In this document: positions 1 to 64,000 of the stretch, in pieces | How the letters are laid out: each line of letters starts with the position of its first letter | Numbering within the stretch: position 1 is the stretch's first letter | NCBI RefSeq assembly: GCF_025141935.1 | Contig: NZ_CP081120.1 | Coordinates: 1,736,001 to 1,800,000, forward strand | Length of the DNA stretch: 64,000 nt | Source of the DNA: Sulfitobacter sp. S190 | GTDB lineage: Bacteria; Pseudomonadota; Alphaproteobacteria; Rhodobacterales; Rhodobacteraceae | Reading direction: 5' to 3' | The notes under the pieces: model-generated | What the model saw: the letters and a program-made list of their open reading frames with translations, nothing else | The model's database searches: none | What the model was told of the DNA's origin: nothing | Position numbers and translations under genes: made by a program

Positions 1-648
1 TTGCCAGCTGCCAGCGGCGCCCTGGCTGATCACCTCGACCACTGCGCGCCCGTCAAGTCCCGCTTTTTCGGCGAAATGCAACGCCTCCGACAGCCCCTGC
101 ACGACGCCCGCGATGGCAATCTGGTTGCACATTTTGGTCATCTGTCCTGCACCGCTGTCACCGATGCGGCGGCAAATCTTGGAGTAGACGTCCATTATGG
201 GCAGCGCGCGCTCGAATGCCCCGATATCGCCGCCACACATGATCGACAGCTGGCCGTTCTCCGCGCCCGCCTGACCACCCGATATGGGGGCATCGACAAA
301 GCTGATCCGGCGTTTGTCTGCAGCGGCGTAGAGCTCGGTCGTAACTGCGGCTGAAACGGTGGTGTGATCGACAAAAACCGACCCTTCGGCCATGCCCGCA
401 AACGCGCCCTCCTCACCCAGGCAGACAGAGCGCAAATCATCGTCATTCCCCACACAGGCCATGACGAAATCCGCCCCTTTCGCGGCGGCTTGCGGTGTCG
501 CAGCAAATTTCCCGCCGTGCGTCTGTGCCCAGTCTTCGGCCTTGGCCGTCGTCCTGTTGTAGACGGTCACATCATGGCCTGCCTTTTGCAGATGTCCTGC
601 CATTGGCCCGCCCATCACGCCGAGCCCCAAAAACGCCAGCTTCGCCAT
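1..648 (-). CDS. NAD(P)-dependent beta-hydroxyacid dehydrogenase (3-hydroxyisobutyrate dehydrogenase family), 3' part cut off by window edge
   Basis: Cytoplasmic oxidoreductase of the 6-phosphogluconate dehydrogenase-like superfamily (3-hydroxyisobutyrate, tartronate semialdehyde and related substrates). The first 216 codons are visible. The N-terminus carries the family Rossmann signature FLGLGVMGGPMAGHL (residues 6-20). The substrate loop DAPISGGQAGAENG lies at about 119-132, and the expected catalytic lysine is Lys172 in GAGQMTKMCNQ. The start is the ATG at 648. The gene runs leftward out of the window, so the C-terminal helical domain is not seen. It is divergent from the acylase gene, with under 90 bp between them. 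The exact substrate cannot be told from the sequence. Confidence 0.88.
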   Translation of the reverse strand, partial: MAKLAFLGLGVMGGPMAGHLQKAGHDVTVYNRTTAKAEDWAQTHGGKFAATPQAAAKGADFVMACVGNDDDLRSVCLGEEGAFAGMAEGSVFVDHTTVSAAVTTELYAAADKRRISFVDAPISGGQAGAENGQLSIMCGGDIGAFERALPIMDVYSKICRRIGDSGAGQMTKMCNQIAIAGVVQGLSEALHFAEKAGLDGRAVVEVISQGAAGSWQ

Positions 649-735
649 ATGCTTTTCCTTGCTTCGATGTTGCGCTATTGCTGCGCTGGAACGTAACACC
701 GTGACCCTTGGGGTCAATTACGGCTTGGGGTTTGA

Positions 736-3201
736 ATGGCGGTTCTTTTTCGTTGGCTGGTGCGTCTGACGGCGGCAATGCTGGTACTGGGTGTGCTGGC
801 AATTTCGCTTGTCTATTGGTTGGCGTCGCGGTCCCTGCCCGACTACACCGCCGAGATCGAGGTTCCCAACCTGACCGCAGCGGTCGAGATCGTGCGCGAC
901 AATGCTAATGTACCGCATGTGTTCGGGGCGAACGATAACGACATCTTCTACGGGTTGGGTTTTGCCCATGCGCAAGACCGTTTGTGGCAGATGACGACCC
1001 TGCGGCGGACCGCCCAGGGGCGACTGTCCGAGATTTTCGGTACCGCGACGCTCAACACCGACAAGCTACTGCGGCGGTTGGATCTCTATGCATTGTCCGT
1101 CGCCTCCGTCGAGGCCTTGGACGATACCACGCAAGCGGCGCTGCGCGCCTATGCGGCCGGTGTAAACGCGCGGCTGGACCAGATTAATTCAGAGGCGTTG
1201 GGTCGGGGCGCGCCCGAGATGTTTTTGTTCAACGCACCAATGGCCCCGTGGCGCCCCGCTGACAGCATCGCGATCGTAAAGCTCATGGGGTTGCAATTGT
1301 CGGGTCATCTGGATGCCGAAGTGATGCGCGCGCGGGTCTCACTGGCTCTGCCCGACGAAGCGCGATTGCGCGATATCCTGCCGGACGCGCCGGGCGACGG
1401 TATCGCCGCCCTGCCCGCCTTTGCGCAGCTTTTTCCCACGGCCCGCCGGTTTGCCGCGACGGTACCGCACGATGCGCATCCGCTGTCGCCCTTCAAACGC
1501 GCGCCTTTTGCGGGCGCGTCCAACGCTTGGGCCGCGGCACCGGCGCGGTCGGCATCGGGTGGCACGCTTTTGGCCAACGATCCCCATCTCAGCTTTACCG
1601 CGCCCGCCATCTGGTATCTGGCGCGTCTGAACCTCCAAAGCGGCGGAGTGATCGGCGCTACGATCCCGGGTATTCCTGTCGTCCTCGCAGGCAGGTCTGC
1701 GCAATTGGGATGGGGGCTGACAAGCAGCTATCTGGACGATCAGGACGTCTATATCGAAGAGCTGAACCCCGAGAACGTCGAAGAATACCGCACCCCTGAT
1801 GGTTTCAAGACCTTCACGAAACGCGCGTCGATCATCAACGTCAAGGATGAGGCACCGGTGACCCTCACCTTGAGGTGGACCGACAACGGCCCGGTTCTGC
1901 CGGGCACCCACTACAACCTCGCAAGTGTCACCCCGCCCGGTCATGTGGCTTCGGTGGCATGGACCGTTCTGTCGCCGGCAGACACCACGCTTCAGGCAGC
2001 AATGGAGTTGATGCGGTCCAAGACTGTCGCGGATGGCATCGCGGCGGCGGAGCTTTTCATTGCCCCCTCCCAGAACCTGACGCTTGTCGATGGTGACAAC
2101 ATCGCGCTCAAAACGATCGGTCGGGCGCCAAAACGCGACCCCTTGCACCAAAGCCGGGGACGTATGCCAAGCCCGGGATGGATCGCCGCAAACCGGTGGC
2201 AAGGAACGCTTCCATTCTCGGCCAATCCCGGTTTCGTAGCCCCGTCCGGCGGTATTCTGGGCAACACGAACAACAAAACGGTGGACCGGCCCTTTCCCAA
2301 TCACGTGTCCTACGTCTGGGGCGACACTCAGCGGGTGCAGCGCTGGCAGCGATTGATGCAAGGCAGGCAGGTCCACACCCGCGACAGCTTTATCGAGGCG
2401 CAGCTGGACACCGTCAGCTTCACCGCGCGGTCCCTGTTACCCCTGATCGGCGCGGAACTTTGGTTCACCGGAGAAGCCGCGCCAGACGGCACACCGGAGC
2501 GCCAGCGCCAGCGCGCGCTTCAGCTTCTTGCCGACTGGTCCGGTAAAATGAACGAACATCTGCCGGAGCCGCTCATCTACTCCGCATGGCTTCGCAAATT
2601 GCAGGACCGGCTGATCCGGGACGAACTGGGCCCTCTGACCAATGAATTTACCCATGTCGAACCGTTGTTCATCGAACGGGTGTTTCGCGATGTCGAAGGT
2701 GCGGCGGCATGGTGCGATGTGTTCCAGTCGGCGCCTGTGGAGACATGCGCGGACATGGCGCGGCTCGCGCTTGATGACGCGCTCGTGGAAATTGACGAAC
2801 AGTACGGCACAGCCCTTGAGGCCCTGCGCTGGGGCGATGCCCATCAGGCGACCCATGACCATCCGGTTCTGGGCGACGTGCCACTGCTGCGGTATTTCGT
2901 GAATATCAGGCAATCGACTTCGGGCGGCGATCAGACATTGCTGCGCGGCCGTATCAAGGGGTCAGGGCCCAATCCATACCAGAACGTGCACGGTGCCGGA
3001 TATCGTGGGGTTTACGACTTCGCCGATCCTGACAGTTCCGTTTTTGTGACATCGACCGGACAGTCGGGCCATTTCCTGTCGCGCCACTACGACGATATGG
3101 CAACCCTGTGGCGACGTGGCGAATATATTCCGATGTCGCTTGACGAAGAACTCGCGCGCGCGGCTTCGGTCGGTGTGACGTTGCTGATCCCGGCCCCCTG
3201 A
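736..3201 (+). CDS. Penicillin acylase family protein (Ntn hydrolase)
   Basis: 821 residues, the usual size of an unprocessed penicillin/acyl-homoserine-lactone acylase precursor. A hydrophobic segment at residues 8-30 is a signal peptide or anchor, so the enzyme should act in the periplasm. The family self-cleaves to expose an N-terminal Ser. Here that residue is Ser262 in [11 protein letters not shown], followed by the typical LLANDPHL (278-285). The C-terminal half has the expected NTNNK and [10 protein letters not shown] stretches. These enzymes hydrolyse amide bonds of acylated amines, and some quench AHL signals, but the substrate cannot be read from sequence. The next gene begins 1 bp after its stop, so the two are probably cotranscribed. 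Confidence 0.9.
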
Positions 3202-3202
3202 T

Positions 3203-3781
3203 ATGGCGAGCGGAAAGGGCCAGCGCGTCATCGTGTTCAACAAACCCTACGGTGTGTTGTCGCAATTCACCGACAAGGGAACCGAAGGCTCCCCGCGCCC
3301 GACCCTGTCCGCATATATTGACGAGCCGGGATTTTATCCCGCCGGTCGTTTGGACCGGGACAGCGAGGGGCTGATGGTGCTGACAGACCACGGCCCGCTG
3401 CAGGCCCGTATCAGCAATCCGAAGTACAAACTCGCCAAGACCTATCTCGTCCAAGTAGAGGGCGCGGTAGACGACACGGCGCTGGAGGCGTTGCGCAAGG
3501 GTGTGATGCTGAAGGACGGGATGACGAAACCTGCGAAAGCAGAGAAGGTCGCTGCTCCGGATGATCTGTGGCCACGCGATCCACCCGTCCGCTTCCGCAA
3601 AACGGTTCCTGACCGCTGGCTGCGCATCACGATTTCGGAAGGCCGCAACCGGCAAGTCCGTCGGATGACCGCCCACGTGGGCCTGCCCACACTGCGGCTG
3701 ATCCGTGTTCAGGTCGGCGATTGGCAGCTGAACCAATTGCGCCCCGGCGCGTGGCGGTTTGCCAGCGCATCGGGTGCCTAG
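3203..3781 (+). CDS. rluE: RluE-type 23S rRNA pseudouridine synthase (RsuA family)
   Basis: 192 residues. Isomerises a uridine in 23S rRNA to pseudouridine; E. coli RluE acts at position 2457. The catalytic-loop motif [10 protein letters not shown] sits at residues 48-57 with Asp51 as the catalytic residue. [12 protein letters not shown] near the N-terminus and [10 protein letters not shown] near the C-terminus are the other two family blocks. No S4 domain precedes the catalytic domain, which separates it from RsuA, RluB and RluF and fits RluE. It follows the acylase gene with 1 bp between and overlaps the convergent DUF2177 gene by 4 bp. Confidence 0.88.
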
Positions 3782-4179
3782 GCAACGGCGCGCGTTATGG
3801 CGACACCCGCCGTGGTCGCGACCGCGGTCAGCAAGGTTCCCCACACCAGATCCGTCACCACCATTGACGTCGTCCAGTCCTTGAGGATCGCAAGGTTTGT
3901 GAATTCATAGGTGCCATATGCCACGCCGCCCATCAGCAACGCATTGCCGAACACCCACCACAGGCTGTGATTGGCGGTGATTGCGGGCCATGAAACGAAC
4001 CAAAGAAGCACGCCCACAAAGAATGCGTAAAAGACGAAGGCGGGCAGCACTTTGAAATTGTCCCGCATCAAGGGCCCGATATCGCGCTCGAATATGGGTT
4101 TGACGATGTAGCTGAGGCCGACAAAATCGATCGCCAGAAAGACCGCAAAGGTCGACAGATACAGGATAGGAAGCGTCAT
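3778..4179 (-). CDS. DUF2177 family membrane protein
   Basis: 133 residues with four apparent hydrophobic spans (about 2-24, 46-66, 73-95, 108-131), so an inner membrane protein. The segments [31 protein letters not shown] and DLVWGT are characteristic of DUF2177. No enzymatic motif is visible and the function of the family is unknown to me. It lies 57 bp downstream of hflX on the same strand, so it may be read from the hfq-hflX transcript. Confidence 0.75.
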
Positions 4180-4236
4180 GTGCCGGGCCTCGCGTGCGTT
4201 GCTAGCTTATGTGTCGGGCGTTTTGCCGCCCCCGGA

Positions 4237-5535
4237 TCAGAGCCGTTGAAACGCGGCTTCCTGTTCCGATGACCACCGTACAGTGAGGGCAAATCCGCTC
4301 TCTGTCTGCTCTTCGCGCAAGACGATATCCTGCTCGAACAACCAGGCGCGTTTGCGCCCATCGGCAAAGTCCAGTTCTAGATCCGCTTCACGCAAGGCCC
4401 CCTGCAACGCGGCCGCAACCGTCTGCTGCAGAACGTCCAGACCCTCACCGGTGATCGCGGAAATGGCCATCACATCATCTTCGCGTGCCGCACGTTCGCG
4501 CAAGGCTTTTGCCCGCTCGTCTGGAACAAGGTCGAGTTTGTTCCAGACCTCGAAGCTGCGGGTGTCCTCAGGCACGCCCAGTGACGTCAGGATTTCGCGG
4601 ACATCGCGGGCTTGTTCTTCGGTTTCCTCGTGGCTGATGTCGCGGACATGCAGGATAATATCAGCGGCAAGCACTTCCTCGAGTGTGGCGCGAAAGGCAG
4701 CCACCAATTCTGTCGGCAGATCCGAGATGAACCCCACCGTATCGCTCAGAATGATCTCGGGACCATACGGCAGCTCCAGACTGCGCATCGTGGGATCGAG
4801 TGTCGCAAAAAGCATGTCCTTCGCCATCACTTCCGCACCGGTCAGGCGGTTGAACAGCGTCGATTTGCCGGCGTTGGTATAGCCGACCAGCGCCACGATC
4901 GGAAACGGCACTTTCGCCCTTGCCGCACGGTGAAGCGCACGTGTTTTGACCACTTTCTCGAGCTGGCGGCGCAGGCGAACAAGCTGTTCGTCAATGGCAC
5001 GGCGGTCCGCCTCGATCTGGGTTTCGCCGGGGCCGCCCACAAAGCCCAAACCACCGCGCTGCCGCTCGAGGTGGGTCCACGCACGCACCAAACGTGTGCG
5101 TTGATAATTGAGGGCCGCCATTTCGACTTGCAGCACGCCCTCACGGGTGGCGGCACGGTCGCTGAAAATTTCCAGGATCAATCCCGTTCGGTCGAGAAGT
5201 TTCACCTTCCAGATTTTTTCGAGATTGCGCTGTTGAACAGGTGTCACCGGGCCGTCGACCAACACCAGTTCGATCTCCTGATCCTCGATCAGCTGGCGCG
5301 TGTCCTCGATCTTGCCCTTGCCGAACAACTGGCCTGCACTGACCTGGCGCAGTTGTACGACATTGCCGCCAATGACCTCGAGACCGGGCAGCGCTTCTGC
5401 AAGCGCCATCGCTTCGGCCAGAGCCGGTTCCGCATCCCGCCGGTCGGGATCAGTACGGATATCTGGATGCAGTACCCACGCCCGCGTCGTGCGCGGACCG
5501 TCGGTTTCATCAATCTGGAATTGCGCTTTGCTCAA
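4237..5535 (-). CDS. hflX: GTPase HflX
   Basis: 432 residues. Ribosome-associated GTPase that splits stalled or heat-damaged 70S ribosomes. The N-terminal HflX domain ends in the conserved glycine-rich segment [15 protein letters not shown] (161-175). The G domain has the P-loop GYTNAGKST (218-226), G3 DTVGF (265-269) and G4 NKLD (342-345). Its start overlaps the hfq stop (ATGA type), so hfq-hflX are translationally coupled, as in many proteobacteria. No unusual residues noted. Confidence 0.96.
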
Positions 5536-5771
5536 GAAGCGTCTTCGCCCTCATACAAGCTGATCGGCTGGCTTGGCATGATGGTCGAAATCGCGTGCTT
5601 GTAGACAAGTTGCGATTGGCCGTCGCGGCGCAGCAGAACGCAGAAATTATCGAACCAGGTGATCACGCCTTGCAGCTTGACCCCGTTGATCAGGAAAATC
5701 GTGACCGGAACCTTGGTCTTACGTACGTGGTTCAGGAACGCATCCTGAAGATTCTGTCTGTCAGACGCCAT
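5532..5771 (-). CDS. hfq: RNA chaperone Hfq
   Basis: 79 residues, the short alphaproteobacterial form without the long acidic tail of enterics. Forms a hexameric Sm-like ring that pairs small RNAs with mRNAs. The Sm1 region ([19 protein letters not shown]) and the Sm2 signature YKHAIST are intact, including the Lys and His that bind U-rich RNA. Downstream it overlaps hflX by 4 bp; trkH is upstream. Its presence means sRNA regulation should operate in this organism. Confidence 0.97.
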
Positions 5772-5897
5772 AGTTTGTTCTTTCCATTTTTATCGGCCCG
5801 GGCAGTACCGCCCGGTTGAAATCCGACTATGCAGACGGGAATTAAAAGATTCCAGCCCCTATTTCAGGGCGGTACCGATTCAAAAGGCGATCACGTG

Positions 5898-7436
5898 TCA
5901 CGCGCGCCACAGGTCGGGCGTCAGCAGTGCGATGATGGCCAAAGTTTCCAGTCTGCCGACCACCATAGCGCCGCAAAGGATCATTTTGGCCCATGTGCCC
6001 AGTTCGATCAGCGCAACGGGTGCTTCGCCGGCGACCTGCGTCAGCGGACCTGTTGTCGACAACATGGCGATGGAAAGAATGATCGCTTCTTCGAAACTTG
6101 ATCCTGTTGCCGCCAGTGCAAGGGTTACGGCCGTCATGGACAAGGCAAAGAGCATGAAAAATATCCACGCGATGAAGGCACCGCCTGATTGCAATCGCCG
6201 CCCCGCCACGCCTGCGCCGCTGACCGAATTGGGATGCACCAACTGTTCCATCTCGCGCAGTCCATTGCGGTAGAGCGCAAAAACACGCAGCAGTTTGACG
6301 CCTCCGGCCGTTGTGGCCACGCCGCCCCCCATAAGCGCGAGGGCCATCAGGATGAGGCCGGGGTTGCCAAGGCCAGACCAGTTTTGCGCATCGGCCCAGG
6401 AGGACGAGACGAAACCCGTCGTCGTGACGAACGACAAGACGGTGAAAACACCGCCCCAAAGGGCCAGCAGCGCGTCCAGAAATCCGGTATCGGACACCAC
6501 ATCAAGTGTTGCGATCCAGTGGCGGATAAAAAGCAGCAGCGGCACGCCGACAATGATCGCAAGACCGATGCGGAATTCCGGATCGGTGCGCAGGCCGCCT
6601 TGGGTGGCGGTGACGGTGTCGGTCGAAAACGTCAGCCGTGACAGTGCAAACAACATGAACATCGCCATCAGAATCTCACCGACCAACCCGCCCGACACGC
6701 CATCGGTCACGGACAACGGTGTGATGCCCGATGTGGCCATGACGCTCATCGCGTGACACAGGGCGATGAACGACTGCTCTCCGCTGAAGACAAGCACGAT
6801 CCACAGGACGAGCGTGAGCCCACAATAGAGCGGCGCAAGCGTGTTTATCCCGCGCCACAACCGCTCCCTAGACCCCAGCGGCGCCATCAGATTGTTCAGC
6901 TTGGATTCGCGGCGCCCCGGTTCGGCCTGTGCTGTCACCTCGAACCCGCCCAGATGCAGCGGGGCAAGGATGGCGACCGCGGCCACCCACATCAAAAGCC
7001 CCCCCATCCAACCGACCTGCGCGCGCCACAGATGCAGCGTCGCACCCAGCCTTTCGGGATCGGCGAACATCGTGGCCCCGGTGGTCGTCATCGCGCTGAC
7101 CATCTCGAAATAGGCATGGATGAAACGCGTTGTGGGCAAGGCCTCGATGAAGGGCACCGCGAGGAAAAAGGGCAGAAAAACGAAGGCGGAAAACAACGAC
7201 AAAAGCGGGCCCAGCGTCCCGTGGCGCGGCCGGCGACCGGCGTGCGCAATGGAGATCATAAGCGTGGTGACAACACCCAGAAGCCCGGCATAGAAGAAGG
7301 CCTGTGACGCATCATGCTCTCCTATGTAGGCCCCGAATCCGGCCGGTACGACCATCGAAACCGACATCGCACCGAACAGGATCAGGAACAGCGGCAGCTG
7401 CTTTATTTCCCGTCTGATATAGCTTTGGCGGCGCAA
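5898..7436 (-). CDS. trkH: Trk potassium uptake protein TrkH
   Basis: 512 residues of alternating hydrophobic spans, the size of TrkH/KtrB K+ translocating subunits. The membrane-pore-membrane repeats include FEMVSAMTTTGATMF and CHAMSVMATSGITPL, which are selectivity-filter regions with the conserved Gly of each repeat. It should form the inner membrane pore gated by the cytoplasmic TrkA encoded 28 bp upstream on the same strand. The trkA-trkH-hfq-hflX order is part of the conserved alphaproteobacterial ntr-trk-hfq block. Confidence 0.92.
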   Translation of the reverse strand: MRRQSYIRREIKQLPLFLILFGAMSVSMVVPAGFGAYIGEHDASQAFFYAGLLGVVTTLMISIAHAGRRPRHGTLGPLLSLFSAFVFLPFFLAVPFIEALPTTRFIHAYFEMVSAMTTTGATMFADPERLGATLHLWRAQVGWMGGLLMWVAAVAILAPLHLGGFEVTAQAEPGRRESKLNNLMAPLGSRERLWRGINTLAPLYCGLTLVLWIVLVFSGEQSFIALCHAMSVMATSGITPLSVTDGVSGGLVGEILMAMFMLFALSRLTFSTDTVTATQGGLRTDPEFRIGLAIIVGVPLLLFIRHWIATLDVVSDTGFLDALLALWGGVFTVLSFVTTTGFVSSSWADAQNWSGLGNPGLILMALALMGGGVATTAGGVKLLRVFALYRNGLREMEQLVHPNSVSGAGVAGRRLQSGGAFIAWIFFMLFALSMTAVTLALAATGSSFEEAIILSIAMLSTTGPLTQVAGEAPVALIELGTWAKMILCGAMVVGRLETLAIIALLTPDLWRA

Positions 7437-7464
7437 ATGCGACCCCTTTCGTGCGGGCAGTCAG

Positions 7465-8841
7465 CTAGAAAAAGTCGATCGAAACCTGCATCAACTGCTC
7501 GAGTTGCTCGACATCCTTGGTCAGGGTGAAAACGGCGATCACATCGCCTTCGTCAATGCGCGTATCGCCCATGGGACGGATAACCTTGCTTCCTTTCTTG
7601 ATCGCGCCCACCAGCGCGCCTTCAGGAAACTCGATCTCGTTGATTTTGCGCCCCGCGATGGGCGAAGTCGACAGCACTTCGGCCTCGATCACTTCGGCCT
7701 CCGCATCGCCGATGGAATAGACGGACCGCACCCGCCCATGGCGGATGTGGCGCAGGATCGAGCTGACGGTGGTGGCCCGCGGGTTGATGTAGGCGTCAAT
7801 GCCCAAGGGCGTCATCAAAGGGACCAGCGTCGGATCATTGATCAACGCGATGACATAGTCGCAGCCTTCTGCCTTTGCCCGGACACAGGCCAGCATGTTT
7901 GTCTTGTCGTCGTCTGTCACCGCCAGCATGGCGTCTGCGCGGCTGATCCCCGCTTCGGCAAGCAGCGCGGCGTCCAGCCCATCGCCGTTCAGCACAATCG
8001 TCCGTTCAAGCGCTTCGGCGGCACGTTCGGCGCAAATCCGGTTCTTTTCGATCACCTTGGCCCTGATACGGCGGGTCCCGCCTTCCATTGCAAGGGCCAC
8101 ATCCAGACCGACATTGCCGCCCCCGACCAGCACAACGCGGTCCTGAGACGATGTTTTCTTGCCAAAAATTTCCATCGTCCGGCTGATGTCATCGCGGTGG
8201 GCAAAGACATAGCAATCGTCGCCCGCAAAAAGCTGGTCCTTGGGTTCCGGCGCAAACAGGGTTCCGTCGCGCCGAACCCCGACCACCACCGCACGCAACG
8301 TTGAAAACAGGTCGGTCAGTTGGCGCAGCGGTGTATTCAGGACAGGACAGTCTTCGTCCAGCGTTATCCCCAGCAGCTGTGCGCCGCCGTCCATAAAGAC
8401 TTCGGTATCGAAGGTGGCGGGCGCGGAAAGGCGTTGAAGCGCCGCTGTTGCCACTTCCTTTTCGGGGCTGATCACAACGTCGATGGGCATGTGATCGCGG
8501 CGGTAGAGATCGGAGTAGATCGCGTCGAGATAGGATTGCGACCGCAGCCGGGCGATCTTGCGGTTGATGCCAAAAACCGAATGCGCCACCTGACAGGTCA
8601 CCATGTTGACTTCGTCCGAATGGGTGGCCGCGATAATCATTTCGGCATCGCGGGCGCCAGCGCGGTCGAGCACGTCCGGATAGCTGGCAAAGCCCGCGAC
8701 GCCCTGCACATCCAGTGTGTCCGTGGCGCGCCGCACCAAATCGGGATTGTTGTCGACCACTGTGACGTCGTTGCGCTCACCCGCCAGATGTCGGGCAATC
8801 TGCCAACCCACCTGGCCCGCGCCGCAGATGATGATTTTCAT
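7465..8841 (-). CDS. trkA: Trk potassium transporter regulatory subunit TrkA
   Basis: 458 residues with two tandem RCK units. The first Rossmann motif is IICGAGQVGWQIA at the N-terminus and the second is VLVGGGNVGLDVA at about 231-243; each is followed by a TrkA_C-like domain. It binds NAD(H) and nucleotides on the cytoplasmic face and gates TrkH. It is transcribed with trkH, with a 28 bp gap. In related genomes trkA directly follows ntrX. Here two plus-strand genes separate them. Confidence 0.95.
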   Translation of the reverse strand: MKIIICGAGQVGWQIARHLAGERNDVTVVDNNPDLVRRATDTLDVQGVAGFASYPDVLDRAGARDAEMIIAATHSDEVNMVTCQVAHSVFGINRKIARLRSQSYLDAIYSDLYRRDHMPIDVVISPEKEVATAALQRLSAPATFDTEVFMDGGAQLLGITLDEDCPVLNTPLRQLTDLFSTLRAVVVGVRRDGTLFAPEPKDQLFAGDDCYVFAHRDDISRTMEIFGKKTSSQDRVVLVGGGNVGLDVALAMEGGTRRIRAKVIEKNRICAERAAEALERTIVLNGDGLDAALLAEAGISRADAMLAVTDDDKTNMLACVRAKAEGCDYVIALINDPTLVPLMTPLGIDAYINPRATTVSSILRHIRHGRVRSVYSIGDAEAEVIEAEVLSTSPIAGRKINEIEFPEGALVGAIKKGSKVIRPMGDTRIDEGDVIAVFTLTKDVEQLEQLMQVSIDFF

Positions 8842-8951
8842 GTCTATCTGTCCCCGTGCGCGCCCGAAGGCCGTTGAGGTCAGGGATGCCAGAAGGCCCG
8901 CGGAGGGTCAAATAAATTGTATTTTTACCAAACGGATGCGACACTCGCATC

Positions 8952-9438
8952 ATGCAAAGCAAGTCCCTGTTCGCGATCATCTTTATCGGTGTTGTGGCTG
9001 CCTGTGCGCCGCTCGACACCTATTACAAACCCGGCGTAACCGTGGCGACATTGAACCGCGATCAGACCGACTGCGCGGTGTCGGCACTTGCGTCGGTGCC
9101 GGTCTCGACGCAGGTGCGCCGAGAGCCTCCGATATACGTCCCTGCCCGCAAACGGTGCAATGCGCAGGGCGATTGCATCGTGCGCGGCGGATATCTTCTG
9201 CCGGGTGATCTGGTCTCGTACGATGCAAACGCGGGCTTACGACACCGTGTCACCGCGCAGTGCATGGCGGATCGGGGATACGGCCGCGTCAGCATTGACC
9301 CCTGTCCGGCACATATCGCGGACAAAGTACCCCCCCGGTGCGACAAGCACATTGCCAAGGCTGACCGAAAGCAGCTGTTTTGTGCGGGATGCAACGGGGG
9401 CGGTGCGGATCGTAAGCGTAGGGCGAAGCACAAGGTAG
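8952..9438 (+). CDS. Small lipoprotein, frameshifted in a C7 tract
   Basis: The N-terminus is a clear lipoprotein signal: a charged start, a hydrophobic run and the lipobox VAAC with Cys18. The mature part is Cys-rich and I do not recognise a family. The frame opened at 8952 continues to 9599, but it changes character after about residue 128 and then overlaps the next gene by 71 bp. Removing one C from the seven Cs at 9330-9336 joins the lipoprotein to the other frame, which continues plausibly (PPGATSTLPRLTESSCFV) to a TAG at 9436-9438 and leaves 90 bp before the next start. The annotated end follows that reading. It could be a sequencing error, a decayed gene or slippage. Confidence 0.65.
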
Positions 9439-9528
9439 GAATATCGTATCCGCCAACGGATAATGCTGGTGCACACGTGTGCAAGTGTCTAGGTTTCGGC
9501 CAAACAGAACCCGTACAGGACCTCTCCC

Positions 9529-10527
9529 ATGCAAGATGTGCAGGAAGCCAAAGCGCTGGTACGCGCGCATTATCAAGCACTCGACACGGCCCCGATTGAC
9601 CATATTGCAGAAATACTTGGCCATAGGATGAGCGACGACTGCCTTTGGCGTGGCTTTCACCCGTTCAACGAGCGGACCAGTCCAAGCGCCGTTGCCGAAA
9701 CATTCTGGTCGCCCGTTCGCCAATCACTCGCCCGTATGCAGCGCCGCGAGGATGTGTTTTTCGCAGCAAGCAACCACAACATGCCAGACGGCGATATCTG
9801 GGTTGTGTCCATGGGGCACTTGATGGGGCTGTTTGATGAAGCGCTGTTGGGTATACCGGCAACCCGCAAGATCGCGATGCTGCGCTACGCGGAGTTCAAC
9901 CGGGTATCGGACGGAAAAATTGTAGAGACGGCAATGTATTGCGATCTTTTGCATTTGATGCGCCAAGCCGGGATTGTGAGGTTTCCCGATCAAACGGCGG
10001 CCCATTTGGTGCAGCCGGGGCCGAGACCGCATGACGGGCTTTTGTACGATGCCGAAGATCCCGCGGAAGGGGCGAAGACGCTGGCGGTGATTGACCGGAT
10101 GATCTTTGCCGTCGATGCGGCGAACGAAAATCCCGATGCGCGCACGCCGCGCGACGAGATGCGCGAGAATTGGCACGACGACATGTTGTGGTGGGGGCCC
10201 GAAGGGATCGGGGCAACCTACACGATCGACCGCTATATCGAGCAGCACCAGGCCCCCTTTCGGCGCGGTATCGCGGACCGGAGTTTCAATGGGCACGTGG
10301 CCCGCCTCGCCGAGGGAAACTATGGTGGCTTTTTCGGCTGGCCCAATCTGACACTGACCAATGCAGCCGGGTTCATGGGGATTGCTGCAAACGCCGTCCG
10401 GGCGGACATGCGGGTCATCGATATCTATCGCCGCGAGGGGGACAAGTTGGCCGAGAACTGGATCTTCATCGACATGCTGCATTTTTTGAAGATGCAGGGT
10501 GTGGATGTGTTGGGCGAGCTTATGTGA
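9529..10527 (+). CDS. Double SnoaL-like (NTF2 fold) protein
   Basis: 332 residues that read as two related SnoaL/NTF2-like halves (about 5-150 and 175-330). Each half has the ester-cyclase pattern: an aromatic-rich segment DDxLWxGxxP-like in the first half (SDDCLWRGFHPF) and DDMLWWGPEGIG in the second, and each ends in a DLLH/DMLHFLK segment. The family includes polyketide cyclases and many uncharacterised cytoplasmic proteins that bind small hydrophobic ligands. No catalytic assignment is possible. The start is the ATG at 9529 after a weak AGGAC. With the lipoprotein gene it interrupts the ntrX-trkA neighbourhood. Confidence 0.78.
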   Translation: MQDVQEAKALVRAHYQALDTAPIDHIAEILGHRMSDDCLWRGFHPFNERTSPSAVAETFWSPVRQSLARMQRREDVFFAASNHNMPDGDIWVVSMGHLMGLFDEALLGIPATRKIAMLRYAEFNRVSDGKIVETAMYCDLLHLMRQAGIVRFPDQTAAHLVQPGPRPHDGLLYDAEDPAEGAKTLAVIDRMIFAVDAANENPDARTPRDEMRENWHDDMLWWGPEGIGATYTIDRYIEQHQAPFRRGIADRSFNGHVARLAEGNYGGFFGWPNLTLTNAAGFMGIAANAVRADMRVIDIYRREGDKLAENWIFIDMLHFLKMQGVDVLGELM

Positions 10528-10539
10528 AGGAGCGGCATT

Positions 10540-10603
10540 CGGGGGCCAGCCCCCGCCCCCGCCCTTTGGGTCGGGGACTCCCCCGGAGTATTTCACGCCA
10601 AAT
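10540..10603. repeat. GC-rich REP-like intergenic element
   Basis: This stretch between the SnoaL gene and ntrX (convergent ends) is a G/C-clustered sequence with nested complementary blocks. GGGGGC (10541-10546) pairs with GCCCCC (10549-10554). A second G-run (GGGTCGGGG, 10568-10576) can pair with flanking C-runs (CCCCCGCCC, 10556-10564, or CCCCC, 10580-10584). It ends in CCCCGGAGTATTT (10581-10593). As I recall, similar C-run/GGAGTATTT motifs are common at gene ends in Rhodobacterales. It may act as a shared terminator for the convergent genes. Copy number in this genome is unknown. Confidence 0.4.
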
Positions 10604-10613
10604 GAGAAAGCTT

Positions 10614-12011
10614 TCAGACTTCGTCAACGTGGGCAACGCGGGCGCCGGATTTCGCGGAGGTGACCACACCGAGGCTTTTGAGTTTTCTGTGCAGCGCCGA
10701 GCGTTCCATCCCGACAAAATTGGCTGTTCGGCTGATGTTGCCCCCGAAACGATTGATTTGCGTCAGCAGATATTCGCGCTCGAATGCTTCGCGGGCCTCG
10801 CGCAGTGGCAGGCTGGCCATCGCGCCTGACAGCACGACACGTCCTTCGGTATCGCCTGTTTCCTCTTCACCCGGCAGTTCGCGTGCTTCGATCGGCGCCG
10901 ATCCCTCACCCAGGATGAGAACCCTTTCGACCAGATTTTTGAGCTGGCGCACGTTACCCGGCCAGACCATCGTCTGCATCAGCGCGGTTGCATCTTCGGT
11001 GATATCGCGTTGCGGCAGGCCTTGCGACTTATTGAATTCCGCAATGAAATGCTCCGCAAGAAGCGGGATGTCTTCGCGCCGTTCTGCCAAAGAAGGCACT
11101 GCAATGGGAACGACGTTGAGGCGGTGGTAGAGTTCCTGGCGGAAGCGTTCGTTTTCGATTTCGGCGTTCAGGTCGCGGTTCGTGCTTGAAATCACCCGCA
11201 GATCGACGCGCACCTTGTCGTTGCCCCCTACCCGGGTGAATTGCTGGTCGACCAGCACGCGCAGAATCTTCGACTGTGTGCCGAGGGGCATGTCTGCGAC
11301 TTCGTCGAAATAGACAACGCCGCCGTGCGCCTGCTCCAGCAAGCCCGGCTCCACGCCACGATCGGGGGTTTCGCGGCCAAACAGCACTTCTTCCATACGG
11401 TCGGGCTCTACCCCCGCGCAATTCACCGTGACAAAGGGGGCCGAGGCGCGGTTGGAGTTTGTGTGGATATAGCGTGCCGCGACTTCCTTGCCTGCACCTG
11501 CAGGGCCGGTAAGCATCACCCGGCCGTTGGATTTGGTGACCTTGTCAAGCTGGCCGATCAGGGTACGGAACGCCGCGGAATTGCCTATCATGTCAGCGGG
11601 GCTGCCGTCGCGGCGTTTGAGCGTGATGTTCTCACGCCGCAGCCGCGACGTTTCCATCGCCCGTCTGATCACCACGAGCAGCTGATCGATATTGAAGGGT
11701 TTTTCGATGAAATCGTAAGCGCCCTGTTTGATGGCGGCGACGGCGATTTCGATATTTCCGTGCCCGGAAATGATGACGACCGGCACATCGGGGTTGTCCC
11801 GTTTCACCGCCTTGAGGATGTCGATGCCATCCATCTTGCTGTCCTTGAGCCAGATATCCAGCACCATCAAAGCGGGCGGTTCGGCGTTGACGGCCTGCAT
11901 CGCGTCTTCGGAATTGCCCGCAAGCCGGGTGGCAAAACCTTCGTCTTCCAGAATATCCGAGATCAGCTCGCGGATATCGCGTTCGTCGTCGACAATCAGA
12001 ATATCACTCAT
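10614..12011 (-). CDS. ntrX: Response regulator NtrX
   Basis: 465 residues: receiver (phospho-acceptor Asp52 in MVLDIW), AAA+ domain with Walker A GPAGAGKE near residue 170 and Walker B VVYFDEV, and a C-terminal Fis-type helix-turn-helix (ISRTANFVGMERSALHRKL). The GAFTGA loop that contacts sigma-54 is missing; the equivalent segment reads FGRETPDRGVEPGLL. It should therefore act as a DNA-binding regulator without sigma-54 remodelling, as known for NtrX in related bacteria. The start is the ATG at 12011, which overlaps the ntrY stop by 8 bp. An upstream in-frame start would add 22 non-conserved residues. Confidence 0.94.
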   Translation of the reverse strand: MSDILIVDDERDIRELISDILEDEGFATRLAGNSEDAMQAVNAEPPALMVLDIWLKDSKMDGIDILKAVKRDNPDVPVVIISGHGNIEIAVAAIKQGAYDFIEKPFNIDQLLVVIRRAMETSRLRRENITLKRRDGSPADMIGNSAAFRTLIGQLDKVTKSNGRVMLTGPAGAGKEVAARYIHTNSNRASAPFVTVNCAGVEPDRMEEVLFGRETPDRGVEPGLLEQAHGGVVYFDEVADMPLGTQSKILRVLVDQQFTRVGGNDKVRVDLRVISSTNRDLNAEIENERFRQELYHRLNVVPIAVPSLAERREDIPLLAEHFIAEFNKSQGLPQRDITEDATALMQTMVWPGNVRQLKNLVERVLILGEGSAPIEARELPGEEETGDTEGRVVLSGAMASLPLREAREAFEREYLLTQINRFGGNISRTANFVGMERSALHRKLKSLGVVTSAKSGARVAHVDEV

Positions 12012-14265
12012 GCTCAGGGTCCTCTTTTTCATCGGTATGGGTCGGGTCCAGCGGCAATGTGACGACCGCCATGGCACCGTGGTGTGACTGCCCTTCGAAA
12101 ACGGGGGCGTCGCTCAGAACAAGGGTTCCGCCGTGTTCTTCGATAATCTTCTTCACGATGGGCAGGCCGAGACCGGTCCCTTCGCTTCGGGTCGTAACGT
12201 AGGGCTCGAACAAGCGCGCGCGATCTTCGGGCAGGCCACATCCATTGTCGGCAATGGTGATCGTCGCCGCAGAGGGTGTGGCCTCCAGCCGTACCTTGAC
12301 CTGTGGAACCAGATCAGCGGGGGCCTCTTTTTCTTTCAGGGTATCAATGGCTTCGCCCGCGTTCTTAATCAGATTGGTCAGGGCCTGAGAAATCATCGTG
12401 GCGTCGATTTCAGCCTCGAGCGGGGCATCGGGCAAATCGGCTTCTATCCTGATGTCCGGGCGACCGGTCTTTTGCAACAGCACCGCATCGCGCACCAGAT
12501 GGACGAGATCATGTTGCTTGCGTTCGGGTTCCGGCATCCGCGCAAACTTGGAAAACTCGTCGACAATCCGGCGCAGATCACCGGTCTGGCGAATGATCAC
12601 ACCGGTCATCTGCTCCAGCTTGTCCGATTCCTCGCCCACCTTGCTCGCGAACTTGCGCTTGATCCGCTCTGCCGAGAGCTGGATCGGGGTGAGCGGGTTT
12701 TTAATCTCATGCGCGATACGGCGGGCAACGTCTCCCCATGCGGCCATGCGCTGCGCGGAGACAAGATCGGTCACGTCATCGAACGCAACCACATACCCTT
12801 CGAGCCGGCCATCCCCGCTCCGCCGGGTGGACATGCGAACCAGCAGGTTTTCCATACGGCCCTGACGGGACACTTTCACTTCTTCCTGCGCGGCTTCGGC
12901 GGGGCCTGACGTCAGGGTTTCAAACAGCGATCCGAACTCTGGCACAACAACCGACAACGCCAGCGATTGCTGGTCTTCTTCCCAATCCAGAAGCCGCATG
13001 GCGGACCGATTGACAAAGGTGACCCGACCTTCGGGGTCAAGCCCGACCACGCCGGAGGTTACAGAGCTGAGCACTGAATCGAACAACCGTCTGCGCCGTT
13101 CGATCTGGCGCGTATTGTCGAGCAACGCGTTGCGTTGGCCCTTGAGCTGTTTGGTCATCTGGTTGAAGTACCGGCCCAGCATTGCGATTTCGTCATCGCC
13201 GTCATCCTCGCGCACCTGCACATCGAGATTGCCGGAACCGACCTGTTGCGCCGCGCCGGTAAGACGGCCGACCGGGCCTGACAGCCGTTCGGCAAACCAC
13301 AGGCCCAGCCACACGGCGGCAAGTATCAGGATGACCGCAAAGGCAAGATATACGAGCCCGAATTCGAACAGGAGGCGGCCGCGATCACGCTCGAGCTGCT
13401 GGTAGAGCAGAACGGTTTGCTTGGTTTCGTCCAGCAAGCTGAGAATTTCGCCGTCCACTTCCCGACTGATGAACAGGAACCTGTCCACGTAGCTGTCGAG
13501 CCGTATGAGCGCGCGAAACTCATTGGCGTCCCAGTCTTCGATGATCGTTACATCGCTGCCGCTGGTTTGCGCGATCTGCTCGGGCGTTGGCGCGTCATAG
13601 TTGAAGAGATACGACCGCTCGCCGCGTGCGCGAATTTCGGCTGTCCCGTCAATGAGATACGCTTCATTCAGCCCCCGCTGGACCTGCCGCTGACCCTCGG
13701 CGAGAAGCTCACTGTCGCTCAGTTCGATCCCCGCGCGGCGGCTGCGGTCAATGTAGCGTTGAAGACCCAGCGCGTCCACGCGCAGGCCGTTGCGCTCCTC
13801 GTTCTCATAGGCTTCGGCGGCCAAAAGCGAATTTCCGACCACGCCGCGCACCCTGTCGGAGAACCAGCCCTCCAGCCCGACATTGACCGTCAACCCGGCA
13901 AAAACGGCGACCGATACCGTGGGGATAAGCGCCATCAGGGCAAAAACCCCGGTCAGACGCAGGTGCAGACGCGACCCGGCAGATTTTGCACGTCTGGCCG
14001 CGATCAAGCGGGCAACCTGGCTGAGCACAAGCGCCGCGAGTAGAAGGATATAGACCAGATCGGCAAGCAGGATCAGACGCAGCAGTAGTGTGTTGCTGGA
14101 TTCGCCCAAGGGGCCAAGCGCCATATAGGTCGCAAATGCCAGCAGCGGACCCAACACCACGAGCCCCAAGGTCGCCGCATTGCGCACCCGTCTTGCCCGC
14201 CGCATACGCACGAGCTTGAGTAACTGTGATCTGCCCGTTCGGGATGCCACCCCAACCGCCCTCAC
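12004..14265 (-). CDS. ntrY: Sensor histidine kinase NtrY
   Basis: 753 residues from a GTG start at 14265; a second GTG at 14250 is an alternative. The N-terminal part has transmembrane spans (about 28-52, 60-84, 105-130), then a large extracytoplasmic loop, a further span near 300-325 and a HAMP region. A PAS-like segment follows, then HisKA with the phospho-acceptor in RRIAHEIKNPLTP (His at about 518). The HATPase end has DNGCGLPE and GTGLGLPI. Partner of NtrX, coupled by an 8 bp overlap. The pair is tied to nitrogen, redox or envelope control in alphaproteobacteria; the signal here is unknown. Confidence 0.94.
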   Translation of the reverse strand: MRAVGVASRTGRSQLLKLVRMRRARRVRNAATLGLVVLGPLLAFATYMALGPLGESSNTLLLRLILLADLVYILLLAALVLSQVARLIAARRAKSAGSRLHLRLTGVFALMALIPTVSVAVFAGLTVNVGLEGWFSDRVRGVVGNSLLAAEAYENEERNGLRVDALGLQRYIDRSRRAGIELSDSELLAEGQRQVQRGLNEAYLIDGTAEIRARGERSYLFNYDAPTPEQIAQTSGSDVTIIEDWDANEFRALIRLDSYVDRFLFISREVDGEILSLLDETKQTVLLYQQLERDRGRLLFEFGLVYLAFAVILILAAVWLGLWFAERLSGPVGRLTGAAQQVGSGNLDVQVREDDGDDEIAMLGRYFNQMTKQLKGQRNALLDNTRQIERRRRLFDSVLSSVTSGVVGLDPEGRVTFVNRSAMRLLDWEEDQQSLALSVVVPEFGSLFETLTSGPAEAAQEEVKVSRQGRMENLLVRMSTRRSGDGRLEGYVVAFDDVTDLVSAQRMAAWGDVARRIAHEIKNPLTPIQLSAERIKRKFASKVGEESDKLEQMTGVIIRQTGDLRRIVDEFSKFARMPEPERKQHDLVHLVRDAVLLQKTGRPDIRIEADLPDAPLEAEIDATMISQALTNLIKNAGEAIDTLKEKEAPADLVPQVKVRLEATPSAATITIADNGCGLPEDRARLFEPYVTTRSEGTGLGLPIVKKIIEEHGGTLVLSDAPVFEGQSHHGAMAVVTLPLDPTHTDEKEDPEHE

Positions 14266-14271
14266 CTATGC

Positions 14272-14288
14272 GCTGTCCGGAGGACAGC
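14272..14288. promoter_or_regulatory. Perfect inverted repeat just upstream of ntrY
   Basis: GCTGTCC (14272-14278) and GGACAGC (14282-14288) form perfect 7 bp arms around a 3 nt centre (GGA). They end 7 bp before the GTG start of ntrY, in the 87 bp ntrC-ntrY gap. In RNA the hairpin would sit at or over the ribosome binding region, so it could limit ntrY translation or mark the boundary of the ntrBC transcript. As DNA it could be an operator. No T-run follows, so it is not an ordinary terminator. Confidence 0.4.
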
Positions 14289-14352
14289 TGACCGCCGCTT
14301 TATGTGGTCCTGATCGGGTTTGTCCCCCGATGGCCACGCTTATGTGGCAGTT

Positions 14353-15720
14353 TTACATCATTTTGCGGCCGCGTGTAACCTCTATTTCGAGGTCCGTAAT
14401 CTTCTTGCGCAAGGTATTGCGGTTGATCCCGAGCAATTCGGCACATTTAGCCTGATTTCCGCTGGTTGCGGCGAGCGAAATTTCGATCAATGGCGCTTCT
14501 ATTTCACGCAGGATACGCTGATAGAGCCCGGGCGGTGGCAGCATATTCCCGTGCAGATCAAAGTAACGCTTGAGATGCCGCTCCACACTTGCGCCCAGCT
14601 TTTCCGTATTGCCGTAAGCGACCAGAGGCTCGGCGGAAGGCTGCCCTCCGACGACCTGTTCGGCCTCGGCCTGCGTGATTTCGACGGCGCGGCTGGTGAG
14701 TGCGAGTTGGCGCATCGCGTGCTCGAGCTGGCGCACATTCCCGGGCCATGAATAGTTCGAAAAGATCTTGTCGGCCGGGGCAGACAGCGCCCTTGGTCCG
14801 GCGGCGTGAACATCGGATTTTTCCAGAAAATGCAGCGCCAGCAGCGGAATGTCCTCGACCCTGTCGCGCAAGGCGGGCACATGAAGCGTCGCACCGGACA
14901 AACGGTAATAAAGATCGCGCCGCAAGGGGCTGTCGACCTGATCGCCGCTCAAGTCCACCTGCGACGTGGCAACAAATCGCGGCGGATTGTCGTGATCTGC
15001 ATCCATCATCCGCGTGATGCGCGCCTGTACCTCGTGACTGATGTCGCCTATCTCGTCGATCAGCAATGTACCGCCGCGCACCTTGGCCAAGACACGCGCG
15101 GGGCCGTCAATGTCCGACAGGTCCGCCTCGGTCACGGTTACAAAAGGCAGGCTGCGCCGGTCGGAAAGATCGTGAATGGCGCGGGCAATCAAGGACTTGC
15201 CCGTGCCGCTTTCGCCCCAGATCAACACCGGGATGTCGGTATTCATGACCCGCGCGATCACACGGTAGAGCGCCTGCATTACCGCGGTGCGGCCCACCAT
15301 CGGCAGATCATCTTCGTCCTTTTCGGGCGCATTGCCAGATGGCGCGCGCGGCGTGCCCACACGTTCGAGCGCACGAGCCACCCGCTTCATCAACTCGGGC
15401 AGATCGAAAGGTTTGGGCAGATAATCGTAGGCCTGCGCTTCGGCTGCCTTGATCGCGGTCATGATCGTGTTTTGGGCCGATATGACGATCACGGGAAGGT
15501 CCGGCCGGTCTTCGGCGATTTTGGGCAGCATCTCCAATCCGTTGCCGTCCGGCATCATGACGTCCGAGATGACAACGTCACCCTTGCCCTCGCCGACCCA
15601 CCGCATCAGCGTGGTCAGGCTCGACGTGGCGTGCACCTTGCACCCCGCGCGCGTCAGCGCCTGGGTAAGAACCGTGCGGATTGTGCGGTCATCGTCCGCA
15701 ACCAGTACCGTGCCATCCAT
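14353..15720 (-). CDS. ntrC: Nitrogen regulation response regulator NtrC
   Basis: 455 residues: receiver (Asp53 in [13 protein letters not shown]), central AAA+ domain with Walker A GESGTGKS and Walker [11 protein letters not shown], and a C-terminal Fis-type helix-turn-helix ([18 protein letters not shown]). The GAFTGA motif is absent; the region reads [16 protein letters not shown]. This matches Rhodobacter capsulatus NtrC, which activates with the housekeeping sigma-70 polymerase. It directly follows ntrB with no gap, so the two are coupled. It should control nitrogen-limitation genes, perhaps including the amt gene at 20.2 kb. Confidence 0.95.
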
Positions 15721-16845
15721 TTATCCGCTCTCCTTGTTGGCAGCCACGCGGGCCGCTTCTGTATTTGCATCTGCACGGGGCAGAGAAATCCGAAAAACCG
15801 TCTGGCCGGGAACGCTGTCGACCGAGATCCAGCCGCCATGCTCCGATATGATCTTGCTCACGAGGGCGAGACCCAGCCCGGTGCCGTTCTCGCGGCCTGA
15901 CACGAAGGGATCGAACACGTCGCCCTTGATGTTTTCGGGCAAGCCCGGTCCGTCATCGATCACCTCGATCTGGAGCGGCAATGCCATGCCCTGCCCGTCC
16001 GCACGCCGCAGCCGGAAGGAGTGTTCGTAGTAGCTGTGCAGCCTGATCGTGCCGCCCCGACCGCCTGCCGCTTCGGAGGCGTTCTTCACAAGGTTGAGCA
16101 CGACTTGCAGCAATTGATCCTTGTCACCGAGCGCCGCGGGCAAGGACGGGTCGTAGTCCTCGATGATCTTCATATGCGCGCCGAAACCCAGAAGGGCCGA
16201 ACGGCGCGCGCGGTCCAGAACGTCGTGCAGATTGACCGCTTCGCGCACCGGCGTCGTCAGGTTACCGAATTGTTCAACTTGTTCGAGCAGCTTCACGATC
16301 CGCCTGCTTTCGGCAACAATCAGATCTGTCAGCTCAAGATCATCCTGACTGAGGTTCATGCTGAGCAACTGCGCCGCCCCCGTGATGCCGGCGAGCGGAT
16401 TCTTGATCTCATGGGCGAGCATTTCTGCCATGCCTATGGCGGATTTCGCGGCAGATTTGACCGAATGGTTCTGTGTCATGCGCCCGGCCAGCTCACGCGG
16501 CGAGATCATCATGATCATGACCCCAGCCGCCCCCGAAAGCGGCGCAATCTGCAAGCCGCACTGGAGCGGGGCCCGCTGGCCGCTGCCGACATCCACATCG
16601 TTGACAAAAAGCGTGGTGCCGCGGGCGCGCGCCTTGGCAAACGCGTCTTCAAGCGGCGCGTCCACTGCGATGATGTCCCACACAGGCTGGCCGTAGACCG
16701 CCTTGTGCGAGGCGTTGAGAAACCCCTCGGCGGCGGCGTTCACGTCGGCGATGGTGTCATCGGGCGCGATCAGAACCGACGGCACGGGCAGCGATGCCCA
16801 CAGGGGGCGCTCTTCGGTCAGGTTTCGGTCGGGGCGCTCGGTCAT
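15721..16845 (-). CDS. ntrB: Nitrogen regulation sensor histidine kinase NtrB
   Basis: 374 residues, soluble: no transmembrane segment. The N-terminal PAS region (about 20-110) is followed by HisKA with the phospho-acceptor His145 in EMLAHEIKNPLAG and a HATPase domain with DDGPGLPENIKG and GTGLGLALV. It phosphorylates and dephosphorylates NtrC under the control of PII proteins, which are not encoded in this window. It overlaps dusB by 4 bp at its start and abuts ntrC at its end, so dusB-ntrB-ntrC form one operon. Confidence 0.95.
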   Translation of the reverse strand: MTERPDRNLTEERPLWASLPVPSVLIAPDDTIADVNAAAEGFLNASHKAVYGQPVWDIIAVDAPLEDAFAKARARGTTLFVNDVDVGSGQRAPLQCGLQIAPLSGAAGVMIMMISPRELAGRMTQNHSVKSAAKSAIGMAEMLAHEIKNPLAGITGAAQLLSMNLSQDDLELTDLIVAESRRIVKLLEQVEQFGNLTTPVREAVNLHDVLDRARRSALLGFGAHMKIIEDYDPSLPAALGDKDQLLQVVLNLVKNASEAAGGRGGTIRLHSYYEHSFRLRRADGQGMALPLQIEVIDDGPGLPENIKGDVFDPFVSGRENGTGLGLALVSKIISEHGGWISVDSVPGQTVFRISLPRADANTEAARVAANKESG

Positions 16846-17864
16846 GCCACATGCCCCAGAGGGGCGGCACCAAACGCATCCGGAAGCCGTGCCAATACCT
16901 CGGCCGCGGTGCGCGCCGTGAGGACACCACGCCGTTGCACCGGATCTGTGCCCGCAGTGTCCATGTACCAGCCCAGATGCTTGCGGGCGACGCGCACCCC
17001 GAGATCGGTTCCATAGAACGACAGGATATGCTCATAATGACGCGCGACCATCGCGGCGAAGCCATCGCCGGTGGGCACCGTCGGCGCGGGTGTTGCGTAA
17101 AGGGCTTGCGCAATCTGGGCCAACAGCCAAGGCTGGCCCTGAACCGCCCGCCCGATCATCACACCCGCAGCCCCCGATTGCGCCAGAGCCGTGCGCGCGG
17201 TGTCGGCGTCGGTGATATCGCCATTTGCGATGACGGGAATGTCGACCGCGTCAACAACACCTTTGATCGCGGCCCAATCGGCCTTGCCCTTGTAGAACTG
17301 ACACCGCGTGCGTCCGTGGATCGTGATCATCCGGATGCCGGCTTCTTCGGCACGCCGTGCGATGCCAGCTGCGTTCAGCATGTCGTTGTCCCACCCCAGT
17401 CGGGTCTTGAGAGTGACCGGCACATCGACAGCTTCCACGACCGCCTCGATGAGGCTCAGCGCGTGATCGGGCGTCTTCATCAACGCCGACCCGGACGCGC
17501 CTGACGTTACCTTTTTCGCGGGACACCCCATGTTGATGTCGATGATCCGCGCGCCCTGCCCCGCGATCCGCCGCGCGGCTTCCGCCATCGGAGCGGCCTC
17601 TCGGCCCGCGATCTGCACCGACGTACCTGCCACGCCTATTCCCAACTCTGCCTTCTCGCGCGTGCCGGGGCGTGCCGTCAGCAGCTCTTGGCTCGCGATC
17701 ATCTCGGATACGACAAGCCCCGCGCCAAACTCGGCCACCAGCGCGCGGAACGGCAAATCCGTGATCCCGGCCATAGGCGCCAGAAACACGGGGGGCGTGA
17801 GATCAAGAGGCAAGGCGGAGGAGATATGCTTAATCCTTGTGCAGACCCCATTTGACTTAGCCAT
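16842..17864 (-). CDS. dusB: tRNA dihydrouridine synthase DusB (NifR3)
   Basis: About 340 residues from the ATG at 17864. A TTG at 17885 would add seven residues (MLNCCGQ), and neither start has a strong ribosome site. FMN-dependent reductase of U17 in t[17 protein letters not shown] near the N-terminus, the catalytic cysteine in NMGCPAKKV, the HGRTR motif and the FMN-binding GDI and GVMIGRA segments are all present. This gene was named nifR3 because it heads the ntr operon in Rhodobacter. That arrangement is kept here, with a 4 bp overlap to ntrB. Confidence 0.93.
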
Positions 17865-18007
17865 TTGCCCGCAGCAGTTCAACAAAATCGCGTCCCGTGC
17901 GGCGCTGTCACGCTGGTTGCTGCCTAAAAATTAGGCGCTCCGCTTGCCGATTGCACGCCGCATCCCGATTGCCTAAACATCGGGCAGGCATACGCAAAGG
18001 GTCAGCC

Positions 18008-19138
18008 ATGCACGTTACAGCCATCATCGTCGCTGCAGGCAAGGGAACGCGCGCCGGCGGTCCTGTCGCCAAGCAATGGCAACCGCTCGCGGGCCAGCGG
18101 GTCATAGATCATACCCTGCGCGCGTTTCAGGATCACCCGGCAATCACCGATATCGTCATCGTTGTGTCGGATGCAGATTTCGACCGCGTTGCTGATATTG
18201 CGGATAATGATATTGCAATAGCGTCGGGTGGCGCCACCCGTACCGAATCCGTTCGCAACGGACTTGCGGCCTGCCCACAGGCGGATCTCGTATTGATTCA
18301 TGACGGGGCGCGCCCTTGCGTGTCCGCCGATGTAATAAGCGGCGTCTGCGCGGCATTGGGCCAAGCCCAAGCCGCTGCCCCCGGCTTGCCCATCACGGAT
18401 GCCCTGTGGCACGGCGCGGACGGTCATGTTGTGGGCACGCAAGACCGCAGCACCCTCTTTGCCGCGCAGACACCGCAAGGATTTGACCGGCGCGCCTTGC
18501 TCGCGGCCTACGCGCAAGCCGAGGGGCCCGCCGATGATGATGTCGCCATTGCCCGTGCCGCGGGAATGGCGGTTGCCATCACCGCTGGCGCCGCAGACAA
18601 TATCAAGATTACAATGCCCGCAGATTTTGCCCGGGCGGCAAGAGTGTTGGAGAGCAGAATGGACATTCGGACAGGCAACGGGTTCGACGTGCATGCCTTC
18701 GGGCCGGGGGATTACGTAACGCTGTGCGGTGTCACGGTGCCGCATGATCGCGGGCTCGTCGGCCATTCGGATGCCGATGTCGGCTTGCACACCGTAACGG
18801 ACGCGATTTACGGCGCGCTCGCTGCCGGTGATATCGGCACCCATTTCCCTCCGTCCGATCCGCAATGGAAAGGGGCCGCAAGCGATATTTTCCTGCGGCA
18901 CGCCAAGGATATGGCCCGCGACCGCGGATTCACGTTGACCCATGTTGATTGCACCCTGATCTGCGAACAGCCCAAGATTGGGCCACATGCCGCCGCCATG
19001 CGCGACCGTCTGGCCGATATTCTGGGCGTCGCGCTCGACCGCGTGTCCGTTAAGGCCACGACATCCGAACGCCTTGGCTTCACGGGCCGCGAAGAAGGGA
19101 TTGCCTGTCTTGCGACGGCGACTTTGGTGAAGTCATGA
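18008..19138 (+). CDS. ispDF: Bifunctional 2-C-methyl-D-erythritol 4-phosphate cytidylyltransferase / 2,4-cyclodiphosphate synthase
   Basis: 376 residues. The IspD half (1-~215) opens with [13 protein letters not shown], the CTP-binding glycine-rich loop, and carries [11 protein letters not shown]. The IspF half (from about 218) has [11 protein letters not shown] with the metal-binding Asp and His, [10 protein letters not shown] and [15 protein letters not shown]. It catalyses the third and fifth steps of the non-mevalonate isoprenoid pathway; dxr of the same pathway is at the right edge of the window. The IspDF fusion is typical of alphaproteobacteria. The ATG at 18008 fits the family N-terminus. 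It overlaps pgpA by 4 bp. Confidence 0.96.
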
Positions 19139-19623
19139 CGCTGGCCCGGATGATCGCTACTTTGCTGGGCGCGGGATATATCCGCCCTGCCCCTGGCACG
19201 TGGGGGTCTCTCGTCGCATTGCCGTGGGCGTGGCTGGTGCACGTCATCGGCGGGTTTCCTTTGCTGGTGCTCGCCACGGTCGCTGCATTTTTCAAGGGAT
19301 GGTGGGCAACCGCCAAGCTGACCGAAGGCAGCGACGATCACGATCCTTCCGAAATCGTGGTCGATGAACTGGTTGGCCAGTGGATCGCTCTCATGCCCCT
19401 GTCGCTGGCAAGTTGGCGCATGGGGATCGATATCACGGTGATGTGGCCGGGCTGGATTGCCGCATTTTTGCTGTTCAGGCTGTTCGACATCTGGAAGCCG
19501 TGGCTGGTCGGCCGGGCCGATCGACGCGGCGATGCGCTTGGCGTGATGCTGGACGACGTGATCGCGGGTGTCTTTGCCGCGATCGGTGTGCTGGTGCTGG
19601 CCGGACTTTACCATGCGCGCTGA
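19135..19623 (+). CDS. pgpA: Phosphatidylglycerophosphatase A
   Basis: 162 residues. Removes phosphate from phosphatidylglycerophosphate to give phosphatidylglycerol at the inner membrane. The family hallmark [13 protein letters not shown] is at residues 15-27, and the acidic motif [14 protein letters not shown] follows. Several hydrophobic spans are present (about 27-52, 82-95, 100-122, 136-158). It overlaps ispDF by ATGA at its start and the CinA gene by 11 bp at its end, so ispDF-pgpA-cinA are one coupled operon. Confidence 0.92.
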
Positions 19624-20089
19624 CATCCTGACGCGGGCGCGTGATCTGGGTGTCATGATCGCCACGGCAGAAAGCTGTACCGCGGGTATGGTCGCCGCAG
19701 CGCTTACCGATTTACCGGGATCTTCGGCGGCATTTGACAGAGGGTTCGTCACCTATACCAACGCTGCCAAAGAACAAATGCTCGGTGTTGAGAGCGCTAC
19801 ACTGGAGGCCGTCGGGGCCGTGTCGCCCGAAGTTGCCGCGGAAATGGCGCAAGGGGCGCTTGAAAGATCGAACGCGCAGCTGGCGGTGTCCCTGACCGGT
19901 ATCGCCGGACCGGGCGGATCGGAGCATAAACCCGAAGGGCGCGTCTGCTTCGGAGTGGCAACCGGATCGGGAACAGCCACCACAACCGTGGACTTCGGTG
20001 CGCTGGGACGCGCGGAGGTCAGGGCTGCGGCACGCGATCACGCTCTGCGTCTGCTTTACGATGCACTTCACGAGATGCCTGAAAACTAA
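19613..20089 (+). CDS. CinA family protein (nicotinamide-nucleotide amidohydrolase domain)
   Basis: 158 residues, corresponding only to the C-terminal deamidase domain of CinA (PncC type), which converts NMN to nicotinate mononucleotide. The signature ATAESCTAGMVAAALTD is at about 16-32, and SLTGIAGPGG lies further on. The start is the ATG at 19613, inside pgpA; an upstream in-frame start at 19568 would add 15 residues in pgpA sequence. The stand-alone domain is common in alphaproteobacteria. It is the last gene of the ispDF operon; 136 bp of gene-free DNA then leads to amt. Confidence 0.88.
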   Translation: MRADILTRARDLGVMIATAESCTAGMVAAALTDLPGSSAAFDRGFVTYTNAAKEQMLGVESATLEAVGAVSPEVAAEMAQGALERSNAQLAVSLTGIAGPGGSEHKPEGRVCFGVATGSGTATTTVDFGALGRAEVRAAARDHALRLLYDALHEMPEN

Positions 20090-20225
20090 GCAAACGCACC
20101 TCAAATCTGACCAATTTGGCAGCAGTCGCCGATTTGCCCAAGATTCGAGCGTGCCGCGAAACATCGCTGCTTTATTCATCAACCGACCTGCGCTCTATCG
20201 CTCCGAAACAAAGGGGAGATAACCG

Positions 20226-21407
20226 ATGAATGGTGCCGATTCTGCATGGATCATGACGGCCACAGCGCTTGTGCTGCTGATGACACTGCCGGGGCTTGCG
20301 CTCTTTTACGGAGGGCTGGTCAGGGCGCGCAATGTGCTCAGCGTATTCATGCACTGCTATGCAATTGCCTGTTTGATGAGCGTTCTGTGGTTCTTTGTGG
20401 GCTACTCGATCGCGTTCGGTCCCGGTGAAAGTGGCCTTTGGGGCGGTTTGGCCAAGGCGGGATTGAACGGTGTCACCGTCGACAGCCTGTCCGGCACCCT
20501 GCCCGAAGTACTGTTCTTTGCGTTCCAGATGACGTTTGCCATCATCACGCCCGCGCTGATTGTCGGTGCGTATGTCGAGCGTATCGGGTTCGGGTTTGTC
20601 CTGCTCTTCTCGGGGCTGTGGATGCTTTTGTGCTATGCACCGGTTGTACACTGGGTGTGGGGCGGCGGTATGCTCGCCGATGGCGGTATCTTTGGCGAAA
20701 CCGGGGTGCGGGACTTTGCAGGGGGCATTGTCGTGCACGAAACAGCCGGCATCGCCGCACTGATCCTTGCCGTTTTTCTGGGCGCGCGGAAGAACCAGAC
20801 GACACCACCGCACAGCCCGGGAATGGTCATGATGGGGGCTGCGCTTTTGTGGGTCGGTTGGTTCGGCTTTAATGGCGGTTCGCAATTGGCCGCGGACGGC
20901 GGCGCCGCGATGGCGATTACCGTGACGCACATTTCTGCCGCGACTGCGTCGCTGACCTGGGCGCTGTGGGAGAAGGTCAAGTTCGGTAAGGCATCGCTTG
21001 TCGGCATCGTGACCGGCACGATTGCCGGTCTTGCGTCGATCACGCCCGCGTCGGGTTATGTCGGCCCGTGGGAGGCGCTGTTGATCGGCACTGTTGCCGG
21101 CATCCTGTGTCAGGAGGCTGTTGTCCTGATCCGCAACAAGATCAAGATTGACGACACGCTCGATGTGATGGCGGTACACGGCGTTGGGGGTATCTTCGGC
21201 ACGATCATGATCGCCGTGTTCGGTGCCGGAACCTACGTGGCACAGCTGGGGTCGCTGGCGATTGTGGGGGTTTATACAACAATCGTGACGGTCGTTCTGA
21301 TCTTCGTCTGCCGGGCGATCACCCCGCTTCGCGTTAATGAAGAGACGGAAACGAGCGGGCTTGACCTGACCGTGCACGGTGAACGGGCCTACGACATGTC
21401 CAGCTGA
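20226..21407 (+). CDS. amtB: Ammonium transporter (Amt family)
   Basis: 393 residues, about 11 membrane spans, no separate signal peptide. It begins directly with the MTLPGLALFYGGLVRARN segment of span 1. The two pore histidines sit in PVVHWVWGGG and MAVHGVGGIFGT, both intact. It moves ammonium/ammonia into the cell. A strong ribosome site (AAAGGGGAGA) precedes the ATG at 20226. The usual partner glnK is not adjacent, so PII control must come from elsewhere. NtrC control is plausible, but I could not find a dyad resembling the enteric NtrC site in the 136 bp upstream. A terminator follows at 21433. Confidence 0.92.
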   Translation: MNGADSAWIMTATALVLLMTLPGLALFYGGLVRARNVLSVFMHCYAIACLMSVLWFFVGYSIAFGPGESGLWGGLAKAGLNGVTVDSLSGTLPEVLFFAFQMTFAIITPALIVGAYVERIGFGFVLLFSGLWMLLCYAPVVHWVWGGGMLADGGIFGETGVRDFAGGIVVHETAGIAALILAVFLGARKNQTTPPHSPGMVMMGAALLWVGWFGFNGGSQLAADGGAAMAITVTHISAATASLTWALWEKVKFGKASLVGIVTGTIAGLASITPASGYVGPWEALLIGTVAGILCQEAVVLIRNKIKIDDTLDVMAVHGVGGIFGTIMIAVFGAGTYVAQLGSLAIVGVYTTIVTVVLIFVCRAITPLRVNEETETSGLDLTVHGERAYDMSS

Positions 21408-21432
21408 GCCACCTTGCGGTAACCATGCCAGA

Positions 21433-21462
21433 GGGCGTCGCACCAGTTGCGGCGCCCTTTTT
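21433..21462 (+). terminator. Rho-independent terminator of amt
   Basis: GGGCGTCGCA (21433-21442) pairs with TGCGGCGCCC (21448-21457) over a 5 nt loop, 10 bp with one G-T wobble, followed by TTTTT (21458-21462). It lies 26 bp after the amt stop and runs into the stop of the convergent MmgE/PrpD gene. Confidence 0.8.
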
Positions 21463-22741
21463 ACGTCTTTGGATGGGCGGCAAAAAGCTCCGTGAGGGCC
21501 GATAGATCGTCACCCATCGAAGCCTCCCAAAGCGCCTCGGCAAGGTCATCCCCCAAAAGCCCGCAGCCTTTGGTTTGCAGCTTTGCCGCGCGTGTTTCGA
21601 GGCTCATTGGCGTGGCAAGATCATGCCGCAGCCGCCGCACTTCACCGCTGTCGAGCTGAAGCGTGACGCGGCTTTCCGTCTCTGCCAGCGTATCGTCCGG
21701 GATCACTTCGATCCTGTCGCGCAACGCCTTAACAGCGGCATCGCGGCAAATTGCGTCGGTAAAGCTGGTCTGCGCGCTGGTATCATGACCCAGAAGGAGC
21801 ATCGCCGTCGTCTGGGCATAGCTGAATTTCGCCTCCAGCCCCGTCTTTGGTGCCGCGATATTGCAAACGGTCATCCACCGTGGGTGGGTGCGGATGCGGA
21901 TGGCAGCCAAGCGTTCCGTCGAAACGGTACTTCCCGCCAAAGCTTCGAGTGTTGCGTGCAGCCCGTGACAACATGCGTGAAATTTATGGCTGATCTCTGA
22001 AATGGCCCAGTCTTTTCGGGGAAGCTTTACGTCTTGCCCTGCCCCGTGATGGGTAACTCCAAAGCCGTTCTCCCCCGCCAGCCCGTCATGTGCCGCTGTC
22101 ATGCCGGCCTGCGCCCAAAGTGCAGCCTCCACGCCCGTGCGCGCGGCCAGTCCCGCATTCAACGGTTTGGCCATGGTGCCGAATTGGCCCTTGATGCCGG
22201 ACGCCATCGAGGCGGCCAAACCAAGCGCGTGCCGGATCTGTATCGCGGGCAATCCCAGCAAGCGACAGGCCGCCAGTGTGGCCCCGAAGGCACCTGCGGT
22301 TGCCGTTTGATGATAGCCGATCTGGTAGTGTTCCCGCCCCAGCCAGACACCGACGAGGATCGACGCCTCGACGCCCACGACACCTGCGGCGACGACCTCG
22401 TCCAGCGACGCGTCAAGCGTTTCGCCCAAGGCAAAAACGGCAGGCAGTACCGCGACAGATGGATGGCCGATGTGGGCGAAATGGGTGTCATCATAATCCA
22501 GCGCGTGGCTGAGCGTGCCATTGACCAGCGCGCCACCCGCCGCGCCGATCCTGTTTCCCCCGAAAAGATGTGCGGGGCCTTCCTCCGTGCATTGCGCCGC
22601 GACGAAAGACCGGAACTCGGGCGTGTTAGCCCCCGCCATTCCGCAGGCTGCCCAGTCAAACACCGAAAGCCGCATCATCGCCAAGGCCGGTGCAGGCACA
22701 TCGACGCCCGCAAAACCGATCAACCGTTTGGTCAGTCCCAT
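21461..22741 (-). CDS. MmgE/PrpD family protein
   Basis: 426 residues, the size of the MmgE/PrpD family (2-methylcitrate dehydratase, cis-aconitate decarboxylase and many uncharacterised homologues). GTLSHALDYDDTHFAHIGHPSVAVLPA (in two halves, about 94-120) is the family core, and HKFHACCHGLHATLEAL holds conserved His and Cys residues. Cytoplasmic. No prpB or prpC lies nearby, so a methylcitrate-cycle role is not supported. The substrate is unknown. It sits between amt and the RatA-like gene in what is otherwise a conserved housekeeping neighbourhood. Confidence 0.85.
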   Translation of the reverse strand: MGLTKRLIGFAGVDVPAPALAMMRLSVFDWAACGMAGANTPEFRSFVAAQCTEEGPAHLFGGNRIGAAGGALVNGTLSHALDYDDTHFAHIGHPSVAVLPAVFALGETLDASLDEVVAAGVVGVEASILVGVWLGREHYQIGYHQTATAGAFGATLAACRLLGLPAIQIRHALGLAASMASGIKGQFGTMAKPLNAGLAARTGVEAALWAQAGMTAAHDGLAGENGFGVTHHGAGQDVKLPRKDWAISEISHKFHACCHGLHATLEALAGSTVSTERLAAIRIRTHPRWMTVCNIAAPKTGLEAKFSYAQTTAMLLLGHDTSAQTSFTDAICRDAAVKALRDRIEVIPDDTLAETESRVTLQLDSGEVRRLRHDLATPMSLETRAAKLQTKGCGLLGDDLAEALWEASMGDDLSALTELFAAHPKT

Positions 22742-22758
22742 CGCAATTCCGCCCCCGA

Positions 22759-23202
22759 TCAGCCGTAAAGTTCTGCCGCGCGTTTTTCAAAGGCCCGCAC
22801 CACGCGCAGCATGGCCTCGTTGAAAACCACCCCGATGATCCGCTGCAGAATCGCGTTCTTGAATTCGAAATCCACAAAAAAGCAGACTTCGCAGCCGCTC
22901 TCTACATCCGCGAAACTCCAGTTGGATTTCATGTATTTGAAGGGACCATCCAGATATTCCGTATCGATTTTCCGGTCATCGGGCCACAAGACGACGCGGC
23001 TGGTGAAACGCTCACGGAACACCTTGAACGAGATGACCAGATCGGCGTCCATCACACGGTGATCGCCCATATCGTCTTCGCGCTTGATGCGGGCCGCTGC
23101 GGTCCAGGGCAGAAATTTGGGATAGGATTCCACATCGGCGACCAGATCATACATCTGCTGGGCGGTGTAGGGCAGCACGCGGGTCTCTTGGTGGGTTGGC
23201 AT
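22759..23202 (-). CDS. RatA/COQ10-type START domain protein
   Basis: 147 residues of a polyketide cyclase/START-like fold (SRPBCC). [30 protein letters not shown] and a C-terminal helix ending [10 protein letters not shown] match the coenzyme Q-binding COQ10 / RatA family. In mitochondria and alphaproteobacteria this group is linked to ubiquinone handling. E. coli RatA was described as blocking ribosome subunit joining, but a quinone role is the safer guess here. It is commonly near lipA, as here. It is divergent from hpt. Confidence 0.85.
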
Positions 23203-23270
23203 TGATTTCCGTCTCTTGTCTGGTTAGCGCTGTAACAAAGACCGCGCTCCCGAACAATCAAGAGATGCCC

Positions 23271-23816
23271 ATGCCCACGCGACCCTATGTCATAGACGAG
23301 ATGATCTCGGCCAAATCCATCGCTGCGCGGATCGAGCACATGTGCCACGACATTCGCGCCGAATTCAGCGATACAGACAAGTTGATCGTTGTCGGCCTGC
23401 TGCGCGGATCGTTCGTTTTCATCGCGGATCTGGTTCGAGAGCTCGATCTGCCGATCGAAGTCGATTTTCTGGAGGCGTCAAGTTACGGCGACGGAATGGA
23501 AAGCAGCCGGGAAGTCCGCATTCTCAAGGACTTGCGCGGCGCAATTGAAGGACGCGATGTGCTTGTCGTCGAAGATATCGTAGACACCGGCCATACGCTG
23601 CACCACGTGACATCGCTTCTGCGGTCGCGCGGGCCTGCACGGCTCAAAACTGCTGCGTTGTTGGACAAACCGACCCGGCGGGAGGTCGATCTGCGAGCTG
23701 ATTTCACCGGTTTCGATATTCCCGATGAATTTGTTGTGGGCTACGGAATCGATTTCGCACAGCGCAATCGCAATCTGCCCTTCATCGGCAAAGTCCGCTT
23801 TACCGGCGATGCTTGA
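23271..23816 (+). CDS. hpt: Hypoxanthine phosphoribosyltransferase
   Basis: About 181 residues from the ATG at 23271; an ATG at 23265 and a longer in-frame start at 23196 are alternatives. The AAGAG at 23260-23264 is best spaced for 23271. Purine salvage: hypoxanthine or guanine plus PRPP gives IMP or GMP. The PRPP-binding motif [14 protein letters not shown] is intact. [27 protein letters not shown] and the C-terminal [19 protein letters not shown] match bacterial HPRTs. It overlaps the next small gene by 8 bp. Confidence 0.94.
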
Positions 23817-23985
23817 TATCCGTCACCTGTTGCGCATGAAGCGCTGGTCCCAGAGCCCGCCGTCGGCACGCCGGGTCAAGCTGGTGTTCGGGGTGGTGGC
23901 GGTTGCCCTGCTCATTATCGGTCTGGAAAAGTTGGGCCTATGGCCACAGTGGGCCACGGCCGAACGTTTGAACCGCCGTTTCTGA
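23809..23985 (+). CDS. 58-residue single-span membrane protein
   Basis: It starts at the ATG at 23809, whose bases overlap the hpt stop by 8 bp (ATGCTTGA), an arrangement typical of translational coupling. The N-terminus is basic ([15 protein letters not shown]). One hydrophobic helix covers about residues 24-42 ([19 protein letters not shown]), and the tail is short and polar. No family recognised. The same strand, tight overlap and codon use like its neighbours argue that it is real. Confidence 0.65.
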
Positions 23986-23995
23986 ACGCTCCCGG

Positions 23996-24949
23996 TCAGG
24001 CGATGCCCAGCTTTGCGTTCCGCGCATCACGCAAGCGCGCAAAATCATCGCCCGCGTGGTAGCTTGACCGCGTGAGCGGTGTGGCCGACACCATCAGGAA
24101 GCCCTTGCCATAGGCCGCTTTTTCATAGGCTGCGAATTCATCGGGATGTACGAAACGATCGACGCGGTGGTGTTTGGGTGTGGGTTGCAGGTACTGTCCG
24201 ATGGTCAGGAAATCGATATCGGCGGCGCGCATGTCATCCATGACCTGCACTACAGATTGGCGATCTTCGCCAAGCCCGACCATGATGCCGGATTTGGTGA
24301 ACATCGACGGATCCAGTTCCTTGACCCGCTGAAGCAGACGCAAGCTATGGAAGTAGCGCGCACCCGGGCGGACTTCGGGGTACAGACCCGGCACGGTTTC
24401 GAGGTTGTGATTGAATACGTCTGGTCGTGCTTCGACAACCTTTTCAAGCGCTTCGGGGCCACATTTGATAAAGTCGGGCGTCAGAATCTCGATCGTGGTC
24501 TCAGGGCTGCGGTGCCGGATGGCACGGATGGTTTGGGCAAAATGCTCTGCTCCGCCGTCTTCGACGTCATCGCGGTCGACGCTGGTAATGACCACGTGGT
24601 TGAGGCCGAGTTTTTGCACTGCGTCAGCCACCCGACCCGGCTCAAAGGCATCGAGCGCTTCGGGGGGCTTGCCGGTCGCAATGTTGCAGAACGTGCAGGC
24701 GCGCGTGCAGACTTCCCCCATGATCATCATGGTCGCGTGCCCCTGACTCCAGCACTCGCCGACATTCGGGCAGCCGGCTTCCTCGCAGACAGTGACCAGT
24801 TTGTTGTCGCGCATGATCTTGGCGGTTTCGGCGTATCCCTTGCCGCCCGGTGCCTTGACCCGAATCCACGTAGGCTTTTTGGGCTGCGGATTGTCGGGCC
24901 TGCGGGCTTTTTCCGGGTGCCGCTGGTCGGGGATTTTCAGATCACGCAT
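23996..24949 (-). CDS. lipA: Lipoyl synthase
   Basis: 317 residues. Radical SAM enzyme that inserts two sulfurs into protein-bound octanoyl groups. Both Fe-S sites are complete: the auxiliary cluster cysteines Cys55, Cys60 and Cys66 ([12 protein letters not shown]) and the radical SAM cysteines Cys81, Cys85 and Cys88 (CTRACTFC). The start is the ATG at 24949 (MRDLK). A second ATG 6 bp upstream touches the AGAGGT ribosome site, so the downstream one is better spaced. In-frame codons further upstream are non-coding leader. lipB is not in the window. Confidence 0.96.
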
Positions 24950-25054
24950 CAGCATACCTCTTGCGGTCAAAATAGCTTGGCTGCTGCCATACTTAGCCCC
25001 CTTGGCGTGCAAGGGAAACCCCGCGCGGCGCAATGCCGCCATGCGTATATGTGT

Positions 25055-25092
25055 GAAAAAAACCGGCACAGCCGGGAGGAAGCTGTGCCGGT
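25055..25092 (-). terminator. Rho-independent terminator of the DUF6456 gene
   Basis: A perfect 11 bp stem, ACCGGCACAGC (25062-25072) with GCTGTGCCGGT (25082-25092), and a 9 nt loop. On the minus strand it is followed by a run of eight T (complement of 25055-25062). It lies about 30 bp past the stop of the DUF6456 gene and before lipA, separating the two transcripts. Confidence 0.88.
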
Positions 25093-25122
25093 CAAAGCCG
25101 GAATCTCGGTCGGTCAGCGGCG

Positions 25123-26247
25123 TCAGCCGATCATTTGCCCCGACTGGTCCTGGCAATCTTCATAATGTTTCTGCAGTCGGATAAGGCCGATCCGCAGCAC
25201 GATCTTGCCCGATCGCGCCGACCATCCCAGCCGTTTTTCCGTTGTTTCGAGCCCTTCCAGATAACAACAGCAGCGCATGACGACGTCGGCGAGCCCCTCG
25301 CCCAGATCCTCGATTGCGGCACTTACACGCCGGCGCGCATCCAGCGCGGCGGCAGGCCCCGAAGTATCAACCGGCGTGCAATCGACACCCGCCAGAAGCA
25401 TACGGTCCCAGTTCTGGCCCATCTTGGGACCCATCTGCGACAGTTCAAAATCTTCGCGCAGCCGTTCGCCCGCGTGGACCTGTGCCTCGGTCAGAAACAG
25501 CCGCCCGTCCTTGTCCCGGCGCCGTGCGAGGGCCGCCAGCGGGCTTTCGGCCATCGTGTATCGCACGCGGCGCGGGCTTGGCTTTTTCGCCGCTCCCATG
25601 AATTGCGCGGGTGCTTCGGAAAGGCCGGGGGGCACGTTTGCATGCGCGCTTTCGGTTTTGGCCATGATATCGGTGAGCGCGGCACGCCCGGCTGTCGTAA
25701 TCCGGTAGCGCGTGATCTTGCCGCTGGTTTCCGCATGAATCCACGCCTTTAGCGCTAACGCCTCCGCGATGTGGCGATCCACGACACCGGTGCGGGTGGT
25801 CTCTCCCTGCGGCATGCTGCGGACGATCACGGCCTTTTCCATGTTCAGCGCAACGGCGAGCACGGCCCCCTTTTCACATAATCGACGCAGAACGCGGCTG
25901 GCTTCGGCCGTTAACGTATCGCTGTCGGGCGGATCGATCTGTTTGTCATCTCCACTGCTCATGGCGCGACCGTCCGCATCGTTGCCGGGGTCGGCATGTT
26001 CGAGTTTGCGGAGCGCACCGTCGACCAGAGGATCGTCGCGCATCGTTTCAATCCGGCGCACCTGACGCAGGATGGTAGACGCGTGGCAGCCCTGCGTTCT
26101 GGCAAGCTCCCGGATCGGCGTGCCGCCATCGGTGTGCAACAGATAGTTTTGCACCGGCGTCGGCACCCATTCAGGCCATTCGTCTTCCAACGATCCTTGA
26201 GAGGATCGATATAGTCCATTCTCAAAACCATTTACCATAGCCCCCAT
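25123..26247 (-). CDS. DUF6456 domain-containing helix-turn-helix protein
   Basis: 374 residues. Residues about 25-70 ([38 protein letters not shown]) look like a winged or tri-helical helix-turn-helix. A second winged-helix-like segment lies around 115-190. The C-terminal domain (about 215-370) matches what is called DUF6456 in Rhodobacterales: [25 protein letters not shown] and [16 protein letters not shown] (quoted in parts). A DNA-binding regulator is likely but unproven. Start ATG at 26247; an ATG at 26238 is possible. Divergent from the DUF6477 gene over a 238 bp AT-richer region. Confidence 0.72.
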
Positions 26248-26309
26248 TTCCAGGTGTCCCTTCCCAGATTTCCAACACTCCCCCGAGATACAACCCTCAC
26301 GGGAATTAG

Positions 26310-26324
26310 TTACCTATTTGTTAA
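26310..26324. promoter_or_regulatory. CtrA-like site in the DUF6456/DUF6477 divergent region
   Basis: The 238 bp gap at 26248-26485 holds no gene that I can see and is AT-richer than its flanks. It contains TTAC (26310-26313), 7 bp, TTAA (26321-26324), one mismatch from the CtrA consensus TTAA-N7-TTAA, followed by another TTAA at 26327-26330. Both divergent genes start within 165 bp of it. The match is suggestive only. Confidence 0.3.
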
Positions 26325-26485
26325 AATTAACGACTGCACCAACTATTGTTTCCAAAATCTAAACAGTGGTGAATGCAGCGAACGGCCTTTGCAAAATAGG
26401 CGCAACACCCGTCTATTGGGGTGATTATCGACCATGTTGAATTCGTGAAACAGCCACCGCGCTGTTGCAAATATGAGGACCTGAC

Positions 26486-26800
26486 ATGCAAGATATTCAT
26501 ACGATGCTGGCCGAAATGCACCGTCCACGCCTGTTGATGCGGGCCGCCCGAATCGGCGCGCAGGACTACAGACGGACGGCCCACCTGCCCCGGTTGCTGG
26601 GATATGGCGTGCTGCCGCGGCCGGCTGCGGCATTAATGAAACTGATTGGAATTGAAGCGCAGCTGGAAACAGAGCGCGCGGAGGGTGACGCCAGCTATAG
26701 CCTGACGCGTCATGTCGATGTGCTGATCGCGATTGTTGGTGAAGCGCGCGACCTGCGCCATGCACAGGCCGCGTCTCACGTCGTGGTCCCGCTCAGGTAA
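26486..26800 (+). CDS. DUF6477 family protein
   Basis: 104 residues, no signal peptide or membrane span. The segment MHRPRLLMRAARIGAQDYRR followed by LPRLLG is the mark of a small Rhodobacterales family labelled DUF6477, of unknown function. It is rich in Arg and Leu and predicted mostly helical. The start is the ATG at 26486 after a TGAGGA ribosome site. Its last 8 bp overlap the end of the convergent MttB-family gene. Confidence 0.75.
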   Translation: MQDIHTMLAEMHRPRLLMRAARIGAQDYRRTAHLPRLLGYGVLPRPAAALMKLIGIEAQLETERAEGDASYSLTRHVDVLIAIVGEARDLRHAQAASHVVVPLR

Positions 26801-28331
26801 AGCTGTCGGGCTCCGCAGCCTTGCGCTCTGCCACGAATGCGTTCAGCGCATCCAGAGTGGCGGGTTCCATCGCCGGTTGCTGGTAATCGTTGAGCATTTT
26901 CTCGACACGCAGGCTGGCGAGCGCCTGGGTGTCGCGCCCACCTTCGTCTTCCCACGTCTCGAATGGTTTGTAGTCGAGCAGATCGGATTTCCAGAACGCC
27001 TCTTTGAAATTGGCCTGCGTGTGGGCACAGCCCAGATAATGCCCGCCCGGCCCGACTTCGCGAATGGCATCCATCGCCTGCGCGTTCTCGTCCACTTCGA
27101 CGCCGCGTGCCAGGTGATGCAGGGTGCCAAGTTGGTCCGCGTCCATCACGAACTTTTCGAACGAAGACACCAGTCCACCTTCCAGCCAGCCACAGCTGTG
27201 CAGCATGAAGTTCACACCGGCCAGTAGGCCCATGTTCAGACTATTTGCCGTTTCGTAAGCTGCCTGCGCATCCGGCAGCTTCGACCCGCAGAAGGAACCG
27301 GCTGAACGGTATGGCAGGTTGAGGCGGCGCGCCAATTGGCCCGCCCCGTATGTAATATGGCTCGCCTCGGGCGTTCCAAAAGTCGGTGCGCCCGAATTCA
27401 TGTCAATCGATGTCACAAAAGCGCCCATGATCACCGGTGCGCCGGGGCGGATCAGCTGGCTGTATGCGATGCCAGCCAAGGCTTCGGCCAGAACTTGCGT
27501 CAACGTGCCGGCAATGGACACAGGCGCCATCGCGCCGCCGACGATAAAGGGCGAAATGATGCAGGCCTGATTGTTTTGCGCATACACCTCGAGCGCGCCC
27601 ATCATCACATCGTCGAATGTCATCGGCGAGTTGATGTTGATGAGCGATGTCATCACGGTGTTTTCCTGCACGAACTCCTTGCCGAACAGAATTCCTGCCA
27701 TGTCTACAGAATCCTGTGCGCGGCTCGGCTCGGTCACCGATCCCATGAAGGGCTTGTCGCTGAGCGTCATATGCGCGTGCAGCATATCGAGGTGGCGTTT
27801 GTTTACGGCCACGTCGGTCGGCTCACAAACAGTGCCGCCAGAATGGTGCAGCCATTTCGACATGTAGCCCAGCTTCACGAACTTGCGGAAATCGTCCATC
27901 GTGGCGTAGCGACGGCCGCCTGCGACGTCGCGGACGAATGGCGGGCCATAGACCGGCGCGAGCACCAGGTTGTTGCCGCCGATCTCAACATTGCGGAGCG
28001 GATTGCGGGCGTGCTGGGTGAATTGGGCCGGGGCCGTTTCGCACAATTTGCGCGCCAGACCACGCGGAATGCGTACCCGCTCGCCTTGCACATCTGCCCC
28101 GGCTTCGCGCCAGCGATCGAGGGCTTTGGGGTTGTCGAGAAAGTTCACGCCAACCTCTTCGAGAATGGTCTCGGCGTTTGTTTCGATGATCTGCAGAGCT
28201 TCTTCGGTCAGCACCTCGAAATTCGGGATATTCCGTTCGATGAATTTGGCAGTGTCGAATGAAACTGCGCTGCGGGCGGCGCGACGTGCGGCCCCGCCGC
28301 CACCGCGGGCGCGTCGTGCTGGTTGCGACAT
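26793..28331 (-). CDS. Trimethylamine methyltransferase (MttB) family protein, non-pyrrolysine type
   Basis: 512 residues from the ATG at 28331, which has a GAGGGG ribosome site. Full-length MttB superfamily TIM barrel. There is no in-frame amber codon, so it belongs to the large non-pyrrolysine branch, some of whose members demethylate glycine betaine, carnitine or proline betaine and pass the methyl group to a corrinoid protein. No corrinoid protein gene (MttC/MtbC-like) or activator is adjacent. The basic, Gly/Ala-rich N-terminus (about 1-22) precedes the conserved fold. Methylamine or betaine use is a common roseobacter trait, but the substrate is undetermined. Confidence 0.88.
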   Translation of the reverse strand: MSQPARRARGGGGAARRAARSAVSFDTAKFIERNIPNFEVLTEEALQIIETNAETILEEVGVNFLDNPKALDRWREAGADVQGERVRIPRGLARKLCETAPAQFTQHARNPLRNVEIGGNNLVLAPVYGPPFVRDVAGGRRYATMDDFRKFVKLGYMSKWLHHSGGTVCEPTDVAVNKRHLDMLHAHMTLSDKPFMGSVTEPSRAQDSVDMAGILFGKEFVQENTVMTSLININSPMTFDDVMMGALEVYAQNNQACIISPFIVGGAMAPVSIAGTLTQVLAEALAGIAYSQLIRPGAPVIMGAFVTSIDMNSGAPTFGTPEASHITYGAGQLARRLNLPYRSAGSFCGSKLPDAQAAYETANSLNMGLLAGVNFMLHSCGWLEGGLVSSFEKFVMDADQLGTLHHLARGVEVDENAQAMDAIREVGPGGHYLGCAHTQANFKEAFWKSDLLDYKPFETWEDEGGRDTQALASLRVEKMLNDYQQPAMEPATLDALNAFVAERKAAEPDSFT

Positions 28332-28490
28332 GGTATTTCCCCTCAAGATGCGTCTCTGGCCAGACAGATACCGCCACGTGCCGTTCGTCCGCCCGCTTTT
28401 TGCGCCCTCGGAGAGAGAAAAACGACATTCGCCCTTTGGTGTGTCCCATGGGTGCTTGCCTCATGTCAGGTGGCGGCATAATGAGTGCGC

Positions 28491-30053
28491 ATGACAGATC
28501 AATCCCATGACCGCCTTCTCATCATCGACTTCGGCAGCCAGGTCACACAGCTGATTGCCCGGCGCTTGCGCGAGTTGAATGTGTATTGTGAAATCCATCC
28601 GTTCAACAATGTTGACGATGCCTTTCTGGCCAGCTTCGCGCCCAAAGCCGTCATTCTTTCGGGCGGGCCCGCGTCTGTGATTGACGAAGGATCGCCGCGC
28701 CCGCCACACAAGGTGTTCGATCTCAATGTACCGGTACTGGGTATCTGTTACGGCCAGCAGGTCATGATGGAAGTGCTCGGCGGCAAAGTGGAACGGGGCC
28801 ATGGCACCGCGGAATTCGGTCGCGCCTATGTCACGCCGACCGACACGCGGCTGGAGCTGCTGCAGGGCTGGTTCGCCACCGAGCGGGAGCAGGTCTGGAT
28901 GAGCCACGGCGATCACGTCAGCAAGATCGCGCCCGGTTTCGAGGTTTTCGGCACCTCGCCAAACGCGCCTTTCGCCATCACCGGCGATACCGAGCGCAAT
29001 TTCTACGCCGTCCAGTTCCACCCCGAAGTGCATCACACTCCCAACGGGCTAAAGCTCTACGAAAACTTCGTCCGCATGGCCGGTTTCAAGGGCGACTGGA
29101 CCATGGGCGCCTACCGCGAGGAAGCGATTGCCAAGATCCGCGAGCAGGTCGGCGACAAGAAGGTCATCTGCGGGCTGTCCGGTGGTGTCGATTCTTCCGT
29201 CGCGGCCGCATTGCTGCACGGAGCGATCGGTGACCAGCTCACTTGCGTTTTTGTCGACCACGGCCTTTTGCGCAAGAACGAAGCCGAGGAAGTCGTGGAG
29301 ATGTTTCGCGACAACATGAACCTGCATGTCATCCATGCAGACGAAGCCGAATTGTTTCTGGGCGAGCTTGAGGGCCAATCCGACCCCGAGACCAAGCGCA
29401 AGATCATTGGGCGGCTCTTTATCGACGTGTTCCAGAAATACGCAAAAGAGATCGAAGGCGCGGATTTTCTCGCTCAAGGAACGCTCTACCCTGACGTGAT
29501 CGAATCGGTCAGCTTTTCGGGTGGTCCTTCGGTGACCATCAAATCGCACCATAATGTCGGTGGCCTTCCCGAAAAGATGGGTCTGAAGCTCGTCGAGCCG
29601 CTGCGCGAGCTTTTCAAGGACGAGGTGCGCGTTCTGGGACGCGAACTGGGTCTGCCGCCCAGCTTTATCGGTCGTCATCCCTTTCCCGGTCCGGGTCTTG
29701 CGATCCGCTGCCCCGGCGAGATTACCCGCGCCAAGCTTGATATCTTGCGCGAAGCGGATGCGGTTTATATCGACCAGATCCGCAAGCACGGGCTTTATGA
29801 CGATATCTGGCAGGCCTTCGTCGCGATCCTACCCGTGCGCACCGTCGGGGTGATGGGCGACGGCCGCACATATGACTATGCCTGTGCGCTGAGGGCGGTG
29901 ACCTCTGTCGATGGTATGACGGCGGATTACTATCCGTTCAGCCATGAATTCCTCGGTGAAACGGCGACGCGCATCATCAACGAGGTCCCGGGCATCAACC
30001 GCGTGACCTATGACATCACGTCCAAACCACCCGGAACAATCGAGTGGGAATAG
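28491..30053 (+). CDS. guaA: GMP synthase (glutamine-hydrolysing)
   Basis: 520 residues. Converts XMP to GMP with glutamine and ATP. The amidotransferase domain has the nucleophile Cys86 in GICYGQQ and the His/Glu pair in [10 protein letters not shown]. The ATP pyrophosphatase domain has SGGVDSS at about residues 229-235. The C-terminal dimerisation domain ends KPPGTIEWE, as in the family. The start is the ATG at 28491; a GTG 6 bp earlier is in frame but less likely. The next gene starts 16 bp after the stop. Confidence 0.97.
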
Positions 30054-30069
30054 TGGCGCAGACCTAGAC

Positions 30070-30939
30070 ATGACCAACACTTTGAAGGCTGCCATGTGGA
30101 TGACAGGCGCAATTGCGTCGTTTTCTTCTATGGCGGTCGCGGGCCGTGAATTGGGCGGTGACTACGACACGTTCGAGATCATGTTGTACCGGTCTGTTGT
30201 GGGCGTCGTGATCGTGGTGTCACTGATTACGCTGTCGGGGGGGTGGTCACGGGTTGGCCGGACCCAGATCGGCACCCATTTTCTGCGCAATCTGGCCCAT
30301 TTCACCGGTCAGAACCTGTGGTTCTTTGCGGTAACGCTGATTCCGCTGGCGCAGGTTTTTGCGCTCGAGTTCACAACACCCCTCTGGGTTATCGTGCTGG
30401 CGCCGCTTGTGCTGGGCGAGCGGTTGACCCGGATGCGGGCCGTTGCGGGAGCGATGGGGTTTGTGGGTATCCTCATCGTGGCGCGCCCCGACCCCTCAAA
30501 TCTGAACCTCGGCATCCTGACGGCGGCGGCCTCCGCTATTTTCTTTGCCTTCACGATCATGATGACCAAGCAGCTGACCAAGGGCAATTCGATCGCAACA
30601 ATCCTTTTCTACCTGACCACGTTCCAACTGGCCTTCGGTCTTGTTGCGGCGGGGTATGATGGCGATATCGCCCTGCCCTCCGCACAGGCATGGCCCCTGC
30701 TCGGGTTGGTGGGTCTGGCCGGTCTGCTGGCACATTACTGCCTGACCAATGCACTGGCGATCGCACCCGCGACTGTTGTTGTCCCGCTTGATTTCGCCCG
30801 GTTGCCGGTGATCGCGGTTGTGGGGATGCTTCTTTATTCAGAACCGCTCGATCTGCTTGTTTTTGTAGGTGCGGCGGTGATTTTTGCCGGAAACTACCTC
30901 AACATCTGGTCCGAGACCCGAAAACCGGTGTCGCCTTAA
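30070..30939 (+). CDS. EamA/DMT family transporter
   Basis: 289 residues with ten hydrophobic spans arranged as two EamA repeats (about 5-135 and 148-282), so an inner membrane drug/metabolite transporter, usually an exporter. The start is the ATG at 30070, 16 bp after guaA; an upstream in-frame start lies inside guaA. LEFTTPLWVIVLAPLVLGER and the equivalent second-repeat segment PLDFARLPVIAVVGMLLYSE are typical. The substrate is not predictable. Probably read with guaA. Confidence 0.88.
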   Translation: MTNTLKAAMWMTGAIASFSSMAVAGRELGGDYDTFEIMLYRSVVGVVIVVSLITLSGGWSRVGRTQIGTHFLRNLAHFTGQNLWFFAVTLIPLAQVFALEFTTPLWVIVLAPLVLGERLTRMRAVAGAMGFVGILIVARPDPSNLNLGILTAAASAIFFAFTIMMTKQLTKGNSIATILFYLTTFQLAFGLVAAGYDGDIALPSAQAWPLLGLVGLAGLLAHYCLTNALAIAPATVVVPLDFARLPVIAVVGMLLYSEPLDLLVFVGAAVIFAGNYLNIWSETRKPVSP

Positions 30940-30958
30940 TACACTTTTTGCGAAAATC

Positions 30959-30980
30959 AATAACGTTACCCAGCGTTATT
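30959..30980. promoter_or_regulatory. Inverted repeat upstream of the FadL-type porin gene
   Basis: AATAACG (30959-30965) and CGTTATT (30974-30980) are perfect 7 bp arms around 8 nt, about 87 bp before the porin ATG. The position and symmetry suit a dimeric repressor site in the porin promoter. A hairpin terminator is less likely, as no T-run follows. Confidence 0.4.
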
Positions 30981-31066
30981 CTTGCATGCGCAACCGACCG
31001 CTTGCTTATTTGCTGACATTCAGCAGGCGGGAGGATCTGGGCCTGCGCGAAAAACGGGGACGGAAA

Positions 31067-32374
31067 ATGACATCTACATTCAAAGCACGTGCCGCCTATC
31101 TCGGCACCGTGTGTGCAGCGTCGCTCTTCACGGTAACGGCCGCTTCGGCCGCGGGGCTTGACCGCTCCGGTCAGTCCGTGTCGTCGATCTTTAACGAGTC
31201 CGGCACAGTGAGCTTCACTTTTGCACATATCAATCCAAGCGTCACAGGCGAAGACGCCTTTGGCAACAGCTATGACGTCGGTCGCAGCTATGGCCAGACT
31301 TCGCTGGGCTATACGCAAAGCATCCAGGACGGTTTTGACCTCAGCGTCATCATTGATCAGCCTTACGGCGCGGACGTCAGCTATAACAACAGCCCGCTGA
31401 CCAGCGCGCTGGGTGGCACCGGTGCCGATCTCGACAGCGAAGCGATCAGCGTCATCGGTCGCTACCGCTTCAACGAACGCGTCAGCGTTTTCGGTGGCAT
31501 CAAGGCACAGCGGGTTGAATCCACCGTCGATCTGAACGGTCAGGCCTACGCAAGTGCGATCGGCACCGCCGGTGTCGCACGCGGTTTCAACGCCGGTTTG
31601 CCCGCCGGTGCACCAGCGCTGAGCACGACAGTCCTTGGCGGCGCGTTGCAGGGTAACACGGACGCCATCACGGCGATCGAAACGACCTATGGCGCGGGCA
31701 CGACTGCGGCGCTTGGCGCACAGGTCAGCGGCGCGATTGACGGCTTCAACGCAACCGACGGCTACTCGTTCAAGGCAGATGCCGACACGCAACCGGGCTG
31801 GCTGATCGGGGCCGCGTATGAGATCCCCGAGATCGCGTTCCGCTTTGTTGCGACGTATCACGCGGAAATCGACCACGATGCGACCACAACAGAAAGCCTG
31901 CTGGGCAATGTCGTGGAAAGCGATGTCGAGTTCAAAACGCCACAATCGCTGAACCTCGAGCTGCAAACCGGCATCGCCGCCGATACGCTGCTGCTGGCCA
32001 GCTACCGCTGGACGGACAATTCCGAAATCGACGTTGTGCCGACTGTCCTTGGCAGCGATCTGGTCAACATTGACGACGGTCACCGCTTTACTCTGGGTGT
32101 CGGCCGCCGCTTTACCGAGCAGTGGTCCGGTTCGGTCGTGGCCTCTTTCGAGCCCAAGGGCGACGATGATCTGGTATCCCCGCTTGGCCCGACCAACGGT
32201 CTGTTCGGTCTGTCGCTTGGCGGTCGCTATGTTCAGGATAACATGACTGTCTCTGGTGGTGTGAACTACTCCTGGCTGGGCGATGCGTCCCCCGAAGTGG
32301 GTGGTCAAGGCGTTGCACGTTTTGAAGACAACCACTCGGTCGCGCTCGGCCTTCAGGTGAACTTCACGTTCTAA
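31067..32374 (+). CDS. FadL/OmpP1-type outer membrane transport protein
   Basis: 435 residues from the ATG at 31067. Residues 1-28 are a signal peptide ending AASAAG. The mature protein is rich in Gly, Asp, Ser and Thr, with alternating amphipathic strands and a C-terminal Phe (LGLQVNFTF), as expected for a beta-barrel. TSLGYTQSIQDGFDLSVIID and the strand pattern place it with FadL-like channels for hydrophobic substrates. The start choice is set by the signal peptide; the in-frame codons upstream are the leader. A terminator follows at 32393. Confidence 0.82.
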   Translation: MTSTFKARAAYLGTVCAASLFTVTAASAAGLDRSGQSVSSIFNESGTVSFTFAHINPSVTGEDAFGNSYDVGRSYGQTSLGYTQSIQDGFDLSVIIDQPYGADVSYNNSPLTSALGGTGADLDSEAISVIGRYRFNERVSVFGGIKAQRVESTVDLNGQAYASAIGTAGVARGFNAGLPAGAPALSTTVLGGALQGNTDAITAIETTYGAGTTAALGAQVSGAIDGFNATDGYSFKADADTQPGWLIGAAYEIPEIAFRFVATYHAEIDHDATTTESLLGNVVESDVEFKTPQSLNLELQTGIAADTLLLASYRWTDNSEIDVVPTVLGSDLVNIDDGHRFTLGVGRRFTEQWSGSVVASFEPKGDDDLVSPLGPTNGLFGLSLGGRYVQDNMTVSGGVNYSWLGDASPEVGGQGVARFEDNHSVALGLQVNFTF

Positions 32375-32392
32375 AGACCGCAAAATCCAGAT

Positions 32393-32432
32393 AAAAGGCC
32401 CGTTTGACTTTTCAGGCGGGCCTTTTTGTTTT
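32393..32432 (+). terminator. Rho-independent terminator after the FadL-type gene
   Basis: AAAAGGCCCG (32393-32402) pairs with CGGGCCTTTT (32417-32426) over a 14 nt loop, followed by TGTTTTT. It lies 18 bp past the porin stop. Confidence 0.85.
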
Positions 32433-32483
32433 TACGCAAGAAACCGGATCGCCCTGTGACAATCGGGCTGATACGTCTTGGAC

Positions 32484-33401
32484 ATGACCGACAAGCGCGA
32501 ACGCACCATTTCAATGACAGCTTGGCTTCTGCTGCTTTTGCTGGCCTTGATCTGGGGAGGATCGTTTCTGTCGATCCGTATCGCACTTGACGAAATACCA
32601 CCCCTCTGGACGGTTGTGCACCGCGTGCTTTGGGCGGCCTTGGTCTTATGGGTTGCCGTGTGGTGGACGGGCGCGGCCCTCCCCAGGGGCAAACGTGTCT
32701 GGATCGGATTTGCCGGGATGGGTCTGCTCAACAATGTTATACCGTTCTCGCTCATGGCGTGGGGGCAGCTTTTCATTCCCACGGGTCTGACTTCGATCCT
32801 GAACGCCGCAACCGCTATTTTCGGTGTTGTCGTCGCGGCCGTGTTGCTGGCCGATGAGCGGCTGAGCGGTCGGAAAGCGCTTGGCGTCTTGCTCGGTTTC
32901 GCTGGAGTTGCCACCGCAATAGGGCTCCGCAATCTGTTGTCCTTCGATGTCACGTCACTGGCCCAGATCGCAGTGCTGGCGGGCACCCTGTCCTATGCGT
33001 TTGCCGGTGTTTGGGCGCGTCATTATTTGTCCGGACTCACCCCACAGGTCGCGGCTGCGGGTATGCTTACGGCCTCAAGTGTCGTTATGGTGCCGTTGGC
33101 AATGGCCGTCGAAGGGCCGCCCGATACCGACCTCGCCCTGCGTACGATCGGCGCGGTGGCCTACTACAGCCTTGTCGCGACTGCGGCGGCCTATCTGATC
33201 TACTACCGTGTTCTTGCACTGGCAGGCAGTGGCAATCTGTTGCTGGTCACACTTCTGATCGCGCCCGTCGCGATTGTTCTTGGGGCGGTGGTGCTTGGTG
33301 AAAGTCTTGCTCCGCAAGCCTATGGCGGATTTGCCCTGTTGGCGCTGGGGTTGATCGTGATCGACGGCCGGTTGATTGACCGGCTCCATTCGGGCCGCTA
33401 A
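32484..33401 (+). CDS. EamA/DMT family transporter
   Basis: 305 residues, ten hydrophobic spans in two EamA repeats. LIWGGSFLSIRIALDEIPPL in the first repeat and VLGAVVLGESLAPQAYGGFAL in the second are typical of the family. Inner membrane, probably an exporter of metabolites or amino acids; substrate unknown. The start is the ATG at 32484; a TTG 6 bp earlier is in frame. It is clearly different in sequence from the EamA protein at 30070, so this is not a recent tandem duplication. Confidence 0.88.
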   Translation: MTDKRERTISMTAWLLLLLLALIWGGSFLSIRIALDEIPPLWTVVHRVLWAALVLWVAVWWTGAALPRGKRVWIGFAGMGLLNNVIPFSLMAWGQLFIPTGLTSILNAATAIFGVVVAAVLLADERLSGRKALGVLLGFAGVATAIGLRNLLSFDVTSLAQIAVLAGTLSYAFAGVWARHYLSGLTPQVAAAGMLTASSVVMVPLAMAVEGPPDTDLALRTIGAVAYYSLVATAAAYLIYYRVLALAGSGNLLLVTLLIAPVAIVLGAVVLGESLAPQAYGGFALLALGLIVIDGRLIDRLHSGR

Positions 33402-33434
33402 CACAAGTCCCAACGCAATCAGGAGCCCGATATC

Positions 33435-34283
33435 ATGCTTTATCCCGACGCGGACAGCTGGCGCGCTGCCCCTCGTAAATCAGTGCTGTTCTTTGGCATG
33501 TCGGGCTTGGGTAAAACACATGTGTCCAAGATGCTCGTGCAGGGCGGTGACTGGTTTCACTACTCCATCGATTACCGCATCGGCACTGCCGGCATGTACC
33601 CGCATATCAAGGATAACCTGATCGCCGAGGCGATGAAGCAACCCTTTCTTGCGCAGATGCTGCGGGCCGACGCAATCTATCTCGAACCGAATGTCCACGA
33701 TCACGATCTGGGTGCGGTCAGCGCCTATCTTGGCAAGCCCGGCGATCCCGGTCGCGGAGGGCTCGAGATGTCGGAATATACCCGTCGGCAGGCGCTGTTC
33801 AGAGACGCAGAGATTGCAGCACTCGTTGACACAGGACACTTCATGCAGCGTGCGCGCGAGCTTTATGGATACCCCCACTTCATTTGCGACACAGGCGGGT
33901 CTGTATGTGAGTGGATCGATCCCGAAAATGCGCAGGATCCTCTACTCGTCACGCTCAAAGAACAGTGTCTGCTGGTCTGGATCAAAGGGACCGATGCGCA
34001 CACCGAAGAGCTGGTACGCCGCTTTGATCGCGCACCCAAGCCCATGGCCTACCAACCTGCATTCCTCGAGAAGGTCTGGGCGGATTATCTCGCGTTGCAT
34101 GAGTGCGCCCCCGATGCGGTTGATCCCGATGCCTTTGTCCGCTGGGCGTATGCGCAGGCACTGGCACATCGCCAGCCCCGCTATGAAGCGATGGCCCGTC
34201 ACGGCATCACGGTCACAGCCGAGGAAATCGGCGCCCTGTCGGGGCCTGAAGGGTTTGACGATATGATCGCCGCCAAGCTCTGA
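33435..34283 (+). CDS. P-loop NTPase of unknown function
   Basis: 282 residues. A Walker A motif GMSGLGKT lies at residues 22-29, right at the start of the fold. A candidate Walker B/acceptor region is HYSIDYRIG (about 43-51). The rest has no lid or helicase motifs that I recognise, and the protein looks like a small-molecule kinase-type P-loop fold. DTGGSVCEWIDPE (about 156-168) and the C-terminal helical part look like conserved patches. Cytoplasmic. The start is the ATG at 33435 behind AGGAG. It follows the EamA gene with a 33 bp gap and could be in its operon. No substrate can be suggested. Confidence 0.7.
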   Translation: MLYPDADSWRAAPRKSVLFFGMSGLGKTHVSKMLVQGGDWFHYSIDYRIGTAGMYPHIKDNLIAEAMKQPFLAQMLRADAIYLEPNVHDHDLGAVSAYLGKPGDPGRGGLEMSEYTRRQALFRDAEIAALVDTGHFMQRARELYGYPHFICDTGGSVCEWIDPENAQDPLLVTLKEQCLLVWIKGTDAHTEELVRRFDRAPKPMAYQPAFLEKVWADYLALHECAPDAVDPDAFVRWAYAQALAHRQPRYEAMARHGITVTAEEIGALSGPEGFDDMIAAKL

Positions 34284-34379
34284 GTGGTAGACACGCGCTT
34301 GTGACGCATCGCTCCTCTTGAGCCGCACGCCCGCGCGCTTTATCTGTCTGTTTCCCGTACCGAAGACCAAGGCCACCCC

Positions 34380-35297
34380 ATGCCCATAAAGATACCCGCC
34401 GCCCTGCCAGCCTACGACGTGCTCACGCGCGAGGGCGTAAGCGTGATGGACGAGGATCAGGCCGCGCGTCAGGATATCCGTCCCCTCAGGATTGCCCTGC
34501 TGAACCTGATGCCAAAGAAAATTCAGACAGAGAACCAGTTCGCCCGCCTGATCGGTGCCACGCCTTTGCAGATCGAACTGACACTCTTGCGGATGTCGGA
34601 TCACCAGACCCGCAATACGGCAGCAGAGCATATGGAAAGCTTCTACCGGCCGGTTTCTGATGTCTGGAACGAGAAATTCGACGGTCTGATCATCACGGGT
34701 GCCCCGATCGAACATCTGCCGTTCGATGACGTCGACTATTACGCCGAACTGCGTCAGGTGATGGACTGGACCCAGACCAACGTCCAATCCACGTTTGGCG
34801 TCTGCTGGGGTGGGATGGCGATGATCAATCACTTCCACGGCGTCAAAAAGCATATGCTGGACGCCAAGGCATTCGGGTGTTTCCGTCACCAGAACCTTGC
34901 ACCCGCCTCGCCCTATCTGAACGGGTTTTCGGACGACTGTGTGATCCCGGTGTCGCGGTGGACCGAAATACGGCAAGATGAAGTAGACGCGGCAGAGGGT
35001 CTGAAAACGCTGCTGGGCAGCGAAGAAGTAGGGCCCTGCCTGATCGAGGATCCCGCGCACCGCGCACTTTATATCTTCAATCACTTTGAATACGACCGCG
35101 ACACGCTAAAACAAGAATATGACCGCGATATCGCTGCGGGCACGCCGATCAATGTGCCTGCGAATTATTACACAAACGATGATCCCGCCTTGCCACCCGT
35201 GAACCGCTGGCGCAGCCATGCGCATCTTCTCTACGGCAACTGGGTTCAGGAAATCTATCAGTCCACGCCCTATGACATTGAAAAAATCGGTTCGTAA
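34380..35297 (+). CDS. metA: Homoserine O-acyltransferase MetA (predicted acetyl-CoA type)
   Basis: 305 residues. First committed step of methionine synthesis: activation of homoserine by acylation. The catalytic Cys142 is in FGVCWGGMA, and the His/Glu residues lie in FNHFEYDRD. The alignment position known to set acyl donor choice (111 in E. coli numbering) is Glu here (TGAPIE, residues 106-111). In characterised members Glu at this site goes with acetyl-CoA and Gly with succinyl-CoA. I therefore favour homoserine O-acetyltransferase, although many annotations would say succinyltransferase. The 96 bp upstream holds no SAM-II-like element that I can find. It overlaps the next gene by 26 bp. 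Confidence 0.93.
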
Positions 35298-36258
35298 CTT
35301 GCTTGTCGTCGTCGCCATTGTTCTGACGCTGGTCGTGGTCATCCAGTGGCGCGCCGGTGCACGCGAAGCGCAGGCGAACGCGGCCTACCCGGCCCAAGGG
35401 CGGATCATCGATGTTGACGGGGTGCCCGTGCACGTCCTGACACAGGGCTCCGGTCCTGATCTGGTGCTGATCCACGGGGCCAGCGGCAACCTGCGGGACT
35501 TTACGATCGATTTCGCGGACCGCTTGTCGGACCGCTACCGTGTCATCATGTTTGACCGCCCGGGTCTGGGCTGGTCCGGCAGGCCATCAGATACGAAGGG
35601 CGCATGGAACGGCGCGTCGGAAACCCCGCTCGAACAAGCAGCCCTGTTGCAAGGCGCGGCCGATGCGATCGGCGTCGAAAGCCCCGTGGTGCTGGGTCAC
35701 AGCTTCGGGGGTGCCGTTGCCCTGGGGTGGGCGCTTAACCGCCCCGAAGAAACGGCCGCACTTGTGATGGTATCGGCCGTTTCGAACCCATGGCCGGGAA
35801 AACTGGGTTGGTACTATACTGTGAATGGCACGTCATGGGGGGGCGCGTTGGTCGTTCCTCCGATTGTCGCCTTTGCCCCCCAAAGCGCGGTCAACAGCAG
35901 CATCGAGAGCATATTCGAGCCACAACCTGCGCCGGAAGGCTACGCGACTGACGTGGGCGCAGAGCTGACGCTCCGGCGCGCCACACTTCGGGCAAACACG
36001 CAACAGGTGAACCAGTTGCGCCCGCATATTGTGGACATGTCAAAACGGTATGCGGATCTCACCCTTCCGACAGAGATCGTACATGGCGACGCAGACACCA
36101 TTGTGCCGCTCGAAATCCACTCCGATCCGCTCTCGCGGCAACTGCCAGCAGCGGCGCTGACCATTCTGCCGGGCATCGGCCATATGCCCCACCATGTGGC
36201 CGCGGATGCGGTGATCGAAGCCATCGACCGTGCGGCGGCGCGTGCGGGTTTGCGTTAA
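35272..36258 (+). CDS. Alpha/beta hydrolase, membrane anchored
   Basis: 328 residues from the ATG at 35272, inside the end of metA. A hydrophobic helix at about 9-25 suggests an N-terminal anchor or uncleaved signal. The fold starts near [14 protein letters not shown]. The nucleophile is in the elbow [10 protein letters not shown], and the catalytic His is in [11 protein letters not shown]. Oxyanion-hole and acid positions look normal (HGDADTIVP holds the Asp). Substrate unknown. The overlap with metA suggests coupled translation, but homoserine acylation itself is done by MetA, so this is probably not a MetX. Confidence 0.85.
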
Positions 36259-36308
36259 TCCCCTTAACATCGCATATTGGCGGTGAAATCATCAACTTGG
36301 AGCCCGCG

Positions 36309-37178
36309 ATGACCCTGCCCTTTGATGGTGCGATCAGTGCCTTTTACGAAGATACCGTGCCTCAGGATATTCGGGGCGCAATCGCCAATGGCGACAAGAA
36401 TGACATCCTGTCCGACAGCTATCCGCATGAAACGCGGATGGGAAAAAAGAAATACGAGCGCGAAATGGAAGCCCTGCAGATCGAGCTGGTCAAACTGCAG
36501 GCGTGGGTGCGCGACAGCGGCACCCGGATTGCGATGGTGTTCGAGGGCCGGGACGGCGCGGGCAAAGGCGGCACGATCGGGCGGTTCCGCATGAACCTCA
36601 ACCCCCGCGCAGCGCGCGTTGTCGCCCTGTCAAAACCGTCGGACGCCGAGCGCAGCCAATGGTATTTTCAGCGCTATATCAAGCACCTGCCTGCCGCGGG
36701 CGACATGGTTTTCTTTGACCGAAGCTGGTACAACCGGGGCGTCGTCGAACCGGTATTCGGTTTTTGCACACCCGAAGAAAACGCCCAGTTCTTCGCGCAG
36801 GTAAAACCGTTCGAGCGGATGCTCGTTGACGACGACATCCATCTTTTCAAATTCTGGCTCAATGTAGGGCGCGCCGAACAGCTGCGCCGGATGCTGGCCC
36901 GCGAAGCGGATCCGCTCAAGCAGTGGAAACTGAGCGGGATTGACGTGAAGGGTTTGCACAAATGGGACGCCTATACGGATGCCATCCGTGATACCTTGAC
37001 CCGCAGCCATACCGAACACGCGCCCTGGACGATTGTGCGCTCCGATGACAAGCGGCGTGCACGGCTCAACGCGATACGCCATGTGCTGCACCGCTTCGAT
37101 TATGACCGAAAGGACGCGGGCGCCATCGGTGAGGTTGACGAAGCCGTGTGCGGCGGGCCTGATATCTGGGATGCCTAA
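36309..37178 (+). CDS. ppk2: Polyphosphate kinase 2
   Basis: 289 residues, a single PPK2 domain (class I-like). It transfers phosphate between polyphosphate and nucleoside di/triphosphates. The Walker A motif is FEGRDGAGKGG (about 79-89), Walker B FFDRSWYNRG, and the lid MLAREADPLKQWKLS; all look intact. The ATG at 36309 has a well-spaced GGAG; a TTG at 36297 is the longer alternative. The stop overlaps the following tetR-type gene by 8 bp, an unusual coupling of a kinase with a regulator. Confidence 0.94.
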   Translation: MTLPFDGAISAFYEDTVPQDIRGAIANGDKNDILSDSYPHETRMGKKKYEREMEALQIELVKLQAWVRDSGTRIAMVFEGRDGAGKGGTIGRFRMNLNPRAARVVALSKPSDAERSQWYFQRYIKHLPAAGDMVFFDRSWYNRGVVEPVFGFCTPEENAQFFAQVKPFERMLVDDDIHLFKFWLNVGRAEQLRRMLAREADPLKQWKLSGIDVKGLHKWDAYTDAIRDTLTRSHTEHAPWTIVRSDDKRRARLNAIRHVLHRFDYDRKDAGAIGEVDEAVCGGPDIWDA

Positions 37179-37788
37179 ACGCGGCTATCACCACGGTAAT
37201 CTGCGACAGGCGCTTGTTGACGCAGCACTTGCGTTGATCGAACAGAAAGGCCCTACCGGCTTCACCCTGTCTGAAGCAGCCAAGCAGGCGGGCGTGACAC
37301 CTGCTGCAGTATATCGGCATTTCGAGGGTCGCGACGACTTGATCGCCGAAGCGGCGTTACAGGGCTACGACATCTTCGCGGACCTGATGGAGCACGCCTA
37401 TCAATCCGGACAGCCCTCGGCACTGGCGGCGTTCGAAGCCACGGGGCGTGCCTATCTTGCTTTTGCGCGCCGCTATCCCGGCCACTACATCGCCATGTTC
37501 GAAAGTGGCATTTCGATCAATCGCTCTGCGGCCTTGGCAACGGTTGCAAACCGCGCAAACGGTGTGCTTGAAAAGGCGGCGACGGATCTGAGCCAGCATA
37601 TTCCCGCGGAAAAACGGCCGCCGGCATCGATGTTTTCTGCCCATATCTGGGCCATGAGCCACGGCGTGGTCGAGCTGTTTGCGCGCAACTCGCCCGGTCG
37701 TGCATCGCCCTTCCCGCCCGAAGATCTTTTGGAATCCGGGATCGGTATCTATTTGCGCGGGCTCGGATTGATCGCGCCTGACGACTGA
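37171..37788 (+). CDS. TetR/AcrR family transcriptional regulator
   Basis: 205 residues. The N-terminal helix-turn-helix (about 7-55) has the TetR pattern GYHHGNLRQALVDAALALIE and SEAAKQAGVTPAAVYRHFEGRDDLI (quoted in parts). The C-terminal ligand domain resembles the WHG subtype (SAHIWAMSHGVVELFA). It starts inside the last codons of ppk2 (ATGCCTAA), so it should be translated with it. A link to polyphosphate or stress is possible but not shown. Convergent with the cupin gene, 8 bp between stops. Confidence 0.9.
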   Translation: MPKRGYHHGNLRQALVDAALALIEQKGPTGFTLSEAAKQAGVTPAAVYRHFEGRDDLIAEAALQGYDIFADLMEHAYQSGQPSALAAFEATGRAYLAFARRYPGHYIAMFESGISINRSAALATVANRANGVLEKAATDLSQHIPAEKRPPASMFSAHIWAMSHGVVELFARNSPGRASPFPPEDLLESGIGIYLRGLGLIAPDD

Positions 37789-37796
37789 ACAGAACC

Positions 37797-38168
37797 TTAG
37801 CCTGTCTGGTCCGCCAAACTGCGTGTCAGCGGCGTTATCTTTTCACCGGTATGCAGGGTGCTGGGCGGTTCGATCAAGACCACCCGGCATTCCGCGTCAG
37901 CGACCGGATTATGCGGCGTCCCCTTGGGGACGACATGAATGTCGCCGGGACCAAGGTGCACATCACCGTCCTCATATTGCATACGCAAATGTCCGGCCAC
38001 GATCAGGAACATCTCATCGGCGTCATCGTGTTGATGCCAGACGAACTCCCCCTCTAGCTTGGCGACTTTGATCAGGTGGTTGTTGACCTGACCCACGACC
38101 TTCGGAGACCAATGCGCGTCAAGCGCTATATCCGCGGGGCGTATGACGGATTTGCCGGTTTCGCTCAT
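37797..38168 (-). CDS. Single-domain cupin protein
   Basis: 123 residues, one cupin barrel. Motif 1 is WHQHDDADEMFLIVAGHL (two metal-binding His and the Glu) and motif 2 is PGDIHVVPKGTPHNP. Cytoplasmic. Possibly a metal-dependent enzyme or sensor; small stand-alone cupins cannot be assigned a substrate. The start is the ATG at 38168 with a well-spaced GGAG; a longer in-frame start at 38198 lacks one. Confidence 0.85.
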   Translation of the reverse strand: MSETGKSVIRPADIALDAHWSPKVVGQVNNHLIKVAKLEGEFVWHQHDDADEMFLIVAGHLRMQYEDGDVHLGPGDIHVVPKGTPHNPVADAECRVVLIEPPSTLHTGEKITPLTRSLADQTG

Positions 38169-38217
38169 CGTTGGCTCCGATTTTGTGACGGTGTGCAAAT
38201 CACCCTAGGACAAACGA

Positions 38218-38245
38218 AAAGGCCGCACCAGATGATGCGGCCTTT
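38218..38245 (-). terminator. Rho-independent terminator of rplM-rpsI
   Basis: AAAGGCCGCA (38218-38227) pairs with TGCGGCCTTT (38236-38245), a perfect 10 bp stem with an 8 nt loop. On the minus strand TTTTCGTTTG follows. It lies 20 bp past the rpsI stop. Confidence 0.88.
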
Positions 38246-38264
38246 GCAAAAACTGTAGGGCAGA

Positions 38265-38768
38265 TTAACGCTTGGAGAACTGGAAGCTCTTACGCGCTTT
38301 GGCCTTACCGTATTTCTTACGCTCAACCACACGGCTGTCGCGGGTCAGGAAGCCTGCCGCTTTCAGCGCGCCGCGCAGCGAGGGATCGTAGAGCTGCAGA
38401 GCTTTGGAGATGCCATGCTTGACCGCACCGGCCTGTCCGGACAGACCGCCACCTTTGACGGTCGCATAGACGTCAAACTGACCTTCGGTGTTGGTGATCG
38501 AAAATGGCTGTGCCAGGATCATCTGCAGAACGGGACGGGCAAAATACGTGTTCTGTTCTTTGCCATTCACGGTTACCTTGCCGGAGCCGGGCTTGATCCA
38601 GACGCGCGCAATGGCGTCCTTACGCTTGCCGGTGGCATAGGAACGGCCCAGGTCGTCGCGCTGTGGCTCACGGTGGATCGTTTCGACCGCTGGTGTGCCC
38701 TGAACGCCGCCGATATCTTCGGTCACGACTTCTTTGAGATCGTCGAGTGTTTTGATTTCGTCAGCCAT
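38265..38768 (-). CDS. rpsI: 30S ribosomal protein S9
   Basis: 167 residues from the ATG at 38768 (MADEIK). The ATG at 38774 overlaps the rplM stop by 4 bp and would add only MS. The conserved core [17 protein letters not shown] starts at about residue 42. The C-terminus [15 protein letters not shown] reaches into the ribosomal P site. The N-terminal extension of about 40 residues is usual for alphaproteobacterial S9. It follows rplM in the universal L13-S9 operon. Confidence 0.97.
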
Positions 38769-38770
38769 GC

Positions 38771-39232
38771 TCATGCACTCCGAGTGTTTTTGCTGTTCAT
38801 GGATTTCACATCCAGAACTTCCGGCGCTTGCGCCTCATGTGGGTGGTCACCACCGGCGTATACACGCAGGTTGGTCATGATCTGGCGGCTCAGGCGGTTG
38901 CCGGGGAGCATACGCTTGACGGCTTGCGTGACAACGCGCTCGGGGTGGGCACCCTCGAGGATCTGGGCCTTGGTGCGCGATTTGATGCCGCCGGGGTGAC
39001 CGGTGTGCCAGTAGAAGTTTTCTTCGCGCTTCTTGCCGGTCATCTGGATTTTCTCGGCATTGATCACGATGACATTGTCACCGCAATCCATGTGAGGCGT
39101 AAAAGAGGGCTTGTGCTTGCCCCGAAGACGTGTGGCTACGATCGACGCCAGACGGCCCAGCACGACGCCTTCGGCGTCAATGATGATCCATTTCTTGTCG
39201 ATGTCTGCCGGTGTTGCAGAAAAGGTTTTCAT
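38771..39232 (-). CDS. rplM: 50S ribosomal protein L13
   Basis: 153 residues. [21 protein letters not shown] and [12 protein letters not shown] are standard L13 blocks. First gene of the rplM-rpsI operon. The 183 bp between its start and the MocR-type gene is AT-rich near 39340-39385 and should hold the promoter. I see no recognised leader RNA structure there. Confidence 0.97.
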
Positions 39233-39415
39233 GGACGAATTCCCGTTATCGAGTGGACGGGGACCAGCCCCGATGTGATGAGCGGGTTATATAGAAGCGG
39301 AATTGCGCGTCAAGCGGATCAACTCCGGTTAAATTGTTTGATAACAGTGGCTTAAAAATAAGGTATAATAATACCCCATCAATTTGCGCCGTTCAGCTCC
39401 GCCAAAGCTCGCAAA

Positions 39416-40828
39416 TCACACGCCGATCTCTTCGGGCGGGTCGTCGAGCAAATCGCGCAGCCGTTCCATGGCCGCCTCGAAGCTGCGCAGCGACACACCG
39501 GCATTCACCGCAATACGCACCGCGTGAGGCGCATTTGCGTGACGGGCGGCGAACTCCTCGGCTGCACGCACGCGCACGCCGCGCACTTCCGCTTCCGAGC
39601 AGAACTTGCCCGCCCGCCAGCCGTCGGGGAGGTTGAGCCAAAAAAATGGCACATCCTCTCGCCAATGCAGATCGTATCGCCCCAGAATGTTGACCGCCGT
39701 CTTTACGTATGTGCTGACGCCGTTGCGACATCCGGCCATCACGTCGTCAATCTGCGGGTGATGCAGCAAAGCGGCCGTCAGATCTGTCATCGGTGTGGCC
39801 AGTCCGAAAAAGCCGTGCTCGGCTACACGTTGCAAGGCCGATGTCCGGTCACGCGGGCCAATGGCACAGCCCACCCGCAGCGCTGGCGTAATCGATTTGG
39901 ACAATGACGTCAGATACCAGCCGCGCTCGGGCGCCAATTGGCGATAGCCCTCTGCCTCCGATTGCCCCATCCGGTAGCAATCGTCCTCGACAATCTGCAG
40001 ATCGTGGCGCCGTGCCACCTCTACCAATTCGAGGCGACGTTCGAGGGGCGTGAAACCACAGGTGGGGCTGTGTACCTCTGGAGAGGTGCACAGGATCTGC
40101 GCCTCTGCATGGCGCTCGGCGAGCGTGGCGAGCGCGTCGGGTATGATTCCGTCGGCATCCATCGCAACAGGAACAACATCCGCGCGCAGTGCTTCGGCGG
40201 CGCGACGGAACCCCGGATAAGCCAGATCTTCGACGAAAATGACAGGCCGCCTGCCCTTCAGTATCGTTTGAAAAATCAGCATGATCGCGTTTTGCCCGCC
40301 GTGCGACAGCACGATGTCACGCTCTTCGATCGGACCGATCGGTGTGCCACGCAGGAACCGCACCATGCCGGTGCGCGCCTCCTTTGCGCCACGCCGTGAC
40401 GGGTAATGCATCACGCCAGACGGCGGTTCGGTTCCGATATCGACCAGAAGCTTCTTGATGAGCTGTGATTGGCCCGCATTCGGCAGATGGGGCGAAAACA
40501 GGTTCACGGTATCGGTATCGCCGCCGGTCTTGTGAACGACGGAGTCGATCTCTATCAGGTTCAGCGGCTTTTCGGGAATGCGTTCGTCCGCCACAAATGT
40601 GCCTCGCCCGACCTCCGCTTCCAGCACGCCTTCATCGGTAAGAATTGTATAGGCCCGCGCGACAGTGCCTGGCGTCATCCCGAGTTTCCATCCCAGGTCG
40701 CGCACCGGAGGCAGCTTGTCACCGCTGAGCAGGACGCCCTCGTCAATGCCTTTCCGGATCGCTGCAACCACCGACTTGTACTTTGGCTTCAACATCGGAT
40801 CGACGTCCGGCGACCAAATTGTATCCAT
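39416..40828 (-). CDS. MocR-type regulator (GntR helix-turn-helix fused to PLP aminotransferase fold)
   Basis: 470 residues from the ATG at 40828. The N-terminal winged helix (about 10-80) has the GntR pattern (LPPVRDLGWKLGMTPGTVARAY, in parts). The remainder is a fold-type I aminotransferase domain with the PLP lysine in SLSKSITPALRVG. MocR proteins sense PLP or amino compounds and bind direct or inverted repeats near their own promoters. This gene is divergent from a DUF1127 gene, and its start codon lies inside an inverted repeat at 40818-40834, pointing to autoregulation. An in-frame start at 40948 would run through the operator region and is unlikely. Confidence 0.88.
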   Translation of the reverse strand: MDTIWSPDVDPMLKPKYKSVVAAIRKGIDEGVLLSGDKLPPVRDLGWKLGMTPGTVARAYTILTDEGVLEAEVGRGTFVADERIPEKPLNLIEIDSVVHKTGGDTDTVNLFSPHLPNAGQSQLIKKLLVDIGTEPPSGVMHYPSRRGAKEARTGMVRFLRGTPIGPIEERDIVLSHGGQNAIMLIFQTILKGRRPVIFVEDLAYPGFRRAAEALRADVVPVAMDADGIIPDALATLAERHAEAQILCTSPEVHSPTCGFTPLERRLELVEVARRHDLQIVEDDCYRMGQSEAEGYRQLAPERGWYLTSLSKSITPALRVGCAIGPRDRTSALQRVAEHGFFGLATPMTDLTAALLHHPQIDDVMAGCRNGVSTYVKTAVNILGRYDLHWREDVPFFWLNLPDGWRAGKFCSEAEVRGVRVRAAEEFAARHANAPHAVRIAVNAGVSLRSFEAAMERLRDLLDDPPEEIGV

Positions 40829-40908
40829 TACAATATTTCCGTAGCTTGGCTCAAATTTGTATTGTACCCATTTTGTATGGCGCAGATGCCATATTGTGTC
40901 AATACAAT
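40818..40908. promoter_or_regulatory. Operator-like cluster between MocR-type and DUF1127 genes
   Basis: Two inverted repeats flank tandem motifs. ATTGTA (40818-40823) and TACAAT (40829-40834) have 5 bp between them. ATTGT (40893-40897) and ACAAT (40904-40908) have 6 bp between them. In the middle are TTGTAT (40857-40862), ATTGTACCC (40861-40869) and TTGTAT (40873-40878). The 99 bp between the divergent starts is much more AT-rich than its flanks. The first repeat covers the MocR start codon. Most likely the binding region of the MocR-type protein, controlling both directions. Confidence 0.6.
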
Positions 40909-40927
40909 TATTGGAAGGAGCTTTCCC

Positions 40928-41161
40928 ATGACACACGCAGCGACCCACACGACCGATGCCCTCGCGGTTTTGAACGCACAGCGGACCCTTCCGCTGGTTG
41001 CGGTCATCAGTGTCAAGTTCGCGGCCTGCGTGACAAAATGGGCCACGCGCCGCCGTACGCGCCTTGCACTCGCACAGCTGGAGTACTGGCAGATGGCGGA
41101 CGTGGGATTGACACCTGAAGACGCAATTACAGAGGCGTCCAAGGTGTTCTGGCGGGCGTAA
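40928..41161 (+). CDS. DUF1127 domain-containing small protein
   Basis: 77 residues from the ATG at 40928 behind a strong GAAGGAG. The C-terminal segment (about 46-70) has the DUF1127 pattern: basic, then LEYWQMADVGLTPEDAI (the family's usual L-D-I-G-L core is here M-A-D-V-G-L). DUF1127 proteins in alphaproteobacteria are short, often stress-induced, and some, such as Rhodobacter CcaF1, bind RNA. No membrane span is certain, although ALAVLNA to VAVISVKFAACV is fairly hydrophobic. Divergent from the MocR-type regulator, its probable controller. A terminator follows. Confidence 0.85.
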   Translation: MTHAATHTTDALAVLNAQRTLPLVAVISVKFAACVTKWATRRRTRLALAQLEYWQMADVGLTPEDAITEASKVFWRA

Positions 41162-41194
41162 CTTCCCCGTGGCGTACGCCAGACCTCTTCACTT

Positions 41195-41222
41195 GGGCAG
41201 GGTTCATCCCCTGCCCTTTTTT
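41195..41222 (+). terminator. Rho-independent terminator of the DUF1127 gene
   Basis: GGGCAGGG (41195-41202) pairs with CCCTGCCC (41209-41216), a perfect 8 bp stem with a 6 nt loop, followed by TTTTTT (41217-41222). It lies 34 bp past the DUF1127 stop. Confidence 0.9.
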
Positions 41223-41242
41223 GGTACAATTAGCATTGTACC
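41223..41242. promoter_or_regulatory. Perfect palindrome sharing the MocR-region motif
   Basis: GGTACAAT (41223-41230) and ATTGTACC (41235-41242) are perfect 8 bp arms around TAGC, directly after the DUF1127 terminator and 3 bp before the stop of the convergent thioesterase gene. The 9-mer ATTGTACCC is identical to that at 40861-40869 in the divergent promoter. It may be a distal operator for the same regulator; its position at gene ends is odd for that. An AT-rich terminator arm is the alternative. Confidence 0.45.
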
Positions 41243-41245
41243 CTT

Positions 41246-41683
41246 TTAGGTTTTGACGGGCGGGATGGCATAGGTCAGCGTGGCCTGCGCGACCGGCGCA
41301 CTTGACCCTTCACTGAACAACAGGACGTGTGACACCGACAACTGCCGGCCCAGTTTCAGCAATTTCGCCTGCGCGATCAGATCCACCCCTGCTGCCGGTT
41401 TGCGCATGAAGTCGATCGAACAGTTTGTCGTCACCGCGAGCGCCTGTGGCCCGATCATCGCAAGCGTCACGAGATAGGCCGCAACATCTGCCAGTGCGAA
41501 CATCGAAGGGCCGGACACCGTCCCGCCGGGGCGCAGGTGTTTGTGCTGCGTGCACAGACGCATGGTGATTTCGTGGGGCGCCACATGATCGATGGCGAAA
41601 TCGTCGGCCACCTGCTGGAAAACGTCGCGCATAAACAGCGTCAATGCGTCGGCATCCATCAAGATTTCTTCGGATTGTGCCAT
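41246..41683 (-). CDS. PaaI-type hotdog thioesterase
   Basis: 145 residues, one hotdog domain. LRPGGTVSGPSMFALADVAAYLV is the helix and loop with the acyl-CoA contact (quoted in full, conserved Gly-Gly and Asp-Val), and the strand TTNCSIDFMRKPAAG follows. It hydrolyses acyl-CoA or aryl-CoA thioesters in the cytoplasm. The start is the ATG at 41683 (MAQSEE). The divergent enoyl-CoA hydratase gene begins 60 bp away, which suggests a shared fatty or aromatic acid context. Confidence 0.82.
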   Translation of the reverse strand: MAQSEEILMDADALTLFMRDVFQQVADDFAIDHVAPHEITMRLCTQHKHLRPGGTVSGPSMFALADVAAYLVTLAMIGPQALAVTTNCSIDFMRKPAAGVDLIAQAKLLKLGRQLSVSHVLLFSEGSSAPVAQATLTYAIPPVKT

Positions 41684-41742
41684 AACTTGTCCTTCATGTC
41701 CGGTTGGCTCTACAGTTGCCGCGAGCGAGGGAGACGCGCAAG

Positions 41743-42528
41743 ATGGCAATTCTTGAAATAACGCAACGGGATGCGGTCACGCATTTGACAATGAACAGCC
41801 CCGAGCGGCTGAACGCCTTGTCGGACGAGATGCTGGCCGCGCTCGACACGGCATTGGAGGGTATTTCCAACGATGCCGTCTGTCGCGTCGTCACAATTTC
41901 GGGCGCGGGCAAGGCATTCTGCGCGGGTCACGACCTGCGGCAGATGCAAGCCATGCGGCAGGCCGAAGACGGGGGCGCCGCGCAGTTCGCGGACCTGTTC
42001 GACAGATGCACCAACGTGATGTTGAAGATTCAGAAGATGCCGCAGCCTGTCATTGCGCAGGTCCACGGCATCGCCACGGCAGCCGGTTGCCAGCTGGTCG
42101 CGACTTGCGACATGGCGGTCGCCGCGCACGGGACGCGCTTTGGGGTGAATGGCGTCAATATCGGGCTGTTCTGCTCGACCCCGATGGTCGCGCTGACACG
42201 GGCAATTGCCCCCAAAAAGGCATTTGAAATGCTCACGACGGGCGATTTCATCGACGCACAACAAGCCGAAACGCTTGGCCTGATCAATACGTCATGCGCG
42301 CCAGAAGAACTGGCCAGCGAGACCGCGGCATTGGCCGACCGGATCGCGGGTAAGCTGGGAGCCGCCGTGCGGATCGGTAAGCGCGCGTTTTATGAACAGA
42401 TGCACCGCACGATGGCAGACGCCTATGCCTATACCGGCGACATCATGGTCGAAAACCTGTCCTACCGCGATACCGACGAAGGTATGCAAGCCTTTGTAGA
42501 AAAGCGGAAACCCGACTGGCAACAGTAA
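41743..42528 (+). CDS. Enoyl-CoA hydratase/isomerase family protein
   Basis: 261 residues. Crotonase fold. The oxyanion-hole segments are GKAFCAGHDLRQM (about 56-68) and VHGIATAAGCQLVATCD (about 107-123). Sequence style and length resemble the ECHDC3-like group. One of the two hydratase glutamates is not obvious (GVNGVNIGLFCST replaces the usual E-containing stretch), so hydratase activity is uncertain. Start ATG at 41743 after GAGGGAGA. Divergent from the thioesterase. Confidence 0.88.
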   Translation: MAILEITQRDAVTHLTMNSPERLNALSDEMLAALDTALEGISNDAVCRVVTISGAGKAFCAGHDLRQMQAMRQAEDGGAAQFADLFDRCTNVMLKIQKMPQPVIAQVHGIATAAGCQLVATCDMAVAAHGTRFGVNGVNIGLFCSTPMVALTRAIAPKKAFEMLTTGDFIDAQQAETLGLINTSCAPEELASETAALADRIAGKLGAAVRIGKRAFYEQMHRTMADAYAYTGDIMVENLSYRDTDEGMQAFVEKRKPDWQQ

Positions 42529-42579
42529 CTGTTTCCAATTCCGGTATTCTGTTTTTCGCAACTCCGCCTAGGCCGTTTG

Positions 42580-42594
42580 TTAATCATGCGTTAA
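42580..42594. promoter_or_regulatory. Perfect CtrA-type site TTAA-N7-TTAA
   Basis: TTAA (42580-42583), 7 bp, TTAA (42591-42594): an exact match to the CtrA consensus, 31 bp before the start codon of the di-haem peroxidase gene. It is in the only intergenic gap upstream of that gene (96 bp). ctrA is encoded in this window at 52.7 kb. Confidence 0.5.
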
Positions 42595-42624
42595 TCCTGC
42601 TCACGGTTTCGTGAGGAGTGTATT

Positions 42625-43944
42625 GTGTTCACCATCCGCCCGCTGGCCTTCGGGTTCGCACTGGTCGCGGGGACGACCCACGCCGGTCCCCTGCCCCAAC
42701 CCGCCACAGATAACGACTTTCACACGCACACTCCGGGCCTTGTTGAGCTTGGTCGTGATTTGTTTTTCGACCCCATCCTGTCTGGCAACAAGAATATTGC
42801 CTGTGCCACCTGCCATCACCCCACGCTCGGCACCGGGGATGCCATGTCCCTGTCGATCGGCGAAGGGGGTGCGGGTCTGGGCAGCAAACGTCTAGCCATC
42901 GCAGAAAATGCGCCAAAGTCACGGATTCCGCGCAATGCACCGGCGCTCTTCAATCTCGGCGCCCGTGAATTCAGCGTGATGTTTCATGACGGGCGTGTCG
43001 CAACGGACCGCACAGCCATGTTCGGGATCCGGATGCCCGAAAACCGGACTTTGGAACGGCCGGTGATGTCGGCGCTTGCCGCACAAAATATTTTGCCGAT
43101 CCTGTCACCGGACGAAATGTCCGGCCATCCGGGCGAGAACCCGATTGCAGATGCGGTTGCGGACGAACGGATCATGGGGAGCGATGGTGCTTGGGCGCTG
43201 CTCGCCGCGCGGGTTGCAGACATTCCCGAATACGCGGACCGCTTTGGCGCGGAAGGTGTGTCGAACATCCACATTACGGACATCGGCACGGCTTTGTCCG
43301 CCTATATCGGGGCGGAGTTTCGCGCGACTGACAGCCCTTTCGACAGGTATCTGCGCGGGGACGACGCGCTTGACCAACAGCAGCTTGCGGGGATGGACCT
43401 GTTTTACGGCAAGGCGCGGTGCAGCACATGCCACGCGGGCACCTTCCAGACAGACCATGATTTCTACGCCATCGGGATGCCGCAGCTGGGTCCGGGCAAA
43501 AACGCGCATGCGGCCTATGCCGATACCGGCCACGGAATGGTATCTGGCAATGCCGACGACATGTACCGGTTCCGAACGCCGACGTTGCGGAACGTGACGA
43601 TGACCGGCCCCTACGGTCACAACGGTGCCTATTCCGATCTTGAGGCGATGGTGCGTCATCACCTCAGTCCCGTCGCCTCACTCGCCGCATATGACCGGAC
43701 GGCGGCGCGGCTGGCAGAAGGAATCGCTGCAAACGACTGGGATGCGATGGACGATTTCGATGAGGTCATGCGGATTGCCGAGGCGGTCGAAATACCGGAC
43801 GTGGCGCTCGAAAAGGCTGAAATTGACCAAATTATGGCATTCCTGAACAGCCTGACCGACCCGATTGTGGGAAAAACGGGTCTTGGCGTGCCGCAATCGG
43901 TTCCGTCCGGATTACCACTTGATCTGGTATCTCCTCCCTCTTAG
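42625..43944 (+). CDS. Di-haem cytochrome c peroxidase family protein (MauG-like)
   Basis: 439 residues from a GTG at 42625 with a GAGGAG ribosome site. Signal peptide at 1-20 (cleavage near THAG), so periplasmic. Two c-type haem motifs: CATCH (Cys60-His64) and CSTCH (Cys266-His270). Family blocks such as GRDLFFDPILSGNKNIAC and FRTPTLRNVTMTGPYGHNG are present. It reduces peroxide or, in MauG relatives, oxidises protein substrates. No methylamine dehydrogenase genes are nearby, so a peroxidase role is the simpler guess. A CtrA-type site and a terminator frame it. Confidence 0.9.
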   Translation: MFTIRPLAFGFALVAGTTHAGPLPQPATDNDFHTHTPGLVELGRDLFFDPILSGNKNIACATCHHPTLGTGDAMSLSIGEGGAGLGSKRLAIAENAPKSRIPRNAPALFNLGAREFSVMFHDGRVATDRTAMFGIRMPENRTLERPVMSALAAQNILPILSPDEMSGHPGENPIADAVADERIMGSDGAWALLAARVADIPEYADRFGAEGVSNIHITDIGTALSAYIGAEFRATDSPFDRYLRGDDALDQQQLAGMDLFYGKARCSTCHAGTFQTDHDFYAIGMPQLGPGKNAHAAYADTGHGMVSGNADDMYRFRTPTLRNVTMTGPYGHNGAYSDLEAMVRHHLSPVASLAAYDRTAARLAEGIAANDWDAMDDFDEVMRIAEAVEIPDVALEKAEIDQIMAFLNSLTDPIVGKTGLGVPQSVPSGLPLDLVSPPS

Positions 43945-43975
43945 CGCGAAATATCCTAAGATTTGATGCGAATTG

Positions 43976-44003
43976 ACCCTGTGGTGTTTCCACAGGGTTT
44001 TTT
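43976..44003 (+). terminator. Rho-independent terminator of the peroxidase gene
   Basis: ACCCTGTGG (43976-43984) pairs with CCACAGGGT (43990-43998), a 9 bp stem with a 5 nt loop, followed by TTTTTT (43998-44003). It lies 31 bp past the stop. Confidence 0.9.
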
Positions 44004-44076
44004 GTTTCCAGAATGGTGCAGGATTGTTGCCAAATCGGGTGTTGGCAAATCGGGCACGAATGTGGCACATATGGGG

Positions 44077-44185
44077 CAAGGCGTAAGCGCCTTGATGATT
44101 TTGGGTCGCCGTTCCGCGTGGAAGGTCCCTCCAGGTCAGACTCTCAACTGACCGATCTTGCCCAGCCACGGCGACCCCAAAAATC
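44077..44185. other. Structured element: hairpin plus three-way junction
   Basis: Part of the 320 bp gap at 43945-44264, which holds no gene that I can support. CAAGGCG (44077-44083) and CGCCTTG (44088-44094) form a 7 bp hairpin with loop TAAG. A long stem follows: 44103-44112 (GGGTCGCCGT) pairs perfectly with 44168-44177 (ACGGCGACCC) and continues after single-base bulges with TTTT/AAAA and GA/TC. It encloses a short TGGA/TCCA hairpin (44119-44133) and a perfect GGTCAG/CTGACC hairpin (44134-44153). It could be a leader of trmFO, a small RNA of either strand or a dispersed repeat. No T-run follows on either strand. Confidence 0.5.
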
Positions 44186-44264
44186 ACCCTCTCCTGACAA
44201 TCCGCCGCACAGGCAGCGTTTGTGCACTGTTGCACCGCCGTTTAACCGCGGGTATCTGGCGGGC

Positions 44265-45602
44265 ATGGATAAAACATTGCACATCGTCGGCGGCGGAATG
44301 GCCGGATCGGAAGCGGCCTGGCAGGCTGCAAACGCAGGCATCGACGTGGTGATCCACGAAATGCGCCCAAAGGTGGAAACATTTGCCCATCAGACCGGAC
44401 TGCTGGGGGAAATGGTGTGCTCCAATTCGTTTCGGTCGGACGACGATGAACAAAACGCCGTCGGGCTTTTGCATTGGGAAATGCGCGCGGCCAACGGGCT
44501 GATCATGCAGACAGCTGAAAAACACCGCTTGCCTGCGGGCGGTGCGTTGGCCGTCGACCGTGATCCGTTTGCGCAATCGGTGACGGACGCGCTTATGGCG
44601 CACCCCAATATCAGTGTTGACTATACAGAGATTACGGATCTGCCCACCGAAGGCACATGGATTGTCGCGACCGGCCCTTTGACATCCTCCGCACTTGGTC
44701 AGGCCATTGCGACCGAGACGGGTGCCGAAGCGCTGGCCTTTTTCGACGCAATTGCACCGATTGTGTACTTCGACAGCATCGACATGTCGAAGGCGTGGAT
44801 GCAATCGCGCTATGACAAGGGCGAAACCGAGGAAGAACGCACGGCATACCTTAACTGCCCCATGACCAAAGACCAGTATGAGGCCTTCATCGACGCGCTT
44901 GCCGCCGCGGAGAAGACCGAGTTTCACGAAGGTGAAACGGCGGGCTATTTCGACGGGTGCCTGCCCATTGAAGTTATGGCCGAACGCGGCCGTGAGACAC
45001 TGCGCTTTGGCCCGATGAAGCCGGTCGGACTGACAAATCCGCACGCACCTGACGACAAACCGTATGCGGTCGTCCAGCTGCGGCGGGACAACAAATTGGG
45101 AACGCTCTACAATATCGTCGGCTTCCAGACCAAAATGAAGTACGGCGCGCAAGCGTATGTTTTCAAACAGATTCCGGGTCTCGAAAACGCGCGGTTTGCA
45201 CGATTGGGCGGTATCCACCGCAATACGTTCCTGAATTCCCCTACGCTTCTTGATGAACAGATGCGTCTGCGCTCCCGGCCGAACATACGTTTTGCAGGCC
45301 AGATCACGGGTGTTGAAGGCTATGTCGAATCGGCAGCGATGGGTTTGCTGGCCGGTCGCTTGGCCGCTGCCGAGCTTAATGGCGAAACGCTTGAGCCCCC
45401 TGCCCACACAACGGCGACCGGCGCGCTCATCACGCATATTTCGGGCGGTGCGGATGCGAAAACGTTTCAGCCGATGAACGTGAATTTTGGCCTTTTTCCC
45501 CCTGTTGAAGGTTTGAAAAGCGGGCGGCGCGGCCGCAAGGACCGCTACAAGGCCTATACAGATCGGGCAAAGGCCGATTGGCAGGATTGGCTGGCGGGTT
45601 GA
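44265..45602 (+). CDS. trmFO: Folate-dependent tRNA (uracil-5-)-methyltransferase TrmFO
   Basis: 445 residues from the ATG at 44265. Makes m5U54 in the T loop of tRNA with methylene-tetrahydrofolate and FAD. The FAD-binding GGGMAG is at residues 9-14. [18 protein letters not shown] and [11 protein letters not shown] are GidA/TrmFO family blocks. The replacement of SAM-dependent TrmA by TrmFO is common in this group. The in-frame region upstream of the ATG covers the structured element and is not conserved coding. Confidence 0.95.
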
Positions 45603-45640
45603 TCGCTGGACAAGGTGCCGGTGGCCGCTAAAATGGCGCT

Positions 45641-46249
45641 ATGAGCGAGAAATTTCTGGAAACAGTGTATGCGGCACGTGACAGCGATGCCACACGCGCA
45701 ATCTACGATAGCTGGTCGAGCACCTACGAAGATGAGGTCGCATCGCATGGGTACGCCACACCTGACCGCTGCGCCGCCGCCCTTGCGCAATTCGTCGACG
45801 ATCTGACCGCGCCGATCCTCGATATGGGGTGTGGGACGGGTCTTGCGGGTGTCGCACTGCGCAACGCGGGATTTCTGACAATCGACGGTGTCGATCTATC
45901 CGCCGACATGCTGGAAATAGCCCGCAGCAAGGGCATCTACCGTAACCTAAAGGTGATTGATGCCGAGGCGCGATTGACACCCGGCGCATACACCGCAATC
46001 GCGGCAGTCGGCGTCATCGGCGCGGGTGCTGCACCGGCGACACTGCTCAGCGATATCATGCACGCGCTGCCCTCCGGCGGGAAAAGCGTGTTTTCATTCA
46101 ATGACCATACATTGGCTGATCCGGGTTTTGAGGCTGCGGTGAACGAATGGGTCGATTGCGGTGCCGCCTGTCTGCTTTTTCGGGAATACGGCGACCACCT
46201 CCCCGGAATTGACATAAAGTCCAACGTCTACGTGCTTGAAAAGGCGTGA
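45641..46249 (+). CDS. Class I SAM-dependent methyltransferase
   Basis: 202 residues. SAM-binding motif I is ILDMGCGTGLAGVALR (about 64-79), and the acidic residue ending strand 2 is in GVDLSADML. Cytoplasmic. The N-terminal helical part SRxIYDSWSSTYEDE-like (IYDSWSSTYEDE at about 18-29) is typical of Williams-Beuren-type and related small-molecule methyltransferases. Substrate unknown. It lies between two tRNA-modifying genes and overlaps gluQ by 4 bp, so a translation-linked role is possible but unproven. Confidence 0.82.
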   Translation: MSEKFLETVYAARDSDATRAIYDSWSSTYEDEVASHGYATPDRCAAALAQFVDDLTAPILDMGCGTGLAGVALRNAGFLTIDGVDLSADMLEIARSKGIYRNLKVIDAEARLTPGAYTAIAAVGVIGAGAAPATLLSDIMHALPSGGKSVFSFNDHTLADPGFEAAVNEWVDCGAACLLFREYGDHLPGIDIKSNVYVLEKA

Positions 46250-47103
46250 CATTCGTTACGCGTTTTGCACCGTCTCCGACGGGGCCGCTGCATTTGGGGC
46301 ACGCGTATTCTGCCCTGACCGCTTTTGATCTGGCATCCGCAGCCAACGGGGAGTTTTTTCTCCGAATCGAAGACATCGACCAGAGCCGAGCGCGTTCGAG
46401 CTGGGAGCAGCAGATATACGAGGACCTGCACTGGCTGGGCCTTCGCTGGCCAACGCCGGTGATGCGGCAATCGGACAGAATGGCGCGTTACGAAGACGTT
46501 TTGCGCGATCTCCATGCGCGCGGTCTGCTTTACGCATGCCATTGTTCACGCCGCGATATTGCGGCGGCGGCATCGGCTCCGCAGGAAGGGGCACCTCTGC
46601 TTGGTCCCGACGGGATTGTCTATCCGGGAACCTGCCGTGACACGCCGCACCTGCCATTCGACCCCTCTTCTGCCTATCGGCTCGATCTGGCGGCGGCTTT
46701 TGACCAGATATCGGATAATCTGTGCTTCGAGGAGGCTGACCATGGTCCGGACGGACAAATCGGCACAATCACCGTAACCCGCGCCGACATGTTGCGCGAT
46801 ATCGGAGACCCGGTGCTCGCAAGGCGCGATATGGGAACGTCGTACCACCTGTCGGTCGTGGTCGATGATGCCGATCAGGGGATCACCGATGTTGTCCGTG
46901 GGCGCGATTTGTTCGAGGCGACGGCAATTCACGTGGTGTTACAACGGCTGCTGGATCTGCCGACACCGCGCTATCATCACCATGATCTTGTCCGGGACCC
47001 TGCAGGCAAGCGGCTTGCAAAGCGGGACGACGCGCGGGCCATCGCATTGCTGCGTGACGAGGGAGCCAGCGCGGCTGACATCCGCAAGATGGTCGGGCTT
47101 TAG
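46246..47103 (+). CDS. gluQ: Glutamyl-Q tRNA(Asp) synthetase
   Basis: 285 residues from a GTG at 46246 that overlaps the methyltransferase stop. A paralogue of the GluRS catalytic half lacking the anticodon domain. It attaches glutamate to queuosine 34 of tRNA-Asp. The HIGH-like signature is [17 protein letters not shown], the KMSKS equivalent is KRLAKRDDA, and a zinc-site Cys/His set lies in YACHCSRRD with YPGTC. Length is right for the family. Convergent with hisI (4 bp overlap). Confidence 0.93.
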
Positions 47104-47447
47104 CTGCCGATCTTTTCACCGTCAGGCGTCACAGTCGTATAAAAGCAGCTCCGCCGACCGGTGTGGCACGCGGCGCCGATCTGCTCCACTTGCATCAACA
47201 GACAATCGCGATCGCAATCTACTCTGAGTTCCCGAAGCGTTTGGACATGGCCAGAGGTTGCACCCTTGGCCCAGAATTCCTGACGCGACCTGCTCCAATA
47301 CGTCACCTGATTTGTGCGCAGCGTCTCCATCAGGCTTTGTTCGTTCATCCACGCCATCATGAGAACTTCGCCCGTCGCGTGATCCTGCGCGATCGCGGGG
47401 ATAAGTCCGGCGTCATTGTATTTCAGTGTCTTGGGGTCAAACGACAT
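47100..47447 (-). CDS. hisI: Phosphoribosyl-AMP cyclohydrolase
   Basis: 115 residues. Third step of histidine synthesis: opens the purine ring of phosphoribosyl-AMP. Metal ligands are in [20 protein letters not shown] (zinc cysteines and the Mg-binding aspartates), with TGRRSCFY at the end. Stand-alone, not fused to HisE, as usual in alphaproteobacteria. Divergent from the Fe-S scaffold gene over 80 bp. Confidence 0.95.
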
Positions 47448-47527
47448 GGCCTAAAGTCTCACTCAAAAGTTTTTTGCATCCGCGCCTGCGGGGGTTATGT
47501 AAGGGACAGGACGACAGAGGGAAAGAC

Positions 47528-47980
47528 ATGTCGAACGACAGCGATCTCATCAAGCTCTATTCATCGCGGATTCTTGCGCTAGCGGCGGATATTCCGCATC
47601 TCGGCCGATTGGACGACCCCGATGCGACAGTAAACCGTCGCTCGCCGCTGTGCGGGTCGAGCGTGACCGTGGATGTGCGCGTGGATGGCGACCGGCTGGC
47701 CGAAATGGGTCAGGACGTGAAGGCTTGCGCGTTGGGTCAGGCAGCCGCCGCCGTCACGGCCCAAGCAGCGGTCGGCGCCGATCTGGCCCAGCTGCAAAAA
47801 GGTCGGGACCAACTGCGCGCGATGCTCAAAGGTAAGGGCGATGTGCCTGACGCGCCCTTCGCCGGGTTCGAAGTGCTGACCCCCGCGGTCGAGTACAAGA
47901 ACCGCCATGCGTCGATATTGCTGAGCATCGAGGCCCTGACCGAAGCGGTAGAGGCCGCGCAAACGGCCAAGGCCATTTAG
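47528..47980 (+). CDS. Iron-sulfur cluster scaffold-like protein (NifU/IscU N-terminal family)
   Basis: 150 residues from the ATG at 47528 behind GAGGGAAAG. The IscU-type core is recognisable: Cys42 in PLCGSSVTVDV and Cys67 in VKACALGQAAAAV correspond to two of the three cluster ligands. The third ligand position (usually HC near the end) reads NRHASILL here, with Ala in place of Cys. So it is either a divergent scaffold using another ligand or a protein that no longer builds clusters. No isc or suf genes are adjacent. Confidence 0.8.
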   Translation: MSNDSDLIKLYSSRILALAADIPHLGRLDDPDATVNRRSPLCGSSVTVDVRVDGDRLAEMGQDVKACALGQAAAAVTAQAAVGADLAQLQKGRDQLRAMLKGKGDVPDAPFAGFEVLTPAVEYKNRHASILLSIEALTEAVEAAQTAKAI

Positions 47981-48000
47981 AACCAAAATTCACATCGGGG

Positions 48001-48039
48001 AAAAAAAGACGCCGCACATTCCGTGAGGAATGGCGGCGT
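48001..48039 (-). terminator. Rho-independent terminator on the minus strand
   Basis: ACGCCGC...CATTCC (48009-48022) pairs with GGAATG...GCGGCGT (48027-48039) with a bulged A and a GTGA loop. On the minus strand it is followed by TCTTTTTTT (complement of 48001-48009). It ends the transcript of the 42-residue gene starting at 48312, leaving about 145 nt of untranslated 3' RNA. I see no gene in that stretch. Confidence 0.8.
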
Positions 48040-48183
48040 GAGGGAAGCGTTGCTCATGTGGGACCCGAGCGATTGGAGCGGGCGGGCAAGCCCTTTGGTG
48101 TCAAAGACAGGCAGAAACTGACACCGGCATCAATTTGGGACAGATGCGAAACCAATCAGCGGCATGAGAGCGCAGGCAGAAAA

Positions 48184-48312
48184 TCAGACAAGACCGGGGA
48201 GATGCAAACCAACGACCAGCATCACAACGAGTGCGGCTGCACCGGCAGCATCCTGCAGCAACGTATCGTGGGACCGCGTTGCGACAGACTTGAGCGTTTG
48301 GAAAAAGGTCAT
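48184..48312 (-). CDS. 42-residue single-span membrane peptide, putative LexA-regulated
   Basis: Too short for most gene finders. ATG at 48312 with a GGGAG ribosome site, stop TGA at 48184-48186. The N-terminal half is polar and amphipathic (MTFFQTLKSVATRSHDTLLQ). The C-terminal half is one hydrophobic helix (AAGAAALVVMLVVGLHLPGL). It has its own promoter region with GTTC repeats 58-92 bp upstream and its own terminator, which makes a real transcript likely. The layout (SOS box, tiny single-span protein) recalls Caulobacter SidA, an SOS-induced division inhibitor, but I see no clear sequence similarity. Function is inference only. Confidence 0.65.
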   Translation of the reverse strand: MTFFQTLKSVATRSHDTLLQDAAGAAALVVMLVVGLHLPGLV

Positions 48313-48369
48313 TGGTGTCTCCCGTTCTCTTGTTGCCCCTTTGTTCTCATATGATTAACGGCAGGTAAA

Positions 48370-48404
48370 GAACTTTTTAAGAACATTTGTGAACTTTTTG
48401 GAAC
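48370..48404 (-). promoter_or_regulatory. LexA-type SOS box with four tandem GTTC half-sites
   Basis: Plus-strand GAAC occurs at 48370-48373, 48381-48384, 48391-48394 and 48401-48404. The first pair has exactly the N7 spacing of the alphaproteobacterial LexA box (GTTC-N7-GTTC read on the minus strand). The others are spaced by 6. It lies between the recG stop and the 42-residue gene, oriented to control the latter. A TTAA-N7-TAAA half-match to a CtrA site abuts it at 48355-48369. Confidence 0.6.
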
Positions 48405-48412
48405 AAAAGTGG

Positions 48413-52650
<4,238 letters not shown>

Positions 52651-52717
52651 TTAGTCACGCCAAGGTTAGATAGGCGGCTCCCTACGGCAGGTCTAGCGAT
52701 TTGAGCAACTTTTTGGC

Positions 52718-53425
52718 TCAGGCTGTTGCGGCAATCTTCATCTCGGCAGGTTCCGGATCGCGCAGGACGTATCCCCGGCCCCAGACCGTTTCGATATAGC
52801 TTTCGCCACCCGTGGCGGTCGACAGCTTCTTGCGCAATTTGCAAATGAACACATCGATGATCTTCAGCTCCGGTTCATCCATGCCGCCGTAGAGATGATT
52901 GAGAAACATCTCTTTGGTCAGGGTCGTCCCCTTACGCAGGCTCAGCAGTTCGAGCATCTGGTATTCCTTGCCTGTGAGGTGCACCGTTTTATTGTCGACG
53001 CTCACCGTTTTCGCATCGAGGTTTACGGAGATGCTTCCGGTATCGATAACCGATTGCGAATGACCCTTGGAGCGGCGGATGATCGCGTGAATGCGGGCAA
53101 CCAGTTCTTCGCGGTGGAACGGTTTGGTGAGGTAGTCATCCGCCCCGAAACCGAATCCCTTGATCTTGTTTTCTGTATCGTCCGATCCCGACAAGATCAG
53201 GATAGGGGTTTCAATGCGGCTCAGCCGGAGTTGGCGCAAAACCTCGTGGCCATTCATGTCGGGCAGATCAAGGTCTAGCAAGATAAGGTCGTAATCATAG
53301 AGCCGCGCGAGGTCGATTCCCTCTTCGCCGAGATCCGTGGCATACACGTTTAGATTGGCATGGGTCAGCATCAACTCGATGCTTTTGGACGTGGTCGGAT
53401 CATCTTCAACGAGTAGAACGCGCAT
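52718..53425 (-). CDS. ctrA: Cell cycle response regulator CtrA
   Basis: 235 residues from the ATG at 53425 (MRVLLVEDD). OmpR-type: receiver with phospho-acceptor Asp51 in [13 protein letters not shown], and a winged-helix output domain ([23 protein letters not shown], in parts) ending WGRGYVL. The sequence is typical of CtrA throughout. In Rhodobacterales CtrA usually controls motility, gene transfer agent and related traits and is not essential. A CtrA-like half-site lies upstream at 53480. sciP lies next upstream on the same strand. Confidence 0.96.
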
Positions 53426-53479
53426 TGGTATCTCCACCTGAGAGGGCATAACTGTGGACTTAAACGTGAACAAAAAAGG

Positions 53480-53494
53480 TTAACTACTCGTAAA
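53480..53494. promoter_or_regulatory. CtrA-like site before ctrA
   Basis: TTAA (53480-53483), 7 bp, TAAA (53491-53494): one mismatch from TTAA-N7-TTAA, 55 bp before the ctrA start and 28 bp past the sciP stop. Its position suits autoregulation, which is known for ctrA in other alphaproteobacteria. Confidence 0.4.
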
Positions 53495-53521
53495 TGTTAG
53501 CAACCTTTCTACCACAACAAC

Positions 53522-53800
53522 TTAAAGTTGTCGATATTTTTGAACCGCCGTCGCCTTTAAAGCCACTTCACCATAGGTTGAAACCGCGCGCACCCATTCG
53601 ACGAACTCATCCTCGCTCAACTGGTATCGATCGAGCGCTTCCTGCTGGCTGATGAGGCCGTATAAAACGCCCCGCACAACCGCTGCCTTGCGCGACGCCA
53701 CCCAGCGCCGCGTGTTGGGCGCGGGCAAATCAGCCTGCGTCATCACAGCACCGTTCCCAAGGGTAACGGCCCTTGGCCCGTCGACTTTCTTGAGATACAT
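53522..53800 (-). CDS. sciP: DUF1153 protein, SciP-type CtrA inhibitor
   Basis: 92 residues. The whole protein is a DUF1153 domain: DLPAPNTRRWVASRKAAVVRG followed by a helix-turn-helix-like LISQQEALDRYQLSEDEFVEWV. Caulobacter SciP, of this family, binds CtrA and blocks its activation of transcription. The gene lies 96 bp upstream of ctrA on the same strand, so the regulator and its probable antagonist are paired. Whether they share a transcript is unclear, as a CtrA-like site sits between them. Confidence 0.88.
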   Translation of the reverse strand: MYLKKVDGPRAVTLGNGAVMTQADLPAPNTRRWVASRKAAVVRGVLYGLISQQEALDRYQLSEDEFVEWVRAVSTYGEVALKATAVQKYRQL

Positions 53801-53921
53801 CTCACCCTTCCTGTTCTAACCTGTGTCGCTTATCGGCACAGAGGCTTAAGGACAGGTGAAGCGCCCCTTGTGAGTAATTCGGATTTTCCTATATTTCAGT
53901 CGAGTTTGCCGGAGAGACGAA

Positions 53922-55067
53922 ATGGCCCTTGATCAATCACCACCGCTCAATTCGCTTGGCTTTGCCAAAGCGCCAGCCGACACGCGCGTGGTTGTGGCCA
54001 TGTCCGGCGGCGTGGACAGTTCCGTCGTGGCTGCGATGCTCGCCGAGGAAGGCTACGATGTCGTCGGCGTGACGTTGCAGCTCTATGACCACGGGGCGGC
54101 GCTGGCCAAGAAGGGCGCGTGTTGCGCCGGGATCGACATTCACGATGCCCGCCGCGTGGCCGAAGATATGGGCTTTCCCCATTATGTTCTCGACTACGAA
54201 AACGTGTTCAAGGACGCCGTGATAGACGAATTTGCGGAAAGCTATCTGGGCGGTGCGACGCCGGTGCCCTGCATCCGGTGTAATGAAAGGGTCAAGTTCA
54301 AGGATCTGCTGGAGACAGCGAAGGATCTGGATGCCGACTGCATGGCGACCGGCCATTATATTCAGCGCAAAATGGGCGCTCGGGGACCGGAGTTGCACGC
54401 CGCGGCCGACGCCAACCGCGATCAAAGCTACTTTTTGTTCTCGACCACCCCGGAGCAGCTGGACTACTTGCGCTTTCCGCTTGGCCATCTGCGATCCAAA
54501 GACGCCACGCGCGAATTGGCCGAAAAATACGGGCTGCAAGTTGCCAATAAACCTGACAGCCAGGATATCTGCTTTGTCCCGAACGGCGATTATGCCTCGG
54601 TGATCCGTAAACTGCGGCCCGAAGCCGCGGATCCGGGGGCCATCGTGGACACCAACGGCACAGTTCTGGCGCAGCACGACGGTGTGATCAACTACACGAT
54701 CGGCCAACGCCGCGGTCTCGGGATCGGCGGGCTCAGCGATCCTTTGTATGTGGTCAAGCTCGATGCCGAGCGAAAAGAAGTCGTTGTGGGCCCCAAACAC
54801 ATGCTTGCAACGCGTTCGGTGCCCGTGCGGGAAATCAACTGGCTTGGCGATGAACCGCTGAGCAGCCGCGATGAATGGCACATCACAGTGCGCGTCAGAT
54901 CAACACGCCCGCCAGCCGAAGCGATCCTCCGCCCGATCAGCGATACCACCGGAACGGTCGAACTTCTGTCACCGGAAGAAGGCGTCAGCCCCGGTCAGGC
55001 GTGCGTCTTTTATGATCCTGACAGCAGCCGCATCTTCGGCGGTGGCTGGATTCACCGGGGCGATTAG
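53922..55067 (+). CDS. mnmA: tRNA-specific 2-thiouridylase MnmA
   Basis: 381 residues. Thiolates U34 of tRNAs for Lys, Glu and Gln. The PP-loop motif SGGVDSS is at 28-34. The catalytic Cys of PCIRCN (Cys117/Cys120 region) and the second Cys in DSQDICFVP are present. A C-terminal beta-barrel with GLGIGG and ARPPA-type segments completes the protein. Start ATG at 53922 behind GGAGAG. Divergent from sciP over 121 bp; overlaps the convergent lpxB by 4 bp. Confidence 0.95.
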
Positions 55068-56251
55068 ACACCGGCCAGTTGATTTGCCGCGAGCCCGTCG
55101 ATCACCGCGCGGGCCGCACGCAAACCGGGCGGTTCGCCCCCCTGACCCAGCCGCGCCATCGTCAGTTCGAGCGCGGCGCGCTGTGTGCCGGGATCGGCAA
55201 TAACCGCGTCCATCGCATTCGCAATATTGTTCGGCGTACAGTCCTTGCCCAGACATTCCGGCACGGTGCGTGTGTCGCTGACCAGATTGACCAGCGTCAC
55301 GGTATCTACCAGCAGCATACGGCCGATCAGAAAACGGCTGATCGGGCTCATATCGTAAGCGATGACCATTGGCGTATCGGTTGCGGCCAGTTCCAGCGAC
55401 ACGGTTCCGGACGCGGCGAGCGCAAAATCCGCAGCCGCGAAAGCCGCTCGTTTGACTGCAAGTCCGGTGGCATGGTCCGCTTCGTGCGGGTCGAGCACGA
55501 CAGGTCTCCCCGGCCATTCGGCGGTAAGCCTGTGTACAGCGTCAGCCACCGGAGCCGCCGCAGGGACCACGATCCGCAGATCCCTGTGCCGAGCCAGAAC
55601 TTCTTGCATGGCAGCGCCGAAAATCTCGCCCAAACGCGCGACTTCCGACCGGCGCGAACCGGGCAGAACCATGAGGATGGGCGCATCCCCTATGCCATGT
55701 GTCGTTCGGAATTCGCGCACTGCGGCCTTGTCAGCGATCGGTTCAGCGACGACCGGATGGCCGACAAAATCGCACCGCATGCCGTGCGCCCGCATATATG
55801 GGGGCTCAAAGGGCAAGAGCGCGAGGACCTGATCGATATGCCGCGCCATTCTGGCCGCGCGCTTGGGGCGCCATGCCCAAACGGTCGGTGCCACATAATG
55901 CACCGTCCGTATGCGACTGCGTTCCTTGACAATTTTCGCCACACGCAGGCTGAAATCGGGACTGTCAATTGTAATCAGAACGTCGGGTTGAAACGCGATC
56001 ACCGCGTCCGCCGTTTGCGCAATGCGGCGTTTGAGATGAAAATATTTCGGCAGGATTTCCGCAATCCCCATGACGCTGAGCTCGGTCATGTCAAACAGGC
56101 TTCGAAGCCCTTCGGCGCTCATCATCGGGCCGCCGATGCCCTCGAAAGACACATCTGCCCGCAGCGACTTCAGCCCCGCCATCAGGGCCGCACCCAGCTT
56201 ATCGCCCGAGGGCTCTCCGGCGAGGATGAATACGCGCAACGGCTGTGTCAT
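55064..56251 (-). CDS. lpxB: Lipid-A-disaccharide synthase
   Basis: 395 residues from the ATG at 56251, overlapping the lpxI stop (ATGA). Joins UDP-2,3-diacylglucosamine and lipid X to give the lipid A disaccharide. [14 protein letters not shown] at the N-terminus, [28 protein letters not shown] and [12 protein letters not shown] are diagnostic. Last gene of the envelope operon. A longer in-frame start reads into lpxI and is not used. Confidence 0.96.
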
Positions 56252-57042
56252 TCGCCGGTACGGGCCCAAAGCACCAAACCATGTGCATCCGCACGCGCGG
56301 CGCATTGATCCGCATGCAAGACAAGCACATCGCCTGCGTCCACGACCACGCCGGCCAGACCGGCGGCGGCTGCCGCGTCCAGCGTTTCGGGCCCGATCGT
56401 CGGCATGTCGATCTTCATCGTCTGACCCTTCTTGGGCCCCTTGAACAGGATTGCCCGCGCCTCGCGCGCTGCACCGGGCAGCCCGGAGAGCATTTTATCG
56501 GTCCCGGATGCGGTTTCCATCGCCAGCACCCTTTCACCGCCTACGACACAGGCCTGCCCGACGTCCCGCGGTGACTGATCAAGGATATGTTGCGCTGCAA
56601 TCTCAGCATCCGCCCGCATTCCGGCGTCGGGCCATTGATCGGAATAGACGCCCCCCTTGGCCACCAGATCGGGCGCCAGTTCGTGCGCTCCCCTCACTGA
56701 AAAACCGGTTTTCTCGAACAGCTGCAGGACCACCCGCAACGCGCCGTCATCCCCCAATTCAAGCGCTTGCATGAACATCGGCACCAAGGGCGCCGTTTCG
56801 GCATCAAGCTTGATCGGATCAAGCGCCGGTCGGTCAAGCCCACCGGCAAAGCATACCTCGGTCACGCCGCGCTCGCCGAGGGCGAGCAACAACGAGCCAA
56901 GTGTCTCGAGCCTGAAGGTCAGATCGACGTCAACGCCCGTGACATCAATACCCTCGTAGCCACAGACAATGGGCTGCTCTTGCAGAGCGGAAGCCACGAG
57001 CGCGGGCAAATCACCGCGTCCTGCAATCAGGGCCAGCGTCAT
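56248..57042 (-). CDS. lpxI: UDP-2,3-diacylglucosamine pyrophosphatase LpxI
   Basis: 264 residues. Hydrolyses UDP-2,3-diacylglucosamine to lipid X; the alphaproteobacterial replacement of LpxH. LALIAGRGDLPALVA at the N-terminus, the central segment with GGLDRPAL, and the C-terminal ILFKGPKKGQTMKIDMPTIG (substrate-binding domain) match the family. It sits between lpxA and lpxB, with 4 bp overlaps on both sides. Confidence 0.94.
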   Translation of the reverse strand: MTLALIAGRGDLPALVASALQEQPIVCGYEGIDVTGVDVDLTFRLETLGSLLLALGERGVTEVCFAGGLDRPALDPIKLDAETAPLVPMFMQALELGDDGALRVVLQLFEKTGFSVRGAHELAPDLVAKGGVYSDQWPDAGMRADAEIAAQHILDQSPRDVGQACVVGGERVLAMETASGTDKMLSGLPGAAREARAILFKGPKKGQTMKIDMPTIGPETLDAAAAAGLAGVVVDAGDVLVLHADQCAARADAHGLVLWARTGE

Positions 57043-57821
57043 TTCGGTGTCAGGAAATGACGACCGGTATCGGCCAGAACGAAATCGACGATTTCACTGA
57101 CGTACGCGCTGTCGGTTTCCGCCCCCAGACGCGCAGCGCGGTCATTGAACGTGCCCTCGCCCTGCGCCAACATCTGGAACGCCGCACGCAATGCTGTGAT
57201 GTCACTGCGCGCCACGCCCCGCCGTTTCAATCCAACGAGGTTCAGGCCATCAAGATCGCCCCGCGGCGCCTGTACAAGCCCGTACGGTATCACATCGTTT
57301 GTGACCATCGTCACCGCACCGATGATGGCGCCGCGTCCGATGCGCACCCATTGGTGAATGCCCGAAAGCCCGCCGATGATAACATCATCTTCGATCACAC
57401 AGTGTCCGGCGACTGCCGCGCTGTTCACGACGATACAGTTGTTTCCGATCATCGCGTCATGCGCGATATGGCATCCCGCCATAAACAGACCGTCATCCCC
57501 CACACGCGTGAGCCCGCCGCCGCCTTCCGTGCCGCAGTTCATGGTTACGTGTTCGCGGATGCGGTTGCGTTTTCCGATTTCCAACCGGCTCGCTTCGCCC
57601 TTGAATTTCAGGTCTTGCGGGATTTCGCCCAGAACCGAAAAGGAAAAGACGGTCGTATCCTCACCGATTGTTGTCCGGCCCGTCACGACTACATGCGATT
57701 TCAGCGTAACGCCGGGGCCGATTTCAACATCCTGACCGATGACACAGAAAGGGCCGACAGTCGCGGTCGCATCTATCTTTGCACCTTCCTCGACCACGGC
57801 ACTGGGGTGCACGCCTGCCAT
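57039..57821 (-). CDS. lpxA: Acyl-ACP-UDP-N-acetylglucosamine O-acyltransferase
   Basis: 260 residues from the ATG at 57821, whose first base is shared with the fabZ stop; a GTG at 57824 is in frame. First step of lipid A synthesis. Left-handed beta-helix hexapeptide repeats run from about 3 to 190. The catalytic-His region is CHIAHDAMIGNNC, and GLVQAPRGDLDGLNLVGLKRRG and the C-terminal helices follow. Overlaps lpxI by 4 bp. Confidence 0.96.
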   Translation of the reverse strand: MAGVHPSAVVEEGAKIDATATVGPFCVIGQDVEIGPGVTLKSHVVVTGRTTIGEDTTVFSFSVLGEIPQDLKFKGEASRLEIGKRNRIREHVTMNCGTEGGGGLTRVGDDGLFMAGCHIAHDAMIGNNCIVVNSAAVAGHCVIEDDVIIGGLSGIHQWVRIGRGAIIGAVTMVTNDVIPYGLVQAPRGDLDGLNLVGLKRRGVARSDITALRAAFQMLAQGEGTFNDRAARLGAETDSAYVSEIVDFVLADTGRHFLTPK

Positions 57822-58291
57822 CACCCGTCCCCTTTGGGAAGATCGATCATCGCCATGAACTCCGCCTCTGCGGCCATTTCACCATCCACAGTCGCCACGC
57901 CCGTAAATTTCCAGATTTTCCCCCCGGGTTTGCCGCGCGCGGTTTTTACGTCCATCCGCAACACGTCACCGGGGATCACCTTGCGGCGGAATTTGCACTT
58001 GTCGATGGACATGAAGTAAATGAGCATCTCGGTGTCCATCTGGTCCAGTGCGACGCCGATCATCACACCCGCCGTTTGCGCCATTGCCTCGACAATGGTC
58101 ACACCGGGCATGATCGGCGTGCCGGGAAAGTGGCCCTGAAAATGCGGCTCGTTCATGGTCACGTTCTTGAAACCCACAGCACTTTGATAGCCTTCAATCT
58201 CTTCGACCTTGTCCACCAGCAGGAAAGGATAGCGGTGAGGCAGGATGCGTTGGATTGTCTGTATATCGGCGCGCATGGAATCTTGGGTCAT
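57821..58291 (-). CDS. fabZ: 3-hydroxyacyl-ACP dehydratase FabZ
   Basis: 156 residues from the ATG at 58291 with an AAAGGA ribosome site. Hotdog dehydratase of fatty acid synthesis type II. The catalytic His is in [15 protein letters not shown], with the Glu in EAMAQTAGV. Located between ompH and lpxA as in most Gram-negatives, where it competes with LpxA for hydroxyacyl-ACP. Confidence 0.95.
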
Positions 58292-58359
58292 GGAACGTCC
58301 TTTGGATTTGTGTATGAAATTGCTAGCAAAGTGCCGTGATCGGGGCAAGCGAGCGCGGT

Positions 58360-58953
58360 CTAGTCCTGCGCATCGACGGGCGCATCGGGCGCCGGTGCCG
58401 CAGACGGACCCTCACCCAGCGTCTTGTCCAGTTCGGCAATCGCGTCGGACGTGATGTCAACGCTGTTCAGGCTGAGAAATACCGTGCGTTTTTCGAGAAT
58501 GACGGCGGCTCCCGCTTCGATCATCAACCGCTCGAGAACCGGCGCTGCGGCCTGCAAGAAAACCCCCCGCTCTGTGTCGAGCCGTTGGTTGAGCGCCCTG
58601 CCCTTTGCAGCCTGTTCCTGTCGGGTGTCCTGTACACGCGCATCAAAGGCATCGGCAAGGGGGCGAAAATCCTCGGGAGCCATGGTTGCGCGGCGGTCGG
58701 TCAAATCCTGCTCTTCGGAGGCAAGTTGCGCTTCGATTTCACGGTTTTCACGGGCCAGATCGTTGCCCAACCGCTCCACTTCGTTTGCAACGCGCACGCC
58801 GAATGCCGATTCCAGAAACAGGCGTTCGCTGTCCACTGTCAGCACCGGGCTACGGACCACGGACCGCCCCTGCTCAAGCGGTTGCGTGATAGCCGGGGTG
58901 CCCAAAGACGCCCCGGCCATCACAAACGCGAGGACAGCTGCAAGCTGTCGCAT
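58360..58953 (-). CDS. OmpH/Skp family periplasmic chaperone
   Basis: 197 residues. Signal peptide at about 1-18. The mature part holds a long helical, charged stretch (about 60-140, [20 protein letters not shown] and following) that would form the coiled-coil arms of Skp. The ALA/Asp-rich tail after about 170 is low complexity. Skp-type chaperones hold unfolded outer membrane proteins for BamA, which is encoded 4 bp upstream. Confidence 0.88.
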
Positions 58954-58957
58954 CGGA

Positions 58958-61315
58958 TCAGAACCGTGTCTGCAGCGTCACCTCGAAAGACTGTTCGCGG
59001 TCGAACTCTTCCTTGCGAACCGCATCCGAGATGTTGAACTGCAACGGACCAACGGGCGTATCCCAAAAGATCGACACACCGATCACATGACGGAAAGACC
59101 CGCTTTCGCCATCAACATCTGTGCCATTCAGGTTCACGTCGGACAGATCCCAAAGGTTGCCGACATCGTAGAACACACCACCCGTGACGCCGTATTCTTC
59201 GGGCAGGCCAAGCGGGAATTCCGCTTCGAACCGCGCCACGACATAAAGGTTGCCGCCCAAAGGATCATCTTCGATCGAGGCCGCATCCCGCGGGCCGATA
59301 CCGCCCGGCTCAAAGCCGCGCAGCTGGTCCGAGCTGAGAACAAAGCGGTCTACGGCACGGTTGTTGCCGCCCTGCCAGGCAAGCGCGCCCCCCTCAAGGG
59401 AGGCCCGCAGGGTAAGTTCTTCGTTGAAGAATTTCTTCTCGCCGATCAGTTTGGCTTCGGTCTTTATAAATTCCTGATCGCCGCCGATGCCGCCAAAATC
59501 CTGGCTGAATTCGAAAAGCATCCCCGCAGTGGGATCAAGCCCTGTGCGCCGCGTGTCGAATGTGTAGGTGTAGCCGATGGACGAGGAAAACAGTTCGCCC
59601 GCATCGATATCATCCTGAATGATGGCACCGTTTTCTGCGGGGCTGCGTTCTTGCACCTCGATCTGCTCACCGGTGTAGCGCAGGGCCAGACGGCCATTCT
59701 CGCTGACGGGGAAAGACAGCGATGGTTCGATCACCAAACGCTCGCTGTCAAAGGTCGAGAATGACGAGTTCGTCTCGGCGTAGTCGAGCCGCAATGCAAA
59801 GCGCAGATCACGGCCCAAGAGCGACGGCTCGATAAACCGCAGGCCATAACGTTCGGCGTCTTTCGCGGTCGACAGGGTCAGCGCCAGCGTCTGACCGCGA
59901 CCGATAAAGTTGGTTTCCTGGAAGGAAATCGCGAGGCCGAACCCATCGTTTGTTGAAAACGCACCACCGAAGTTGAGCGCGCCCGTGGGCTGTTCTTCCA
60001 CATCGACATCGATCACGACCTGATCGGGATTAGAGCCTTCTCGGGTGTTGACTTCGGCATTAGCAAAGAAGCCGAGCGCGCGGATACGTTCGGCGCTCTG
60101 GCGGATTTCGCGTGGATTGAAGGGGTCACCTTCGACGCTGCGGAACTGTCTGCGGATCACCCGGTCGAGCGTCGTTGTATTGCCCTCGATATCGATGCGT
60201 TCGATAAAGATCCGCTGCCCGCGCGACAGCACGAACTCCACGTCCAGCGTCAAATCACGGTCATTTCGGGTTACACGGGGCTCGACGCGCAGGAAATCGA
60301 CGCCATCGCGGATGGCCTGACGTTCCAGACGGCTGATATCGGTTTCGACCAAGGACGGTGAATAGACAACGCCCGGTTTGATCTTGATCAGGTCGCGGTA
60401 CACGTCCCCGTCGACATTCGGCAATTCGGAATTGACCGTGATTTCGCCAAACTTGAATTGCTGGCCTTCCTGAATGTTGAAGCCGACAAAAACGCCGTCC
60501 CGCTCTTCGGCCAACTGCGCGTTAACCGAGTTGACGCGCATATCAACATAGCCACGCGACAGATAGAAATCGCGAAGGACCTGCTTGTCGAATTCGAGAC
60601 GGTCTTCGACGAAAGTATCGCGGCGCACCAACGTGCGGAATAGGCCGGCCTGTTTGGTTTCAAGCACGCGGCGCAGGCGGCGGTCGGAATAGATACGGTT
60701 GCCGACAAAGCTCAGCCGCTCGATCTCGACGTTGTCACCTTCGAAGACCTCGAACACAAGATCCACACGGTTCTGGTTGCGGCGGATGATACGGGGTTGC
60801 ACGCGGGCCGCCAGCCGACCATCTGCGGCATACGCCTCGGCGATGGCATTGGCATCCTTCTCCGCTTGGGCAGGATTGAAAACACGGCGTTCCGCGGATG
60901 AAATCACCGTTCCCAAGGCGTCGTCCTTGATGCGGCGGTTCCCTTCGAAACGGATGCGGTTGATCGTCGGCAGCTCGACCACGGTGATTTTCAACCGGCT
61001 GCCTTGCGGCTCAATCGCCACGGACTCGAACAAACCGGAGTTGTTCAGGCGCTGGAACGCATCGTTCAGCTGGCCCGCCGTAATGGTCTGACCCCGCGCG
61101 ATCCCGGCCTGACTGAGAATAGCGCTGTCGCCGATCCGTGTGTTGCCTTCAATCTCGACCGTGTTGAAGCTGTATTGCTGCGCTAACGCTGGCTCCGGAT
61201 ACGCGATCCAGGCCGTCGATACCAACAGCGATAGGCCAAGTGCCCCGACCCCGCGTTGGATTGTTGAAAGACATGTCTGCTGACTGCGCGTGCGCTCGTT
61301 TGACCCCAGGCTCAT
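58958..61315 (-). CDS. bamA: Outer membrane protein assembly factor BamA
   Basis: 785 residues from the ATG at 61315. Signal peptide ends at PALAQ (about 44), preceded by a basic N-terminal extension. Five POTRA domains fill about 48-430, beginning VEIEGNTRIGDSAI. The C-terminal barrel includes the motif RGFEPGGIGPRD (family RGF at the lid loop) and ends with a terminal Phe in EVTLQTRF. It inserts beta-barrels into the outer membrane. Confidence 0.95.
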   Translation of the reverse strand: MSLGSNERTRSQQTCLSTIQRGVGALGLSLLVSTAWIAYPEPALAQQYSFNTVEIEGNTRIGDSAILSQAGIARGQTITAGQLNDAFQRLNNSGLFESVAIEPQGSRLKITVVELPTINRIRFEGNRRIKDDALGTVISSAERRVFNPAQAEKDANAIAEAYAADGRLAARVQPRIIRRNQNRVDLVFEVFEGDNVEIERLSFVGNRIYSDRRLRRVLETKQAGLFRTLVRRDTFVEDRLEFDKQVLRDFYLSRGYVDMRVNSVNAQLAEERDGVFVGFNIQEGQQFKFGEITVNSELPNVDGDVYRDLIKIKPGVVYSPSLVETDISRLERQAIRDGVDFLRVEPRVTRNDRDLTLDVEFVLSRGQRIFIERIDIEGNTTTLDRVIRRQFRSVEGDPFNPREIRQSAERIRALGFFANAEVNTREGSNPDQVVIDVDVEEQPTGALNFGGAFSTNDGFGLAISFQETNFIGRGQTLALTLSTAKDAERYGLRFIEPSLLGRDLRFALRLDYAETNSSFSTFDSERLVIEPSLSFPVSENGRLALRYTGEQIEVQERSPAENGAIIQDDIDAGELFSSSIGYTYTFDTRRTGLDPTAGMLFEFSQDFGGIGGDQEFIKTEAKLIGEKKFFNEELTLRASLEGGALAWQGGNNRAVDRFVLSSDQLRGFEPGGIGPRDAASIEDDPLGGNLYVVARFEAEFPLGLPEEYGVTGGVFYDVGNLWDLSDVNLNGTDVDGESGSFRHVIGVSIFWDTPVGPLQFNISDAVRKEEFDREQSFEVTLQTRF

Positions 61316-61464
61316 GGTTTTTACCACTCTTATTACCACCGTTGCCCAACTGAGTACCTCTACGCGCTTTGCTTGTCAAAAGCGGAAATGATTGTTTGCA
61401 TGAACGACAAAAGGCACGCACCGCAAAGGTACGCGCCAACTCCGACCACTGCGGCCCTATTTGG

Positions 61465-61590
61465 TTAGAGACTGCCCACAAACGCCCCGGCGCAGAGCGC
61501 GAGACCAATGGTGAACAGATACAATGCGCGGTCCCAGTTCAGGTCCATCAGGACGCTCAAACCACGATATCCTTTTACAATCGTCGACAT
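61465..61590 (-). CDS. 41-residue single-span membrane protein
   Basis: ATG at 61590 with a GAAGGGAG ribosome site, stop TAA at 61465-61467, in the gap between rseP and bamA on the same strand. A short polar N-terminus (STIVKGYRG) is followed by MDLNWDRALYLF and a hydrophobic helix TIGLALCAGAFVGSL. No family recognised. It fits the operon direction and has a good start site, so it is probably real. Its position suggests an envelope link, but nothing more can be said. Confidence 0.6.
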   Translation of the reverse strand: MSTIVKGYRGLSVLMDLNWDRALYLFTIGLALCAGAFVGSL

Positions 61591-61698
61591 AATGCGCTCC
61601 CTTCCAGACGGCTCGCTTTCAGTTGGAAGCAAGCTAGACCGCAAATGCGGCGATCACGGGGGCGAAATGTGGCGATAATGGGGCAATAGCCCCGCAGA

Positions 61699-63051
61699 TC
61701 ACGGACAGAACAGATCGTTGCTTAGCGCAAACAACATCAAGCCCAACACGATCATGATGCCCGCAGTCATCAAAACGCGCAGCGCGCGGTCGCTGGGCGG
61801 CTTGCCGGTTACGGCTTCATACGCGTAAAACGTCAGATGCCCACCGTCCAGCGCCGGGATCGGGAACAGGTTCAGCAAGCCTACTGCCGTGCTCAGGACT
61901 GCAATGAAATTGATAAAGCTGGTCGCGCCTTGGCTGGCCATCGCGCCGGAAACCTTGGCGATACCAACCGGTCCCGACATGTTGCATGTGCTGATCGCAC
62001 CGGTGACCATGTGCCACAAACCTGACAACGACCCTTCGATGATCCGCCACATGTTTGCGACGCCGCTGCCAAGCGCTTCACCGATGCCGGGTGCTTCGGT
62101 CGCGGGTTCGATCGCGCCGCTCGACTGGATGCCGATGCGCAGCACGTTCTTGAAACCGCCGTCTGGTTGCGGCTCGTCCGTGGACTTTGGCACAAGCGTG
62201 AATTTCAGCATCTCTCCGGCGCGCCAGACGTCGAGCAAGAGCGGCGCGCCGCCGGAATGTTCCACCGCCTGTTTCAACTGATCGAACGCAAAGACCTCAC
62301 TGCCGTCAATCGCAGTAATCACATCGCCCTGCTTCAGCCCGGCCTCATAGGCCGCTGAATTCGGCATCACCGCTCCGACCATTGCGGGCGACCAATACGG
62401 CCCCTGCACATCGACGCGGTCATCCTCGCGGTTGACGGTATAGGTCAGCGTTTTCTGCACCGGCAGACCGGTAATGAATTCAACGTAAGCGGCACCGTCG
62501 TCCTGCGCGGGGATAGGTGTCCCTTCGATGGCGACGATTTCATCGCCCGCCTGCAGCCCTTCGACAGTTTGCGGAAGCGGTTTGATCGCCTCAACGGTAA
62601 GCGGGTCACGGGCCGTTCCAAGGCTGAGCGCAATGCCCGCGAAGATCAGTATAGACAGGACAAAGTTAAACGCAGGGCCGGCCGCAACGGTCAGCGCACG
62701 CGCCCACAAAGGCGCACCATGCATGGTCGCTCTCAGCCGCGCCTCATCGGTCGCGATCTGCTCCATCGCCTCCGTGTCTTTGCCGGATGCCGCGTTGGCG
62801 TCGCCTGCGAACTTGACATATCCGCCAAACGGCAGCGCCGCGACCTGCCAGCGCGTGCCGTGCCTGTCCACGCGCGAAAACAGCACCGGACCAAACCCCA
62901 GACTGAAAACATCCGCCTTGATCCCGCACCAGCGGCCTACGATGTAGTGGCCGTATTCATGGATCGCCACGATGACCGACAGGGCCACAACAAAGGCGAC
63001 CACGGTCCAGACGAAGCCGCCAAATTGCGGAATCAATGTTGTGAAATCCAA
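61699..63051 (-). CDS. rseP: RIP metalloprotease RseP
   Basis: 450 residues from a TTG at 63051; no ATG fits the conserved N-terminus. Site-2 protease cleaving within the inner membrane. The zinc motif HEYGH is at 31-35 in the first span, with the second motif LDGGH near the C-terminus. Two PDZ-like domains lie in the centre (GLQAGDEIVAIEGTPIP and GLKQGDVITAIDGSEVF). It cleaves anti-sigma factors or small membrane proteins. Between dxr and bamA, the usual order. Confidence 0.94.
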   Translation of the reverse strand: MDFTTLIPQFGGFVWTVVAFVVALSVIVAIHEYGHYIVGRWCGIKADVFSLGFGPVLFSRVDRHGTRWQVAALPFGGYVKFAGDANAASGKDTEAMEQIATDEARLRATMHGAPLWARALTVAAGPAFNFVLSILIFAGIALSLGTARDPLTVEAIKPLPQTVEGLQAGDEIVAIEGTPIPAQDDGAAYVEFITGLPVQKTLTYTVNREDDRVDVQGPYWSPAMVGAVMPNSAAYEAGLKQGDVITAIDGSEVFAFDQLKQAVEHSGGAPLLLDVWRAGEMLKFTLVPKSTDEPQPDGGFKNVLRIGIQSSGAIEPATEAPGIGEALGSGVANMWRIIEGSLSGLWHMVTGAISTCNMSGPVGIAKVSGAMASQGATSFINFIAVLSTAVGLLNLFPIPALDGGHLTFYAYEAVTGKPPSDRALRVLMTAGIMIVLGLMLFALSNDLFCP

Positions 63052-63064
63052 TGCTCTACCCTGT

Positions 63065-64000
63065 TTATTGCTCGATGATGGCGCGTGCGGCCTTGCGTGC
63101 CAGATGGTCTATTTGCAGCACGTTATCAAGGGTCATGGTGGCATCAATATGACCATCTGACGCTTCCAGAGTGTCGAGTGTAGCGCGCACAACGTCCGCC
63201 ATCGCCAGAAAACCGATCTGGCCCGCGATGAAGGCATCCAGCGCCGTTTCCTTGGCCGCGTTGAACACCGCGCCGGAAAGACCGCCACGTTCCATGACAT
63301 CCCGCGCGATACCCAGTGCGGGCCAACGGCGCAAATCGGGCGCCCGAAACTCGAACGTGCCAATGGCCGCTAGATCGAGACGTTCAACCGGAATGTGCCT
63401 GCGGGTCGGGTGGTGAAGCGCGAACCCGATGGCATGGCGCATATCCGGCGGACCAACGTGCGCCATGAGCGCCCCGTCGTTGAACCCCACAAGAGCGTGG
63501 ATCATGGACTGCGGATGGACTAGCGTTTCAATCTGCTCCGGCGAGACACCAAAAAACTCACGTGTTTCAATAAGTTCCATCGCCTTGTTAAACATGGACG
63601 CGGAATCGATCGTGATCCGCTGGCCCATATCCCAATTCGGATGGCTGGATGCTTGTTCGAGCGTCGCTTCAGCAAGCTGGTCCAGCGGCCAGTCGCGGAA
63701 TGCGCCGCCTGACGCCGTGATAATTACCCGCTCGACCGCGGCAAGGTCTTCGCCGATGAGCGCCTGAAAAACTGCAGAATGTTCGCTGTCTACCGGCAGT
63801 ATGGTCGCCCCGTGCGCCTTGCGTGTCGCCAGCAAAAGCTCGCCCGCACAAACCAGCGATTCCTTGTTGGCGAGCGCGAGTGTGGTCCCTTGCTCTAACG
63901 CCGCAAGACCCGGCGCCAAACCTGCCGCCCCCACGATTGCCGACATCGTCCAGTCCGCCGGGCGATGGGCCGCCTCTTCGATTGCGGCAGCACCCGCCGC
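63065..64000 (-). CDS. dxr: 1-deoxy-D-xylulose 5-phosphate reductoisomerase, 5' part cut off by window edge
   Basis: The last 311 residues are visible; the N-terminal NADPH domain start lies beyond the window. Second step of the non-mevalonate isoprenoid pathway. ALANKESLVCAGELL, LPVDSEHSAVFQAL (catalytic acidic residues), ITASGGAFRDWPLDQL and NWDMGQRITIDSASMFNKAME (in parts) are diagnostic. The C-terminal domain is complete. The next gene, rseP, begins 13 bp after its stop. Confidence 0.95.
   Translation of the reverse strand, partial: AAGAAAIEEAAHRPADWTMSAIVGAAGLAPGLAALEQGTTLALANKESLVCAGELLLATRKAHGATILPVDSEHSAVFQALIGEDLAAVERVIITASGGAFRDWPLDQLAEATLEQASSHPNWDMGQRITIDSASMFNKAMELIETREFFGVSPEQIETLVHPQSMIHALVGFNDGALMAHVGPPDMRHAIGFALHHPTRRHIPVERLDLAAIGTFEFRAPDLRRWPALGIARDVMERGGLSGAVFNAAKETALDAFIAGQIGFLAMADVVRATLDTLEASDGHIDATMTLDNVLQIDHLARKAARAIIEQ

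Follow-up and report, generated by a model that had tools for sequence, protein, structure and literature searches.

A short open reading frame (ORF) of 42 codons in the genome of Sulfitobacter sp. S190 lies directly beyond recG, downstream of two conserved LexA-type boxes, and is followed by a conserved structured RNA and an intrinsic terminator (Table 1). In the reading that we tentatively prefer, to which we give slightly less than an even chance, a LexA-controlled single transcript would encode a single-span, probably SidA-like division-inhibiting peptide and carry the RNA as a second module. The ORF and the selection acting on it, the conservation of the boxes, the fold of the RNA and the coupling between ORF and RNA were established by computation. 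The conserved RNA is the unexpected, newly seen part of the unit; both it and the second LexA-type box had been overlooked in a preliminary description of the same DNA. Coordinates refer to the window, i.e., the whole stretch analyzed, which comprises 64,000 nucleotides of contig NZ_CP081120.1 (positions 1,736,001 to 1,800,000, forward strand).

Table 1 Features of the small-ORF unit and its upstream neighbor, in window coordinates
Feature	Position	Strand	Description
recG	48413..50503	-	Pfam RecG domains; upstream neighbor on the same strand as the small ORF
Distal LexA-type box	48370..48384	-	GTTCTTAAAAAGTTC; 3' half overlaps the proposed -35; further GTTC half-sites to 48404, N6-spaced
Core promoter (proposed)	48343..48370	-	CTTTAC-N16-GAGAAC, by analogy with lexA TTGACA-N17-TAGAAC; 90 exact-register loci
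Proximal LexA-type box	48332..48346	-	GAACAAAGGGGCAAC, GAAC-N7-CAAC; overlaps the proposed -10 and start site
Small ORF, 42 codons	48184..48312	-	Predicted single-span membrane peptide MTFFQTLKSVATRSHDTLLQDAAGAAALVVMLVVGLHLPGLV; unannotated
Conserved structured RNA, 133 nt	48047..48179	-	Between stop codon and terminator
RNA parts, 5' to 3'			Single-stranded CUGCCUGCG, outer stem, hairpin 1 (GUCCC in loop), hairpin 2 (loop CUGCCUGUC), hairpin 3, GUCCCA bulge
Intrinsic terminator	48001..48038	-	Hairpin 48010-48038, then T run; from sequence and relatives

The small ORF is widespread in the family Rhodobacteraceae. A search with the single sequence recovered it in 144 of 198 family genomes (143 of 197 genera), and a profile of 53 members in 171 of 198, including 150 of the 174 genomes of high quality. 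Within the genus the same profile found the ORF in 56 of 58 genomes and in all 54 of high quality; one genus genome holds a second, partial match about 70 kb from the first (G635:C1:1953551-1953625, E 1.2e-6). Matches to the peptide profile in a class-level sample of 385 genomes numbered eight, of which five belong to the same family and three are marginal, partial and situated inside long frames. Outside its own family, this sample yielded no convincing peptide match; kinship is given for few of the genomes without one. The ratio pN/pS was 0.21 among 28 genus sequences, and the family-wide value of 0.57 (89 sequences) says little because pS is near saturation. The small ORF is under purifying selection, and the genus-level ratio together with the family-wide profile rules out a chance ORF or frame artefact. 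The preliminary description had proposed looking to close relatives for conservation of ORF and box, and for stop codons that would speak against a gene. The genus counts above and the retention of the GTTC-N7-GTTC box in 108 of 110 loci bear out the former, and internal stops are absent among the matches listed for family and genus.

The loci read in detail are 110 of the 144 ORF matches, the 33 weakest and one near a contig end (G166) having been omitted. In 108 of these 110 loci, the DNA upstream of the small ORF encodes the C-terminus of RecG in the same orientation. In the window, recG and then ligA, the repair genes named as neighbors in the preliminary description, lie upstream of the small ORF on its strand. 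Downstream of the window ORF are a convergent gene, whose product has a NifU_N domain, and hisI (PRA-CH); the convergent NifU-like gene recurs in 75 of the 110 loci within examined flanks of ~1 to 1.5 kb. A weak terminator-like hairpin at 48408-48422 overlaps the recG stop codon (shuffles average 0.7 such sites), so that the small ORF may form a unit of its own, apart from recG. We rejected a phage or plasmid origin, given that a single 42-residue query found no match at E 0.01 in phage and plasmid collections.

The ORF itself matches its first description in length, in its ribosome site and in the hydrophobic C-terminal half of its product. A Shine-Dalgarno-like motif precedes it in 99 of the 110 loci, and the best 17-residue hydropathy is at least 1.6 in all of them, as in the small hydrophobic one-span peptides of type I toxin systems. 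Lysine and arginine average 2.6 over residues 1-18 and do not occur over the last 20 (110 loci). Three residues (D21, G24 and L36) are invariant among the 53 members and five more (T17, L28, L32, L38 and P39) nearly so; as judged from the alignment, these conserved residues point to a specific partner and not to bulk hydrophobicity. The window peptide had zero matches in Pfam, NCBIfam and PHROG at E up to 1, and a Pfam scan of the 53 members returned one marginal match for one member (0.0095). The nearest named relatives are from Sulfitobacter.

The stretch that separates the stop codon from the terminator is the conserved structured RNA, in which relatives have CTGCCTG, CTGTCCC and stem-like segments in common. 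A terminator had been described as closing the unit; the hairpin with its T run exists, but it sits ~145 nt beyond the span first assigned to the unit. It was found by pattern in 102 of the 110 loci (one masked, seven without), and a simple terminator scan did not list the hairpin at 48001-48038. With 94 sequences of the family aligned by plain MAFFT, RNAalifold recovered the terminator only; with 31 sequences, most of them from the genus, it also recovered hairpin 1 and a portion of the outer stem. This partial yield arises because MAFFT misplaces the variable stems, for which reason sequences had to be folded singly and a covariance model built. A model built from seven genus sequences placed the RNA downstream of the ORF, on the ORF strand, in 57 of 100 loci (E 0.1). 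Two-sided (compensatory) changes occurred in all 27 modeled pairs across these 57 loci, with 277 two-sided-change cells vs. 77 in shuffles, and 89% of cells paired vs. 67% when shuffled and 26-46% when slid. The rebuilt model at E 0.01 recognized the RNA in 78 of 100 loci, and additionally in 6 of 10 other loci of the family and in all 28 loci tried from the genus. Among these last 34 sequences, a second set that has six members in common with the first seed, two-sided changes affected 23 of 27 pairs, and 92% of cells paired vs. 75% in shuffles. As the alignments were fitted to the model and the sequences are related, which favors the model, these pair counts are weighed together with the folds, arm swaps and z-scores, whose signal is moderate.

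Arm swaps, z-scores of the minimum free energy (MFE) and loop-motif counts were obtained from 96 loci. The native outer stem reached -28.8 vs. -22.6 for swapped arms, a moderate signal; it outperformed every one of the 40 swaps in just 10 of the 96 loci and ranked within the best tenth in 43. Without the terminator, MFE z-scores had a mean of -2.4, with 57 of 96 loci under -2; for the first 50 loci the mean was -2.4 on the native strand and -1.3 on the antisense strand. The loop motifs are strongly conserved, and the stems vary: of the 96 elements, 81 contain CTGTCCC and 86 contain TGCCTG, where shuffles predict 3.5 and 13.8, respectively. Hairpin 3 is apparently missing in the genus members L183, L195 and L204-L206, which retain ORF and boxes. 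A genome-wide search with stricter filters found the RNA in 79 of 198 family genomes with one match each, all 79 lying among the 171 with the small ORF, and at E 0.01 the RNA was without a match in 26 of the 110 ORF loci. Among 289 class genomes the model gave four matches, all from the same family. A known RNA family was ruled out by zero Rfam 15 matches up to E = 5 on positions 47900-48500.

The main rival to a SidA-like peptide is a TisB-like membrane toxin, i.e., an SOS-controlled type I system of the TisB/DinQ kind in which the peptide would depolarize the membrane and slow growth while a structured transcript or antisense RNA limits translation. We regard this as unlikely, at about one chance in four. 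In its favor, systems of this class combine LexA-type control with a hydrophobic peptide of ~40 residues and a structured message, and a conserved RNA in the small-ORF unit would fit post-transcriptional control. However, the idea that the RNA pairs with the ORF or the ribosome site of its transcript was rejected: native combinations performed no better than swapped ones (mean ranks of 0.51 and 0.57 in 45 of the 96 loci, where 0.5 means no signal and the outer stem gives 0.22), and neither ORF nor ribosome site showed co-evolved pairing with the RNA in this comparison. A sigma-70 scan of 47950-48450 found no promoter on either strand and hence no antisense promoter, a weak test because it also missed the proposed ORF promoter. 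The specific conserved residues of the peptide likewise speak against a toxin, and the place beside recG, together with the lack of phage or plasmid matches to the one peptide query, looks like core physiology.

Still less probable, in our estimate, is that the unit mainly serves to make the RNA, which would then be a regulatory small RNA under SOS control whose 5' part also encodes, or regulates through, the small peptide (a dual-function RNA). Conservation of loops over variable stems and the covariation in both sets of sequences would be expected of such an RNA. Yet the peptide does not appear incidental, because the ORF is under selection within the genus, each of the 79 family genomes with an RNA match carries it, and about a quarter of the ORF loci gave no RNA match. 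Nor did the single target test made provide a target: the 10-base complement of loop 2, GGACAGGCAG, was not enriched in three genomes (7, 19 and 19 matches vs. 22, 12 and 20 in backwards controls), and this complement was accordingly rejected as a signal of targets across the genome.

The promoter region bears on whether the unit belongs to the SOS response at all. The four tandem GTTC half-sites noted earlier on the ORF strand span 48404 to 48370 with spacings of N6, N6 and N7, and the last two form the exact GTTC-N7-GTTC pair at 48370-48384. A lone match to this pair is weak evidence, because there are 99 in the 3.97 Mb genome vs. 79 in the backwards control. From the genome rate, simple arithmetic predicts the motif in ~0.4 of the 110 loci, and its presence in 108, within 300 bp upstream of the start, lifts the distal box beyond chance; the promoter thus has an operator motif of the type known from the alphaproteobacterial LexA regulon. 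The proximal box (GAAC-N7-(G/C)AAC) occurs in 97 of the 110 loci, both box types together within 300 bp of the start in 96, and GTTC-N6-GTTC-N7-GTTC within the same distance in 97. In 90 loci, distal and proximal box are exactly 38 bp apart, with the consensus TGTTCtnAaAAAGTTCTTTACa-N11-anaTGAGAACAAAgnggCAACaaa. An exact GAAC-N7-GAAC replaces GAAC-N7-CAAC as the proximal box in four loci (L020, L100, L101 and L107).

Comparable motifs mark the promoters of lexA and recA. GAAC-N7-GAAC was present in 15 of 15 genus lexA loci counted (of 16 with a full-length lexA match; L111, at a short contig end, was omitted) and in 29 of 29 recA promoters (L151, in which a contig end truncates recA, was omitted). 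GTTC-N7-GATC occurred in 17 of the 29, and AATGTTC-N7-G(A/G)TC followed by GAAC-N7-GAAC in 24; AATGTTC is also found in 83 of the 110 small-ORF promoters. A matrix built only from 36 distinct lexA and recA boxes, run on both strands, gave 109 of the 110 small-ORF promoters higher scores than any of 440 background windows, which were taken from DNA upstream, mostly recG (median -10.6, 99% 1.2, maximum 7.5). The median best score of the small-ORF promoters was 16.8, and one promoter scored as background (-9.9). Only 28 of the 110 reached the lowest training score of 18.8, so that the affinity for LexA, as predicted from the matrix, may be lower here than at lexA and recA.

A further possibility, which we consider as doubtful as that of an RNA-first unit, is that another regulator binds the sites and the unit lies outside the SOS response. 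The tandem N6/N7 GTTC array with A-rich spacers is unlike the lexA boxes, and the AT-rich form of the array occurred only at the small-ORF locus among the matches listed, but the matrix scores, the AATGTTC lead and the recA-like layout of paired boxes argue for LexA. The triple GTTC array as such was rejected as a mark of a regulon, with 21 matches in 12 genomes vs. 23 in the backwards control; 12 of the matches are the small-ORF locus itself, one per genome, and the other nine lack its AT-rich sequence. Similar, G+C-richer triple arrays at G000:C1:187554, G199:C1:1063647 and G211:C8:710142 perhaps represent one shared place. The third half-site, joined here by a fourth (48391-48404), is conserved and, with its N6 spacing, a misfit to a plain LexA dimer site; this N6-spaced half-site may mean that LexA binds cooperatively or that another factor takes part. 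Control by CtrA was rejected: the TTAA-N7-TAAA site that the preliminary description had noted is present in the window but not conserved, since among 110 loci the 125 bp preceding the start contain it, on either strand, in 19 and TTAAN7TTAA in one. What stands of the SOS-induced membrane peptide originally proposed is a conserved single-span gene under LexA-type sites (108 of 110 loci), without its CtrA-like site. Overall, the predicted SOS control of the small ORF is well supported by comparative sequence.

From these features we infer LexA control in the cell, a single transcript, the topology of the peptide, its inhibition of division and a role for the RNA. The unit just 3' of recG would be repressed by LexA, whose two boxes overlap the proposed -35 and the -10/start region, and LexA would therefore block RNA polymerase. 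Upon DNA damage, self-cleavage of LexA would release repression, and one transcript of ~330 nt ending at 48001-48038 would be made. Its 42-residue peptide would enter the inner membrane with the basic N-terminus in the cytoplasm and the uncharged C-terminus outside, an orientation predicted because basic residues are found only on the N-terminal side. Once inserted, the peptide would hold up cell division until repair, as SidA does in Caulobacter; division inhibition is thus proposed as probable from the SidA analogy, the SOS-type promoter and the conserved specific residues. The 133-nt RNA, with its repeated unpaired CUGCC/CUGUCCC motifs, could be a base-pairing regulator or act on the fate of its own message. 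A broader version, in which one LexA transcript delivers a division- or membrane-arresting peptide together with a trans-acting structured RNA across most Rhodobacteraceae, seems to us unlikely, on a par with the toxin. If true, one damage signal would stop the divisome at the protein level and re-tune other messages at the RNA level.

The means by which marine Rhodobacteraceae delay division when their DNA is damaged are, to our knowledge, not settled. Because SOS-like control sites and a folded RNA are both conserved across the family, the small ORF is a good candidate for a DNA-damage brake in Sulfitobacter-like marine bacteria. It represents a widespread candidate family outside all protein and RNA family libraries searched, and combines in one unit an SOS-type peptide and a conserved RNA. 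Among the literature-search results listed, there was no report of the ORF or the RNA and no expression data set for the ORF, an absence that is not proof. A study of LexA and CtrA in D. shibae predicted LexA sites at lexA, recA, dprA and other genes, and its main text contains no mention of recG, ligA or a division inhibitor (PMC6473078). Neither recG, LexA nor SOS is mentioned in the main text of a study of small RNAs in Ruegeria pomeroyi (PMC4809877).

Among the closest known systems is SidA, which, like the peptide predicted here, is a very small SOS-controlled inner-membrane peptide of an alphaproteobacterium. SidA inhibits division through FtsW/FtsI/FtsN. Unlike SidA, the small-ORF family was found only in its own bacterial family within the samples and has a conserved RNA in its unit. 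TisB and DinQ of Escherichia coli are small toxic hydrophobic peptides under LexA that are produced from regulated transcripts. Small hydrophobic character and SOS-type control, here predicted, are shared with them, whereas the small ORF differs in its RNA module 3' of the ORF, in its fixed chromosomal place across the family and in showing no antisense RNA in a promoter scan that was blind also to the proposed ORF promoter. The recA promoter of Rhodobacter sphaeroides reportedly contains two LexA motifs, a layout of paired LexA-type boxes around the promoter that was also seen in family recA promoters. The small-ORF promoter differs from recA in that its distal GTTC-N7-GTTC lies inside a tandem array and its proximal box mostly has a CAAC half-site. 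In length, the ~40 residues of the peptide family compare with 29 in SidA of Caulobacter crescentus, according to a study that also describes DidA of the same species as a single-span, damage-induced division inhibitor of 71 residues that is SOS-independent (PMC4211646). DidA resembles the peptide, as proposed here, in its small size, its single span, its induction by DNA damage and its inhibition of division, and differs from it in its greater length and its independence of the SOS response.
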